NCBI GenBank assembly: GCA_013377005.1
Contig: JACABE010000007.1
Span: forward strand, 55,963 to 119,962
Direction: 5' to 3'
Source: Bacteroidota bacterium
GTDB lineage: Bacteria; Bacteroidota; Bacteroidia; Bacteroidales; JACABE01
DNA: 64,000 nt
Shown here: in pieces, positions 1 through 64,000 of the stretch
Layout of the letters: each line of letters starts with the position of its first letter
Numbering within the stretch: position 1 is the first letter of the stretch
Notes under the pieces: model-generated
Databases searched by the model: none
What the model saw: the letters and a program-made list of their open reading frames with translations, nothing else
Told to the model about the DNA's origin: nothing
Position numbers and translations under genes: made by a program

Positions 1-159
1 TATTTCAGAGGTGTTATTAAACCAAACATAAAGCTTGAAACAAACATCACAATTCCAACATCTATCAATGATGTTATAGTTCAATATGGACAATTTTCAA
101 AGAAAGTTGCCATATCAAATAATACTATTGATTGTATATTTGATTTGAATAGTTTTTAA
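1..159 (+). CDS. C-terminal fragment of a CDS entering from the left edge, unknown function
   Basis: Open frame 1 from base 1 (YFRGVIKPNIKLETNITIP...FDLNSF) to TAA at 157-159. Confidence 0.5.
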   Translation, partial: YFRGVIKPNIKLETNITIPTSINDVIVQYGQFSKKVAISNNTIDCIFDLNSF

Positions 160-179
160 TTTAAAAATGGATAATTAAT

Positions 180-1673
180 ATGAAAACTATAACCACTGGT
201 ATTGGAATAATATTATTCGTTGGGTTAATATTGACTTCCAGCACACATGCTCAGTTAACATTAACTTGCGAGTCTGGCAATAAAACCAATGAAACATCAG
301 CTTGCTGGGATTTAGAAACTGTTAGTTATGTAAATGACAATTTAGCAATTACCGGAAGTTATTCAGTTCAAAGCAACCTATTAACAAATCCTCTGCCTAC
401 TGCTTGCTTTATCAAAACACCATGGATGAAAATGGGTTCTGGAAATATTACATTTAAAGCAAAATTAAGTGCAGCAAACGGAACTACCAGAGGAATTATT
501 TTTTCTTATATTGCTTATGAACCACTTAATCCGCCATACTATGAAGCAACTCCTGTAATTTTTGATTCTACTAAATGGAGTTCTATAAATACTAATCAGA
601 AAACTATTTCTTCTACTATACCAACTTCAATAGCTAATTCTGATAAAGTTTATAAAATTAGAATTAGTTTTGTCGGAACAGGAGGAGATTCGAGAATTTA
701 TGGTGATGATTTTGTTATACCCGGAAATTATTGGTCTAATTCAGCCAATAATTGTTCGCCTTTGCTAACAATTCAAGATACAGATAATGATGGTGTTGAA
801 GATATTCAGGATGCGTTTCCAAATAATCCATACAGAGCAAATAAATATTTTTTCCCTATACAAAATCATTTTTCATCTTTAGCTTTTGAGGATTTATGGC
901 CAGCAAAAGGAGATTTCGATTTCAATGATGTGGTGGTTGATTATAATTCGGAAGTAATATCAGATGTAGAAAATCAAGTAGTTGAAATAGATTATCAGTT
1001 TAAAGTTCGTGCTATTGGAGCAAGTTTTAAGAATGGATTTGGATTTGAATTAACTAATATAAATCCAAATTCAATAAGAAATGTTACCGGAGCTATTATA
1101 AAACCAGGAAGTATATATTCGATAGCAGCTAATGGAACAGAAAATGGGCAAACAAGTGCAACTATAATAGCTATTGGAAATGTATATGATGTTTTACCTT
1201 ATCCTGGAGGAAATACTACAGGCGTTAATACAACATTAGGGGCTCCTTACTCCACACCTCAAATTATTAACATTAAAGTTAGCTTTATTGAAAATGGAGT
1301 AGCCGGATCTTCCGGACCAGTAAATATCTCTCAGTTAGGCTCCAATACATTTAACCCTTTTATCATTGTAAATCAAAATAGAGGAAGAGAAGTTCACTTA
1401 GCAGACCACAAACCTACTTCATTAGCAAATACTGCTTTATTTGGAACACTTCAAGATGACAGTAATCCTGGAATCGGAAGATATTACAGAACAAAAACAA
1501 ATTTACCTTGGGCTATTAATACTTACCAAAGCTTTCAATATCCTATTGAAAAAACAGAAATTACAAAAGCATACTTAAAATTAATCGACTGGGTTATAAG
1601 TAATGGTACACAATATAATGATTGGGATTCAAACACAGCATATCGAGTAAATTCCTATATTTTCAATCATTAG
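180..1673 (+). CDS. LruC domain-containing secreted protein
   Basis: Signal peptide; DTDNDGVEDIQDAFPNNPYRA calcium-binding-type motif followed by FEDLWPAKGDFDFNDVVVDY, typical of LruC proteins. Confidence 0.8.
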   Translation: MKTITTGIGIILFVGLILTSSTHAQLTLTCESGNKTNETSACWDLETVSYVNDNLAITGSYSVQSNLLTNPLPTACFIKTPWMKMGSGNITFKAKLSAANGTTRGIIFSYIAYEPLNPPYYEATPVIFDSTKWSSINTNQKTISSTIPTSIANSDKVYKIRISFVGTGGDSRIYGDDFVIPGNYWSNSANNCSPLLTIQDTDNDGVEDIQDAFPNNPYRANKYFFPIQNHFSSLAFEDLWPAKGDFDFNDVVVDYNSEVISDVENQVVEIDYQFKVRAIGASFKNGFGFELTNINPNSIRNVTGAIIKPGSIYSIAANGTENGQTSATIIAIGNVYDVLPYPGGNTTGVNTTLGAPYSTPQIINIKVSFIENGVAGSSGPVNISQLGSNTFNPFIIVNQNRGREVHLADHKPTSLANTALFGTLQDDSNPGIGRYYRTKTNLPWAINTYQSFQYPIEKTEITKAYLKLIDWVISNGTQYNDWDSNTAYRVNSYIFNH

Positions 1674-1725
1674 GAATTTATTAATTGTTCTGATTAGTAT
1701 AATTTATATTTGTTACAAGCTGGTT

Positions 1726-2952
1726 TTAAGGGCAATATTCTTCTACTTTTGATAAAGCTTCTTCGTAACCTAAACTTGCTGCTGCTTTTAAATCTTCACA
1801 ACTTCCTTTTTTATCTTTTTGGATGCTTTTAATAGCTCCTCTCATATAAAAAGCTTCGCCATCTTGTTTTATCTTTATCGCTTCATTTAAGTCCTCTATG
1901 GCTAAATCATATCTTTTCTGATACATATATACCTTCGCTCTACCCTTTAAAGCTTCAATATTTTTGGGATTAATAATCAAAACTCTTTTAAAATCAGCCA
2001 TTGCCGGAACTGCTTTATTAAGCTTAACATATAATTCTGCACGCTTAATCAATGCGTCTTCGTTGTCACGTTCTGAATTGATAACCTTCGAATAATCTTT
2101 CAAAGCTGCATCATTATTGCCCAAAACTGAATTACAATAAGCTTTTTTAATAAATACTGCAGGCAAAGATACTTTAAGTACAATTGTCAACTGCGTATAA
2201 TCTGCCAATGCTTCAGTGTATTTTTTTATTTGAAAATAAGCGTCACCTCTTTCGGCTAAAATTTCTTTTAAATTATAATTCAACGAAATCAATTTTGTAA
2301 GGTCGTTTATTGCTGTTGTCGGATTTCCTTTTTCCCAGTTTAGTTTTGCTCTTTCGTGATATGCTTCTGTATAATCGTTCTTTAATGTTATGGCTTTAGT
2401 GAAATCATTATTAGCTTCAGTGTATTTTTTCTGTTTAGCATATACGTTACCTCTTTCAAAATACAATACAGAATTTGACTTTTCATACTCTATTGATTTA
2501 TTATAATCTGCCAGTGATTTTTCATAATCGTGGCTTTCTTCATACATTATGGCTCGTTTTTGATAAACACTTGCAAAATTGGGTTTAATATTAATCGTTT
2601 TATTAAAATCGCTTAAAGCAGCTTTATAATTTTGTTGTTTTAAATAGTAAATTCCTCTGTAGAAATATACTAAATAATAATCTTTATTTTTTGAAATAGA
2701 AGTATTATAGTCTTTTAAAGCTTCTTCATTTTTACCCAATGCAAAAAAACAGTTTCCTCTATCTGCAAAAGCTTCATAGTAAAATGGACTTTTTGTAATA
2801 ATTTTATTATAAACCTCAATAGCTTCAATATATTTGTTTTTATGCATCAAATCAACCGCATCACTGTACATTATAGCTGATGACTGCGAAAAACCGTTTT
2901 GAAAAAAGATAATAAATCCTATTATTGAAAGATAATTTTTAATTTTTAGCAT
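1726..2952 (-). CDS. Tetratricopeptide repeat protein, exported
   Basis: Signal peptide and about 10 consecutive TPR-like 34-residue repeats. Confidence 0.85.
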   Translation of the reverse strand: MLKIKNYLSIIGFIIFFQNGFSQSSAIMYSDAVDLMHKNKYIEAIEVYNKIITKSPFYYEAFADRGNCFFALGKNEEALKDYNTSISKNKDYYLVYFYRGIYYLKQQNYKAALSDFNKTINIKPNFASVYQKRAIMYEESHDYEKSLADYNKSIEYEKSNSVLYFERGNVYAKQKKYTEANNDFTKAITLKNDYTEAYHERAKLNWEKGNPTTAINDLTKLISLNYNLKEILAERGDAYFQIKKYTEALADYTQLTIVLKVSLPAVFIKKAYCNSVLGNNDAALKDYSKVINSERDNEDALIKRAELYVKLNKAVPAMADFKRVLIINPKNIEALKGRAKVYMYQKRYDLAIEDLNEAIKIKQDGEAFYMRGAIKSIQKDKKGSCEDLKAAASLGYEEALSKVEEYCP

Positions 2953-2984
2953 TGTTATAGTAATTTTGTGAAAAATTTAAAATC

Positions 2985-3629
2985 ATGCAAGACGAGATTG
3001 CAAAAATAAGGAAAGATTATAAAAAATTTCAATTAATCGAAAGCAATATTGATTCCAATCCTTTTAAACAATTTGGGAAATGGGTGGATGAAGCTCTTGC
3101 AGCAGAAGTGGAAGAACCTACTGCTATGACACTTGCAACAATTTCAACCAAAGGTTTTCCTTCAGCTCGTATTGTTTTATTAAAAGGTTTTGACGAAAAA
3201 GGATTTTGTTTTTTTACTAACTACGAAAGTCGTAAAGGTAATCATATAAAAAAAAATCCAAATGTAGCATTGGTTTTCTTTTGGAAAGAATTAGAACGAC
3301 AAGTTCGCATTGAAGGAGAAGTAGTAAAAGTATCTCAAAAAGAATCGGATGCTTATTTTGCAACCCGCCCATTTGAAAGTCAGGTAAGTGCTAGCATTTC
3401 GGAACAAAGCACTACTATTCCCGATAGAAATTATATAGAAATGCTTCACCAGTTATTTTTAAAAAAGCAAAGTAACAAGCCCATTCAACGTCCTGAAAAC
3501 TGGGGTGGTTATCGCGTAATTCCCAGAAGAATTGAGTTTTGGCAAGGAAGAGAAAATCGCCTTCACGACCGCATTAAATATTGCAGCAAAGATGCAAAAA
3601 TCTGGAAAATAAAGAGAATAGCACCGTAA
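2985..3629 (+). CDS. pdxH: Pyridoxamine 5'-phosphate oxidase
   Basis: MTLATISTKGFPSARIVLLKGFDEKGFCFFTNYESRKG and C-terminal EFWQGRENRLHDRI...RIAP. Confidence 0.95.
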   Translation: MQDEIAKIRKDYKKFQLIESNIDSNPFKQFGKWVDEALAAEVEEPTAMTLATISTKGFPSARIVLLKGFDEKGFCFFTNYESRKGNHIKKNPNVALVFFWKELERQVRIEGEVVKVSQKESDAYFATRPFESQVSASISEQSTTIPDRNYIEMLHQLFLKKQSNKPIQRPENWGGYRVIPRRIEFWQGRENRLHDRIKYCSKDAKIWKIKRIAP

Positions 3630-3843
3630 ATGTTTTTAATTCTAACACTTTAATAAAAAGATGGTGTTATCCAAAGTTTATCATTTAATAGTTGAATTTT
3701 TGCTATATTGAGAATCTTTTATTCAAGATAAAACTTAATTTTAAAATTAATAAATTACATTCCTAAATATTGATTTTTTCAGTATTTTTGTACATTAAAT
3801 ATTATTAAGCAAACAGATTTTAAATCTACCTAAATCAATAATA

Positions 3844-5229
3844 ATGAGTGAAGATTTTTTTCAGGGATATAAAGGAGCATCCTTAGAAGTGCTAAAAAAA
3901 TACAATGTTCGCGTTTGGGGGCAAGCCAATGTAAATACAACCAGAGGCATTTTTCAAGGAACAATTTTACCACGTTCAGAAAATGATGATGACCAACATA
4001 TTGTTATGAAAATAATTACGGGTTATAACATTGGTGTTGATATTGCCAACATTACAGAAATGCATGAAACTGGATATAAAAAAGCCAATTACAAAATTCC
4101 TGAAAAAGAATTTCCTTATACTGAGGGTTTCCCAAAAGTTAAATTAATTGGAACAGGGGGGACAATTGCTTCACGTCTTGATTATCGTACAGGAGCTGTA
4201 ATCCCAGCTTTTTCTCCCGGTGAATTATATGGAGCCGTTCCTGAATTAGCTGATATTTGTAACTTAACAACCGAAAAAGTTTTCGCAGTATTCAGCGAAA
4301 ATATGGGCCCTGAACAATATAAAAAACTTGCTATTGCTATTGGAAAAGAAATAGAAAACGGTATTGATGGTATCATTATTGGTCATGGTACCGATACGCT
4401 TAGTCATACCGCAGCAGCTCTTACTTTTATGGTTCAGAATTCACCTGTACCTATTGTTTTGGTTGGCTCTCAACGTTCTTCAGATCGCCCGAGTTCTGAT
4501 GCAGCTCTCAATTTGATGCATGCAGCCACAGCAGCAGGTCATGGAAATATTGCCGAAGTTATGGTTTGTATGTTTGGTCCTACTTCCGACGAATATGGTT
4601 TGTTACATCGCGGAACTCGTGTTCGTAAAATGCATTCTTCCTATCGTTCCACATTTAGAACCATTGGAGATGTTCCTTTGGCAAGTGTTACCCGCAAAGG
4701 TGTTGTTCCTATAAAACCCGAATACAATCATCGTCGAAAAGACAGAAACGTTACCATTCTCCCCTATTTCGAAGAAAAAGTTGCTATCATCTATTATTAC
4801 CCAAATATGCAACCTGATATGATTGATTCTTTGGTTGAAAATGGTTATAAAGGAATTATCATTGCAGGTACAGGTTTGGGTCATGTTAACAAACCATTAT
4901 ATCCTGCTATCGAAAGAGCTACTGCAAAAGGTGTTCATATGTTTATGTGTGTACAAACCTTATGGGGCTACGCCCATATGTTTGTTTATGATACAGGTAG
5001 AGATTTAATGGCAAAAGGTGTAATACCTGCTATGAATATGTTGCCTGAAACTGCTTATATCAAACTGGGCTGGGTGCTTGGTCAAACAACTGACCCTGTA
5101 AAAGTTCGTGAAATGATGCTAAAACCTATAAATGATGAAATCACTCCACGTGAACCTTATAATGGTTATTTGATTTACCAAGGTGGCGTTAAAGAAGTGG
5201 AAGAGTTTATTAAAAAAGTGCATAAATAG
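3844..5229 (+). CDS. gatD: GatD-like asparaginase-family protein (archaeal-type Glu-tRNA(Gln) amidotransferase subunit D homologue)
   Basis: N-terminal GatD-specific domain (RGIFQGTILPRSENDDDQHIVMKIITGYNIGVDI) before an asparaginase domain with GTGGTIAS and GHGTDTLSHTAAAL. Confidence 0.8.
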   Translation: MSEDFFQGYKGASLEVLKKYNVRVWGQANVNTTRGIFQGTILPRSENDDDQHIVMKIITGYNIGVDIANITEMHETGYKKANYKIPEKEFPYTEGFPKVKLIGTGGTIASRLDYRTGAVIPAFSPGELYGAVPELADICNLTTEKVFAVFSENMGPEQYKKLAIAIGKEIENGIDGIIIGHGTDTLSHTAAALTFMVQNSPVPIVLVGSQRSSDRPSSDAALNLMHAATAAGHGNIAEVMVCMFGPTSDEYGLLHRGTRVRKMHSSYRSTFRTIGDVPLASVTRKGVVPIKPEYNHRRKDRNVTILPYFEEKVAIIYYYPNMQPDMIDSLVENGYKGIIIAGTGLGHVNKPLYPAIERATAKGVHMFMCVQTLWGYAHMFVYDTGRDLMAKGVIPAMNMLPETAYIKLGWVLGQTTDPVKVREMMLKPINDEITPREPYNGYLIYQGGVKEVEEFIKKVHK

Positions 5230-5545
5230 TATTTTTAAGCATATAAACGTTGAGACTTTTCAGCTATTTTTAATAATAAACAATGTATTTTATAGAAAAA
5301 TCAATCAGTTAATAATCCTATTTTTATTTTTAGGTTAATGTTTAGTTAAATAATTTTTATTCTAATATTAATATTAATCAATTAAAATTCTATTTCTAAA
5401 AACAATTATTAATCAGTCGTTTAAACGGATTTCTATGTTAAATATGTATTAAGCATTTTTAAAAGCTAAATAAACGTCGAAATATTTATTTACTTTGCAA
5501 AGTTTTTAACTACAAAGAAATTAATACTCACTAATATAAAAAAAA

Positions 5546-8269
5546 ATGAAACAAATTACATCCTTTTTACTCTTTCTTTTTTTAGGAGCTGGATTGATGG
5601 CACAGCAAGGTAAGATTACCGGCAATGTCACCGATCAGGTTACAGGGAAAGCAATATCAGAGGCAATTGTACGTGTCGGGACACAACAAGTTACGTCTGA
5701 TGCGAATGGTTATTATGAAATTGGAGGTCTTAATTATGGAGAACAGACTGTTACAATTATTGCCATTGGTTTTGAAAATTACGAAACTACAGTAACAGTT
5801 TCTGCAACTCCTGTAAAAATTAAAGCTGAACTGGCATCAAAATCAGCAGCTGAAAATGACAGAAAAGGCATTACTGAAGTTAATCTTGCCGATTTAAGCA
5901 CAGAAGATGAAGGCAAAGATCAAAGTGTATCGGGCTTGCTACATTCTTCCGGTGACGTTTTTACCTCTACTGCAAGTTACACACTTGGCGCTTTGTATTT
6001 TAAAGTGCGCGGTTACGACGGCGAAAATTTCGCCACTTATATGAATGGTATTAACGTAAACGATGCCGAAAATGGCAGAGCCAGCTGGTCAGAATGGGGT
6101 GGATTAAATGATGCAACCCGCAACAAAGAATCTATCAATGGTATTAGTGCCTCTCGATTTTCTTTTGGTTCTTTAGGTGGTTCCACAAATATTATCACCA
6201 GAGCTTCGTTACAACGCAAACAAACCAAATTTACCTATTCTTTTTCTAACAAAACTTACACCAATCGTGCTATGTTTACCTATTCAACAGGTTTAATGAA
6301 AAACGGTTGGGCATTTACGGTTAGTGGTTCTCGTCGTTGGGGCGAAGGTGGCTATGTAAAAGGTGTTTTTTATGATGCTTGGGCCTACTTTTTTTCTGCC
6401 GAAAAGAAAATCAATAACCAACATAGTATTGGTTTTACAGCTTACGGTTCTCCAACAAAAAGAGGACAACAAGGTGGCTCCACACAAGAAGTTTATGATT
6501 TAACCGGAAGTAATTATTACAATCCAAACTGGGGTTACCAAAATGGTGAAGTTAGAAATGCTAAGGTAAAAAACTTTCATGAACCAATGATGATTTTAAC
6601 TCATTACTGGGATATAAATGAAAAAACGAAGTTAACTTCTTCCTTAGCTTATACTTTCGGATTTAACGGTGCTACTGCTTTAAATTGGTATAATGCTTCT
6701 GACCCTCGTCCTGATTATTATCGTAATCTTCCAAGTTATCAAAATTATATTACCGGACAAGAAGCAGGTTTAACAGCTTATAATATAAACTTAACAACTT
6801 TAGCTTGGCAAACTGATCCAAAGAAATCACAGATTGATTGGGATAGATTATATTATACTAACAAAACTTTAGCCCTTCAAGGAAAGCAATCTAGTTATAT
6901 AGTAGAAGATAGACGCAACGATCAACAACAACTAAGTCTAAATATTTTATTAAACTCCGAATTAAGCAGTAATGTAAAATTTGATGGAGGTTTTGAATTT
7001 CGCAAATTCAAAGGACATCATTTTAAAACAATGGATGACTTATTAGGTGGTACATATTGGGTTGATATTGATAATTTTGCATATCGCGATAATGGAATTG
7101 ATGCTATTCAAATACAAAATGATGCAAATAATCCTAACCGAATTATTAAAGTAGGTGACGTTTTTGGTTATGATTATGATATTTATTCTAATACTGGTTT
7201 AGTATGGGGACAAGTACAAGTTACCAATGATAAAATTGATTATTTTGCAGCAGCTAATTTAAATGCTACTTCTTTTTGGAGAAATGGTAATATGAGAAAC
7301 GGAATCAATTTGAATAACTCTTTTGGTGAATCTACAAAATATAATTTTGGAGATGGTGGTATCAAAGCCGGAATTACTTATAAAATAAATGGACGTAATT
7401 TTATTACTGCAAACTCTCAAGCCTCTTCAAGAGCTCCAAGTGTTTACAATTCATTTGTTTCGCCAAGAACCAGAAATACAGTAACAGCTGATATAAAAAG
7501 TGATAAATTTTGGACAGCTGATATCAGCTACATCTTGCGTACACCTATTTTTAAAGCTCGTTTAACTGCATATCAGACCATGATGTGGGATCAAAACGAA
7601 ATTAATAGCTTTTATGATGATAATTTAGCTACTTTCGTAAATTTTGCAATGTCAGGCATAAATAAAGTTCATCAAGGAATTGAATTTGGCGCCGAAATAA
7701 AAGCTTCTTCCACTGTTTCATTTACTGCTGTGGCTGCTATTGGTAGTTTTTATTATACCAGTAACCCCAAGGTAAATATTTCTTATGATAATGGTTCGCA
7801 ACCTGATGTTACAGAAACTGTTTATATAAAAAACTTCTTAATCAACGGAACTCCTCAAACAGCCGGTTCAATTGGTATAAATTATCGCCATCCTAAAAAT
7901 TGGTTCTTTAATGCCAATGTTAACTATTTTGGAGATAATTATGCTGATTTTAACCCTGAAAGACGTACAATATCTGCAATGCCTTATTCATTACCTAACG
8001 ATCCGAGAATTCCTGGTATTATTAATCAAACAAAATTTGACGATGGTTTTACTTTAGACGCTTCTATAGGCAAATCGTGGCAAGTTAAAAAAGTATATGT
8101 TAACCTTAACCTAAGTGTAAGCAATGTACTCGACAATACTTCTTTAATTACAGGCGGTTACGAACAAATGCGTTTTGATTTTGATACAAAATCAGTTAGC
8201 GAATTTATACCTAAAGTGTATTATGGATTTGGAAGAACCTTTTTCTTAAACCTTGGTATTAGATTTTAA
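5546..8269 (+). CDS. TonB-dependent receptor with N-terminal carboxypeptidase-regulatory-like domain
   Basis: Signal peptide, GKITGNVTDQVTGKAISEAIVRV domain, plug and outer-membrane beta-barrel with terminal FFLNLGIRF. Confidence 0.9.
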   Translation: MKQITSFLLFLFLGAGLMAQQGKITGNVTDQVTGKAISEAIVRVGTQQVTSDANGYYEIGGLNYGEQTVTIIAIGFENYETTVTVSATPVKIKAELASKSAAENDRKGITEVNLADLSTEDEGKDQSVSGLLHSSGDVFTSTASYTLGALYFKVRGYDGENFATYMNGINVNDAENGRASWSEWGGLNDATRNKESINGISASRFSFGSLGGSTNIITRASLQRKQTKFTYSFSNKTYTNRAMFTYSTGLMKNGWAFTVSGSRRWGEGGYVKGVFYDAWAYFFSAEKKINNQHSIGFTAYGSPTKRGQQGGSTQEVYDLTGSNYYNPNWGYQNGEVRNAKVKNFHEPMMILTHYWDINEKTKLTSSLAYTFGFNGATALNWYNASDPRPDYYRNLPSYQNYITGQEAGLTAYNINLTTLAWQTDPKKSQIDWDRLYYTNKTLALQGKQSSYIVEDRRNDQQQLSLNILLNSELSSNVKFDGGFEFRKFKGHHFKTMDDLLGGTYWVDIDNFAYRDNGIDAIQIQNDANNPNRIIKVGDVFGYDYDIYSNTGLVWGQVQVTNDKIDYFAAANLNATSFWRNGNMRNGINLNNSFGESTKYNFGDGGIKAGITYKINGRNFITANSQASSRAPSVYNSFVSPRTRNTVTADIKSDKFWTADISYILRTPIFKARLTAYQTMMWDQNEINSFYDDNLATFVNFAMSGINKVHQGIEFGAEIKASSTVSFTAVAAIGSFYYTSNPKVNISYDNGSQPDVTETVYIKNFLINGTPQTAGSIGINYRHPKNWFFNANVNYFGDNYADFNPERRTISAMPYSLPNDPRIPGIINQTKFDDGFTLDASIGKSWQVKKVYVNLNLSVSNVLDNTSLITGGYEQMRFDFDTKSVSEFIPKVYYGFGRTFFLNLGIRF

Positions 8270-8313
8270 TAAATAATAATTAATAGAACTTAAACATAAT
8301 AAATATATATAAA

Positions 8314-9597
8314 ATGAAAACATTCAAATTAAAAATAATAGGATTATTCATACTACTCGCTGTTATTAGCTTGAGCAGTTGTAAAAAAGATATTGAAACT
8401 CCTCCTTTTATCGAACCAACTTTTACGATGCCAACAGGAGCTACATTAAAAACTATTGCTGATTTTAAAGCTTTTGCAGGGACTACCTCAAAAGTTATTG
8501 ATTCAAATTGTTATATAAGAGGTATCGTAGTTGCTACCGACGAATCGGGCAATTATTATAAAGATATCGTTATGCAAGATACCACAGGTGGTATTGATAT
8601 TAAATTAGAAAAATACAGTATCTACAATGATTACCCACTTGGACAAGTACTTTATATTAACTGTAAAGGATTGTATTTAAGCAATGCCAATGGTACCTGT
8701 TCTTTAGGCTACAAAGGTGGAACCGGACTTGTAACTATACCAACTATACAGATTAATGCCCATGTTTTTAGAGATAAATTCCCTGGTGCTGTACCTGCTC
8801 CTGTTGTATTAAATTCTACTACATGTACTGATAGATATATTAATACCTTAGTTGTTTTTAACTATGTAAATTTTGCTGATGCAGGTTCTGTTTTTGCCGA
8901 TCCATTGAATGTATTGGGTGGTATGACTCCAAGAAATTTTTCTGACACTATGAGCACAACTGCAATAATAATGCGTTCGAGTACTTATGCTAATTTCAAA
9001 AATAATTTACTACCCAAAGGAAATGGAAATGTTAGAGGTATTTTAACCAAATACAATACATCTTGGCAATTTTGCATCAGAGATATCAATGATGTATATG
9101 GTTTTGCACCAGACCTTTCAATAATATTAAAAGAATCTTTTGCAGCATCATTGGGTAGTTTTACTCAACAATCTGTAATAGGAGATCAGGTATGGGCATG
9201 GTCTTCTTATGGAGCAACTGTATCTGGTTATGCAAGTTCTGTTTATAATGCTAACGAAGATTGGTTAATTTCTCCTGTTTTAGATTTAACTCATCATACC
9301 AATATTAAGTTCAGCTTTCAATCAGCTATGAATTACGGAACAGCAGGTCAAGGTATGAAAGTTTATTACTCAACTGATTATTCAGGAACCGGATCTCCTG
9401 CTTCTGCAACATGGACTGAGTTAACTTGTACATTATCTGCAGGTGGATGGGCTTGGACGTCTTCTGGCGATATTGATTTATCAGCTATTAATAGCACTCA
9501 TGCTTATGTTGCTTTTAAATATGTTTCCGGTACAGTTTCATCTGACGTTTCCACATGGGAACTTAAAAATGTATTGATAAAAGGAACTCATAACTAA
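8314..9597 (+). CDS. DUF5689 / choice-of-anchor J lipoprotein
   Basis: Lipobox SLSSCKKD; OB-like domain (IRGIVVATDESGNYYKDIVMQDTTGGIDI); C-terminal jelly roll (EDWLISPVLDLTHHTNIKFSFQSAMNY). Confidence 0.8.
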   Translation: MKTFKLKIIGLFILLAVISLSSCKKDIETPPFIEPTFTMPTGATLKTIADFKAFAGTTSKVIDSNCYIRGIVVATDESGNYYKDIVMQDTTGGIDIKLEKYSIYNDYPLGQVLYINCKGLYLSNANGTCSLGYKGGTGLVTIPTIQINAHVFRDKFPGAVPAPVVLNSTTCTDRYINTLVVFNYVNFADAGSVFADPLNVLGGMTPRNFSDTMSTTAIIMRSSTYANFKNNLLPKGNGNVRGILTKYNTSWQFCIRDINDVYGFAPDLSIILKESFAASLGSFTQQSVIGDQVWAWSSYGATVSGYASSVYNANEDWLISPVLDLTHHTNIKFSFQSAMNYGTAGQGMKVYYSTDYSGTGSPASATWTELTCTLSAGGWAWTSSGDIDLSAINSTHAYVAFKYVSGTVSSDVSTWELKNVLIKGTHN

Positions 9598-9620
9598 AAA
9601 AGTATAATCATTCTTAAAAG

Positions 9621-9653
9621 AGCCCATCTTGCTATTATGATGGGCTTTTTTTG
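9621..9653 (+). terminator. Rho-independent terminator after the DUF5689 gene
   Basis: AGCCCATC ttgctattat GATGGGCT followed by T-run. Confidence 0.85.
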
Positions 9654-10090
9654 TATATACATAATCTCATCCCTCTAAATTTAATTACACTATCTTACAT
9701 CGAGTTATCAATAGAACTATGATAATGAGTGCAATTATACTCCGCTTCATCATTCAAACTTAATCTACTTACATACTTAATTTTATATTCTTATGGCATA
9801 TATGGCATAAAATTTAAAAGAAAAAATACACTCAGGATGTATCAGTAAACAGAATACACATAACGATGAGACCAATTCATATTACTACTCCGTTGAAATA
9901 CTACAACTGATAGCAGTAATACAATGACAAGCAAGATAAATAGCATTATAGCTAAACGAAAGCCATCATACAAAGAAAAAAAGTAATTGAAAAAAGTTTG
10001 CTATGGCTATTTTAAACCTTTCTCAATAAAATTTCCTTTTTTAAAATCCTAAATTTAGTTGTTTTTGTCAAGCTGCTTAGGGCTGGGAAC

Positions 10091-10687
10091 TCAATGGCAA
10101 TTGCAACTCTTTGAGAAATAAATATCGGTATTGGGTAATAAATCGGCAATTGCTTTTTGTTTTTCGTCATTTATCAATACTACCCGCAAATCAAGTTTTT
10201 TAAGTGTATCTTTCAACTTTGAAATTTGCTCAGGAAAAACATCAATTTCGTTGCTCCAAAGATCTAAAAATTCAAGATTTATCAGATTTCCTATTTCGGC
10301 AGGAAGCTTGTAAATATCATTCTGATTAGCAACAAGTACTTCCAGATTGGTCAGAGCACCAATAGCAGCCGGAAGTTCGGTAAGATTGTTTTTTGATACA
10401 TTCAGCTTTTGCAAATTGGTGAGATTTGCAATTTCTTGCGGAATTTCGTGAAGCTTATTTTTTGCCAGAATCAGTTCTTGCAGATTGTACAAACCAAATA
10501 TGGCTTTCGGAATAACTTGTAATTTTTGTTTGCTTAAATCCAGGCGATATACTTTCTCCGGATTTTTTAAGGCTTGGCTAAGCGAATTATAAACAGGTTG
10601 TTGTTCGAGCTCATCTGGCGATAACAATTGTGCATTTACTGAAAAATGCAAACAAAAAATTCCGAGAATAGTAAAAATTCGTAGCAT
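10091..10687 (-). CDS. Leucine-rich repeat exported protein
   Basis: Signal peptide; repeats LQELILAKNKLHEIPQEIANLTNLQKLNVSKNNLTELPAAI. Confidence 0.85.
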   Translation of the reverse strand: MLRIFTILGIFCLHFSVNAQLLSPDELEQQPVYNSLSQALKNPEKVYRLDLSKQKLQVIPKAIFGLYNLQELILAKNKLHEIPQEIANLTNLQKLNVSKNNLTELPAAIGALTNLEVLVANQNDIYKLPAEIGNLINLEFLDLWSNEIDVFPEQISKLKDTLKKLDLRVVLINDEKQKAIADLLPNTDIYFSKSCNCH

Positions 10688-10688
10688 T

Positions 10689-11618
10689 TTAAGAATTTAA
10701 AATTGTTGTAGCCGTAATTTTATCGTTGTTTAACTGAACAACAAGTTCGTCTAAATTATTGAAACGTTCTTCATCTCTGATTTTATCAACAAAAAGCACT
10801 TTTATATATTGCCCGTAAATATCAGTATCAAATTCAAACAGATGAGCTTCTATCGAAAGTTTATTGATATTCAATGTAGGTCGGATACCAATATTAAGCA
10901 TTCCATTGAAAAATTTTTGATTCCATTCAACTTTTATGGCATAAACACCCATAGAAGGAATCAGTTTAAAATCATTTTCCATGTCAATATTGGCAGTCGG
11001 AAAACCAATTTTTCGTCCGATTTGATTGCCCAATATTACTTTGCCCGAAAGCTGATAAGAATATCCAAGCATTTTATTGGCTTCTCTTATATTACCATTA
11101 TCCAATGCTTCTCTTATTTTTGATGAACTAACAATATGGTTATCAATAGTTTTAACTTCGGCTTGAATAATATCAAACCCAAACTGCTTGCTTAAATCAT
11201 CCAGTCTGTTAAAATTATTATTTTCCTTGTTGCCAAATCGATTATCATGCCCCACAATCAGCGTTTTAACACTAAGTGTATCAATCAATACATTTTTCAC
11301 AAAATCAGCTGTACTTAATTTTGAAAATTCTAAGGTAAAAGGTAAAAAAATTAAATAATCAACTCCTAAATCTTCTATCAACTGTATCTTTTCTTGATAC
11401 GAATTAATAAATTTCAATTTATACGCATCATGATGCAACACCATACGAGGATGGGTATCAAAAGTAATAGCAACAGATTTACAACCCATTGCTTTAGCCG
11501 TTGAAGTAAGTTTTTCAAATATTTGTTTGTGACCCAAATGCACTCCATCAAACATTCCGATGGTTGCAACAGGATTGTGTAATTTCGGTATTTCACTAAG
11601 TATATGATATATTTTCAC
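10689..11618 (-). CDS. ribF: Bifunctional riboflavin kinase / FAD synthetase
   Basis: TIGMFDGVHLGHKQIF; VGHDNRFG; C-terminal flavokinase GNQIGRKIGFPTANI. Confidence 0.95.
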   Translation of the reverse strand: MKIYHILSEIPKLHNPVATIGMFDGVHLGHKQIFEKLTSTAKAMGCKSVAITFDTHPRMVLHHDAYKLKFINSYQEKIQLIEDLGVDYLIFLPFTLEFSKLSTADFVKNVLIDTLSVKTLIVGHDNRFGNKENNNFNRLDDLSKQFGFDIIQAEVKTIDNHIVSSSKIREALDNGNIREANKMLGYSYQLSGKVILGNQIGRKIGFPTANIDMENDFKLIPSMGVYAIKVEWNQKFFNGMLNIGIRPTLNINKLSIEAHLFEFDTDIYGQYIKVLFVDKIRDEERFNNLDELVVQLNNDKITATTILNS

Positions 11619-11816
11619 GATGTAGTTTTATAAAAACAACAATCAAAAAGAAATTTGATAAAATTAATTTAATAGGCTAATTTTTGTATCAAAAAAACTT
11701 TATGCTTTTTTTTCTGTTATTAAAATAGATAAATTCGTGTCAAAATTAAAAAAATATCCTTCAACTTCTTATTTTTGTTAGAAATAAAATAGTATTTTCG
11801 CAGTTGAAATTTTTAA

Positions 11817-13352
<1,536 letters not shown>

Positions 13353-13391
13353 GCTTGTCTTCAAGAATTATAATGTATTAAAACATTTTAC

Positions 13392-13628
13392 ATGAATATC
13401 GAAATTATTACACCTGATGAAACCATCTTTAACGGAGTTGCAAAGTTGGTTCAATTTCCTGGTATTGATGGGTCATTTGAAATACTTAACAATCATGCAC
13501 CAATGATATCTGTATTGAAAAAAGGCAAAATTAAATTACAGGACGAAAATAATCAAACTCAATTTTTTGAAGTTAAAGGTGGCGTAGTTGAAGTATTAAA
13601 AAATAAAGTTTTAGTTTTAGCTGAATAA
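13392..13628 (+). CDS. atpC: F1F0 ATP synthase subunit epsilon
   Basis: MNIEIITPDETIFNG...LNNHAPMISVLKKG, directly downstream of atpD. Confidence 0.9.
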   Translation: MNIEIITPDETIFNGVAKLVQFPGIDGSFEILNNHAPMISVLKKGKIKLQDENNQTQFFEVKGGVVEVLKNKVLVLAE

Positions 13629-13684
13629 ATTTTAAAACCCATATATTAAATTAGAACTCATGTTTTCATTTTTTCTTAAAAACT

Positions 13685-13882
13685 ATGGAAAAAGAAAATA
13701 AAAAGAAAAACTGCCCTAGCTGTGGTAATGAATTTGAATGTTTTCATAATGCTGATTGCTGGTGTACAAAATATACCATTAGCGATGATAATTCAAAATA
13801 CCTTGCATTGCACTATAATGATTGTTTGTGTGAGCAATGTTTGCTTAAATTCGTTGATTTAGATGTAGATACAAATTTATAG
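13685..13882 (+). CDS. Cysteine-rich CWC family protein
   Basis: CPSCGNEFECFHNADCWC and CLCEQCL. Confidence 0.8.
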   Translation: MEKENKKKNCPSCGNEFECFHNADCWCTKYTISDDNSKYLALHYNDCLCEQCLLKFVDLDVDTNL

Positions 13883-13900
13883 CATTTCCAGCATTATAAT

Positions 13901-13931
13901 TTTGCTGTTTCAACTTTAATTTTTATCTTTG
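13901..13931 (+). promoter_or_regulatory. Bacteroidetes-type promoter of tRNA-Cys
   Basis: TTTG (13901-13904), 19-bp spacer, TATCTTTG (13924-13931), 17 bp before the tRNA 5' end. Confidence 0.7.
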
Positions 13932-13948
13932 CACCCGCTTTAAAACAA

Positions 13949-14022
13949 GGTATCGTGGCCGAGCGGCTAGGCACCGGTCTGCAAAACCGGCTACAGCGGT
14001 TCGAATCCGCTCGATACCTCCA
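13949..14022 (+). tRNA. tRNA-Cys (GCA), CCA encoded
   Basis: Cloverleaf with acceptor GGTATCG/CGATACC, anticodon loop CTGCAAA, T-loop GGTTCGAATCC, U73, encoded CCA. Confidence 0.95.
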
Positions 14023-14025
14023 CTT

Positions 14026-14064
14026 AAACCGCTATTATTTTAAATAAATAATAGCGGTTTTTTA
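14026..14064 (+). terminator. Terminator of tRNA-Cys
   Basis: AAACCGCTATTAT / ATAATAGCGGTTT stem followed by T-run. Confidence 0.85.
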
Positions 14065-14147
14065 TTTTTAACAATCTTTAATCTCTGTTTTTTAAACCTA
14101 ATTATTTAAATTTATATCTTTGCATTAAATTTTAAATATTAAATACC

Positions 14148-14882
14148 ATGTTTAATCAGGAAGAAAATAATTATAATACAATTAACAGCACTAGTGATGG
14201 GACTCTATCAAGTACCCGAACATTTATTTCGGGTGTTTTTACCTGGATGTTTTTAGCTTTAACAGTCACAGCGATTACAGCCTATCTATTCGCATCCAAT
14301 CCTCAGTTAATGAGTCTTCTTATCAGCGAAAGCGGAAAAGGCATGTCAACATTAGGTTATATTGTAATGTTTGCCCCACTGGGCTTTGTTCTTGCTATGG
14401 GAATGGGGTTTGCTCGTTTTTCCTCAGCATTGATTACTTTATTGTTTGCCATTTTTGCGGTATTAATGGGTATGAGCTTAAGTTTTATATTTTTAGCATA
14501 CACCTTAGGCTCAATTTACATAACCTTTGCTGTTGCTGCCGGAATGTTTGGTATTATGGCTGTTACTGGTTATACTACCAAAACAGATTTAACTAACTTT
14601 GGTTCTCTCATGATGATGGGATTGATAGGTATTATCATTGCAAGTATCGTAAATTGGTTTGTTGGAAGCAGTATGATGGGATACATCATAAGTATAATTG
14701 GTGTATTGGTTTTCACGGGGCTAACTGCTTATGATGTTCAAAAACTGAAAAGAATGGGCGAAGGTGCAGTTTATGGTGCTGAATCAACCAAAAAATTAAT
14801 GATTATGGGTGCATTGACTCTTTATCTGGATTTTATTAATCTGTTTTTGTTTTTACTGCGCCTTATGGGTAATCGCAAATAG
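14148..14882 (+). CDS. Bax inhibitor-1/YccA family membrane protein
   Basis: Seven TM helices; GVLVFTGLTAYDVQKLKRM and ALTLYLDFINLFLFLLRL. Confidence 0.9.
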   Translation: MFNQEENNYNTINSTSDGTLSSTRTFISGVFTWMFLALTVTAITAYLFASNPQLMSLLISESGKGMSTLGYIVMFAPLGFVLAMGMGFARFSSALITLLFAIFAVLMGMSLSFIFLAYTLGSIYITFAVAAGMFGIMAVTGYTTKTDLTNFGSLMMMGLIGIIIASIVNWFVGSSMMGYIISIIGVLVFTGLTAYDVQKLKRMGEGAVYGAESTKKLMIMGALTLYLDFINLFLFLLRLMGNRK

Positions 14883-14911
14883 AATTACAACTTAATATTT
14901 TGTTTAATCAA

Positions 14912-14944
14912 AAACTCTCTGTCATTTGAAAAGAGAGTTTTTTA
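14912..14944 (+). terminator. Rho-independent terminator
   Basis: AAACTCTCT ... AGAGAGTTT followed by Ts, after the BI-1 gene. Confidence 0.75.
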
Positions 14945-14962
14945 ATTTAAAAAAGAAAATTT

Positions 14963-15841
14963 ATGAAGAAAGTATATGTATTTCCCGGACAGGGAGCACA
15001 ATTTGTAGGCATGGGCAAAGATTTATATGATAATAATGCCGAAGCTAAAGCAATGTTTGAAAAAGCGAATGAAATTCTTGGTTTTCGTATAACTGATTTG
15101 ATGTTTGCAGGAACTCCTGAAGATTTGGTTCAAACCAATGTTACACAACCTGCAATTTTCCTACATTCTGTGATATTAGCCCACACATTGGGCGAAAGTT
15201 TTAAACCTGATATGGTTGCCGGACATTCTTTAGGCGAATTCTCAGCGTTGGTTGCCAACAAAACCCTGACTTTTGAGGATGGGTTGCGTTTGGTTGCCAA
15301 ACGTGCCAATGCCATGCAAAAAGCTTGCGAAAAAGAACCTTCTACCATGGCTGCTATCTTAGGCTTAGACGATAATATTGTGGAAGAAGTATGTGCTTCA
15401 ATTGATGAAGTGGTAGTTCCTGCCAATTATAATAGCCCCGGTCAATTGGTTATCTCCGGATCGATAAAAGGCATTGAAATAGCTTGCGAAAAAATGAAAG
15501 CTGCCGGTGCTAAACGTGCATTACCATTAAAAGTTGGTGGTGCTTTCCATTCACCATTAATGGAACCAGCTCGCATAGAATTAGCCGAAGCAATCAACAA
15601 TACTACTTTTAGTACTCCTATCTGCCCTGTTTACCAAAATGTTAATGCTAAACCTGTTACCAATCCTGACGAAATCAAGCAAAATTTAATTGCACAATTA
15701 ACTTCACCGGTTCGTTGGACGCAAATTGCCGAAAACATGATTGCTCATGGTGGTACTTCTTTTGTAGAAGTGGGCCCAGGAACAGTTTTGCAAGGCTTAA
15801 TTAAAAAGGTAAAAGCAGATGCTGAAACGATGAGTGCATAA
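14963..15841 (+). CDS. fabD: ACP S-malonyltransferase
   Basis: VFPGQGAQFVGMG, GHSLGEFSAL, GAFHSPLM. Confidence 0.95.
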   Translation: MKKVYVFPGQGAQFVGMGKDLYDNNAEAKAMFEKANEILGFRITDLMFAGTPEDLVQTNVTQPAIFLHSVILAHTLGESFKPDMVAGHSLGEFSALVANKTLTFEDGLRLVAKRANAMQKACEKEPSTMAAILGLDDNIVEEVCASIDEVVVPANYNSPGQLVISGSIKGIEIACEKMKAAGAKRALPLKVGGAFHSPLMEPARIELAEAINNTTFSTPICPVYQNVNAKPVTNPDEIKQNLIAQLTSPVRWTQIAENMIAHGGTSFVEVGPGTVLQGLIKKVKADAETMSA

Positions 15842-15868
15842 TCCTTAAAAATATCTATTCAAAAAAGA

Positions 15869-15904
15869 AAGCCCATTTTACTTTTATAGCAAAATGGGCT
15901 TTTG
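15869..15904 (+). terminator. Rho-independent terminator after fabD
   Basis: AAGCCCATTTT ... AAAATGGGCTTTT. Confidence 0.85.
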
Positions 15905-15950
15905 TAATAATAGAAAGAATTCAATGTACAAATTGTAAAAAAATAATGAA

Positions 15951-16251
15951 TTAAACATCCATAAACCTTTTTCTGTATCAAATTACCCGAATCCATTTAC
16001 AAAAAATGCAATGCTGATTATTAAAATCCCAAATTCAACTAATTATCAGAAAGCAATTATTAAATTTTTCAATAATTTGGGCGAAATCGTTAAAATAATA
16101 CCTGCTGATGGTCTTAATAAAAACTCAGATACTTATCGTATTCCACTTTCAGTTAATGATAATTTTGAATTAACTTCATGAACTTATTATTATGTTTTGG
16201 AAGTAGATGGCAAAAAAAGTGCCATCTAGTAAAATGACACTTATAAAATGA
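15951..16251 (+). pseudogene. Orphan C-terminal fragment of a T9SS type A sorting-domain protein, interrupted
   Basis: Frame reads NIHKPFSVSNYPNPFTKNAML...DNFELTS[TGA]TYYYVLEVDGKKSA; a frame change then gives SSKMTLIK*. No upstream body of the gene. Confidence 0.75.
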
Positions 16252-16823
16252 AATTGAAAAACATTCTTATTTCAGTTATTTTTATTTTTTCATTCGGACA
16301 AATATACGCTCAAAACCTTGAGTTTTATCGAGAAGATATTACTTTTGGAATCAAAGACAAATACTTTTATGTAAAAGGAGATTACTATTTCTATAATGTT
16401 GGAAATGATAGTGTAAATAGCTTATTATTTTATCCCTTTCCTATTGACAGTAATTATGGTAACGTTGATTCAATCAACATAATAATGATAAGCGACTCCT
16501 CAAATGCTATTCAAAACATTAGTGAATCGGGTGCTTTGTTTGCTTTAAAAATCAAACCTTACGGAAGCAAAAAAAATCAATATTTCTTATCGATAAAAAT
16601 TATTAGGGAAAAAGCTGAATATATTTTACTAACTACCAAAGAATGAGGAAAACCTTTTGAACAAGTAAATTACAAATTGATAGTTCCTACTAAAATTCAG
16701 GTTCTATCCTTATCCTACCCCAAAGATTCAAGTTATTTAATAAATAATAAAGTAATTTATCTTTGGCACAAAGAAAAATTTATGCATGATAAAAATATGA
16801 TTATTGAGTTTAATAATTTCTAA
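16248..16823 (+). pseudogene. Exported protein of unknown function interrupted by in-frame TGA
   Basis: ORF 16248-16646 ends ...YILLTTKE-TGA; same frame stays open: GKPFEQVNYKLIVPTKIQVLSLSYPKDSSYLINNKVIYLWHKEKFMHDKNMIIEFNNF to TAA at 16821-16823. Confidence 0.7.
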
Positions 16824-18086
16824 TCAGGTTTTTCTTTTTTCTTTTTTTGCAGCAGGAAATAATATATTATTCAATATTAGCCTATAGCCTGGTGAGTTAG
16901 GAAATAAATTAAGGTCAGTAGGTGGATCGCCAACCAAGTGCTCATAATCTTCTGGATCGTGACCGCCATAAAAAGTCCAGGTACCTTTTCCAAAATCGCC
17001 ATGTATATAACGGGCTTCGTTTAATGCTTTGTTTTCGCCCATTATTAATACATTAGACTTTATGAATTGCTTTCTGAAAGCTGTAGTTTGTCCCATAAAA
17101 CCTTTAATTACCATTTCGTGATTCTGACATAACATCGAAGGTACCCAATCCCATTTAGCTGAAAAATCAAACAAAGTAAAAAAATCTTTGTCTTGCCCGA
17201 TTCTTCCGCGCGTTTGGGTGGCATCAATAGAAGATATTTCATAATCATAAGGACTGGTAACGAGAGTGAAGTCTTTAAAAGCAAAGCAATTATTATAATC
17301 AAGTTGTTGTTGTGCATTTGGGCTCATGGGATCCCCGTCGAACATTACATCGCAGATATCCGTATGCTCTGCTGCTAAAGCTACATCGTAACTATCCGGT
17401 GCCGAACACATAGAAAATAAATATCCACCTCCTGCTACAAAATCTCTGATTTTTTTAGCAACCGCTAATTTTAACTGTGATGCTTTTGTAAATCCATATT
17501 TTCTTGCAGTTTCTTCAGTTGTTTTTACGTCATTCTGATACCATTCTGCATTGCGATAGGAAGCCCAGAATTTTCCATATTGTCCTGTAAAATCCTCATG
17601 ATGAAGATGTAACCAATCATATAATGGCAAAGAACCATTCATAATATCCTCATCGTAAATAACTTCATATGGAATTTCAGAATATTTAAGCACCAATGTT
17701 ACCGCATCATCCCAAGGTTGTTTGTTTTTGGGTGAATATACTGCTATTTTAGGTGCTTTATGTAATTTAACTTCATCCATATTAGCTTCTGGATCTGCTA
17801 TTTGTTGTAAAATTGCAGTACTTTGAACATCCGCAATTACTTGATAAGAAACACCTCTTATTTTTAATTCTTTTTCAAATAACTCAACATATTTAAACAT
17901 AAAACTCCCACCGCGATAGTTAAGTAGCCAACTTGCCTCAACATCATGCTGTAATACCCAATAGGTAATACCATAAGCTTTTAAATGGTTTTTTTGAGTA
18001 TTATCCATTGGAATAAGTATATATGCTGCTTTGAGCGATATACTTATCATAATTATAAAAAGGAAAAATATATTTCGTTTGTACAT
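16824..18086 (-). CDS. Conserved exported protein of unknown function (amidotransferase/ThuA-like fold possible)
   Basis: 420 aa, N-terminal signal; KIAVYSPKNKQPWDDAVTLVLKYSEIPYEVIYDEDI and FVAGGGYLFSMCSAPDS. Confidence 0.55.
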   Translation of the reverse strand: MYKRNIFFLFIIMISISLKAAYILIPMDNTQKNHLKAYGITYWVLQHDVEASWLLNYRGGSFMFKYVELFEKELKIRGVSYQVIADVQSTAILQQIADPEANMDEVKLHKAPKIAVYSPKNKQPWDDAVTLVLKYSEIPYEVIYDEDIMNGSLPLYDWLHLHHEDFTGQYGKFWASYRNAEWYQNDVKTTEETARKYGFTKASQLKLAVAKKIRDFVAGGGYLFSMCSAPDSYDVALAAEHTDICDVMFDGDPMSPNAQQQLDYNNCFAFKDFTLVTSPYDYEISSIDATQTRGRIGQDKDFFTLFDFSAKWDWVPSMLCQNHEMVIKGFMGQTTAFRKQFIKSNVLIMGENKALNEARYIHGDFGKGTWTFYGGHDPEDYEHLVGDPPTDLNLFPNSPGYRLILNNILFPAAKKEKRKT

Positions 18087-18168
18087 TTATTTTGTTTTTT
18101 TGAAAAATCGGCAAATCATTATTACAACCCCATTAGATAATTGTTGTTCATTATTTCACTGTTTTTTA

Positions 18169-19692
18169 TCAAAAAGGTACATCATCGTTCATATCATTCA
18201 TTTTAGAAGGGATTGTTCTTGTAATTGGTGTATTCTCGAACTCATTATTAGGTCTTATATAATCATTTGTATCAAATTCTGTGCTATCGTCATCGGCAAA
18301 TTTTGCAAAAGTGTTAATAAACCTTAACCTAACCTCATCGGTAGCACCATTACGATGCTTAGCAATAATAATATCAGCCATTCCGCGCGTATCGCCTTTT
18401 TCATCCTGATCAATTTTATAATAATCAGGACGGTATATAAACATTACAATATCTGCATCTTGCTCAATAGCACCTGATTCACGTAAATCAGAAAGAATTG
18501 GTTTTTTTGTTCCACCACGAGTTTCTACGGCACGGCTTAATTGCGACAAAGCTAAAATCGGAATTCTCAATTCTTTAGCCAAAGCTTTTAATTGCCTGGA
18601 AATCATGCTGATTTCCTGCTCTCTATTTCCTCTAGCCTCAGAAGAACCTTGCATAAGTTGCAAATAATCAATAAAAACCATTGAAATATCGTGTTTCTGC
18701 TTTAACCGACGACATTTTGCCCGTAATTCAAATATAGTAAGAGCTGGAGTATCATCAATATACAAAGGTGCATCAATCAGAGAAGTAACTTTAGAATTCA
18801 ATTGCTCCCATTCATATCTTTCTAAATTACCTTTTTTTAATTTATCAGCCGTAAGTTGCGATTCGCTAGATATTAAACGCATAACCAACTCAACAGCTGA
18901 CATTTCTAAAGAGAAAAAAGCAACGGATTTTTTAAAGTCAACAGCAATATTACGAGCCATAGTTAATGCAAATGCAGTTTTCCCCATTGAAGGACGAGCT
19001 GCTAAAATAATTAAGTTTGATTTCTGCCAACCGGAAGTAAGTCTGTCTAATTTTGTAAATCCTGAAGGAACACCACTCAAACCATTCTCGTGATCTTTAA
19101 CAGCTTCTATTTCTTTGATAGCTTCTCTAATTATAGATTGCATATCAGCATAATCGCTTCTAAAATTCTTTTCACCAATAGACAATAAACTACTTTCGGT
19201 TTTATCAAGCAATTCGAGTACATCAGTGGTATCTTCGTAAGCGTCGTGCTCAATTTCAGAGGCAATCTTTATTAGTTCTCGCTGTATGTATTTTTGTGAA
19301 ATAATACGGGAGTGAAATTCAATATTGGCAGCAGAAGCGACTCTATTGGTCAGTTGTGTAATATAGTAAGCACCACCTACAAATTCAAGCTCACCTTGTG
19401 TTTTCAATTCGTTAGTAACGGTTAATATATCAACGGGATGCGAATTGGCAAACAAACGACAGATTGAAGAATAAATCTTTTGATGCTGTTCTTTATAAAA
19501 AAACTCTGGTTTTAATATATCTATAACGGCATTAAGAGCATCTTGTTCGAGCATAAGAGCACCCAATACGGCTTCTTCGAGATCAACTGCCTGAGGCTGC
19601 ATTCTTCCCTGCTGTGCCAATGAATGAATAGCAGCTAAACTCTGAGCTGTTCTTTTGCGCTTATTATCTTTTGGTAATATATTTTCTTCCAT
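18169..19692 (-). CDS. dnaB: Replicative DNA helicase
   Basis: PQAVDLEEAVLGALMLE; ARPSMGKTAFAL; VFIDYLQLM; LSDLRESGAIEQDADIVMFIYRP. Confidence 0.98.
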   Translation of the reverse strand: MEENILPKDNKRKRTAQSLAAIHSLAQQGRMQPQAVDLEEAVLGALMLEQDALNAVIDILKPEFFYKEQHQKIYSSICRLFANSHPVDILTVTNELKTQGELEFVGGAYYITQLTNRVASAANIEFHSRIISQKYIQRELIKIASEIEHDAYEDTTDVLELLDKTESSLLSIGEKNFRSDYADMQSIIREAIKEIEAVKDHENGLSGVPSGFTKLDRLTSGWQKSNLIILAARPSMGKTAFALTMARNIAVDFKKSVAFFSLEMSAVELVMRLISSESQLTADKLKKGNLERYEWEQLNSKVTSLIDAPLYIDDTPALTIFELRAKCRRLKQKHDISMVFIDYLQLMQGSSEARGNREQEISMISRQLKALAKELRIPILALSQLSRAVETRGGTKKPILSDLRESGAIEQDADIVMFIYRPDYYKIDQDEKGDTRGMADIIIAKHRNGATDEVRLRFINTFAKFADDDSTEFDTNDYIRPNNEFENTPITRTIPSKMNDMNDDVPF

Positions 19693-19804
19693 TTGTCAAA
19701 ATTACATAAATATGTTGAGTGCAAAAATAAATCAATCAAATAATATTTCGTAATATTATTTTTTATTTTCTAAATCTATTTATCAAACAGTTTGTTAATT
19801 TTGT

Positions 19805-20632
19805 ATGTACATAAAAAATATAATTATGACCTCATCTTTTTTCAATTATAAAGGCAATAAAATTCATTATATTACAGAAGGACAAGGAAATGCAATTATT
19901 CTACTTCATGGATTTATGGAATCTCTGCAAATTTGGGAAGACTTTTCCAGAGAATTATCCACTAAATTTAAAATTATCTGCATTGATCTTCCGGGACATG
20001 GCAAAAGTGAATGTGTAGCTGAAGTTCATTCTATGGCGTTGATGGCTGATATTGTAAAACAAATTGCCGATTATATGGCAGTTTCTTCTTTTGTATTAAT
20101 CGGACATTCTATGGGTGGTTATGTAAGCTTACAACTTGCCGATCAATATCCGGATATGCTCAAAGGGTTAGGATTGTTCCATTCACAAGCGTTGGCTGAC
20201 TCAGAAGAAACAAAAGCCAATCGTGATAGAACCTGTGAAATTGTGAAACTAAACCGCAAGAATTTTATAAGTCAGTTTATTCCTGATTTATTTGCGCCAG
20301 AAAATGTTTCAAGATTTTCCGAGGAAATTAGTATCTTGCAATCTCAAGTAATAGATATGGAAGAAAACGCTATTATTGCTGCTTTACAAGGTATGAAAAT
20401 AAGAGAAGCCAAGCTGAATGTTTTAACTGAATTGAACACACCCATTCTATTTATTTTCGGAAAAAGAGACAGCAGAGTAGACCTGCAACAAGCAATGAAA
20501 CAAGCAGTTTTACCTAATCATTCAGAAATATTATTATTAAATATAGGACACATGGGCTATATTGAAGCAAGAAATGAAACGCTATATACTATCAAATCTT
20601 TTTCAGAGAAGTGTTTTGCTTTTCCATCTTGA
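19805..20632 (+). CDS. Alpha/beta hydrolase
   Basis: LLHGFMESLQIW, GHGKS, GHSMGGYVSLQLA, catalytic GHMGYIE. Confidence 0.9.
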   Translation: MYIKNIIMTSSFFNYKGNKIHYITEGQGNAIILLHGFMESLQIWEDFSRELSTKFKIICIDLPGHGKSECVAEVHSMALMADIVKQIADYMAVSSFVLIGHSMGGYVSLQLADQYPDMLKGLGLFHSQALADSEETKANRDRTCEIVKLNRKNFISQFIPDLFAPENVSRFSEEISILQSQVIDMEENAIIAALQGMKIREAKLNVLTELNTPILFIFGKRDSRVDLQQAMKQAVLPNHSEILLLNIGHMGYIEARNETLYTIKSFSEKCFAFPS

Positions 20633-20675
20633 TAAATTCCTACTATTGTCAATTGGTTAATTTACCGACAGAAAA

Positions 20676-22376
20676 TTAATGTTCTTTTTTCTTTTTGCCG
20701 TGGACTAATTTATCCATAAAGTATTCATTTCCTTCTTTCACAAAAATAAATTTGTAGTCAGTATCTTCTTCTGTAATTTCTATTGTTGTTACTCCTTCTT
20801 TTTCTTCTATGTAAGCATTATCAATATTTTCTAATAAATATATTAACAATCTTTTAACTTCATTAAATTTATAATTATGTTCTTCTAAAAGCCATGTTTT
20901 GTTCTCAATTTCATTCTTTAAAGCTTCTCTATTATTTTCATACGCATTTTCGTATTCATCTTTTTCCCAAATTAATAAATATAATTCTTCGTAAAAAAAG
21001 TCGCTACTGTCTGTTGCTTTTATTACACTTTGAATTACCTCTTTTACTGTCGATTGGGGGTATTTTAGTACGTTTTTCTCTATTTCAGGAAATAGCTTAC
21101 GGTCTCTTTTTTTTAATTTGACAAAATTGTCTTTGGTAATATTATCAGTTTTATCTTTTTGCATTCTAATTAAATTAGATTGAGAATCATAAATATTTAC
21201 TTTTAATTTAGGAGGCATTTTCCCTGAATATCGTACAAAAAGACTATCCATTTTGCTTGCTGATAAATCAATGTTATAAATGTAATATTTAAAATCATCG
21301 TTATTTACATACGGGAAAAATATTTTGTTGTTATTAATTGTCTTTATATAGGTTTCTCGCTCAAAAGATAAATGCTTATAAAATTTCAAATTAAGATTGT
21401 TGATAATTTGATAAATATCAAAACAAAACGTTTTTTTCTGCCTGTTATAGGTTGGTAATATTACATAAGTGTTTTTAGTAATAGCATCTTTAAGGATATT
21501 AATAATTTGATGCCTGCCATTTAAATGTGGTTTAACATTTACAGAATCAATAAATTTTAAATTAGCCCCATATTGATATATATATCCAGTATGCTCTTCT
21601 GTTATAAGAAATGTATTATTAAAATCATAAACAGAATAAATAGAAGCTACAGTATTATTGTTTTTAACAATATACATAGTGTCATTTGTCAAGTAATTTT
21701 TCCCAACAATCACATCTGTACATTTTACATTATAAATAAAATTTGTGTCACCTCTTAAAGAATCAGAATGTGATTGTTCTTTATAATATGTTACGATAAA
21801 AGTATCCTTTGATTTGAATGCAGAAAAAATCTTCCAAACAGGAGATTCTGTCATTTTTTCATCAAAAAATTCAGGATATTTATCAAGTCTTTCAATGATG
21901 GGTATAATTTTATTGTTTTTTATATTTAAATAAAGCAAACAAAAATTTGACCCTTTCTTAATAGTTGAAACAAAAACAGTAGAATCATTAATAAATGATA
22001 TATTCCCGTTTGCACCGCAAAATGGCGAACCTGACAATACTTTTTTGAGTCCGCGTATTTTTTTGAAATAATTAAATTGATCTAAAACCTGATTGTTTGC
22101 TCCTATTAGTATAAATGAATTGTTTTCAATATTATGTATCAGCATGCAGGAATCATTTACAGCACAAAAATCAATAGAATTTTTATTAGCTAATCCAAAA
22201 TAAATATTTGCATTTTTATCACTTGGTTTGCTTAACGAAAGCGATTTTGAATCGGTATTCAAATTACTTATATATATTATTGCCTGACCAACAGCACCTT
22301 TGTTGTCGTTTTTCAATTGTCCGATAACTAATATGGATTGAAATATTAAAATCCATATTAAGAATAGTTTTTTCAT
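20676..22376 (-). CDS. Exported hypothetical protein
   Basis: 566-aa ORF with signal peptide; no recognised domain. Confidence 0.6.
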   Translation of the reverse strand: MKKLFLIWILIFQSILVIGQLKNDNKGAVGQAIIYISNLNTDSKSLSLSKPSDKNANIYFGLANKNSIDFCAVNDSCMLIHNIENNSFILIGANNQVLDQFNYFKKIRGLKKVLSGSPFCGANGNISFINDSTVFVSTIKKGSNFCLLYLNIKNNKIIPIIERLDKYPEFFDEKMTESPVWKIFSAFKSKDTFIVTYYKEQSHSDSLRGDTNFIYNVKCTDVIVGKNYLTNDTMYIVKNNNTVASIYSVYDFNNTFLITEEHTGYIYQYGANLKFIDSVNVKPHLNGRHQIINILKDAITKNTYVILPTYNRQKKTFCFDIYQIINNLNLKFYKHLSFERETYIKTINNNKIFFPYVNNDDFKYYIYNIDLSASKMDSLFVRYSGKMPPKLKVNIYDSQSNLIRMQKDKTDNITKDNFVKLKKRDRKLFPEIEKNVLKYPQSTVKEVIQSVIKATDSSDFFYEELYLLIWEKDEYENAYENNREALKNEIENKTWLLEEHNYKFNEVKRLLIYLLENIDNAYIEEKEGVTTIEITEEDTDYKFIFVKEGNEYFMDKLVHGKKKKEH

Positions 22377-22526
22377 ATTTTTAATTTTTAATAGATTAGT
22401 AAATTTATGATTTTTACCAAACCAATTGAAGACTGTATTTGTTATATGAATAAAATTGTAATTATTAAATGCAAATTTAATTTAATTTTGCTGAAAAATA
22501 TGCCGAATCATTAAATACAATAAGTT

Positions 22527-23291
22527 ATGGTAAAATTAGGAATCATTGGAGGTTCGGGTTTAGAAAAGTTAAATCTGTTTACTGACTATAAAATAATTGA
22601 AGCAACCACAGATTATGGTGTACCCAGTTCAGCTGTTATTACAGGAAAAATAGGAGAAATTGAAGTCGCCATCATTTCACGGCACGGAAATCAACATACA
22701 ATACCGCCATCACAGGTAAATAACCGTGCCAATATTATGGCATTAAAAAATTTAGGATGCACACATATCATTGCTACCACAGCTTGTGGAAGTTTGAAAG
22801 AAGAAATTAAACCAGGCGATATGGTAGTACCCGATCAGTTTATCGATTTTACCAGACATCGTGCCATCACATTCTTCGAAAGTTTCGAACCCGAACACAT
22901 GGCACATACACCCATGGCCGACCCATTCGATTTGGAATTAAGTCAACTTATCATTGCTACCGCTTCTGAATTAAAGTTTAAAATGCACCACAACGGCTGC
23001 ATTCTTACCATCGAAGGTCCGCGATTTTCTACCAGAGCCGAGTCAAAAATGTTTATCAGCTGGGGAGCCGATTTAATTAATATGAGCACAGCCCCCGAAG
23101 TAATTTTAGCCAACGAAGCTCAGATACCTTATGCAGCCATTGCATTAAGTACCGACTATGATTGTTGGAAAACCGACATAGAAGCTGTTTCGTGGGAAGC
23201 TGTTTTGGAAGTTTTTAATAAAAATGCGAACAATGTTACCCGTTTATTGCTTGAAATCATTCACCGATTGAGTTACTGGGATGTTTGTTAG
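22527..23291 (+). CDS. S-methyl-5'-thioadenosine phosphorylase-like purine nucleoside phosphorylase
   Basis: GIIGGSGLEKL; SRHGNQHTIPPSQVNNRANI; MSTAPEVILANEAQIPYAAIALSTDYDCW. Confidence 0.9.
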   Translation: MVKLGIIGGSGLEKLNLFTDYKIIEATTDYGVPSSAVITGKIGEIEVAIISRHGNQHTIPPSQVNNRANIMALKNLGCTHIIATTACGSLKEEIKPGDMVVPDQFIDFTRHRAITFFESFEPEHMAHTPMADPFDLELSQLIIATASELKFKMHHNGCILTIEGPRFSTRAESKMFISWGADLINMSTAPEVILANEAQIPYAAIALSTDYDCWKTDIEAVSWEAVLEVFNKNANNVTRLLLEIIHRLSYWDVC

Positions 23292-23321
23292 TAAGTAAAT
23301 ATTAATTATTAAGAGAAAAAA

Positions 23322-24959
23322 ATGTCAATTCATAAGTATAAAATCTCAGGAAACATAGTGGACGTTGTAAATAAACGCATTTACAAAGGCACTGTAAGCA
23401 TCGAAAACGGTAAAATTATTGCCCTTAAAGAAGAAAATGTAAGCGAAAGCCAATACATACTGCCGGGATTAATTGATGCCCATGTTCATATCGAAAGCTC
23501 AATGATTATTCCATCAGAATTTGCTCGTTTAGCAGTAGTTCACGGCACCGTTGCCACGGTTTCCGATCCTCACGAAATTGGCAATGTATTGGGTATGCAG
23601 GGTGTAAATTTTATGATAGCAAACGGCAACAAACTTCCCTTTAAATTTTATTTTGGTGCTCCAAGCTGCGTACCGGCTACTCCTTTTGAAACATCGGGAG
23701 CTTCCATTGGCGTTGCCGAAATTGACGAATTAATGTCAAACCCAGCAGTTAAGTATTTATCAGAAATGATGAATTTCCCCGGCGTTTTATATCAGGACAA
23801 AGAGGTGATGCAAAAACTTGCAATTGCTCAGAAGTATAATAAACCAGTAGATGGACATGCTCCCGGCTTAAAAGGCGAAGATGCTGCAAAATATGTTGCT
23901 GCCGGCATTACTACCGACCATGAATGTTTTACGATTGCCGAAGCCATTGACAAAATAAATAACGGCATGTTAGTTCAGATTCGCGAAGGCAGTGCTGCCA
24001 AAAATTTTAAAGCATTGGTTGATTTGCTCAGCACCCATCCTGATTTTGTTATGTTTTGCTCAGATGATAAACATCCCAACGATTTGGTAAAAGGGCACAT
24101 CAATCAATTGGTAAAAAGAGCCATTGCACAAGGTTACGATCCTATTGCTGTATTAAGAGCTTGCACTTATATTCCAGTAAAACACTATAAATTAGAAGTT
24201 GGACTGTTGCAAAAAAATGACGATGCCGATTTAATTATTGTCGACAATTTGCATGACTTTAATGTACAAACTACTTATATTAATGGTATTAAAGTTGCCG
24301 AAAACGGTATATCTTTTTTGCAATCGGTAAAAGAAGTTACACCCAATATTTTTAAAGCAACAGCAATAACCGAAAACGATATCAAAGTTACTTACAAAAA
24401 ATCTAAAATAAAAGTAATGAAAGCCTTGGAAGGGCAGCTGATTACCGAATGTCTGACTATTGAACCAAAAACAGAAAATAATTTTATTGTAAGCGATATA
24501 GAAAAGGATGTATTAAAAATAGTGGTAATGAATCGCTACCAGCAGGCAAAACCTGCAGTGGCTTTTATCAATGGATTTCAACTAAAAAAAGGAGCATTGG
24601 CCTCTACCGTTGCCCACGACAGCCATAATATTATTGCTGTTGGTACTAATGACAAAGATATTACAACAGCTATCAATCTTGTAATTCAATCTCAGGGTGG
24701 CATTTCGCTGGTGAATGATAATGAAAGATATCATTTAGCGCTTGCTGTTGCCGGCTTAATGTCAGCAGATGATGGTTTTGAAGTAGCTGAAAAATATGAT
24801 TTTATCGATAAAAAGGCCAAAGAGTTTGGATCTGTGCTCAATGCACCATATATGACCTTATCTTTTATGGCATTATTGGTAATTCCTGAATTAAAATTAA
24901 GCGATAAAGGTTTGTTTGACGGAAATAAATTTGAATTCACTACATTAGAACAATTATAA
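23322..24959 (+). CDS. ade: Adenine deaminase
   Basis: LPGLIDAHVHIESSMI; DHECFTIAEA; CSDDKHPNDL; VAHDSHNIIAVGTND. Confidence 0.95.
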   Translation: MSIHKYKISGNIVDVVNKRIYKGTVSIENGKIIALKEENVSESQYILPGLIDAHVHIESSMIIPSEFARLAVVHGTVATVSDPHEIGNVLGMQGVNFMIANGNKLPFKFYFGAPSCVPATPFETSGASIGVAEIDELMSNPAVKYLSEMMNFPGVLYQDKEVMQKLAIAQKYNKPVDGHAPGLKGEDAAKYVAAGITTDHECFTIAEAIDKINNGMLVQIREGSAAKNFKALVDLLSTHPDFVMFCSDDKHPNDLVKGHINQLVKRAIAQGYDPIAVLRACTYIPVKHYKLEVGLLQKNDDADLIIVDNLHDFNVQTTYINGIKVAENGISFLQSVKEVTPNIFKATAITENDIKVTYKKSKIKVMKALEGQLITECLTIEPKTENNFIVSDIEKDVLKIVVMNRYQQAKPAVAFINGFQLKKGALASTVAHDSHNIIAVGTNDKDITTAINLVIQSQGGISLVNDNERYHLALAVAGLMSADDGFEVAEKYDFIDKKAKEFGSVLNAPYMTLSFMALLVIPELKLSDKGLFDGNKFEFTTLEQL

Positions 24960-25039
24960 ATATTTTCGTTAATATACAATTAATGAAGCACTTATTATTA
25001 TTCATTTATTTTATAATTGATAGGTTTAAAATATAATAA

Positions 25040-25378
25040 TTATAAGTTTTCTTTGATTTCAATCAAAAAGCTTTTTATTTTTTCAAGGGATTTCACAATT
25101 TCATGATGATCAATTGTTTCAGTTCTATTTTCATTCAGTTTATCTTTAGCACCTTGTAAAGTAAAACCCCGTTCTTTTACAAGATGGAAAATTAGATGAA
25201 AATTATCAATATCTTGTTGTGTAAAGTATCGAGTTCCTTTTGCGTTTTTATGAGGTTTAATAATATCAAATTCTTTTTCCCAAAAACGTATCAAAGAAGT
25301 GTTTACATTAAACATTTCAGCTATATCGCCTATGGAGAAATAAATTTTTTTAATTTCTTGATTTGATTTAACTGGCAT
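25040..25378 (-). CDS. MerR-family transcriptional regulator
   Basis: YFSIGDIAEMFNVNTSLIRFWEKEFDIIKPHKNAKGTRYFTQQDID. Confidence 0.9.
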   Translation of the reverse strand: MPVKSNQEIKKIYFSIGDIAEMFNVNTSLIRFWEKEFDIIKPHKNAKGTRYFTQQDIDNFHLIFHLVKERGFTLQGAKDKLNENRTETIDHHEIVKSLEKIKSFLIEIKENL

Positions 25379-25418
25379 AGAGAAACTTTTATAAGTTTTT
25401 AAATATAAACCTATTTAG

Positions 25419-25492
25419 CGACTCCGAAGGGATTCGAACCCCCAACCATCAGAACCGGAATCTGACATTCTATCCAATTGAACTACGGAGCC
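25419..25492 (-). tRNA. tRNA-Arg (CCG), CCA not encoded
   Basis: Reverse strand GGCTCCGTAGTTCAATTGGATAGAAT...GATTCCGGTTCTGA...GGGTTCGAATCCCTTCGGAGTCG cloverleaf. Confidence 0.93.
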
Positions 25493-25656
25493 ATTTTGTT
25501 GCAAAGATATAAAATCTTACTTTCAAATTTATTGCATTCTTTTTTAATCATTAATTTTGTGAAAAACAGTCAATATTTTATTATAAATAAGACTCTACAA
25601 AAAAGGTTATATAAGATCATAAGTATTTAAACAATATTTTTTAAGTAAAACTGTTA

Positions 25657-27993
25657 TTGAAAAGTATATTTTTGCATTTTATTTTACAAAGTATGAAACT
25701 ATCAAGTATTATTTTTTTTAAGATATTTTTCCTCTTAAGTTATTTTTCATATAGTCAAGGAATTCCAATTGGTCAATGGAGAAATCATTTGCCAAAAAAT
25801 AAAGTAATTGCTGTTGCTGAAGCAGAAAATCTTATTTATGCAGCAACACCTTATAGTATTTTTTATTTTGACAAAACTGACAATAGTATTCAACAACTTA
25901 CAAAAGTAAATGGCCTTTCTGATGTTGGTATTAGTGCTATTCATTATAGCAAAGCTTACAAAACCCTTGTAGTAACTTATACTAATGCGAATATTGATTT
26001 AATTAAAACATCAGGAATTGTAAATCTTCCTGATATTAAAAACAAATCAATACCCGGTAATAAAAAGATAAATAATGTAACATCTTTGGGTAAATATGCT
26101 TATTTGTCTTGTGGTTTTGGTATCGTTGTGGCGGATTTAGTAAAAAATGAAATTAAAGATACCTACATTATTGGAGATAATGGCAGCAGAATTGATATTT
26201 TTGATATTGCAATTAACGATACTATTATCTATACTGCAACAGAATTGGGAATTTACAAAGCAAAAACGACAAACACATACTTATCAGACTTTCATAATTG
26301 GATCAAAGATAGCACAATAAGAGGTATCAATTCAAAATTTACTCATATTGCATTTTTTAAAGATAAAATAATTGCTTGCAAAGAAAGAGGAACTTCTTCC
26401 TGTAAGGATACATTATTTGCCTACAATGGAACAAATTGGACTTCTTTTGATACTACCAGTATACGAAATTTTTCAGTAAATGGGGATCAATTAATAATTT
26501 CACATTATGGTTTCTTTTCTATTTATAATGAATTATTACAATTACAGCAGGCCAATCAACTATTTGTTGATGCTAATCAGATAATTCTTGATAAAAATAA
26601 TTATTATTGGGTCGCAGATGATTATAGCGGTTTGTTGAAAATTGAAAATAATTTTTCAGAAGTAGCCTATTTAATTCCTAATGGTCCAACTACCAATAAC
26701 GTATTTACCCTAACTCCTACCCCAACAGGTATTTGGTTAGCACCGGGTGGAATTGATTATGGTAGCTGGGGAAATGCTTATTTTGTTGGAACCATACATC
26801 AATTTAAAGATGAAAAATGGAATAATTACGCAAGTTTAGATTCAATTGGAGACATACTTGATATTGCAGTTGATCCAACAGATAATTCAAAAGTGTATGC
26901 AGCTACATGGAGTGTTGGTATTGTTGAATTTACTAATAATAAAGTTACTAATGTTTTTAATGAATTCAATAGTAGCCTGAATCCATTTTATTTACAAGGT
27001 AGTAGGTATTTGAGAATCGGAGGAGCAAAATTTGATGAATCAGGAAATTTGTGGGCAACAAATTCAGGTGTGATTAAAGGTCTTTCTGTTAAATATAAAT
27101 CAGGATTATGGGAATCGTTTGATGTTCAAAGTATTATTAAAAATGGTAATTATAATGATGTTTCAACCTTATTAATTGATAAAAATAATTATAAGTGGAT
27201 GCTAGCAAGAGAAAATCAATTAGCCGTATTTAATAAAACTCAGAATATTATTCAAAAAGCATGGATTAATATCAATAAAGGCAATGATTTAGCAAGCAAT
27301 TATATTCATTGTTTTGCCGAAGATTTGAATGGAGAAATATGGGTTGGTACAGATAAAGGTATAAAAGTCATTTATTCTCCTGAAAATGTATTTAGTACAA
27401 ATTCAAATGAAGAATCATCCATTACGGCACAAACAATTTTAGTAGAATTTGAAGGACATGTTCAACATTTATTGGAATTTGAATCAGTAACAGCAATTGC
27501 CGTAGATGGTGCTAACCGAAAATGGTTGGGAACACAGAAAGCTGGCGTTTTCTTACTATCATCTGACGGAACTCAACAATTAGCTCATTTTACTGAAGAA
27601 AATAGTCCTTTGTTTTCAAATTCAATTGTTACTATTGCTATAAACCCTGACAATGGGGAAGTATTTTTTGGCACTTCAATGGGAGTAATTTCTTATAGAG
27701 GAACTGCTACTAGTGGTAAAGATACTTTTCAAGATGTTTACGCTTATCCTAACCCTGTTCGCCCTGAATACAATGGCGTTATTGCAATAAAAGGTTTAGT
27801 AAGAGATGCAAATGTTAAAATTACCGACATTGCAGGGAATCTAATATATAACACAATTGCTAATGGTGGTCAGGCAATTTGGAACGGAAAAAACTATAGC
27901 GGCGAAAGAGCTCACTCAGGAGTATATCTTGTTTTCTGCACCAATGAAGACGGAGCAGAAACAATGGTTACAAAAATATTGTTTATCAATTGA
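25657..27993 (+). CDS. porZ: PorZ-like T9SS protein (two-component-regulator propeller domains plus C-terminal sorting domain)
   Basis: N-terminal IPIGQWRNHLPKNKVIAVAEAENLIYAATPYSIFYFDK; propeller repeats; CTD VYAYPNPVRPEYNGVIAIKGLV; recO follows. Confidence 0.75.
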   Translation: MKSIFLHFILQSMKLSSIIFFKIFFLLSYFSYSQGIPIGQWRNHLPKNKVIAVAEAENLIYAATPYSIFYFDKTDNSIQQLTKVNGLSDVGISAIHYSKAYKTLVVTYTNANIDLIKTSGIVNLPDIKNKSIPGNKKINNVTSLGKYAYLSCGFGIVVADLVKNEIKDTYIIGDNGSRIDIFDIAINDTIIYTATELGIYKAKTTNTYLSDFHNWIKDSTIRGINSKFTHIAFFKDKIIACKERGTSSCKDTLFAYNGTNWTSFDTTSIRNFSVNGDQLIISHYGFFSIYNELLQLQQANQLFVDANQIILDKNNYYWVADDYSGLLKIENNFSEVAYLIPNGPTTNNVFTLTPTPTGIWLAPGGIDYGSWGNAYFVGTIHQFKDEKWNNYASLDSIGDILDIAVDPTDNSKVYAATWSVGIVEFTNNKVTNVFNEFNSSLNPFYLQGSRYLRIGGAKFDESGNLWATNSGVIKGLSVKYKSGLWESFDVQSIIKNGNYNDVSTLLIDKNNYKWMLARENQLAVFNKTQNIIQKAWININKGNDLASNYIHCFAEDLNGEIWVGTDKGIKVIYSPENVFSTNSNEESSITAQTILVEFEGHVQHLLEFESVTAIAVDGANRKWLGTQKAGVFLLSSDGTQQLAHFTEENSPLFSNSIVTIAINPDNGEVFFGTSMGVISYRGTATSGKDTFQDVYAYPNPVRPEYNGVIAIKGLVRDANVKITDIAGNLIYNTIANGGQAIWNGKNYSGERAHSGVYLVFCTNEDGAETMVTKILFIN

Positions 27994-28006
27994 TTATTAA
28001 CATTAA

Positions 28007-28735
28007 ATGCTTACAACAACCAAAGGTATTGTTCTTAACTATATCAATTACAGCGAAACCAGTGTAATTGCAAAAATTTATACAGAACAATACGGTTTGC
28101 AATCATACATTATCAAAGGCATTAGAAAAAACAAATCAAAAACTAAACTTAGCTTATTAGAACATCTTTCATTAATTGAAATAGTAGCTTATCACAAAGA
28201 AAACGTTTCCAGTATCAGAACAGTTAAGGAATTAAAAAGTATTTACAGATTTCAAACAATCCCTTATGATATTGGCAAAAGTTCTATTGCTTTGTTTATT
28301 AATGAAATATTATACAAATCATTACATGAAGAAGAAAAAAATTCTACTTTATTTGAGTTCTTATTTCATTCTATTCAAATTTTAGATGTAATTCCTGAAC
28401 ATTATGCTGATTTTCATCTTTTATTTATGGTTCAATATTCCAAGCATTTAGGTTTTTTCCCAAGGAATAATTATGATGCAAACAACAGATTCTTTAATCT
28501 TAATGAAGGAGTGTTCCAGACAACTCAACCATTAAATGCTGAATACGTAGATTATCCGCTTAGTGAAATAATTAATAAAATGCTGAGTATAAGTTTTCAG
28601 GATATTACTAGCTTAAATTTAAAAAAAACAGATAGAAGATTGCTATTGGATAAAATGATACTTTTTTATCGTTTTCACCATTCTGGATTTAATAAGATTA
28701 ATTCTCATTTAATTTTACAAGAAGTACTTGGATAA
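28007..28735 (+). CDS. recO: DNA repair protein RecO
   Basis: KGIVLNYINYSETSVIAKIYTEQYGLQSYIIKGIRKNKSK. Confidence 0.9.
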   Translation: MLTTTKGIVLNYINYSETSVIAKIYTEQYGLQSYIIKGIRKNKSKTKLSLLEHLSLIEIVAYHKENVSSIRTVKELKSIYRFQTIPYDIGKSSIALFINEILYKSLHEEEKNSTLFEFLFHSIQILDVIPEHYADFHLLFMVQYSKHLGFFPRNNYDANNRFFNLNEGVFQTTQPLNAEYVDYPLSEIINKMLSISFQDITSLNLKKTDRRLLLDKMILFYRFHHSGFNKINSHLILQEVLG

Positions 28736-28797
28736 ACTATTTTCAGACGATTAAAATTGACATATTACAATTTCATAAAACACTTCAAATTATAATA

Positions 28798-28836
28798 TAA
28801 AAAGCAGTTCCGTTGATCACAGCACTGCTTTTTTAT
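28798..28836. terminator. Possible bidirectional terminator between recO and mutA
   Basis: AAAAGCAGT ... ACTGCTTTT with flanking A/T runs. Confidence 0.65.
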
Positions 28837-28859
28837 TCTACAATTTTATTAAACAATAA

Positions 28860-30740
28860 TTACATTATACCCAAAAACTCCTGATAGGCTTTTAGTGTAG
28901 TAATTACATCCGATTTAACATGAATAAATTCATCAATACCCAAGGCTTTAAACGCCTCGATTTGTTCTTTGGGATAACCGGCTACAGTGATATTGATATC
29001 GGGATTGCCAGCTTTTAGAGATGAAGCAATGATAGGGACTATTTCGATGTATTCTTCGTCTGAACTACAAATAACAACAATTTCTGCTTTAGAATCCAAT
29101 GCTGCTTTTGCACCTTCTGCTGCTGTGCTAAAACCATTATTGTCAATAATCTCATATCCTGCACATCCAAAAAAGTTTGTAGCAAATGTAGCTCTTGCTT
29201 TGCGCATAGCCAAATTACCATAAGTTAATAAGAACACAGCTGGTTTTTTATTTCCCTCGTTTACATAAATTTCTGTAGCCAACCGAAGTTCTTCAAAAGG
29301 CTCTGCACCACGATATATCGTAAGCTTTTTGTATTTTGAAGGCTTTTCAGTAATGTCCTCTTCTGTTTCCTGAATTTTATCGAACATTGTTTCCGTTGAA
29401 TTAGGATATTGGTTGGTTCCCAAAATAGTTGTTTTGCGGCTCGACAATTCTAAATCACGAATTTGTGCAGTTTTTTCAATTTCTGTTTGAATAAATTCAG
29501 CTTTTACAGCTTCAGCAAAACCACCTTTTTCTTCAACTTTTTTAAAGAGTTCCCATGCAAAGCTTGCAATAGAATTTGTTAGATTCTCGATGTAATACGA
29601 GCCTGCTGACGGATCTACAATTTTATCTAAATAAGATTCTTCTTTAAGTATAATCTGTTGATTACGGGCAATACGTGTTGAAAAATCATCTGTTTCTTTA
29701 AATGGTTCATCAAAAGGAAGTATTGTAATGGAGTCGGCTCCGCCAATGGCTGCTGACATTGCTTCGGTAGTAGTACGCAACATGTTTACATAAGGATCGT
29801 ACACTGTTTTGTTCCACATAGAAGTGGTATTGTGTATAAATACCTGCATTGATTCTTTACGTTTGGGTTGGTATTGTTCTACAATTTTTGCCCATAACAA
29901 TCGTGCGGCTCTAATCTTAGCTATTTCCATAAAATAGTTTGACCCAACTGCAAATGAGAAAACAAAATTTGGTGTAAGCGTATCAACATTACAACCCTTG
30001 CTTATTAATTTATACAAATAATCATTGGCAGAAGCCAATGTAAAAGCCAATTCCTGCACAAGAGATGCTCCTGCGTTATGGAAAAAATGTCCGTTAACGG
30101 TAATTACTTTGAAATTTGGTAAAGACTTTTCGCATAGATGTAAGAGATATTCAGCTTCTGTTAAATTGTTTTCGAAAGTGGTATAGTAATCTCCATGTAA
30201 CAACAAATAGCTGGAAGGGTCAAAGTTTATGGAACCCCATACTTGTTTGCTATCAATATTATTTGCTTTGAGATACCCTAAAAACAAATCTAATGTTTGA
30301 GGATATGACCGAGATGAAATAAAATTGATTTTTACCTTGGTAACATCTATTCCGTTTAACAAAGCTGTAATATCTGCAGAAGTTTTTACTTCTTTTACCC
30401 TTAAACCAATAGAAGTTGCACCTCTTTTGATGGCATCCAAAGCAACTATATTTGCTTTTATAATATCATTGGCTTCAATATCCTGACGAATATCCCAGCA
30501 ATTATTGTTTGTTTTATTTCCTCTAATATAAGGAGTTTCGTTAGGATTGGCTTTCAGATACGAAAGGTTTTCTATATCTTCGGCTCTATAATATGGTTTT
30601 ACTTTAATACCTTCCAATGTTTGCCAAACTAATTTCTTTTCATAATCAGCACCTTTTAAGTCGGCATTAATTACAGCTTCCCATTCTTGAGTACTTACCG
30701 GAGGAAACTCTGAAAACAATTTTGCGTCTTTATTATCCAT
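28860..30740 (-). CDS. mutA: Methylmalonyl-CoA mutase small subunit
   Basis: FPPVSTQEWEAVINADLKGADYEKKLVWQTLEGIKVKPYY; DPSAGSYYIENLT; degenerate B12-binding C-terminal domain. Confidence 0.93.
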   Translation of the reverse strand: MDNKDAKLFSEFPPVSTQEWEAVINADLKGADYEKKLVWQTLEGIKVKPYYRAEDIENLSYLKANPNETPYIRGNKTNNNCWDIRQDIEANDIIKANIVALDAIKRGATSIGLRVKEVKTSADITALLNGIDVTKVKINFISSRSYPQTLDLFLGYLKANNIDSKQVWGSINFDPSSYLLLHGDYYTTFENNLTEAEYLLHLCEKSLPNFKVITVNGHFFHNAGASLVQELAFTLASANDYLYKLISKGCNVDTLTPNFVFSFAVGSNYFMEIAKIRAARLLWAKIVEQYQPKRKESMQVFIHNTTSMWNKTVYDPYVNMLRTTTEAMSAAIGGADSITILPFDEPFKETDDFSTRIARNQQIILKEESYLDKIVDPSAGSYYIENLTNSIASFAWELFKKVEEKGGFAEAVKAEFIQTEIEKTAQIRDLELSSRKTTILGTNQYPNSTETMFDKIQETEEDITEKPSKYKKLTIYRGAEPFEELRLATEIYVNEGNKKPAVFLLTYGNLAMRKARATFATNFFGCAGYEIIDNNGFSTAAEGAKAALDSKAEIVVICSSDEEYIEIVPIIASSLKAGNPDINITVAGYPKEQIEAFKALGIDEFIHVKSDVITTLKAYQEFLGIM

Positions 30741-30995
30741 CTTTTTAATTATTTAAACAAATCGATGATTATAAATTTATTAAAATCATTGATTTATGTA
30801 TGATTATTCCTGTTTTAAGGATTTACTTTTGAGTCTACAAAAGTAAAAAAAAATCTTTATTAAAGTGTTATTTGCTGTTTTTTGCTTTCAAGAGAATTAA
30901 TGTATTGGGAATTAGAATGAAAATTAAAATCTGTTGAAGTTAATTTATTCTACTACTTGTTGCAGGTATTGGCTGAATTGTATTAATTTTGTGTT

Positions 30996-31769
30996 ATGGA
31001 ATTATTTTATAGAACTTATGGTGAAGGACAACCGATAATTATACTTCATGGATTGTATGGTATGTCAGATAACTGGGTAACTCATGCCAAGCTACTCTCA
31101 GAAAAATACAAAGTATATATTCCTGATATGAGGAATCATGGTCAATCAGGTCATAGTGATTTATTTAATTACAATCTGATGGCTGAAGATATTGGCGAAT
31201 TTATCCAAATGCACAACTTAGAAAACCCAATTATAATGGGGCATTCAATGGGAGGAAAAGTTGCCATGAGTTTTGCTCTTGATAATCCTAATCGGGTATC
31301 AAAACTTATTGTGGTGGACATGAGTATGCGAGCATATAAACAAAACGATTTTAATTATCAGCTTATTTATGCCCTACTGGATATTGATTTTACAAAAATA
31401 AAATCACGCAAGGAAATAGAAGAAAGACTTGATCAAACTTTGCAAAATCAACGCATTCGAATGTTTTTAATGAAAAATCTTTATTGGACAGACCAAAAAA
31501 TCTTATCGTGGAGATTTAATATAAAAGCTATTTTTGATAATATTGACGCTGTATTTGAAGGCATACAATCAACTCAGCAATTTGATAAACCTTGTTTGTT
31601 TATCAGAGGTGGTGAATCCGATTACGTTTCAGATGAAGATTTTACACAAATACAACATAACTTTCCACAGGCAATTTTAAAAACAATACATAAAGCAGGG
31701 CACTGGGTGCAAGCCGATGAACCCGAAATTTTTATGACAATTTTACAGAATTTTTTGATGAATACCTAA
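30996..31769 (+). CDS. Alpha/beta fold hydrolase
   Basis: LHGLYGMSDNW, DMRNHGQS, GHSMGGKVAMSFA, AGHWVQADEP. Confidence 0.92.
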   Translation: MELFYRTYGEGQPIIILHGLYGMSDNWVTHAKLLSEKYKVYIPDMRNHGQSGHSDLFNYNLMAEDIGEFIQMHNLENPIIMGHSMGGKVAMSFALDNPNRVSKLIVVDMSMRAYKQNDFNYQLIYALLDIDFTKIKSRKEIEERLDQTLQNQRIRMFLMKNLYWTDQKILSWRFNIKAIFDNIDAVFEGIQSTQQFDKPCLFIRGGESDYVSDEDFTQIQHNFPQAILKTIHKAGHWVQADEPEIFMTILQNFLMNT

Positions 31770-31781
31770 ATCCTTATTAAT

Positions 31782-31822
31782 AAAAAATCCCAAAATACAA
31801 AATGTATTTTGGGATTTTTTAT
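31782..31822. terminator. Bidirectional terminator between convergent genes
   Basis: AAAAAATCCCAAAATACA aaa TGTATTTTGGGATTTTTT. Confidence 0.85.
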
Positions 31823-31837
31823 TTGCTCATTTATAGG

Positions 31838-32740
31838 CTAGTATCTTTCGACATTAATTGATGAAATAGCTGCGTCTAAACTGATATATATTTTATTAGA
31901 ACATTTATCGAAATCAGTTGTACGATATTTATCGTTTGTTTTTTCAAATCCGGCTAATTGTTTGCTTGATAAAACATTGTCACCTTCTAATTCACATCCG
32001 GAATTGGAAGGAATGTAAATCTTAATAGAAGAAGCTCCTGCTTCAATTTTAATATTTACTATAGGTTGTTTATTGCCAATTTTAAGTTTGATACTGGAAG
32101 CACCTCCATCAAAATCAATATTTCGGATTTTGAACGCTGTTAAATCAAAATTTACGTTGGAGGCTCCTGCTTCAAGGTCTAAATCCCATATTGGATTGGA
32201 ATTTAATGCCAGTTTTGTAGTATTGTTATTATGATTACTATTAATCTTTACAACATTGCTTTCTATTCCTATTTTTACAATTTTTGCACTGTCGTTGGTA
32301 GAAGTTTGTAAATCGTAATCGCCTATGTTTCCTTTACTCTCGAAAGCAATCAGCTTTTCGGTAGTTGCAGATATATTAAAATCGCCGGCAACAGCATCTA
32401 ATTTTAATAATGCCTGGGTAATGGTAGAGTCGTAATCTTCTTCTATTTTTTGCTCCTTCCAATTGGCTCTGTCGTCGGAATATTTCCAATTCCAACAAAA
32501 AGAATTACTACACTGATAATAATTGATGAGTAATACTCCCACTATTAAAGCTACTAATGATAAAATGAACTTGATATAGTCTTTAACCGGTATGAGTGAA
32601 ATACCCCATATTACTAACAAGAGAGGCCAAAGTTGAAGAATAGCAAACCAATTAAAATGGACAATATCCATGTTTTTCAGTATAATCATTATTCCGAAAG
32701 CTATTAAAACAATGCCCCAAAATATATTTTTGTATTTCAT
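31838..32740 (-). CDS. LiaF/DUF5668-type membrane protein
   Basis: N-terminal TM block IFWGIVLIAFGIMIILKNMDIVHFNWFAILQLWPLLLVIWGI; repetitive beta domain (EAGASNVNFDLTAF, DGGASSIKLKIG, EAGASSIKIYIP). Confidence 0.75.
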   Translation of the reverse strand: MKYKNIFWGIVLIAFGIMIILKNMDIVHFNWFAILQLWPLLLVIWGISLIPVKDYIKFILSLVALIVGVLLINYYQCSNSFCWNWKYSDDRANWKEQKIEEDYDSTITQALLKLDAVAGDFNISATTEKLIAFESKGNIGDYDLQTSTNDSAKIVKIGIESNVVKINSNHNNNTTKLALNSNPIWDLDLEAGASNVNFDLTAFKIRNIDFDGGASSIKLKIGNKQPIVNIKIEAGASSIKIYIPSNSGCELEGDNVLSSKQLAGFEKTNDKYRTTDFDKCSNKIYISLDAAISSINVERY

Positions 32741-32760
32741 TTGTGGATAAGTTAAGTTGT

Positions 32761-33252
32761 TTATAAAATAGTGTCGTCGTTGCTTTTTTTATTACCTACG
32801 TTTCGCATTAATATAGTAATACCTACTATAATGAGAATAACGGGCCATAAGTCTCCAAAATCAATGTTTGGAACAAAACGGGCTATCAAAAATAAAATGC
32901 CTAAGGTAATTAGGATTAAGCCACCGGTTAAATTGCCATGATAGTTTTTTTTCTCTTTTTTGGGTTCAAATTGATTTTCCATGTTTGATGTTGCATAATT
33001 GTTTGTTGTTTCTGTATTTATTGTTTCGGCTGTTTCTGTAGATTTTGTTGCAAATGTTAGAATAGATGATTCGGGGATTACAATCCAAAGGATAATGTAG
33101 ATGAGTAAACCGCCACCGCCACATAAGGCAGCCATAACAAATGCAATTCTTACGATTACAGGGTCGATGCTGAAATGTTCGGCTAAGCCACCTGCAACAC
33201 CTGCAATTCTCCTATTAATAAAACTTCGGTATAAGGTTTTTTCTTGTGTCAT
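32761..33252 (-). CDS. PspC domain-containing membrane protein
   Basis: LYRSFINRRIAGVAGGLAEHFSIDPVIVRIAFVMAAL. Confidence 0.9.
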   Translation of the reverse strand: MTQEKTLYRSFINRRIAGVAGGLAEHFSIDPVIVRIAFVMAALCGGGGLLIYIILWIVIPESSILTFATKSTETAETINTETTNNYATSNMENQFEPKKEKKNYHGNLTGGLILITLGILFLIARFVPNIDFGDLWPVILIIVGITILMRNVGNKKSNDDTIL

Positions 33253-33272
33253 TTTTTCTAATTAAATCAAAT

Positions 33273-33500
33273 TTATTGAAATGTTTGTGGTGTTTCAGGC
33301 ATCATGATCCAAAGTACAAGATAAACAATAAATCCTGCACCAAAAATAGCTGTTAATACAAATAGTATTCTTACAACTACAGGATCAATAACAAAATACG
33401 CTGCAACTCCTCCACATACGCCAGCAATTACTCTGTCAACACTACTTCTTAATAATCTTTTTGGTTCCATTTTGATAATTTTTATTGTTTGACGCTTCAA
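33273..33500 (-). CDS. PspC domain-containing protein (short)
   Basis: KRLLRSSVDRVIAGVCGGVAAYFVIDPVVVRILFVLTAIFGAGFIVYLVLWIMMPE. Confidence 0.9.
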   Translation of the reverse strand: MKRQTIKIIKMEPKRLLRSSVDRVIAGVCGGVAAYFVIDPVVVRILFVLTAIFGAGFIVYLVLWIMMPETPQTFQ

Positions 33501-33758
33501 TTGATTTGTAAGTTACAAATTTAGTATTTATAAAATGAATTTTATAAAAATATAGTATTATTGATTGAAATAAAATAATCATGTTCCAATTGAATCACTA
33601 AGAATTATTAAAGTGCATTAATTTACAGTATTTCAGAATCAATATAACATTAAAAAACAAATAAATTTATTATAATATGTGTTCCGGTTCAGGAAAAAGA
33701 GTACTTGTTCAATTATTAATTCAAGCTTTTTTACCTGAAAATGTTATAAAATTAAATA

Positions 33759-34166
33759 TTATTCTTGATACTTAAAAGTAAACCGAAAATAAAATGTTTT
33801 ACCAATAACTTCATTATCAGTATTTACTTTTATTTTTTTCAACTCTGCTTTAACGTAATCCATAAAATCAGGACTGATAGAATTTATTTGACCTACAATT
33901 ATTTCGCCATTTTCATTTACCGAAAAACTGATGTAAACATCAGCTTCCAACTTTTGTGTTTTGGCAAATTCAGGATACTGCATTTTAGCAATAATAGTTT
34001 GTTTGAATGTTAATTCGTCATTACCAGCTTTCAAACCCAAGCTTACTGTAAAAAAGACAAATACTAATAAAATAACTTTGATTTTCATTATATTAATTAT
34101 TAATGTGAATATTTTTAATGAATTTCTATTTATGACGACCCGATATTTATAAAAGTTACAAATCAT
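33759..34166 (-). CDS. Small exported TonB-C-terminal-like protein; start likely the internal MKIKVILL
   Basis: Signal peptide MKIKVILLVFVFFTVSLGLKA; YPEFAKTQKLEADVYISFSVNENGEIIV. Confidence 0.6.
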   Translation of the reverse strand: MICNFYKYRVVINRNSLKIFTLIINIMKIKVILLVFVFFTVSLGLKAGNDELTFKQTIIAKMQYPEFAKTQKLEADVYISFSVNENGEIIVGQINSISPDFMDYVKAELKKIKVNTDNEVIGKTFYFRFTFKYQE

Positions 34167-34248
34167 TTCATTTTATTTTATTATTTTGACTTAAAATATT
34201 AAAAACCTTATATCTAGACATATTTGTAATTTGGGTTTAAATACGAAA

Positions 34249-34300
34249 TTAAATAGCGCTGTAAATTATTCTGAAAGAATATATTTACAGCGCTATTTAA
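34249..34300. repeat. Long near-perfect inverted repeat / hairpin
   Basis: TTAAATAGCGCTGTAAAT-TATTCT-gaa-AGAATA-t-ATTTACAGCGCTATTTAA, 24 bp paired with one bulged T. Confidence 0.9.
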
Positions 34301-34407
34301 ATAAAACAAATGATAAGTAGTGGATATAATTTTATTGGTTTTGCTTTTTAGCAAATTAAGAAAATTATTAATTCCAGAAATTTTAGGGAAATTTACAATT
34401 AAAAAAA

Positions 34408-34647
34408 CTAGTTATCCCAAATTGCAACAAGTAGGAATTCGTCGGGATGTTTTTTATTATTCAAATCAAATACATAAACATGTTTTTCATTTCTGTAAAA
34501 CATAAACAAACAACTTTTATTAACCAACTCCATTTTACTTTTTTCTAAAAAATCTTTAGGATATGTTTGACCAATAACAAATTGACTATCTTCAGTATTC
34601 ATTTTATTGATTTTTGTATCAGCAAAGATATGTAAAAGAAAAAGCAA
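34408..34647 (-). CDS. Hypothetical small protein
   Basis: 79-aa ORF, likely starting at internal MNTEDSQFVIGQTYPKDF; no recognised domain. Confidence 0.4.
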   Translation of the reverse strand: MLFLLHIFADTKINKMNTEDSQFVIGQTYPKDFLEKSKMELVNKSCLFMFYRNEKHVYVFDLNNKKHPDEFLLVAIWDN

Positions 34648-34835
34648 AAAACATTTTCCCTTATTATTTTTTTGTTAAGATTTGTTAAGATTTTAGGGAG
34701 AATATCGCGTTTAGGCATGTTTTTTTTGAATAAACACAATAGGTATTGCTAAAAATAACATTTTCTTACATCAATATTATCTGGCATAAGACTAAAAAAT
34801 TCTGCTTTTTCTGAAAATATTTATTTCATCATTTC

Positions 34836-36794
34836 TTATCTGATGACGACCCTACCCAAAGCAGCAGATATCATTTTTTTTGCAGCTATTAATCGTTTTT
34901 GTTTTTCTATGAGTATAATAAAATCTTCGTCGTTGCCAAGTTCTTTAATTTCCTTTGCATTCTTCGCAAGCATTTCCTCTACTTTTTTAAGTTTAAACGA
35001 AAAAACAGAGTGATTTACAGATTGTTCCAAAACAATTGTTTTATCTTCGGTTGGAACTGAAATGCGATGCATATCCTGCCAGTTATCGCTCAACATATAG
35101 GGTGACGACAATAAATTAATGCTGGTTTTTCTGATATTGCTATCAGGATGATTGGTGAAATACTGGTCAGTTGGCAGGTTTCCGCTTTCTATAGCTTTTG
35201 TGTATTCATTAAAAATAAGTTGATACGTTTGATTGTTGAAACTAAATTCTTCGGAAACTATGTCTTTTACAATGCAAACAGCAACACTGATTTTGTTTGT
35301 AACTTCTTCCTTTTCTTCGTTGATGCTTTTAACATCCAATTCTTTGTGCCCAAAATTTAGCAACAAACGGATAATATCTTTTTCTTGATATTCAGCCTCA
35401 TCAAGTTCAATTTCGTCTGTTTGTTTTTCGGCGGCAATCATCGGAGCTTCAGGAAGCGGGGCCTCCCCTTCGTCCTCTAGCTTTTTTGATGCTTTTTTAA
35501 GACGTACTCTATTAAGCTCATGATGAATCTTCTCTTCAGAAAAATCAAGTTTTTGCCAACATTGCTTTACATATAATTCACGTATAAATCTATCATCTAT
35601 TAGCAACATTGTATTGATAAACTCTTTGAGAATATTTACTTTTTTTAAGGGATCATTACTAGATTCTGCTATTAATAAATCCAACTTAAAATGAATAAAA
35701 TCTTTTGCATTTTGTGTAATGTATTCCTGCACCACAGCCGAACGATTTTTACGGGTATAGGAGTCAGGGTCTTCGCCATCAGGGAAAAGAACAATTTTTA
35801 CATTCATGCCTTGCTCCAATATCATGTCGATGCCACGGAAACTTGCCTTGATGCCTGCGGCATCTCCATCATATAAGATAGTAATATTTTTGGTGTACCG
35901 ATTAATGAGTCGTATTTGCTCCGTGGTCAGAGACGTACCGGATGAAGAAACCACATTTTCGATACCTGCCTGATGTAAGGTAATAACATCGGTATAACCT
36001 TCAACCAAATAACAATTGTCCTGAGCAATAATGGCATTCTTTGCAAAGTTAAGTCCATAAAGCACCTTGCTTTTGCTGTAAATTTCGGTTTCGGGCGAGT
36101 TAACATATTTGGGCTTTGTTTTATCCGAACTTAAGATTCTACCGCCAAAAGCTATAACTTTGCCCGATAAACTATGGATAGGAAACATGACCCTGGAACG
36201 GAAACGATCGTAATGCTTGTCGTCTTTATCAATGCTAAAACCCGATTTTACCAATTGACTTATTTTATAGCCGTTTTTGATAGCATATTCGGTAAAATCA
36301 TCCCATTTGTCCAAACAATAACCCAGCTCAAACTTCTTAATCGTATGATCGGTAAACTCTCTTTCTTTAAAATAAGAAAGTCCGATGGCGCGCCCCTCTT
36401 CAGTATTCAGGAGGTTGTCAACAAAATGTTTGTGGGCAAAACTGGTAATGGTAAACAGCGATTCTTTTTCGTCGAGTGCGGCTATTTGATCTGCAGAAGG
36501 AACTTCTTCCTCAATTTCGATATTGTATTTATTTGCAAGATGCCTGAGTGCTTCGGGATAAGAAAAATGCTCATGTTCCATCAGGAAATTAACCGAATTT
36601 CCTGCTTTTCCGCAGCCAAAGCATTTAAAAATCCCCTTTACCGGCGAAACCGTGAAAGAAGGCGTTTTTTCATTATGAAACGGGCACAAACCGATAAGGT
36701 TAACACCTCTTTTGCGAAGCGAAACATATTCGCCCACAACATCTTCGATGCGAGCTGCTTCAATAATGGTTTGTATTATATCCGGACCAATCAA
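34836..36794 (-). CDS. dnaG: DNA primase
   Basis: CPFHNEKTPSFTVSPVKGIFKCFGCGKAGNSVNFLM zinc-binding; VEGYTDVITLHQAGIENVVSSSGTSLT. Confidence 0.97.
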   Translation of the reverse strand: MIGPDIIQTIIEAARIEDVVGEYVSLRKRGVNLIGLCPFHNEKTPSFTVSPVKGIFKCFGCGKAGNSVNFLMEHEHFSYPEALRHLANKYNIEIEEEVPSADQIAALDEKESLFTITSFAHKHFVDNLLNTEEGRAIGLSYFKEREFTDHTIKKFELGYCLDKWDDFTEYAIKNGYKISQLVKSGFSIDKDDKHYDRFRSRVMFPIHSLSGKVIAFGGRILSSDKTKPKYVNSPETEIYSKSKVLYGLNFAKNAIIAQDNCYLVEGYTDVITLHQAGIENVVSSSGTSLTTEQIRLINRYTKNITILYDGDAAGIKASFRGIDMILEQGMNVKIVLFPDGEDPDSYTRKNRSAVVQEYITQNAKDFIHFKLDLLIAESSNDPLKKVNILKEFINTMLLIDDRFIRELYVKQCWQKLDFSEEKIHHELNRVRLKKASKKLEDEGEAPLPEAPMIAAEKQTDEIELDEAEYQEKDIIRLLLNFGHKELDVKSINEEKEEVTNKISVAVCIVKDIVSEEFSFNNQTYQLIFNEYTKAIESGNLPTDQYFTNHPDSNIRKTSINLLSSPYMLSDNWQDMHRISVPTEDKTIVLEQSVNHSVFSFKLKKVEEMLAKNAKEIKELGNDEDFIILIEKQKRLIAAKKMISAALGRVVIR

Positions 36795-37131
36795 TGTTTG
36801 TTTTTCTTTTTACAAAGATATATGTTTGGCAATAATTTTTAAGTTTTATTTTAATATTTTTAATAGGATCAACGATAATATCTCTTCTAAGTTACAAAGT
36901 CATAATTAAAATAAATGTAATCTTAAGGCTGCAACGTTCAAAACGGAATCTGATTTTATTGTTATGATTGCCTTTTTGATGCCCAAACGCTATTTAATAA
37001 CAATCTTTTGTTCACAATTAAACTATTTGCAACTTTCAAACCTTATTATAAATAAGTGTATTTTTGCATAAAAAGCAAACATAGATTAAAGAAAAAGGAT
37101 AATAGATTGATAATCATTTTACAATTGAAAA

Positions 37132-38235
37132 ATGGAAGAAAATAAAAAGAAAATTCAATCGGCACTCAAAGTTCAGGAAGGAATTGAACAACCTTCATCT
37201 ATTAATCCTCAGCTAATAAATACTTTAAAAGGAAAGCACAAACCGGTTTTTACAGTCGATGAATATGTAGAAGGAATAATAAATGGCAACCGTACCATAT
37301 TGAGTAAATCCATCACTCTCATAGAAAGTTCGTTGCACGAACATCAACAATTGGCACAATTGATTATTGCCAAGTGTTTACCCTATGCCGGACAATCAAT
37401 AAGAATAGGTATAACAGGAGTACCTGGTGTTGGGAAAAGCACATTTATAGAAGCTTTAGGTAAATACATTTGCAATTCTGGTCATAAACTTGCAGTATTA
37501 GCCATAGATCCCAGTAGCGAGCGATCCAAAGGGAGCATTCTGGGTGATAAAACCCGTATGGAAGAACTGTCAGTAGATGCCAATGCCTTTATACGTCCTT
37601 CACCCTCTGCAGGTTCATTGGGGGGAGTTGCACGCAAAACCCGCGAAACAATTATTTTATGCGAAGCAGCCGGTTTTGATACTATTTTTGTAGAAACAGT
37701 TGGCGTTGGACAATCTGAAACCGCTGTACATGCTATGGTCGATTTTTTTCTGTTGCTAATGCTTGCTAATGCAGGTGATGAATTACAGGGCATTAAACGA
37801 GGTATTATGGAAATGGCAGATGCTATTGCTATTAACAAAGCAGACGGCGAAAATATAAAAATGGCTTCATTGGCAAAGGCACAATATAAAAATGCACTGC
37901 ATTTATTTCCTCCTACCGACTCAGGCTGGATTCCCGAAGTTGCCACCTGTTCTGCTTATACCCGTGAAGGAATAGAAAATATCTGGAATATTATTAACGA
38001 TTACAAGCTATTTACAAAAGGGAATCAGTTCTTTAACCTCAAAAGACAAATACAGGCAAAACGCATAATGTTTGAAACAGTTAACGACTCTATCAAAGAT
38101 AATTTCTACAACAGTAATGTAGTAGCTGCTATGATTCCAATACTCCAACAAGCTGTATTGGACGACAAAATCAGTTCCTATGTTGCAGCACAACAATTAC
38201 TTGATGCTTACTTTAAGGATAAATCAATATTATGA
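37132..38235 (+). CDS. meaB: Methylmalonyl-CoA mutase-associated GTPase
   Basis: GITGVPGVGKSTFIEALG; AIDPSSERSKGSILGDKTRM; FVETVGVGQSE. Confidence 0.95.
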   Translation: MEENKKKIQSALKVQEGIEQPSSINPQLINTLKGKHKPVFTVDEYVEGIINGNRTILSKSITLIESSLHEHQQLAQLIIAKCLPYAGQSIRIGITGVPGVGKSTFIEALGKYICNSGHKLAVLAIDPSSERSKGSILGDKTRMEELSVDANAFIRPSPSAGSLGGVARKTRETIILCEAAGFDTIFVETVGVGQSETAVHAMVDFFLLLMLANAGDELQGIKRGIMEMADAIAINKADGENIKMASLAKAQYKNALHLFPPTDSGWIPEVATCSAYTREGIENIWNIINDYKLFTKGNQFFNLKRQIQAKRIMFETVNDSIKDNFYNSNVVAAMIPILQQAVLDDKISSYVAAQQLLDAYFKDKSIL

Positions 38236-38280
38236 ATCTGACTTCAAACTTAAACTGTTACACTTTTAAATCTAATATTA

Positions 38281-38904
38281 ATGGCTAAACAAAAGTTTTA
38301 TGTGGTTTGGAAAGGACATCAGACAGGCGTATTTACTTCCTGGCCAGAGTGTGAAAAACATATTAAAGGATATGAAAATGCACTTTATAAGTCATTTGAA
38401 GATATGGAAACGGCTCAAAAAGCTTACGCTTCCAAGCCACATTTATACATTGGAAAGTCAAATACAAAAGCAGAAAATAAAAACACAAAAGACAATAAAC
38501 CCATAATGCAGAGTATTTCAGTGGATGCTGCATGCGCCGGTAATCCGGGATTAATGGAATACAGAGGTGTTGAAACCAAAACCAAAACAGAATTATTTCA
38601 TCAGGGCCCTTTTGTTCATGGCACTAATAATATCGGAGAATTTCTGGCCATTGTTCATGCGCTGGCATGGCTGCAAAAACAAAATAATACATTGCCAATT
38701 TACAGCGACTCAAAAACAGCCTTAGCCTGGATTAGAGATAAAAAAGCCAAAACAAAACTCGATCAAACACCTCAAAACAAAATATTATTTGAATTGATTG
38801 AAAGAGCCGAAAACTGGCTAAGATCTAACACGTGGCAAAATCCTCTGCTAAAATGGGATACTGAAAACTGGGGCGAAATTCCTGCTGATTTTGGAAGAAA
38901 GTAA
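38281..38904 (+). CDS. Ribonuclease HI-family protein with N-terminal viroplasmin domain
   Basis: KFYVVWKGHQTGVFTSWPECEKHIKGYENALYKSF; ISVDAACAGNPGLMEYRGV, NNIGEFLAIVHAL, YSDSKTALAWI. Confidence 0.92.
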   Translation: MAKQKFYVVWKGHQTGVFTSWPECEKHIKGYENALYKSFEDMETAQKAYASKPHLYIGKSNTKAENKNTKDNKPIMQSISVDAACAGNPGLMEYRGVETKTKTELFHQGPFVHGTNNIGEFLAIVHALAWLQKQNNTLPIYSDSKTALAWIRDKKAKTKLDQTPQNKILFELIERAENWLRSNTWQNPLLKWDTENWGEIPADFGRK

Positions 38905-39055
38905 AATTTGAGTTTTATTAATTTAAAAACAAATCCAACTTTAAAGTCAAGGTTTCGTTGCATTTTTTTAAGAATATAACTTAACTACCATTTCACCTGC
39001 TTTACATTCTTTTTAATCGCTAAAAATATAAATTTTAAGCATAAAAATGCTAACA

Positions 39056-39083
39056 ATAGTATGTTGTATGTATTGCATACTAT
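39056..39083. promoter_or_regulatory. Palindromic operator upstream of XRE gene
   Basis: ATAGTATG-N12-CATACTAT, 8-bp perfect half-sites. Confidence 0.6.
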
Positions 39084-39086
39084 AAA

Positions 39087-39094
39087 TAGCTTTG
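39087..39094 (+). promoter_or_regulatory. Bacteroidetes -7 promoter element
   Basis: TAGCTTTG (TAnnTTTG), 20 bp after GTTG at 39063-39066 inside the palindrome, 19 bp before the XRE start codon. Confidence 0.55.
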
Positions 39095-39113
39095 CGGATA
39101 AATAATTTTTCAA

Positions 39114-39326
39114 GTGATTAAAAAAGAAATACTGCTATTATTTGGCGAAAAGGTAAGAAAGCTCCGTAATGAGAAAAATCTTTCTCAGGAACAACTTTCT
39201 TTTAAAGCTGAATTACATCGTACCTATATTGGAATGATTGAAAGAGCTGAAAAAAATATTACACTGGTAAATATTGAAAAAATTGCAAAAGCATTAGATG
39301 TTGAAATAAAAGACCTATTCTGTTAA
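39114..39326 (+). CDS. XRE-family HTH transcriptional regulator (GTG start)
   Basis: LLFGEKVRKLRNEKNLSQEQLSFKAELHRTYIGMIERAEKNITLVNIEKIAKALDVEIKDLF. Confidence 0.92.
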   Translation: MIKKEILLLFGEKVRKLRNEKNLSQEQLSFKAELHRTYIGMIERAEKNITLVNIEKIAKALDVEIKDLFC

Positions 39327-39367
39327 CACAATGCATTTAATATAAATAGTTTTATAAAAGCAATTAT

Positions 39368-41342
39368 ATGAAAATTATACATAAAATAGACGATTTTCTT
39401 TACACAATTTTTCCCGAACTAATGGGGGGGGTAATTCTTTAATTGTCAGTACATTAGAAAAATATTATTCTTTAGGTCCCTTTATACCTAAAGTAAGTAT
39501 TGAAAACGAATGGGTAACTATTGAGATTGATGGTCCCAAAATTCTGCAACAGGAAGCAGATTACCGAAAAACAGTTGACCTTTGTGAAAAAGGCCGATAT
39601 ACCGAAGCAAAACCTATACTTCAGAAACTAATACAGCATAATCCGGGAAATTCTGAATTTCATCGCATTATGGGTCAGATATTATCAGACGAAGGCAAAC
39701 AGGATAATGCTATTGACTGCCTTATTGATGCTTTACGCTGGATCCAAATAACGAATGGGCTCTTATAATGATGGGAAACATTTTTGCAAAATTCAAAAAT
39801 GACATTCCTACTGCCATGAAATATTATGACCAAGCTATTATTGCAAACCCTAACGAAAGTATTGCAATTAATAATATTGGTGGCAACTTATTGCAGCAAG
39901 GGAAAACAGAAGAAGCTAAAAAATATTTCAACAAAGCTTTAAGTATAAATAATAATTATCCCAATACTCATTTTGCATTAGGAATGATTGCTGAAATAGA
40001 AAATGATTTTCATTCTGCTTTCTACAGTACTATCAAAGCAATAAAACTAAATATAAATAGTGATATTTTATATAAAAATTCAGTTGATCAAGCAATTCAG
40101 TTAGCTAAAAAAATGATTACTTCAGACTTAGGAGTTAAAACTTATACTAACTTTAAGCATAAACTTGAATTTGAAGGTAATACAAAAATTGATATTGTTG
40201 AAGATACAACTATTACAACGGCTGCAAAAATTGAATTTGCTGAGATTCATAAAACGATTAATCATGTAATTAAATTCAAATCAAGTTATCCCGCTGTAGA
40301 ACATCTTATTATGCACGAACTTATTCATCTGGATTTTGTAATTGAAGCACGAAAAGCAGATGTAAATATGCTTTTTATATCAAATCAAAGCAATAAAAGG
40401 CAATTTGTAAGCAAACTTGATGTAACTATTAAAAATTTAAAGAAAAATGGTTTAACAGAAGAAATTATTGAAAAACAATACAATAGCTTGTTTGAAGGAA
40501 TAAATCAACAAATTTTTAATACACCTATCGATTTATTTATTGAAGATATTATTTATAAAGATTATGAAGATATCAGAGCATATCAATTTATTTCATTATT
40601 CACTATATTACAAGAAGGTATACAAGCAGTTACTGATAAGAGAATTATTGAATTATTTCAAGCTGATATTATTTCGAAAAGCAAAATTTACAATATGGTT
40701 AACGCCCTTCAATTTAAAGATTTGTATGGCATTGACCTGACTAACGAATTCAAAGCTACTCAAGCTGAACTAAAAACCGCTAAAGAGTTTTACAATGAGT
40801 ATCTGCAGTATAAATATGATAAAGAACCTGCTGAAGAATATGAGCTTGTGCAACATTGGGCTGAAGACCTGAAACTTGATACAAACTTTGAACTTATTGA
40901 TGAAAACACCTATCGAAACAAAAGAACCGATGTAAACAGCATATTGGAATCTATTGAAAAAGAACCTTTTGATATTGAAACCAAAGACCCTTTTAAAAAA
41001 AGGGAAATGGAAAAATTTCAAAAAGCACAGGCCGAATTGGGTACAAATATGGCAGTAGTAATGTATATGGTAGATGCATTGCAATATTTTAATAAGTTGA
41101 CAACCAAAGAAATTAAAGAAATTGCTTTTGAAATAGCTATGCAGGGTACACAAGGCTATAGTCCTGACAAATCAAATTACACATTACATTCCATCCCGGG
41201 CAAAATATTTACAGGCTATCATATACTGGCATATTATTATGTAAGCTGGTCACTTGCAATTCCTGATATGGTTACCGATCTAAATTTGCCATACGAAAAA
41301 GAATATGAATTAGCCTTAACAATGCACAAACCAATTAAATGA
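39368..41342 (+). pseudogene. TPR protein with HExxH metallopeptidase-like domain, two frameshifts in this copy
   Basis: MKIIHKIDDFLYTIFPELMGG[G8 tract]NSLIVSTLEKYYS...AIDCLIDALR[1-nt deletion]DPNNEWALIMMGN joins intact ORF 39768-41342; HELIH at 40314-40328. Confidence 0.8.
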
Positions 41343-41671
41343 TGAAAGAAAGCGAAGAAATAATACAAGCATTATTGAAATTCAGAAATGAGAGAGATTG
41401 GGAACAATTTCACAATCCTAAAGATTTGGCACTTGCAATAAATGTTGAAGCAGGTGAATTACTAGAGTTATTTCTTTGGAAGAATTCAGATGAAGCAAAC
41501 AAAGAAAAAGTGAAGGAAGAATTAGCTGATGTTTTTGCTTATGCCTTTATGCTTGCAGAAAAATACAAGTTTGATGTAAAAGAAATTATCCTTGAAAAAA
41601 TTAAAAAAAACGCTGAGAAATATCCGGTTGATAAAGCAAAAGGAACAGCAAAAAAGTATAATGAGTTATGA
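41339..41671 (+). CDS. MazG-like nucleotide pyrophosphohydrolase
   Basis: FRNERDWEQFHNPKDLALAINVEAGELLELFLW...KVKEELADVFAYAFMLAEKY, EXXE...EXXD helical metal site. Confidence 0.9.
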   Translation: MMKESEEIIQALLKFRNERDWEQFHNPKDLALAINVEAGELLELFLWKNSDEANKEKVKEELADVFAYAFMLAEKYKFDVKEIILEKIKKNAEKYPVDKAKGTAKKYNEL

Positions 41672-44049
41672 TTGTTTATCAATCTACGAAAAGCGGTTTT
41701 CTTAATGATATATTATCTAACAATATAAGTGATATTATTCATACCGCATATTATGAAAGATTAGGCAGACATACATCACAAAATGAAGTTAATTCATGGA
41801 CAAATTCAATGTTGTACATGAATAATATTTTATCAGATACCAAAATACCTGATAGTGCAGGAATATCAATAGAATTCCAAATACCATTAACTTCTAAAAG
41901 GATTGATTTTATAATAACTGGTTTAGATGAATTTAAAAATGAGCAAGTAATAATAATTGAATTAAAGCAATGGTCAAAAGCTCAATTAACAGATAAAGAT
42001 GCTATTGTTAAAACTAGGTTTCAACATGGTGATTCCGAAACTGCTCATCCATCATATCAAGCATAATCTTATGCTTCAATGATTTATAATTTTAACAGTA
42101 CGGTTCAAGATGATAATATTACATTAAAGCCTTGTGCATATCTTCATAATTATAATCCTGATAATGTAATTACAAATAAATTATACAAATATTATATAGA
42201 TAAAGCACCAGTATTTTTAAAACCTGATGCTTTTAAATTAAGAGAATTTATTAAAAATCATATTAAATATGGTGATAACAAAGATATTCTATATAAAATT
42301 GAAAATGGTCGAATTCGACCTTCAAAGCAATTAGTTGATAGTTTGTCATCTATGTTACAAGGAAATACTGAGTTTATTATGATAGATGATCAAAAAGTCG
42401 TTTTGGAAACGGCAATGTCAATTGCAAAAAAATTAAAACCAGATAAAAAGCAGGTCTTAATTGTTGAAGGAGGACCTGGTACAGGGAAAAGTGTTGTAGC
42501 TATAAATTTATTAGTTAATCTTTATGAAAATGGTTTAGTTACAAAATATATATCAAAGAATTCTGCTCCAAGAGAAGTATATTCTACTAAACTCTCAGGC
42601 GTTAAGACAAAAACTGAAATAAGCAATTTGTTTGGTGGTACTGGCTCTTTTATTGACATTGAACCCAATACCTTTGATGTTCTTTTAGTTGATGAAGCTC
42701 ACAGATTAAATTTAAAAAGTGGGTTATATCAAAATCTAGGTGATAATCAGATTGAAGAAATTATAAATGCTTCAAGATTTTCTGTATTTTTTGTAGATGA
42801 TGATCAGCGAATTCATATTAAAGATGTCGGTAGTTGTAAATATATTGAATCTATTGCAAAAAAGAATGGAGCTTTTGTAAGTAAATTGAAATTAGAATCT
42901 CAATTTAGATGTAACGGCTCTGATGGATTTTTATCTTGGCTTGATAACACATTGCAAATTAAAGAAACTGCAAATATTAAATTATCTTCAAATGAATTTG
43001 ATTTTAAAGTTTTTTCGGATTTAAATGAATTAAAACGAATTATTTTTGAGAAGAATCAAATAAATAATAAATCAAGATTAGTTGCTGGTTATTGTTGGGA
43101 TTGGATAAGTTCAAAAGATAATACAAAAACGGATATCAATTTTCCAGAATTCAATTTTGGAATGAAATGGAATTTAAAAAAAGATGGTAGTAAATGGATA
43201 ATTGGTGATGATTCTGTTAATGAAATTGGCTGTATTCATACATGCCAGGGGTTGGAGCTTGATTATGTTGGTGTTATTGTTGGTGATGATTTGAGATTTG
43301 AGAATAACAGTATTATTACAGATGTTCTAAAAAGATCTAGCAATGACAAGTCTATAACTGGAATAAAAAAACTTATTAAAGAGAATAAACCTAAAGCCTT
43401 AGATATTGCTGATAAAATTATTAAGAATACTTACAGAACTCTAATGACAAGAGGTATGAAGGGTTGTTATGTATATTGTTGTGATAAGAATTTAGCATAC
43501 TACCTACAAAGTAGAATAGAAGAAATTAATCTAAACCTAAAAGTTGAAAAACTATTAGAAATCGATACAATCAGAATAGAGCCAACAGTTAATGATGATG
43601 TTAAATATATTGATTTTTTACCATTGTATTCATTAAAAGCTGCATGTGGAGCATTTGGAGAATGGCAAACTGTTAATGAAGATGGTTGGGTTAAAGTAGA
43701 GGGAGTTGGTCGGTTAAATAGAAATATGTTTGTAGTTAAAGCTACTGGAAAATCAATGGAACCAATTATTTCTGATAATGATTTATGTGTATTTAGAGCG
43801 AATGTTGTCGGTTCAAGAAATAATAAGATTGTTCTTGTTCAGCATAATAATTATATTGATTCTGAAAATCAAGGTAGCTATTCAATTAAAAAATATACTA
43901 GTGAAAAGTCGTTTGATAAAGAAACAGGTGAGTGGCAACATGAAAAAATTATTTTAAAGCCATTAAATATTAAATACAAACCTATAATTATTGAAGAAGA
44001 TGATGGGTTTCTTGTAGTAGCAGAATTTGTTTCTGTAATAAAGATATAA
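41668..44049 (+). pseudogene. PD-(D/E)XK nuclease - DUF2075 helicase/ATPase - S24 peptidase fusion, split by in-frame TAA at 42064-42066
   Basis: RIDFIITG...VIIIELKQW; HPSYQA[TAA]SYASMIYNFN in one frame; Walker A GGPGTGKS (42469-42492); LLVDEAHRL; HTCQGLELDYVGVIVGDD; S24 ATGKSMEPIISDND. Confidence 0.85.
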
Positions 44050-44387
44050 ATTGCTGACATATTTGAAAGTAAATTACCTAAGTAATACTAACCAATGCTA
44101 TAAACAAAACTTGCCACTACCTTGAAAAGCATAAAACCCCAAAAAGAGAACAAATTTGAAGTTTTAAAAGTTAACTAAAATCTATTAATCTTAAATCTAT
44201 ATCATTACAATAATTTACATAAATTTAAAAATCTATAGATATACCTTGATGAACCTATAGAAGATAAAAATCCAAATAAAGATTATGTACAACCATTGTA
44301 CATTAAGAAAAGATGTACTTTTAGATTGTTGATAGGTCTAAAAAAGACGAATTTATCCAATATGCACAACAGAATAATCTGTTCAAT

Positions 44388-44708
44388 TTATACCCCTGAG
44401 TTAACTTTTATTCCTACCAGTGAAATAATCAATAAACTGATAAAAAAAATCCGCCAGAATTCTATTGGTTCATTCAATAAAAAGATTCCCACAGTAAAAA
44501 CTCCCAGAACACCAATACCTGTCCATACAGCATAAGCCGTTCCTACCGGAAGGGTCTTTAAAGGTAATGACAAAAAATACAAACTCAATAGCATTGAAAT
44601 TGCAGTCCATATTGAAGGAAATAATTTAGTAAATCCCTGTGTGTATTTTAATCCGATAACCCAGGTGGTTTCAAAACAACCGGCAATTAAAAGGTATATC
44701 CATGCCAT
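44388..44708 (-). CDS. Small multidrug resistance family transporter (SugE/Gdx-like)
   Basis: MAWIYLLIAGCFETTWVIGLKYTQGFTKLFPSIWT; GTAYAVWTGIGVLGVFTVGI. Confidence 0.92.
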   Translation of the reverse strand: MAWIYLLIAGCFETTWVIGLKYTQGFTKLFPSIWTAISMLLSLYFLSLPLKTLPVGTAYAVWTGIGVLGVFTVGIFLLNEPIEFWRIFFISLLIISLVGIKVNSGV

Positions 44709-44875
44709 ATTTGATTTTTTTTTATTTTATTAATCTTACTCCGACTGATAATTTTAAACAATGTTTTGACTGTTTGTTTGAAATTGTTCCTTTGTATTAT
44801 TTTTTTTCGTTTTTTTGCAAAACTACCTTAATTTATTATAAATTTACACAGAAATTATAAACCACAAATTAATAT

Positions 44876-45217
44876 ATGCTAAAAATTTACCATAATCCCC
44901 GCTGTAAAAAGTCGAGAGCTGGTTTACAATACCTGACAGAAAAAGCCAAAAGCTTTGAAATTGTAGATTATCTAAAAAAACCATTAACAGAAGATCAATT
45001 AAAATTATTACTGGCAAAACTGCATAAAGGTCCACAGGAAATCATCAGAACACAAGAAGAAATTTATAAGAAACGTTTTAAAGGCAAAAATTTTAACGAC
45101 GAAGAGTGGATCATAATCTTAGCAGAATATCCCAATTTAATTCAACGACCTATTATCGAAAAAGACCATAGTGCTATCTGGGGAGACCCAGTTGAAAACC
45201 TTGATTCTTTTTTATAA
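44876..45217 (+). CDS. ArsC-family (arsenate reductase-like) protein
   Basis: LKIYHNPRCKKSRAGLQYL; RPIIEKDHSAIWGDPVEN. Confidence 0.88.
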   Translation: MLKIYHNPRCKKSRAGLQYLTEKAKSFEIVDYLKKPLTEDQLKLLLAKLHKGPQEIIRTQEEIYKKRFKGKNFNDEEWIIILAEYPNLIQRPIIEKDHSAIWGDPVENLDSFL

Positions 45218-45252
45218 TATTACCAATATCATACAAATAAAACAAGAAAAAA

Positions 45253-46635
45253 ATGAAAACAAGAACAGAAAAAGATACTATGGGAAACATAGAAGTTCCT
45301 GCTGACAAATACTGGGGCGCTCAAACACAACGCTCTGTCGAAAATTTCAAAATCGGAGAAGCAGCTTCCATGCCAAAAGAAATAATATGGGCATTTGCAA
45401 TCCTGAAAAAAGCGGCAGCTCTAAGTAATTTCGAACTTGGTGTATTACCAAAAGAAAAATGTGAACTAATAAGCAAAGTATGTGATGAAATTCTGGAAGG
45501 TAAACTTGATGATCAGTTTCCATTGGTAATTTGGCAAACAGGCTCAGGAACTCAAAGTAATATGAACCTCAATGAAGTAATTGCCAACCGTGCCCATGTA
45601 ATAAACGGTGGTGTTTTGGGTGAAAAAACCATCATTCATCCCAATGATGATGTAAATAAATCACAGTCTTCCAACGATACATTTCCCACAGCCATGAGTA
45701 TTGCCGGATATAAAATGATTGTTGATGTTACAATACCTGGGGCAGAAAAACTCAGAAAAACGCTGGCGGAAAAGTCAAAAGAATTTAATAATATTGTAAA
45801 AACAGGACGTACACACCTGATGGATGCTACACCGCTGACACTGGGTCAGGAATTTTCTGCCTATGTTTCCCAAATTGATCATGGAATCAAAGCTATAAAA
45901 AACACACTGGAACATATGGCAGAATTGGCACTAGGAGGCACTGCTGTTGGTACCGGATTAAATACACCCAAGGGTTATGACGTTTTGGTTGCAAAAAAAA
46001 TTGCAGAATTAACCGGATTGCCTTTTATTACAGCCCCCAATAAATTTGAATCTTTGGCTGCCCATGATGCTGTTGTGGAAACTTCCGGTGCATTAAAAAC
46101 ATTAGCCATCAGTCTGATGAAAATTGCCAACGATACCCGTTTACTGGCATCAGGCCCAAGATGCGGAATCGGAGAAATTCATCTTCCCGAAAATGAACCA
46201 GGATCTTCTATCATGCCTGGAAAGGTAAATCCTACACAAAACGAAGCTATGTCAATGGTTTGTGCTCAAGTTATTGGTAATGATGCAGCTATTTCGGTTG
46301 CCGGAACACATGGTCATTTCCAATTACATGTTTTTAAACCGGTAATGATTTACAACCTATTACAAGCTGCACGCTTGCTGGGAGATGCCTGTGTTTCTTT
46401 CAATGATAATTGCGCCATTGGCATTGAAGCCAATATGCCTTTTATCAACAAAAACCTTGAAAATTCACTGATGTTGGTTACTGCCTTAAACACTCATATA
46501 GGATACGATAATGCAGCTAAAATTGCCAAAGCAGCTCATCATCAAAACAAAACCCTTCGACAGGCAGCTATTGAGTCGGGTTTGGTGACCGATGAGCAAT
46601 TTACATTGTGGGTGGATCCAAGAAAAATGTGCTGA
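45253..46635 (+). CDS. fumC: Class II fumarate hydratase
   Basis: [57 protein letters not shown]. Confidence 0.97.
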
Positions 46636-46683
46636 TTTATTTAATTTCTTCACGAGATTAAAGCTAAAGATTATTGCTTCTTC

Positions 46684-46733
46684 ATTCGTTAATTGTTGTT
46701 CTAAATATTATTTGTGGAAAACAATTAACGAAT
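46684..46733. repeat. 14-bp perfect inverted repeat downstream of fumC
   Basis: ATTCGTTAATTGTT ... AACAATTAACGAAT, 22-nt loop. Confidence 0.8.
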
Positions 46734-46858
46734 AAAGCAGAAAAATAGAAATTAAGCATAATTTTAAAAAACCTCCATATTTTCTTTCGATAATAATCTA
46801 TTTAATAATATATTTGCAAATGTATTTTAAGCTTTGTAGAGATATATAATAATTACAC

Positions 46859-47446
46859 ATGTTTTTTGAGAATACCGAAAATAGTACAGGAAAAAGGGGT
46901 TGTATCGAAGTAATCTGCGGTTCTATGTTTTCCGGTAAAACAGAAGAATTGATACGTCGTCTGAATCGTGCAAAAATAGCAAAACAAAAAGTTGAAATTT
47001 TCAAGCCTGCTATAGACAACCGTTACGACGATATTAATGTAGTTTCACACAATGAGAATGCAATTCCGTCTACACCTGTTGAAACAGCATCACAGATTTT
47101 ATTATATGTAGAAGATGCAAGTGTAATTGGTATTGATGAAGCTCAGTTTTTTGATGATGAACTTTACAATGTTTGCAATACTTTAGCCGACAGAGGTGTT
47201 CGGGTAATTGTAGCTGGTCTAGATATGGATTATTTAGGAAATCCTTTCGGACCTATTCCTCGCTTGATGTCAGTTGCTGAAGATGTAACCAAAGTACATG
47301 CAATATGTATGAAATGTGGTAATCTGGCACATTACTCTCATAGAACCGTAAAAAACGATAAACTTGTTATGCTGGGCGAAAAAGACACTTACGAGCCACT
47401 TTGCCGAAAGTGTTACAATGAAATAAGAAAATCTTTAAATGCTTAG
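46859..47446 (+). CDS. tdk: Thymidine kinase
   Basis: [40 protein letters not shown]; Cys zinc ribbon. Confidence 0.96.
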
Positions 47447-47520
47447 AATACTAATAACAATCTTTTATCAAAATTATTTTGCTTAATTATAAATTTGAAT
47501 TCTTACTTTAAAAGAAATAA

Positions 47521-48093
47521 TTATATCTCACATAATGAGATTCTTCTTTTTAAATTATTCTTTTTATAATCTCGGATAGAAACACCGGTAATTGTTTTGA
47601 ATTGACATGAAAGATACTGTACACTTCTATACCCCATTGTATAAGATATTTCGCTTAAAGAAAGTTCTTTGTAGGAAATAAGTTCTTTTACTTTTTCGAT
47701 TCTATGCAAAATAATAAATTGTTCAAGTGTTTTACTCTCATTTTTTGAAAAAACAGAAGAAAGATATTGATATGAATACCCTAGCTTTTCAACCAAATAA
47801 TCTGAATTTCTGATTATTGAGTTCATATTATTTGCTTTATGAACCAATTCAATAACGGCTACTTTTATTTGCTCAATTAAAATCTGATTGCTCTCTTTTA
47901 TAACTTCAAATCCTAAATTTTCAAAAATCAATTCAATCTCCTTATCAGAAGTATTACTTTCATCAAATATAATTGTTGTTTCGCCTAATCTAATCTTTGC
48001 AATCTGAATATTTTTCTTATTCAATTCGTATGTAATTGTCTTAATACAACTATTACAAATCATTGATTTTAAATAAAATGTTTTAATAATCAT
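47521..48093 (-). CDS. AraC-family regulator with N-terminal HMA-like (MxCxxC) domain
   Basis: LKSMICNSCIKTITYELNKKNI; C-terminal HTH LSLSEISYTMGYRSVQYLSCQFKTITGVSIRDYK. Confidence 0.85.
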   Translation of the reverse strand: MIIKTFYLKSMICNSCIKTITYELNKKNIQIAKIRLGETTIIFDESNTSDKEIELIFENLGFEVIKESNQILIEQIKVAVIELVHKANNMNSIIRNSDYLVEKLGYSYQYLSSVFSKNESKTLEQFIILHRIEKVKELISYKELSLSEISYTMGYRSVQYLSCQFKTITGVSIRDYKKNNLKRRISLCEI

Positions 48094-48168
48094 ATAAGTA
48101 TATTATTAAAAGAGATTCTTCAATTAAATAATCAAAGAATCCCTTAAAAATTAAATATTTAAACTATT

Positions 48169-49335
48169 CTAGTTTTTTAATACTTTTGTTGAATATTGAT
48201 TTTTATTATTAATTGCTTTAACAAAATAAAATCCTTCAGGTAACTTATTTAAAGAAATTTCTGTACCATCTTTAATATTATTTAATTGCATAACATTTTG
48301 TCCTGTAATATTATTAATATATAAATCAAAAACCTGATTTTCTGGCAATTCTATATTTAAATTATCATGGATTGGGTTTGGGGAAATATTAAATTTATTA
48401 TTAATATTGGGATTATTAATTTCTGAAGGGTTACAACCATTTGCTAACTTAGCATTCACAAAAGCCAGATATTTACCATCTTGAGCAGCAGTATGCCAAA
48501 ATGAGCCTCCATGTGCCTGTCCTGCTGCCAGTTCAAAAACTGCATTTGTAGTTCCGATTACAGGTAGTAAAGCATTATAAAAATTTTGCCATTGAGTATA
48601 TGGAATATTCATATCTGCACTGCCAGCAGAAATAAAAAATGCTGCATCATCGCCTGAAATATAAGTTCTTGGGTTTGCTAAAGCAACTCTTTCGGGTATA
48701 GTTTGAACCGCAGCCCCCATTAAATTTGATTCTGGTGATGTAGCTGAATTTGTTGTAATTGCAAAACCTAGAACTGCAGCTTCAGCATCCATAGTTAAAA
48801 AATTAATTGGTCCAAATAAATCAACCACAGCATGCACTCTACTTGATACATTTGTATTTCCTAAATGCAATCCTTCTAAACTTGCTACACCCTCAGTAGT
48901 TCCTAACATAGAAACCAGATATCCACCAGCAGATTCTCCTATTACTGCTATTTTACATGTATCTATATAATATTGTTTAGCATGAGCTTTAAGAAAGCGA
49001 ACAGCAGCTTTGCAATCATAAACCTGAGCTGGCCACAAAGAATCTGTACTTAAACGATAATTAATATCAGCACAAACATATCCGTTATTGTAAAATGTTG
49101 CAAATGATGGAACTTCGCTACTTCCTTTGCTACCCATCAAAAATGCTCCTCCGTGAATGTGAATTATTAATGGACTCAGATTAGTTGCACTTGCTGTTGA
49201 AGGAATATATAAATCAAGCATTTGTTTTGAATTTCCATTGCCTGCATAGTCCAGATTTGTGTAAGTTGCGGTTTGTGCTTTTGAATTTAATGCGAATAGA
49301 ACAACTAAAATAAAAGGTAAAATTACATTTTTCAT
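48169..49335 (-). CDS. Alpha/beta hydrolase (carboxylesterase-like) with T9SS type A sorting domain
   Basis: IHGGAFLMGSKGS; GESAGGYLVSMLG; CTD NKFNISPNPIHDNLNIELPENQVF. Confidence 0.88.
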   Translation of the reverse strand: MKNVILPFILVVLFALNSKAQTATYTNLDYAGNGNSKQMLDLYIPSTASATNLSPLIIHIHGGAFLMGSKGSSEVPSFATFYNNGYVCADINYRLSTDSLWPAQVYDCKAAVRFLKAHAKQYYIDTCKIAVIGESAGGYLVSMLGTTEGVASLEGLHLGNTNVSSRVHAVVDLFGPINFLTMDAEAAVLGFAITTNSATSPESNLMGAAVQTIPERVALANPRTYISGDDAAFFISAGSADMNIPYTQWQNFYNALLPVIGTTNAVFELAAGQAHGGSFWHTAAQDGKYLAFVNAKLANGCNPSEINNPNINNKFNISPNPIHDNLNIELPENQVFDLYINNITGQNVMQLNNIKDGTEISLNKLPEGFYFVKAINNKNQYSTKVLKN

Positions 49336-49513
49336 TTTATTTGAATTTAAATTGTTAATCTATTGTATATTATAATTATTAAGAAAATCATTTATTAATG
49401 GCAAGCACCGTGTTATGGGCATGGTTTTTTATTCTCTGTTCCTAAATAAAGGTCACCTGACATAATGTCAATCATTATTGCAAGAATTCGTGGAGTTGAA
49501 GTTGTTAAGTCAT

Positions 49514-51412
49514 TTATCTTTGAAGGATTAACTTGAAAGTATATATTTTACTTCCGTTATTTACTCGTAGTATATAAACTCCATCCAAAAGGCTATTTTC
49601 GTCTAATGTTATCAATCCGTCGTTTGTAAGTTTATAACTTCCAACGGTTGTACCATTGAGACTAAATATTGATGCAGTATATCCGGTAAGTTTTCCTCTG
49701 ATATATATTACTTTACCTAACGAATATGCTTTTACTGCTTCATCTGTGTTTTTGATGCCATTGACACCTGTTGATGTAGCCACGCAATTCCCTACCCATG
49801 TAATAAAGTTGGCGTTTGCAGTTCCATTGTCTTCGGCTTGTACATGTGCCTGTCCCCATATTGTCTCAAAGTCAACCCCCATAACACCGTTGTAGTTCTG
49901 AAGAGCAAGAGCAAGGTTTATTTCTGTAGGGAGTGGAGCATCGGGCTGATTTATACCGGTACGTATTCTCCAATAGGGTGCAACATTACTACTACCAATG
50001 CCTCCGCCACTATAGTATGTATTGTTATTGATGAGATAGTAAAGTGGAGTGTACATCATTAGTCTTTCCTGCACGGACTTGCCCACAGCATCCACATTGG
50101 TACTTGCAAGGTCGGATGTGAATGCAGAAAAGTAACTCGATGCGTATGTGTTTACGAGTGGTGCTAGATATTGGTCGAAATGTCCTGCAGTACCCGCTAT
50201 TCCGAACAGTTTGTTTTCTGGAGTCGTCTTTGTGGCGTAATCATCATATGCAGCCATACCCTTTGTTGCAATTTTGTGGTTTGATACGAATGAATAGAGT
50301 GCCATAGTGTCTGTTGTAGAATATGACGATACGCTGGCGCTATTGTAACTGTTATATCGCGATACGGCACCATTAATTACTCCCATTACATATTCATAGT
50401 ATGAACCATTCTGATAATATCCGTTTGATGTTGAAGAGAGTGTGAGCGTATTGCCAGTTAAAGGATTCTTAAAACCTATAGCATTTACATAGGTGGCAAA
50501 ATTCGCAGCAAGTCCTTTACTGATGCTTGTATTGGCAGTACTCAGTGAACTACGTGTCAGTCCCATATTCCATTCATGTGCTTCATTGCCCTGATCAAGG
50601 TTTGTCACCGGACACCAACACATGCTTCCGCAGATGTTGTCCGTGTATCCGCTTTCAGCTCCAATTGCAGTAAGGTAAGCATTATAAAGGCTGCTGTTGC
50701 CAGATGCGCCTAAAATAGCACTTTGTGCACCGCCGCCACTCATTCCAAATGAGAATATACGGTCTGTATTGCCTGGAACTGCATTCTGTACAGCCTTCAG
50801 ATAACGATAATATCTTACGGCAGCCTTCAGGTCGGTTACTCCTAATGGTGCACCTTGAGTATTTCCGCGACATCCTGGCCACAGGTATATAAATCCTACA
50901 CTTGTATATGTAGCCACACTGCTCGAATAAACTGTTGGAGCCGACTGTGCAGAATAACCGGGCGTATTAATAGGCACAACTATTGGAGCTTCAGATGCGG
51001 TATATCCATTAACAGTTGCTGTAGAGTTAATGGTACATGTATAAGTTCCATCACCATTATTTGTTGCATTCATATAAGCTCCCGGAACAAAGATTCCCAT
51101 TTGCTCATAAGTTGTATTGGCAGGACTTGCACAATAATTGATACCCACAATGTAATATACATTTGCACTGGAGTTGTATTGCCATAGACCGTTGATAGCT
51201 GACTCAAATGCATAGGTAGTAGTTGCAGCTAAAGAACCGCCATCTCGTTGTGCGTAAACATCTGCCGACATTAATAATACTAATAGGCTAAATACTATTT
51301 TTATCAGAAAATTCAATGTTATTAATTTTCTGATAAAAAAACGAGCATTTTCTATTTTTGCTAAACATGCTATCATAACTATAGCTACTAAAGTTAAAAC
51401 GATTTTTTCCAT
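49514..51412 (-). CDS. Tannase/feruloyl-esterase-like alpha/beta hydrolase with C-terminal sorting-like domain; true start uncertain
   Basis: GVTDLKAAVRYYRYLK, FGMSGGGAQSAILGASG, CGSMCWCPVTNLDQGNEAHEWNMG; C-terminal KAYSLGKVIYIRGKLTGYTASIFSLNG...VYILRVNNGSKIYTFKLILQ. Confidence 0.75.
   Translation of the reverse strand: MEKIVLTLVAIVMIACLAKIENARFFIRKLITLNFLIKIVFSLLVLLMSADVYAQRDGGSLAATTTYAFESAINGLWQYNSSANVYYIVGINYCASPANTTYEQMGIFVPGAYMNATNNGDGTYTCTINSTATVNGYTASEAPIVVPINTPGYSAQSAPTVYSSSVATYTSVGFIYLWPGCRGNTQGAPLGVTDLKAAVRYYRYLKAVQNAVPGNTDRIFSFGMSGGGAQSAILGASGNSSLYNAYLTAIGAESGYTDNICGSMCWCPVTNLDQGNEAHEWNMGLTRSSLSTANTSISKGLAANFATYVNAIGFKNPLTGNTLTLSSTSNGYYQNGSYYEYVMGVINGAVSRYNSYNSASVSSYSTTDTMALYSFVSNHKIATKGMAAYDDYATKTTPENKLFGIAGTAGHFDQYLAPLVNTYASSYFSAFTSDLASTNVDAVGKSVQERLMMYTPLYYLINNNTYYSGGGIGSSNVAPYWRIRTGINQPDAPLPTEINLALALQNYNGVMGVDFETIWGQAHVQAEDNGTANANFITWVGNCVATSTGVNGIKNTDEAVKAYSLGKVIYIRGKLTGYTASIFSLNGTTVGSYKLTNDGLITLDENSLLDGVYILRVNNGSKIYTFKLILQR
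51298..51339. repeat. 16-bp perfect inverted repeat near 5' end of the tannase-like ORF
   Basis: TTTTTATCAGAAAATT caatgttatt AATTTTCTGATAAAAA. Confidence 0.8.
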
Positions 51413-51618
51413 TTTTTTAAATAATTAATTTCCCTACTCATAAGGCTTTTCGATTCCGCCCCGTTTTTATAGTGGTCGCTGGTCTCCACTGTTTTTTTTC
51501 AGTCATAAGATATCGTCAAGAATTGTCAAAGTCTTTCTTCGGCAGTTCTCTTGTCTGTCTGTTGTCTCTCTTTTTAAACTTGCCCATATCTGTTCGACAC
51601 CTGCCATTGCTCTTTATT

Positions 51619-52404
51619 TTACTTTTCGCATACGATTGTTGCATCAGATTTTATAGTGATTTGTTTTCTGATAAGTAATTGATTTATATAGATATTATAT
51701 CCAATACTACTATCAGCTAAAGTAAACTTTTCTGCTATTGGCTTTATATTGTAAGCTGTATATATATTTGTAATTGCATCAATCACAGCTTGAGGAATAT
51801 TTGAAACAGTTATTCTTTCAGCTTTAAGGACAAATATATTTGTAGTATCAAACACTAATTTAACTGGATTACTTCCTGAAATGCCTATCATTACTTCGGT
51901 AATATTTCCAAACTGACACATTGTATCCATTTCAGCATGTAATGCAGAATATCCTGAATAATTAGTTGAAATATAATTCAGAATATCAGTAGATAATGAA
52001 TTTATAGAAATTCCATTTCCATGATGTCCTTGACCAGAATGCCCTCCAGCATCTTCATTAACATGATTAACACCAGGAAAGTGATGCTCATTTTGAAATA
52101 CTATTACATTTCCTAAATAGCTTCCAGTTTTATTAAAAACAAGTTCTTCATAGGTATTAAGAGTAATGAGATAATTGGGTTCTCTTGAAGTAATTACTAA
52201 AGCTTCAGAAATTGAAGCATCAGGATAGTAGTTATCAATATATTGAGTTATTATAGCTGGTAAGCTGCTTACTTCAATGCTTTGTTCGTTGTAGGTGTAT
52301 ATAGTTTGAAATTCATAAGTGCGTTCTGGATAGGCAAAAATTATCTTCCTCATAGTTGAGAATTTTAAAATTTGTAAATAATTATTACACAAACTTACAA
52401 TCAA
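51619..52404 (-). CDS. PepSY-like putative beta-lactamase-inhibitor-like (BLIP-like) protein lacking the lipoprotein leader
   Basis: SLPAIITQYIDNYYPDASISEALV; paralogous to ORF 57120-57863. Confidence 0.65.
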   Translation of the reverse strand: MIVSLCNNYLQILKFSTMRKIIFAYPERTYEFQTIYTYNEQSIEVSSLPAIITQYIDNYYPDASISEALVITSREPNYLITLNTYEELVFNKTGSYLGNVIVFQNEHHFPGVNHVNEDAGGHSGQGHHGNGISINSLSTDILNYISTNYSGYSALHAEMDTMCQFGNITEVMIGISGSNPVKLVFDTTNIFVLKAERITVSNIPQAVIDAITNIYTAYNIKPIAEKFTLADSSIGYNIYINQLLIRKQITIKSDATIVCEK

Positions 52405-52520
52405 ATAGAAAGGATCTACACTAAATTTTAAGTGAAATGGAAAAAATGAAAGATGAAATGTCGAAAAGTACGAATGAATTTTTTCTAATGAAAGTAAAAA
52501 CTAATTATATTTTAATGAAA

Positions 52521-53279
52521 TCAGACTTCTTCAAACCATTTTTTGAAAAGGTTAACTTTTTCTTTGCTGATAACAACTTCTTCGTTAGCAGGAATATGCA
52601 TTTTTAATAATAATCGTGAATTGAAATATAAAATAATTTCTTTGATACTGCTTTTTGAAATAATAAACTGCCGGTTTGCTCTGAAAAAAACATTTGGGTC
52701 GAGTTGTTCCATTATTTCATCCATTTTCAATTCAATAGGAAACTGCTCTCTTGTTGATAGTTGTGCATAAACTATACCATCTAAAATAAAGATATATGAA
52801 ATAGAATCAACTAAAACCGGTATTAATCTATCCTGAAAACTTACCAGAAAACTTCTGCGAAAAGTCTTTTTGTTATGGCTTTCATTTTTAATAAGTTCAA
52901 GTATTTTCTGTCCGCTGAACAGTTGTCTGGAAACATATTTTGAATAACTGAATCTCAGCATTTCAGGATCTATAGGTTTAAGCAAATAATCAATACTATT
53001 CAGCTTAAAAGCCTGAATTGCATATTCATCGTATGCAGTTGTGAATATTATAGGCGATTGTGTATGAACCTGATCAAATAATGTAAAAGACAGACCATCA
53101 GCAATCTGAATATCGGAAAAAATTAAATCTGGATGCTGATTGCTTTCGAACCATTGAATTCCTGACTTAACACTATCTATTACAGCTGAAATTTCAATAT
53201 TCTTATCTAATTTCAACAATAATGATTTCAAATGATTAGATGCAGAAACCTCATCCTCAATTATTAAGCACTTTGTCAT
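52521..53279 (-). CDS. LytTR-family response regulator
   Basis: CLIIEDEVSASNHLKSLL; DLIFSDIQI; FTTAYDEYAIQAFKLNSIDYLLKPI; LytTR domain FFRANRQFIISKSSIKEI. Confidence 0.93.
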   Translation of the reverse strand: MTKCLIIEDEVSASNHLKSLLLKLDKNIEISAVIDSVKSGIQWFESNQHPDLIFSDIQIADGLSFTLFDQVHTQSPIIFTTAYDEYAIQAFKLNSIDYLLKPIDPEMLRFSYSKYVSRQLFSGQKILELIKNESHNKKTFRRSFLVSFQDRLIPVLVDSISYIFILDGIVYAQLSTREQFPIELKMDEIMEQLDPNVFFRANRQFIISKSSIKEIILYFNSRLLLKMHIPANEEVVISKEKVNLFKKWFEEV

Positions 53280-54327
53280 TTTTAATTATTAAAGGTAAAA
53301 CAACTTCAAAAGTTTTTTTATCAGATTTTATTTTAATTTCTTTACCTGAAATTACTTTATATCTGTCATTTAGATTTTTTAATCCAATCCCACTCCCTTG
53401 TGAATCCTTTTTTATCATATAATTATTTATTACACTAATATATGCCAAATCTTCACTTTGATTAATGGATATTGTTAGAGGAAATTCTTCAGAAACAATA
53501 TTATGTTTAATTGCATTTTCTAACAATGTTTGTAAAGACATTGGGGGGATTTCAGAATTTAATATATTGATATTCTGTTTTTTGTAAATTATTTTTTCAC
53601 CAAATCTGATACTTAGCAAATGCATATAAGCATCGGCAAGTTCAAGTTCGGTTTCTAACGGAACTAAAATTTTCTTTTGAATTTCGATTGACGAGCGAAG
53701 TAAAAAGGAAAGTTTATGGAGATAAATTTGACTTTTTTCTTTGTCCTCTTCAATAAGCCAACTCAATGTATTTAATGCGTTAAAGAAAAAATGCGGATTA
53801 AGTTGATTTTTTAAAACTTCAATCTGAGAATTTAAATTCTGTTGCTTCAATATGGTATTATGAATAAATATTTGCTTCCTATGTTCCTGAATTTTAATGT
53901 AATTACTTAGAAATATCGAAGCAATCAATATCAATATTCCACGAGTAATCACTGAACTTATTACAAATGAAATATTATCTATAAAAAACGAACTTAGAAA
54001 TATCAATAATCCAATAAAAAAGAAATACAATAATATTGTGGTAAATATTGTTTTCCAGAAAGTTAACTTGTATAAATTAAGAGTCCACTTGTTTTTTTGC
54101 AGGAAATTAATTAAAAAATAAGCAAATACGAAAGAAAGAATAAGTTGGGTAAGCATATCAGCAAAAATACCTGCTGGATTAAAAGCTTCATGAACTTTAT
54201 GTTCAATATGCATTTCATCATTTCTTTTCAAAGCTATATCCATTATAGGTAAATTAGCCAACAAACTTATAATCAATGATGACCAAATATTAAAACTCTT
54301 ATTTGTTTTTTCTTTTAATCTGTTCAT
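53257..54327 (-). CDS. LytS/YehU-type sensor histidine kinase
   Basis: TM helices; LKNQLNPHFFFNALNTLSWLI; LQTLLENAIKHNIV; GSGIGLKNLNDRY; overlaps the regulator start by 23 bp. Confidence 0.93.
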   Translation of the reverse strand: MNRLKEKTNKSFNIWSSLIISLLANLPIMDIALKRNDEMHIEHKVHEAFNPAGIFADMLTQLILSFVFAYFLINFLQKNKWTLNLYKLTFWKTIFTTILLYFFFIGLLIFLSSFFIDNISFVISSVITRGILILIASIFLSNYIKIQEHRKQIFIHNTILKQQNLNSQIEVLKNQLNPHFFFNALNTLSWLIEEDKEKSQIYLHKLSFLLRSSIEIQKKILVPLETELELADAYMHLLSIRFGEKIIYKKQNINILNSEIPPMSLQTLLENAIKHNIVSEEFPLTISINQSEDLAYISVINNYMIKKDSQGSGIGLKNLNDRYKVISGKEIKIKSDKKTFEVVLPLIIKNDKVLNN

Positions 54328-54784
54328 TTTTTAATAGTTAAGCATTCATATTGAATTAACATGATTTGATGAATTTGCAAAAATAAGCAATAATTGATTA
54401 CTTTCATTAATCCCAATCTTAAACAACAAAACGTTGATTTTAAATCTAAGTATCATGGAATAAAAATTGATTATAATTTATGTTTACTGATTTATAAATA
54501 ATTAGTTCCCAAATTCCCATTACTTGATAAGCATTAGACATTTAAATAAATGACTCCTAATTTTCATTTTATTAAGTATTTATTTAAAAATACAGCACTC
54601 TATTTTTACAATCAATGGTGAATATTTTTGCTTTTTTAACATACAGTGAAAATATTATGTAATTTTGTTTCTAATCTCTCAGCATAAATTTAAAGGATTC
54701 TTATTTGTGCTCAAAGAAAGTAAAAAAAGAATTTTCAGAATCCAATATAATTAATTTTGTTCTCTTTTATCAACAATCAAGATT

Positions 54785-55246
54785 ATGTATAGTAAAATCA
54801 ACTTATTTTTATTTTTAATTTTTGCAATCTTAATTTTCAGTTGCAAAAAAGAAGAACAGAATTCAGGCACACCATTTACAGAAACATCTATTATCGGTTT
54901 ATGGGAAGTTAAACTCTTCACCGTAACTCAATATGATACAAATAATATTTATATTTCGACAGATACAGTTATATATACCAACGAGATTGGCGAACCTATA
55001 ACATTTTTCGAAAAATTTACATCAGATAACAAATTTTTTAGATTTCAAAAAACAATCAATGATACCTTGATACAATCTACTTATACTAAAAATGGTAATA
55101 ATATCTTAATCAATCTTCCTTCAAATGGATTTCCCTTTAACAACCGCTTAATCTCAACTATTAATTCTACAACACTTGAGTTATATCAAATATTTAATAA
55201 TACTTCGGCAAAGTATAAGTGGACTCAAACATATATCAGAAAGTGA
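54785..55246 (+). CDS. Lipocalin-like lipoprotein
   Basis: Lipobox IFSCKKEE; IIGLWEVKLFTV. Confidence 0.6.
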   Translation: MYSKINLFLFLIFAILIFSCKKEEQNSGTPFTETSIIGLWEVKLFTVTQYDTNNIYISTDTVIYTNEIGEPITFFEKFTSDNKFFRFQKTINDTLIQSTYTKNGNNILINLPSNGFPFNNRLISTINSTTLELYQIFNNTSAKYKWTQTYIRK

Positions 55247-55297
55247 TACTAAATATTACCATTTCTAACAAGCAGAAAACTAGGAGTTGAAACCCCA

Positions 55298-56215
55298 ATG
55301 CAAAAAGAAATCTCTAATGAAATTAAACATAAAGCTATTCAACAAGGCTTTTCATATTGTGGTATTGCTAAAATTACTTCATTAGAAAAAGAAAATTTGT
55401 ATTTAAGCAAATGGCTCGAAAACGGTTTTCATGGCGAAATGAAATACATGGAAAATTATTTCGACAAGCGTATACAGCCCGATTTGTTGATAGAAAATGC
55501 AAAATCAGTTATTAGTGTTTTGCTTAATTATTTTCCTGCTAATAAAATAGAAGAAACTGATAATTACAACATTGCTAAATATGCTTATGGTAAAGATTAT
55601 CATTATATTATCAAGTCCAGGTTAAATCAAATCATAGAATTAATTCAGCAAGAATTTCCAGAATCCTCTTCCCGAGCCTTTTGCGATTCAGCACCTGTAA
55701 TGGACAAAGTATGGGCTCAACGGAGTGGATTGGGATGGATTGGAAAAAATACCTGCCTGATTACCCCAAAAATGGGTTCCTTTTTTTTGATTGGCGAAAT
55801 TATTTGTGATATAGATTTAAGTTTTGATATCCCAATTAAAGACCATTGTGGCAACTGCACCCGATGTATTGATGCTTGTCCTACTCATGCTATTCAAGCT
55901 CCTTATCAGTTAGATGCCCGAAAATGTTTGTCGTATCTTAGCATTGAATATAAAAATGAATTAACTGCTGATAATAAACCATCCCAGAATAATAGGATTT
56001 TTGGATGCGATATTTGCCAGGATGTTTGTCCCTGGAATCTGCGATTTGCAATACCAACCCATGATATTGATTTACAACCAACCGAAGCCCTTACAAAAAT
56101 GCGCAAACAAGATTGGCAGCATTTGTCGAAACCTGATTTTAATAAGCTTTTTAAAAATACTGCCTTGGAAAGAACAGGATATGAACGATTGAAAAGAAAT
56201 ATTACCAGCTTGTAA
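55298..56215 (+). CDS. queG: Epoxyqueuosine reductase
   Basis: FCDSAPVMDKVWAQRSGLGWIGKNTCLI; CGNCTRCIDACPTHAI; FGCDICQDVCPWN. Confidence 0.95.
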   Translation: MQKEISNEIKHKAIQQGFSYCGIAKITSLEKENLYLSKWLENGFHGEMKYMENYFDKRIQPDLLIENAKSVISVLLNYFPANKIEETDNYNIAKYAYGKDYHYIIKSRLNQIIELIQQEFPESSSRAFCDSAPVMDKVWAQRSGLGWIGKNTCLITPKMGSFFLIGEIICDIDLSFDIPIKDHCGNCTRCIDACPTHAIQAPYQLDARKCLSYLSIEYKNELTADNKPSQNNRIFGCDICQDVCPWNLRFAIPTHDIDLQPTEALTKMRKQDWQHLSKPDFNKLFKNTALERTGYERLKRNITSL

Positions 56216-56228
56216 CTTAATTAAACAT

Positions 56229-57020
56229 TTATATTACCTCAAATTCATCCCAATCCAAACCAACGGTAAATTTACTTCTGAAATCTGTAATAAAATCTTT
56301 GGATATATCAATGGTATGTATTGCTTCCTTGGATGCTTCGGCTTGTAATATTACATTTCCAATAGGATCAATTATCATAGAATCGCCTGAATGGGGCGTT
56401 CCAAATGCGTCCTTGCCTATCCTGTTTACACCAATTATATATGCTTGGTTTTCGATAGCTCTGGCTTTTAACAAGGTTTGCCAGATAAATGAGCGACTGG
56501 CAGGCCAGTTGGCAACATAAATCATCAAATCGTATTCGTAGTTTCCATCTTTGTAAGTATTTCTGCTCCATACAGGGAATCGTAAGTCGTAACATATATT
56601 GAGATTGATTTTCCAGCCTTTAAGCTCAACTATAGTACGTTGAATGCCTCCGTTAAATATCCTGAATTCATCGCTCATTCTGAAAAGATGACGTTTATCA
56701 TAAGTAGAATAATTACCGTCAACTTGCATCCATATCAGACGATTGAAATATTTTTCATCTTCCTTAATCAGCAAACTTCCGGTAATAACACAAGCTTTTT
56801 CTTTGGCTTTGTTTTTCATCCAATTAACCGTAGTTCCGGTCATGGTTTCGGCACATTTAACAGGATTAATAGAAAATGCTGTGTTAAACATTTCGGGCAA
56901 AATAATAATATCAGGATTTTCATTGATATCAGCCAGTTTTATATCGAAATTAGCTAAATTCTGAGTGGGGTTTTCCCACACTAAATCGCTTTGTATAATT
57001 GTAATTTTTAAATCAGTCAT
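56229..57020 (-). CDS. Nitrilase-family amidohydrolase (omega-amidase-like)
   Basis: DIIILPEMFNTAFS; LNICYDLRFPVWSRN; GDSMIIDPIGNVI. Confidence 0.9.
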   Translation of the reverse strand: MTDLKITIIQSDLVWENPTQNLANFDIKLADINENPDIIILPEMFNTAFSINPVKCAETMTGTTVNWMKNKAKEKACVITGSLLIKEDEKYFNRLIWMQVDGNYSTYDKRHLFRMSDEFRIFNGGIQRTIVELKGWKINLNICYDLRFPVWSRNTYKDGNYEYDLMIYVANWPASRSFIWQTLLKARAIENQAYIIGVNRIGKDAFGTPHSGDSMIIDPIGNVILQAEASKEAIHTIDISKDFITDFRSKFTVGLDWDEFEVI

Positions 57021-57060
57021 GAGGTATAATTATAATACAAAGATAAAACAGATTTTAGAA

Positions 57061-57100
57061 TAAAAAAGCCGGAAATATTTAAAATACTTCCGGCTTTTTT
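57061..57100. terminator. Terminator between nitrilase and PepSY-like genes
   Basis: AAAAAAGCCGGAA ... TTCCGGCTTTTTT. Confidence 0.85.
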
Positions 57101-57119
57101 AAAAATAAATATAGCAAAA

Positions 57120-57863
57120 CTATTGTTCGCAAATAACAACACCGGTATCGGCAATTGTAATTCTTTTATGGGTTTGTCCGTTGAACAGATAAACATAATA
57201 AGCAACTGTATTGTTTGCAAGGTCTAATTTTAAAGCCTTAATTTTAGGTGAATACGTTGCATAGCTTGCTGTAATTGTATTTTTTACAACTACCGGTAAG
57301 TTTGTATACATTAATCTGGAGCTGCTCATTAAGTAACTGCCGCTTGGATCAAAGTACAATTTTATAGGTGCCACACCTTGCTGAAATATCACAACTTCTG
57401 TAATCATTCCATATTGACAGGTTGAATCAGCTTCAGCATGTTTGACGGTAAAAGCAGGGTAATTTGTTGTAACATAACCTATAATACTTGATGACAATGA
57501 ATCAATTGGAATACCATGATTGGTAGTATTACCATGATGTCCACCATGATGCCCCTGATGTGAATGATGTTTGTCTTTGTGACCCTGATTATGATACTTT
57601 TCACCATCGCCCAAATAACTGCCATTTTCTGTAAATGCAAGTTCTTCATCTGTATTGAGCGTTACAATATATTTTGCAGTTGCATGTTTTACCATTGCAG
57701 CCTCATAAAGCGAAGCATCGGGATAATTACTGTCAACATACTGTGTAATGCTGGCAGGAAGACTGCTCAGACTAACGGTTTGTTCTTTTGAGTCATTAGA
57801 ATCTTTCTTACAAGAAGTGAATCCGATTGCGATGATGAACATCGCTAATATTACTTTTTTCAT
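57120..57863 (-). CDS. PepSY-like lipoprotein with His-rich linker
   Basis: Lipobox GFTSCKKD; two PepSY-like repeats; HNQGHKDKHHSHQGHHGGHHGNTTNHG. Confidence 0.75.
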   Translation of the reverse strand: MKKVILAMFIIAIGFTSCKKDSNDSKEQTVSLSSLPASITQYVDSNYPDASLYEAAMVKHATAKYIVTLNTDEELAFTENGSYLGDGEKYHNQGHKDKHHSHQGHHGGHHGNTTNHGIPIDSLSSSIIGYVTTNYPAFTVKHAEADSTCQYGMITEVVIFQQGVAPIKLYFDPSGSYLMSSSRLMYTNLPVVVKNTITASYATYSPKIKALKLDLANNTVAYYVYLFNGQTHKRITIADTGVVICEQ

Positions 57864-57964
57864 AAGGATTTTAAATTTTAATTGTTATGTGAATAGTAAC
57901 GGTATTCAACTTTTATATTGTGTTAAAAATTGTTAAGCAAAAAATACCTTAATATCTTCTAAAA

Positions 57965-58426
57965 TTAATTCATTACTTTTAAATGCATTGCATACATAAT
58001 CACAAACATAGCAGTAATTACTATTTCAAAACTTTGCGTTCCTCCTCCTTTGATAAACACTAAAGGTAGCATTAATAATAAGATTTGTGAAATGGTATAA
58101 AAATGAAATCCCAGCTTTTGCAACTTCCACATTTTAATGGCTCCAAATAAAGAGAAAAAGCAAAACACCAATGTAGTTATAAAAAAGAATCTATTGGCCG
58201 AAAATAATTGTAGCAAAGCAGGTTTCATTTCTTTATAGATTTCCGGAAACACCATTACTGGAATATATTCTTTAATTGGATCATAAAGCAATACACAAAA
58301 CAAATTATTTAATAAACCAATTCCACTCCAAATAAAGGTTAATATACAAATAAAACTAAGCATTTGAGGACGCTGTTTAGGAGTGTTTATTATAGGTTGT
58401 TGGTTATTGTGTTGGATTTCTTCCAT
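57965..58426 (-). CDS. Hypothetical membrane protein
   Basis: 153-aa ORF with four predicted TM segments. Confidence 0.6.
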   Translation of the reverse strand: MEEIQHNNQQPIINTPKQRPQMLSFICILTFIWSGIGLLNNLFCVLLYDPIKEYIPVMVFPEIYKEMKPALLQLFSANRFFFITTLVFCFFSLFGAIKMWKLQKLGFHFYTISQILLLMLPLVFIKGGGTQSFEIVITAMFVIMYAMHLKVMN

Positions 58427-58527
58427 GTTATTTCTTGTTAATTTTGAAGCAAAAGTACTAAAAACACCTTGTGTTTTTAGGTTTTAAGCAATAAATTGTG
58501 TAAGTTTGTTGAATAAATCTAAAATGA

Positions 58528-59220
58528 ATGTATAAATACTGTTTATATATTTTACTTTTCTCGCTTTACAATCTGGCTGTAGCACAACCATCACATCTAT
58601 ATTATGGCAAAGCTACCTTTTATTCTAAAAAATTTGATGGTAGAAAAACTTATGGAGGCGAACGTTTCAGTTCTATCAAATACACTGGAGCACATCGGAG
58701 CTTTCCTCTTCAATCGCTTGTAAAAATCACAAATCCTGCAAACAATAAATCAGTAATAGTTCGTATTAATGATCGGTTTCATAGAAAGAATTTTATTGAT
58801 ATTTCTTTGATTGCAGCTAAACAAATTGATATTATCAGGCAAGGAACCGCCAAAGTTACCTTTCAATTACTTGATTCATCATTTATGCAGGAATATCTTG
58901 ATCAAAATATTAAGAATACTACTCTTAATGAACCAATAAGCCAGCTTATTTCCGATACAGATTCTTACAAAACTAATCAGCAATATTATATCAGACTGGC
59001 AAGTTTTAAACTTAAAAAGAATGCAGAATTATTGATTGCTAAAAATTTAACGAAGATTCAGAAACAACATACAAGCATTCATAAAAGTAAATACAAAAGA
59101 AAAGCACTTTACAAAGTAATCATGGGGCCTTTTTCAACAAAAGAAGAAGCCAATATTGAAATAATAAAATTACAATCGCATTTTAAAGATATAATACTTT
59201 TTAATAGCACCCTGTATTAA
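58528..59220 (+). CDS. RlpA-like double-psi beta-barrel protein with C-terminal SPOR domain
   Basis: GKATFYSKKFDGRKTYGGERFSS...VRINDRFHRKNFIDISLIAAKQI; SPOR-like YKVIMGPFSTKEEANIEI. Confidence 0.85.
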   Translation: MYKYCLYILLFSLYNLAVAQPSHLYYGKATFYSKKFDGRKTYGGERFSSIKYTGAHRSFPLQSLVKITNPANNKSVIVRINDRFHRKNFIDISLIAAKQIDIIRQGTAKVTFQLLDSSFMQEYLDQNIKNTTLNEPISQLISDTDSYKTNQQYYIRLASFKLKKNAELLIAKNLTKIQKQHTSIHKSKYKRKALYKVIMGPFSTKEEANIEIIKLQSHFKDIILFNSTLY

Positions 59221-59269
59221 TAAAATGAATTTAGATGCATTGCCCTAATTCAAGATTTTAATTATCTTT

Positions 59270-60139
59270 GTGCAAAAAAACCAATTCTCTATAATTGTAA
59301 TGGTTAAAAATAATGACATTCATAATTTCAAAATACTTACAATATATTCTGTAATATTCTATTTACTTGCATATTGGGTTGTATTTCTGTCTTATAATAT
59401 TTTTACTGCATTAGTTGCTAAATTATTTGATATAAAAACCATTTTATATCATACTAAACTATTATTTGTACCCAAAAACGGTTCTCCACTTTGGGATTAC
59501 AATTCTGCTTTTTTTGTTTTTAGCTCTGGGAGTATCTTTTTAGCTATATTAATAATTATCCTCTTAAGAGTTTATAAACGCACTAAGTACAAAAACGGGT
59601 TAACCAAATCTTTCCTTTTTTGGATTATTTTGCATAGTATCAATAGGATAATGGGATTGTTTATGATAGGAACAATATTCGATTTGTGGTATTCAAATGT
59701 AATATTCGACTGGTTATTCGTTGCTTATAAAATCAGGATTGTATTAGTTATTGGAGTATTTGCTTTGCTTTTTTGGATTGGACGAAAAACAACACGTCCA
59801 TTTTTATTATCAGCTAAATCACTTAATTTTGTTGAAGATAGAAAAAGATTGTTTTTTGTGTGGTCGCAGGCTTTTAAAGTTTGGTTTTTTTCAAGTATTA
59901 TACTTTTTGTTATCCATCTACCATCCTTCTCACTTGCAGAGAACTTTTTAAGCGTTACAATGTTCTTACTTATTCTTCCAATATATTTTAATTACCAACA
60001 TGCGGATATACACTCGTCTACTAGTGAAATAGAAGAACCTGAATACCAAAAACCATGGAAATATATTATTTGGACTTTAGTTTTGGTCTTATTTGTCAGA
60101 ATAATTTTATGGAAAGGCATTCCGTTTTATTTCAACTAA
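59270..60139 (+). CDS. Hypothetical polytopic membrane protein; start probably internal MVKNNDIHNF
   Basis: 289-aa ORF, multiple hydrophobic helices. Confidence 0.6.
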   Translation: MQKNQFSIIVMVKNNDIHNFKILTIYSVIFYLLAYWVVFLSYNIFTALVAKLFDIKTILYHTKLLFVPKNGSPLWDYNSAFFVFSSGSIFLAILIIILLRVYKRTKYKNGLTKSFLFWIILHSINRIMGLFMIGTIFDLWYSNVIFDWLFVAYKIRIVLVIGVFALLFWIGRKTTRPFLLSAKSLNFVEDRKRLFFVWSQAFKVWFFSSIILFVIHLPSFSLAENFLSVTMFLLILPIYFNYQHADIHSSTSEIEEPEYQKPWKYIIWTLVLVLFVRIILWKGIPFYFN

Positions 60140-60192
60140 ATAAGCTTATTTTCTGCTAACAATTAATTGATGAAAGTTTTTTGCTGGCAATA

Positions 60193-62343
60193 TCAAATTA
60201 CAATACGCCATATATATTTGGCCAAGAGAGTAAAATTTCCCAATTCAAAACTATTCCCTTTGGTATTAATTCTTTGGTTTATGACAAAATAAAAATCACT
60301 ACCAATCATTGGAATCCAATTGATGCGATAATTTAATAAAATTTCCTTAGATTCATTGTTCCATTGCCCATATATACTGTTGTTCAGCTTTGGAGTAAAA
60401 GCATATTCAATACGGCTCCCAATATCATTGGTAATAAAGTTTCCTTGTGCTAAACTAACATCATTACGAGTCCAATCAACAGTAATGTTGAAATGTTTAT
60501 TAGGATACCAACAAACATTGATATATGTTTCTGTTTTTGTTCCTGCAAAAAACTCACCCCAACTCAAATAAGATGACACATAAAACTTTCTGCTTTGGTA
60601 GGTTGAAAAATCTATTTGATAGTGATTGTACCAATATTCGCCTTTTGTAATATGAATAGTATCATAAATATTAAAATCATACGGCAAACTTTCATAAGAT
60701 TTGATTAGGTTTAAAGAAAAATTTTCACCGCTTTTAGTAGTAAAACCTAAGGGTTTAATTGTATATTGAGCACTTTCCAATGTTTTGTTATCATCAGAGA
60801 AAAAATAAGTAATATTCAATGGTCTGAAAAATAATTGTCGAATCCATGGAATAAACGTTGGTCGTGGTTTATAGTCAAAATACGTTGTATAATAATTATT
60901 ATTCTCACGCTGTAAAAATCCAATTTCAGGATTGAATCCCTTTTGAACGGTATTCGTCATTAGCAAAAAGCTGAATAAATCATTGGGGTACTGAATAAAA
61001 AGTTCATATGATAGATTTTTATTTGTTTTTACATCCTGAGTTTGCGATTGAGCAATAGCTCCACCAATCAAAAGATTTTTGTTGCGAAGAAATTTAGCAG
61101 TTGAATAAACCAGATCCACACCATATACATAATTGTAATGGCCTTTTTCGTTTTTAGCAGTAGTGATAAATCCTATGCTCGATTGGTTAGAAATATCCTG
61201 TTTTACTCTGATTATTGAATAATTTACCGTTGGAATACTATCCTGTTCAGCAGTTTGCATAGATAAAACCCCAAAATTGGTTTTTTTCTCCTTGCCTGTA
61301 AGTTTTAATCCACCGATAATAGGGATTTGTCTACCATTATATATACCTATTCTGCGACTGTAAAAAGTACTAACACTACCCCCTGCCATGCTGAAATCAA
61401 ATAAATCTTTATTTTCGATAAAAAATGCCCTTTTTTCGGGCATATATACTGAGAATCGAGTAAGATTGATAGGTGCTCTATCCGATTCCACCTGAGAGAA
61501 GTCAGTATTTACAGTTAAGTTAAGTTTTGTTGTGGGCGTAAAACTGATATTGACATCGCCACCAATTTTTAAAGTTTTATCTGTTCCGCTATTCGTTTGT
61601 TTCTGAATACCTGTTGTTAAAAATGGTTTAAGTTCAATATTTTGGTTTCCTTTTATATTTTCCAATCCAACTAAAGTTCCTCCTTGCGATATTTTAAAGA
61701 CAGAATAATTTCTCGACCATCCTTGCCATGAAGCCTGTTCTTTTTTATAGCGAATATTTCTTTCAATATTTAAGCCCCATACTTGAGAAGCATTATCTGA
61801 AAATTTTAAAGTAGAGAAAGGAATAATTATTTCGGCAAACCAACCACTATCATTACGTTGTACTGCAACATCCCATACGCCGTTCCAGTCTTCGTTAAAA
61901 CCAGTTCCTTCATCGGTAATCAAGGCATCGCCTCTTAATCCACTAGGCGTTACTACAAAAAGAAAAGAATTTCTATTGTCATTAAAAGTACTGATGTTAA
62001 TTTCAAAATTATCAGAAGTACCCCATCTTCCGTCGCGAGCCATATCTTTTGCTAACATCTTTTCTGGGTGCGAATCGTAGCCCCATAAGCCAATATAAAG
62101 TGTGTTTTTATTGTATAGCATAGCAGCGTAAGTGCGTTCGCTCACTGCTTTGCCTTCTTCGGGTTCGCGTTGCGTAAAATTGCTTATTCGCTTTGCATTA
62201 TTCCAAGATATTTCATTGAAATGTCCGTCAATATTAATTTTTTCTTCTGTATAAAAAGCAGAAAGTGTATCAGGTTTGCTTTTTTGAGAAAAAACAAAAA
62301 GGGGTAAAAGAGCAAAAATGTAAATAATCAGTCTTCTATACAT
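60193..62343 (-). CDS. CBM9-like / DUF5916 outer-membrane-associated protein
   Basis: KINIDGHFNEISWNNAKRISNFTQREPEEGKAVSERTYAAMLYN; VESDRAPINLTRFSVYMPEKRAFFIENKDLFDF. Confidence 0.88.
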   Translation of the reverse strand: MYRRLIIYIFALLPLFVFSQKSKPDTLSAFYTEEKINIDGHFNEISWNNAKRISNFTQREPEEGKAVSERTYAAMLYNKNTLYIGLWGYDSHPEKMLAKDMARDGRWGTSDNFEINISTFNDNRNSFLFVVTPSGLRGDALITDEGTGFNEDWNGVWDVAVQRNDSGWFAEIIIPFSTLKFSDNASQVWGLNIERNIRYKKEQASWQGWSRNYSVFKISQGGTLVGLENIKGNQNIELKPFLTTGIQKQTNSGTDKTLKIGGDVNISFTPTTKLNLTVNTDFSQVESDRAPINLTRFSVYMPEKRAFFIENKDLFDFSMAGGSVSTFYSRRIGIYNGRQIPIIGGLKLTGKEKKTNFGVLSMQTAEQDSIPTVNYSIIRVKQDISNQSSIGFITTAKNEKGHYNYVYGVDLVYSTAKFLRNKNLLIGGAIAQSQTQDVKTNKNLSYELFIQYPNDLFSFLLMTNTVQKGFNPEIGFLQRENNNYYTTYFDYKPRPTFIPWIRQLFFRPLNITYFFSDDNKTLESAQYTIKPLGFTTKSGENFSLNLIKSYESLPYDFNIYDTIHITKGEYWYNHYQIDFSTYQSRKFYVSSYLSWGEFFAGTKTETYINVCWYPNKHFNITVDWTRNDVSLAQGNFITNDIGSRIEYAFTPKLNNSIYGQWNNESKEILLNYRINWIPMIGSDFYFVINQRINTKGNSFELGNFTLLAKYIWRIVI

Positions 62344-62410
62344 TGCTTAACAATATGGATTAAAGTTGATTTAATTTATAATTCATCACTCATAATTCAC
62401 AATTATTTTC

Positions 62411-63503
62411 CTATCTCTTTGTTCCAAATTCCATCAAAAACGCTTTGATAAAATCTTCTAAATCGCCATCCATAACAGCCTGCACATTTGATGTTTCAAC
62501 ACCGGTACGTAAATCTTTTACCATTTTGTAAGGATGCATCACATAACTACGTATTTGCGAACCCCATTCTATTCTTTTTTTTGTATTTTCTATGGCATCA
62601 ATTTTTTCACGCTTTTTGCGAAGTTCAATTTCGTACAATTGCGATTTAAGCATCTGTATTGCTTTTTCGCGGTTTTGTCCTTGCGAACGTGTTTGCTGGC
62701 ATTCAATTATAATTCCTGATGGTTCGTGTTTTAGACGAACAGCAGTTTCTACTTTATTTACATTCTGGCCTCCAGGCCCGCCCGAACGAAATGTATCCCA
62801 TGAAATATCAGCCGGATTAATTTCAATATTGATATTATCGTCGATTATCGGATATGCATACACCGAAGCAAAGGATGTATGGCGTTTATTAGCGGAATCA
62901 AAGGGCGATAAACGAACCAAACGATGGACTCCATTTTCGCCTTTCAGGTATCCATAAGCAAATTCGCCTTCAAACTCAAGCGTTGCCGATTTAAAACCGG
63001 CTATATCTCCTTCTTGTATATCAATGGTGGATACTTTACAATTGTTGCGTTCGCCCCAGCGAATATACATCCGCATTAGCATTTCAGCCCAATCCTGGCT
63101 CTCTGTTCCGCCAGCACCAGAGTTTATAGTAACAATAGCTCCCAAACGATCTTCTTCGCCGCTGAGCATATTTTTAAACTCTAAGTTTTCAACTAATTTC
63201 AACGTAATTTTATATTGAGCTTCGAGTTCAGCTTCGGTAGCTTCACCAGCATCAAAAAACTCAGTCATTACCTTAAAATCCTCAAAACTTTGGCTGGTAT
63301 TGAGATAAGCATCCGTCCACAACTTTTTATCGCGGATAGATTTTAATACTAATTCTGCTTTTTTTGAATCGTTCCAGAAATCGGATTCGTGGGTGATTTT
63401 TTCTTCTTCAGCTATTAAAATAAGCTTATGGTCAATGTCAAAGAAACCTCCTCAGGTCGCTGACTCTTTTATCCAAATCTTTAAAGACTTCTGATACTAT
63501 CAT
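62411..63503 (-). CDS. prfB: Peptide chain release factor 2 (programmed +1 frameshift at codon 22)
   Basis: [21 protein letters not shown](TGA)/[47 protein letters not shown] joins the ORF; GGQ motif [21 protein letters not shown]. Confidence 0.97.
63437..63452 (-). promoter_or_regulatory. RF2 programmed frameshift signal
   Basis: AGGAGG TTT CTT TGA C on the minus strand. Confidence 0.93.
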
Positions 63504-63723
63504 AGGATTATTGAATTAAGATGCAAACTTACATAATTTTTTAAAAAGAGAATGTAAAAAGCGTATTGCCAATAAATAATAAGTTTATTCATTGATTGCA
63601 ATTTTTACTTTGGGAAAAATACCGAGACTTTGTTCTGTTGCAGGTTAAGAAAGCTGAAACTATCTGTTAAGCACTGTGTTTCAAAAACATAAAGCTAACT
63701 TTATATTAAGCACAAAACCTGCG

Positions 63724-63960
63724 TTATGCAATATTATTGGTTATCAACCAATTAATAATTGACATTTTACTTAATAATATCACCTCTAATTGACTTATCA
63801 ATTCTTTTTTCTTTTCTTCTTTTGGTAAGTCAGACCATAAATTTTCACTTTTGAAATTCATTCCAGTATGAATAATTTTTGAACGAAGTCCGTATAACGC
63901 ATTAAATTTTCTTTTATTATTTTGGTTATTACCAATATATTTTAATAACCCGTTGTGCAT
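63724..63960 (-). pseudogene. C-terminal HEPN-domain-like fragment
   Basis: FNALYGLRSKIIHTGMNF with Rx4H; only 78 aa and TAA immediately before the ATG. Confidence 0.5.
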
Positions 63961-64000
63961 TTAGGAAAAAAGTAAAAAAAGTTGTTCATTGAATTATAAA

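What the first reader, a model, noticed from the sequence alone, without database searches (positions are those of the whole stretch)
39056..44049. Candidate undescribed regulated effector operon: XRE - TPR/HExxH - MazG - [PD-(D/E)XK + DUF2075 helicase + S24 peptidase]
Seen directly: four same-strand genes in about 5 kb. The TPR stop overlaps the MazG start (41339-41342) and the MazG stop overlaps the nuclease-helicase start (41668-41671), both ATGA overlaps, so the last three are probably translationally coupled. Established: MazG-like enzymes hydrolyse (d)NTPs, PD-(D/E)XK domains cut nucleic acid, DUF2075 is a P-loop helicase-like family, S24 domains self-cleave in LexA/UmuD/CI, and XRE-HExxH pairs control mobile-element switches (ImmR/ImmA-like). 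Inference: a tightly repressed, damage- or infection-responsive module combining nucleotide depletion, nuclease/helicase action and proteolytic switching. The combination is not one I recognise as a named defence system.
Basis: partly seen in the sequence, partly recalled or inferred. Interest (0 to 1): 0.85.

Follow-up and report, generated by a model that had tools for sequence, protein, structure and literature searches.

The report
Phase-variable nuclease-helicase defence-like operon
A bacterial gene cassette resembling an anti-virus system (a DNA-cutting helicase, a nucleotide-destroying enzyme and a protease-like regulator) carries a hypermutable repeat that probably flips it on and off at random; the copy in this genome is switched off and partly broken, but relatives with intact effector genes exist.

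Summary
The four genes are real, but in this genome two are broken. The TPR/HExxH gene starts at 39368, not 39768. It is thrown out of frame at a G8 tract (39424-39431) and again near 39745. The nuclease-helicase-S24 gene is split by an in-frame TAA (42064-42066). MazG and the small HTH gene are intact.

Comparison gives three results. (1) MazG plus DUF2075 (SLFN-g3) nuclease-helicase is a widespread bacterial and archaeal pair: MazG lies directly upstream in 36 of 76 assessable loci. (2) The HTH gene is a restriction-modification controller (C) protein; its inverted-repeat operator recurs before C-REase-MTase loci. (3) The TPR/HExxH gene looks phase-variable: four genomes carry G8/G8/G10/G10 at the same codon and a fifth carries (ACAA)9; all five are out of frame, and such repeats are rare in 1.75 Mb of comparison DNA. 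TPR/HExxH also sits beside BREX, restriction and McrBC-like genes.

The S24 tail, present in 22 loci, nearly always keeps its cleavage dipeptide and catalytic Ser/Lys.

Best reading: a horizontally acquired, C-protein-controlled, phase-variable defence-type module. It shares a helicase core with Nhi/AbiO but matches no named system. Antiphage activity is untested.

The parts
39047..39083 (+). C-box-like operator: ATGCTAACAATAGTATGTTG...CATACTAT, 8-base inverted repeat at 39056-39083
   Evidence: Same element upstream of the homologous HTH gene in G155; pattern (<=1 mismatch) in 7 of 384 genomes of the order, 0 for the reversed control
39114..39326 (+). C-protein-type HTH regulator (70 aa, GTG start)
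   Evidence: HTH_3 4.5e-15; PADLOC Control_protein 1.4e-26; homologues control type II RM genes in L183, L186
39368..41342 (+). TPR/HExxH gene, broken: out of frame at the G8 tract and near 39745; open only from 39768. HELIH motif at 40314-40328
   Evidence: homologues without these breaks in L056, L019, L141
39424..39431 (+). G8 tract, about codon 20 of the TPR/HExxH gene, proposed phase-variation site
   Evidence: One of two G8/C8 tracts in the genome; tracts of 8, 10 and 10 at the same codon in G043, G155, G636
41339..41671 (+). MazG-like nucleotide pyrophosphohydrolase, intact, ATGA overlaps on both sides
   Evidence: MazG-like PF12643 1.3e-21; overlaps seen in sequence
41668..42066 (+). 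PD-(D/E)XK (RecB-type) nuclease part of the last gene, cut off by TAA 42064-42066 inside the QxxxY motif
   Evidence: Invariant D80, E98, K100, Q131, Y135 in 13 relatives; TAA
42079..43635 (+). SLFN-g3 (DUF2075) helicase part of the last gene (Pfam match 42448-43485)
   Evidence: PF09848 2.4e-102
43636..44049 (+). C-terminal S24 autoprotease domain (Cys-Gly site near 43645, GKSM at 43747, Lys in SIKKY)
   Evidence: Peptidase_S24 1.1e-08; residues conserved in 20-21 of 22 S24-bearing relatives
38905..44387 (.). Acquired segment between RNase H (38281-38904) and SMR gene (44388-44708); exact ends not determined
   Evidence: The two flanking genes lie about 150 bp apart in G001

Best explanation
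The locus is a horizontally acquired, restriction-like defence module with three layers of control; the copy in this genome is switched off and decaying. Layer 1: a C protein and its operator autoregulate transcription, delaying onset after entry into a new host (inferred from homology and operator conservation). Layer 2: a simple-sequence tract in the TPR/HExxH gene changes length by slippage and puts that gene in or out of frame, so only part of a population expresses it (inferred from conserved tract position with length differences between genomes). Where TPR/HExxH, MazG and nuclease-helicase genes overlap by ATGA, an out-of-frame tract should also lower the downstream genes (inferred). 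Layer 3: the nuclease-helicase has a LexA/UmuD-type S24 tail that probably self-cleaves at Ala/Cys-Gly when RecA-ssDNA filaments form, changing enzyme activity during infection or damage (inferred; residues and site shown). Effectors: a RecB-type PD-(D/E)XK nuclease driven by a Schlafen-group-3-like helicase attacks foreign or replicating DNA, and MazG hydrolyses nucleotides, either starving phage replication or clearing modified nucleotides released from phage DNA (inferred).
For: MazG directly upstream of the nuclease-helicase in 36 of 76 helicase-seeded loci, 10 with ATGA overlap. Nuclease, Walker and S24 residues conserved. G tracts at one codon in four genomes of one order and (ACAA)9 in a fifth, all out of frame; 5 in 31 genes against 0.46 expected, P 1e-4. 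C protein and operator shared with type II RM loci. Empty site in G001. Patchy distribution, 11 of 197 relatives, and plasmid carriage. TPR/HExxH and MazG-DUF2075 genes found next to BREX, RM, DrmD-like, McrBC-like and type IV restriction genes.
Against: No activity data of any kind. The window copy has further lesions, so it says little about function itself. Tract length variation is between species, not shown within a population; all five tracts are off, which would also fit decay or slippage. The enrichment statistics are post hoc and the genes are related. The window itself is flanked by housekeeping genes, not a defence island. Half of the helicase loci lack a directly adjacent MazG.
Confidence: 0.55

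Rival explanations
1. Programmed slippage: the G tracts are not a genetic switch but a site of transcriptional or ribosomal slippage that makes a fixed minor fraction of full-length TPR/HExxH protein.
For: All four G tracts are one G away from the in-frame length class and none is in frame; the context CTAATGGGGGGGGTAA is identical in two families.
Against: Tract length differs between genomes (8 and 10), an unrelated tetranucleotide repeat does the same job in G810, and most relatives have no tract at all. Four or five of five off is not improbable by chance ((2/3)^5 = 0.13).
Confidence: 0.15
2. Housekeeping or SOS repair module: the nuclease-helicase and TPR/HExxH protein process damaged DNA and MazG cleans the nucleotide pool, without a role against phages.
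For: S24 tail; TPR/HExxH lies beside UmuDC-like and SRAP-like genes in one genus of the phylum.
Against: Patchy distribution, plasmid carriage, empty chromosomal site, RM-type controller and many restriction and BREX neighbours.
Confidence: 0.15
3. Plain decay: the window holds a dying copy, and the G tract is just one of several inactivating mutations or a sequencing error.
For: A second frame change near 39745 and a TAA at 42064-42066; other copies are broken too (L016, L014).
Against: It explains the second and third lesions here but not tracts at the same codon in three other families, where MazG and, in G043 and G155, the downstream genes are open.
Confidence: 0.15

Closest known systems
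Nhi (nuclease-helicase immunity, SERP2475) and AbiO
   Same: Nuclease plus superfamily-1-type helicase; PADLOC AbiO/Nhi models match the helicase core in 11 of 13 relatives (best 2e-15)
   Different: Match covers only about 180 helicase residues, not the nuclease; Nhi is described as a single enzyme (PMC11811056), whereas here MazG is the usual partner and an S24 tail, C protein and TPR/HExxH gene can be added
PADLOC candidate PDC-S41
   Same: Matches both nuclease and helicase regions in 13 of 13 relatives (best 4.5e-20)
   Different: A candidate model without validated function known to me; scores are weak for a same-family match and it includes no MazG, S24 or TPR/HExxH part
Pgl / BREX phase variation (pglX G tract)
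   Same: A G tract of 8 in a defence gene switches resistance on and off in Streptomyces Pgl (PMC4365076); suggested for BREX (PMC6326788)
   Different: There the switched gene is a DNA methyltransferase; here it is a TPR/HExxH gene, and within-population variation is not shown
C-protein-controlled type II restriction-modification (PvuII type)
   Same: C protein and operator of the same type, found before REase and MTase genes in L183 and L186; C proteins delay REase onset (PMC3695507)
   Different: No methyltransferase in the window operon; the controlled genes are TPR/HExxH, MazG and nuclease-helicase-S24
CapH-CapP / ImmR-ImmA / DdrO-PprI (HTH repressor plus HExxH protease)
   Same: HTH gene followed by a gene with an HExxH motif, upstream of defence genes
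   Different: HTH scores far better as C protein than capH (1.4e-26 against 1.4e-9); no IrrE/M78 or capP profile match for the HExxH protein

Membership tests
Nhi / AbiO | Full-length match to the Nhi or AbiO model (nuclease and helicase) | tested here: not met
   Only helicase residues about 234-416 match positions 174-331 of 468-470; the window protein itself gave no Nhi or AbiO hit
Nhi / AbiO | Protection against phage | not testable with these tools
   No assay possible
PDC-S41 (candidate) | Match over nuclease and helicase | tested here: inconclusive
   Two stretches, E 1e-12 to 1e-20, in all 13 relatives; no curated cut-off given
SLFN-g3 (DUF2075) helicases | PF09848 above gathering score with Walker A | tested here: met
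   343 bits against 24; GGPGTGK invariant
RecB-type PD-(D/E)XK nucleases | D...ExK and QxxxY | tested here: met
   Invariant in 13 relatives; in the window D and ExK are present and the QxxxY motif is cut by TAA
S24 (LexA/UmuD) autoproteases | Ala/Cys-Gly site, GxSM serine and downstream lysine | tested here: met
   20, 21 and 21 of 22 relatives; all three in the window
S24 (LexA/UmuD) autoproteases | RecA-dependent self-cleavage | not testable with these tools
   Needs protein
Restriction-modification C proteins | Short HTH protein matching Control_protein, with a palindromic operator just upstream | tested here: met
   1.4e-26; operator shared with G155 and with type II RM loci
ImmA/IrrE (M78) or CapP metalloproteases | Profile match to the family | tested here: not met
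   No such Pfam or PADLOC match for window or intact relatives; fold hits to IrrE-like viral proteins only at E 0.3-1
Phase-variable loci | Simple repeat in a reading frame with length variation between genomes | tested here: met
   G8, G8, G10, G10 at one codon; (ACAA)9 in another homologue
Phase-variable loci | Mixed on and off lengths within one population | not testable with these tools
   No reads or isolate series available

The most novel reading that the evidence does not exclude
TPR/HExxH plus MazG is a portable, phase-variable switch cassette fitted in front of different motor-nucleases (PD-(D/E)XK-DUF2075-S24, GIY-YIG-DUF2075-S24, McrBC-like, ResIII-methylase). The HExxH protein is a new metalloprotease-type activator needed for the nuclease, so flipping of its tract decides which cells of a population are armed.
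Probability: 0.3. Interest if true: 0.8.

Novelty: new variant of a known kind. Interest (0 to 1): 0.62.

Why it matters
If right, it adds an unnamed, widespread MazG + Schlafen-like nuclease-helicase family to the candidate defence repertoire, shows that a regulator-like gene rather than a methyltransferase can be the phase-variable element of a defence operon, and offers a self-cleaving (S24) nuclease-helicase whose trigger, RecA-ssDNA, can be tested directly. It also places a bacterial relative of the Schlafen group 3 helicase domain together with a nuclease and a nucleotide hydrolase.

Tried and rejected
The single-sequence fold of TPR/HExxH was poor (pLDDT 41); the alignment-based fold of the HExxH domain was good (85.8) but found no PDB match below E 1 and only weak viral ones. 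PDB sequence search gave nothing informative for the nuclease-helicase; for the TPR/HExxH profile the listed matches lie in the TPR repeats. No held paper has DUF2075 together with MazG. Burroughs et al. 2015 on nucleotide-centric conflict systems, cited by DefensePredictor for several such domains, is not held, so an earlier bioinformatic mention of this pair cannot be excluded. Rejected: ImmR/ImmA or CapH/CapP assignment; TPR/HExxH as an essential antitoxin (it is off in genomes with open effector genes); a defence island in this window (flanks are housekeeping). dN/dS against G043 (about 0.06-0.13, dS above 1) shows past purifying selection and does not date the decay. The promoter scan was no better than shuffles. 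All 12 genome searches and scans were samples, so counts are not prevalence.
Full report
Observation. The window (G000:C67, a 3.69-Mb draft genome in 92 contigs) holds the four reported genes on the plus strand. The HTH gene is 39114-39326 and MazG is 41339-41671; both are open. The TPR/HExxH open frame starts at 39768, but the homologous protein begins at 39368: the frame runs MKIIHKIDDFLYTIFPELMGG, then meets a run of eight G and stops. A second frame change lies near 39745. The last gene is one coding unit (41668-44049) interrupted by a TAA at 42064-42066; most relatives have Trp there, within HPSYQAWSYA. Nearby housekeeping genes are open, so gross assembly error is unlikely, though single-base errors cannot be excluded.

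What the last gene is. Invariant residues D80, E98-x-K100 and Q131-x-x-x-Y135 across 13 relatives mark a RecB-type PD-(D/E)XK nuclease. It is followed by a DUF2075 helicase, now named SLFN-g3 (Schlafen group 3) in Pfam, 2.4e-102. In 22 of 100 collected loci a C-terminal S24 domain follows; 20 of 22 keep an Ala/Cys-Gly dipeptide and 21 of 22 keep the GxSM serine and the lysine, and one (L040) has lost all three. That pattern fits a working LexA/UmuD-like self-cleaving tail. Some relatives carry a GIY-YIG domain in place of PD-(D/E)XK.

The core pair. In a scan seeded with the nuclease-helicase, 36 of 76 assessable loci have MazG directly upstream on the same strand, 10 with an ATGA overlap; three more have it directly downstream. 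The pair occurs in Bacteroidota, Bacillota, Pseudomonadota and archaea, on chromosomes and plasmids. Recurrent neighbours include a NUDIX protein with a PLD-ResIII-DUF3427 type IV restriction enzyme, a DUF3578-type cluster and HNH proteins; a GmrSD protein is also seen. MazG appears exchangeable: the window MazG is 78% identical to one beside a GIY-YIG enzyme (L027) but 48% to that of G043, whose nuclease-helicase is 84% identical.

The TPR/HExxH gene. It is a family without a Pfam model for its C-terminal half. In searches of phylum, order and class it was found beside MazG-DUF2075 (L141, L159, L173, L207), MazG-AAA_5-DUF2357/PDDEXK_7 (L170), MazG-ResIII-methylase (L206), MazG near an AAA-family ATPase that I read as McrB-like (L110), BREX genes (L142 and L172 by PADLOC; L208 by eye), restriction-type genes (L143, L154, by eye), a DrmD-like helicase (L144) and, in one genus, UmuDC-like and SRAP-like genes (by eye). 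It is therefore a defence-associated accessory rather than a fixed part of the DUF2075 system: among the helicase-seeded loci only L056 has it on the same strand next to the pair.

Phase variation. The G8 tract of the window is one of only two such tracts in the genome. G043, from a different family, has an identical CTAATGGGGGGGGTAA at the same codon; G155 and G636 have G10 there. All four are out of frame and lie one G from the same in-frame length class. A fifth gene, in G810 (L207), has (ACAA)9 between the TPR and HExxH regions and is also out of frame there. In 1.75 Mb of collected loci there are 17 repeats of this class, four of them these G tracts. Five in 31 TPR/HExxH genes has P about 1e-4; all five are among the 12 MazG-linked genes and none among 19 others (p 0.005). 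These tests are post hoc, the genes are related, and many of the 19 come from one genus. Off-state genes coexist with open downstream genes in G043, G155 and G810, so TPR/HExxH is unlikely to be an essential antitoxin. Pgl of Streptomyces switches by a G tract of 8 in pglX (PMC4365076), and the same has been suggested for BREX (PMC6326788).

Controller. The HTH gene best matches PADLOC Control_protein (1.4e-26). Upstream lies ATGCTAACAATAGTATGTTG...CATACTAT; the same element precedes the homologous HTH gene of G155. With one mismatch allowed the left part is found in 7 of 384 genomes of the order and never for the reversed control. Of the five further genomes, three (L183, L184, L186) have a C protein next, then a gene beside a convergent methyltransferase; PADLOC confirms type II REase and MTase for L183 and L186. 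Two (L185, L187) show no such genes. C proteins delay effector expression after entry into a new host (PMC3695507). G043 has no such gene upstream, so the controller is optional.

Acquisition. In same-genus genome G001 the RNase H and SMR genes that flank the cassette are about 150 bp apart; in G002 an aldo/keto reductase-like gene lies at this place. The cassette is therefore an insertion of about 5.4 kb; its exact ends were not determined.

Mechanism, shown and inferred. Shown: gene order, overlaps, motif conservation, operator conservation, tract conservation and empty site. Inferred: C-protein delay, tract switching with polar effect, RecA-triggered S24 cleavage, DNA attack by the nuclease-helicase, and nucleotide hydrolysis by MazG. 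For MazG I favour starving or cleaning of nucleotides during phage replication; its repeated pairing with restriction-like nucleases, with NUDIX enzymes in sister loci, also fits removal of modified nucleotides.

Known systems. No full PADLOC system fits; PDC-S41 is a candidate model covering parts of nuclease and helicase, and AbiO/Nhi match the helicase only. DefensePredictor lists MazG among predicted, unvalidated defence domains (PMC13092281). I therefore call it a new variant of a known kind (regulated nuclease-helicase defence), with the phase-variable TPR/HExxH gene as the most unusual element.

Noticed in passing
L047 223-3532; similar in L048, L059, L078, L097, L100: A NUDIX protein (PADLOC PDC-S07) and a roughly 930-1040 aa PLD-ResIII-DUF3427 type IV restriction enzyme recur next to the MazG-DUF2075 pair.
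   Followed up: partly
L145-L148, L150 and related loci (genus g206): In one genus of the phylum the TPR/HExxH gene lies beside UmuDC-like and SRAP-like genes, suggesting a link to the SOS response.
   Followed up: no
L014 734-741: A DUF3883-domain gene on a Hymenobacter plasmid, just upstream of a split DUF2075 gene, carries an in-frame G8 tract near its 5' end.
   Followed up: no
window 38904-44388; G002 C30: The space between RNase H and the ArsC-like gene is a variable site in the genus: near-empty in G001, an aldo/keto reductase-like gene in G002, this cassette here.
   Followed up: partly
L019 (PP438423.1, Microcystis phage Mwe-JY31): A 22-kb record deposited as a phage carries an unbroken TPR/HExxH-MazG-nuclease-helicase set next to a replication-initiator-like and a serine-recombinase-like gene; it may be a plasmid rather than a phage.
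   Followed up: no
L183, L184, L186: The operator ATGCTAACNATAGTATGTTG marks a family of C-protein-controlled type II restriction-modification loci in this order.
   Followed up: partly
G000 C36:4310-4317: The only other G8/C8 tract of the genome lies inside a 410-aa open frame of unknown function and is in frame there.
   Followed up: no
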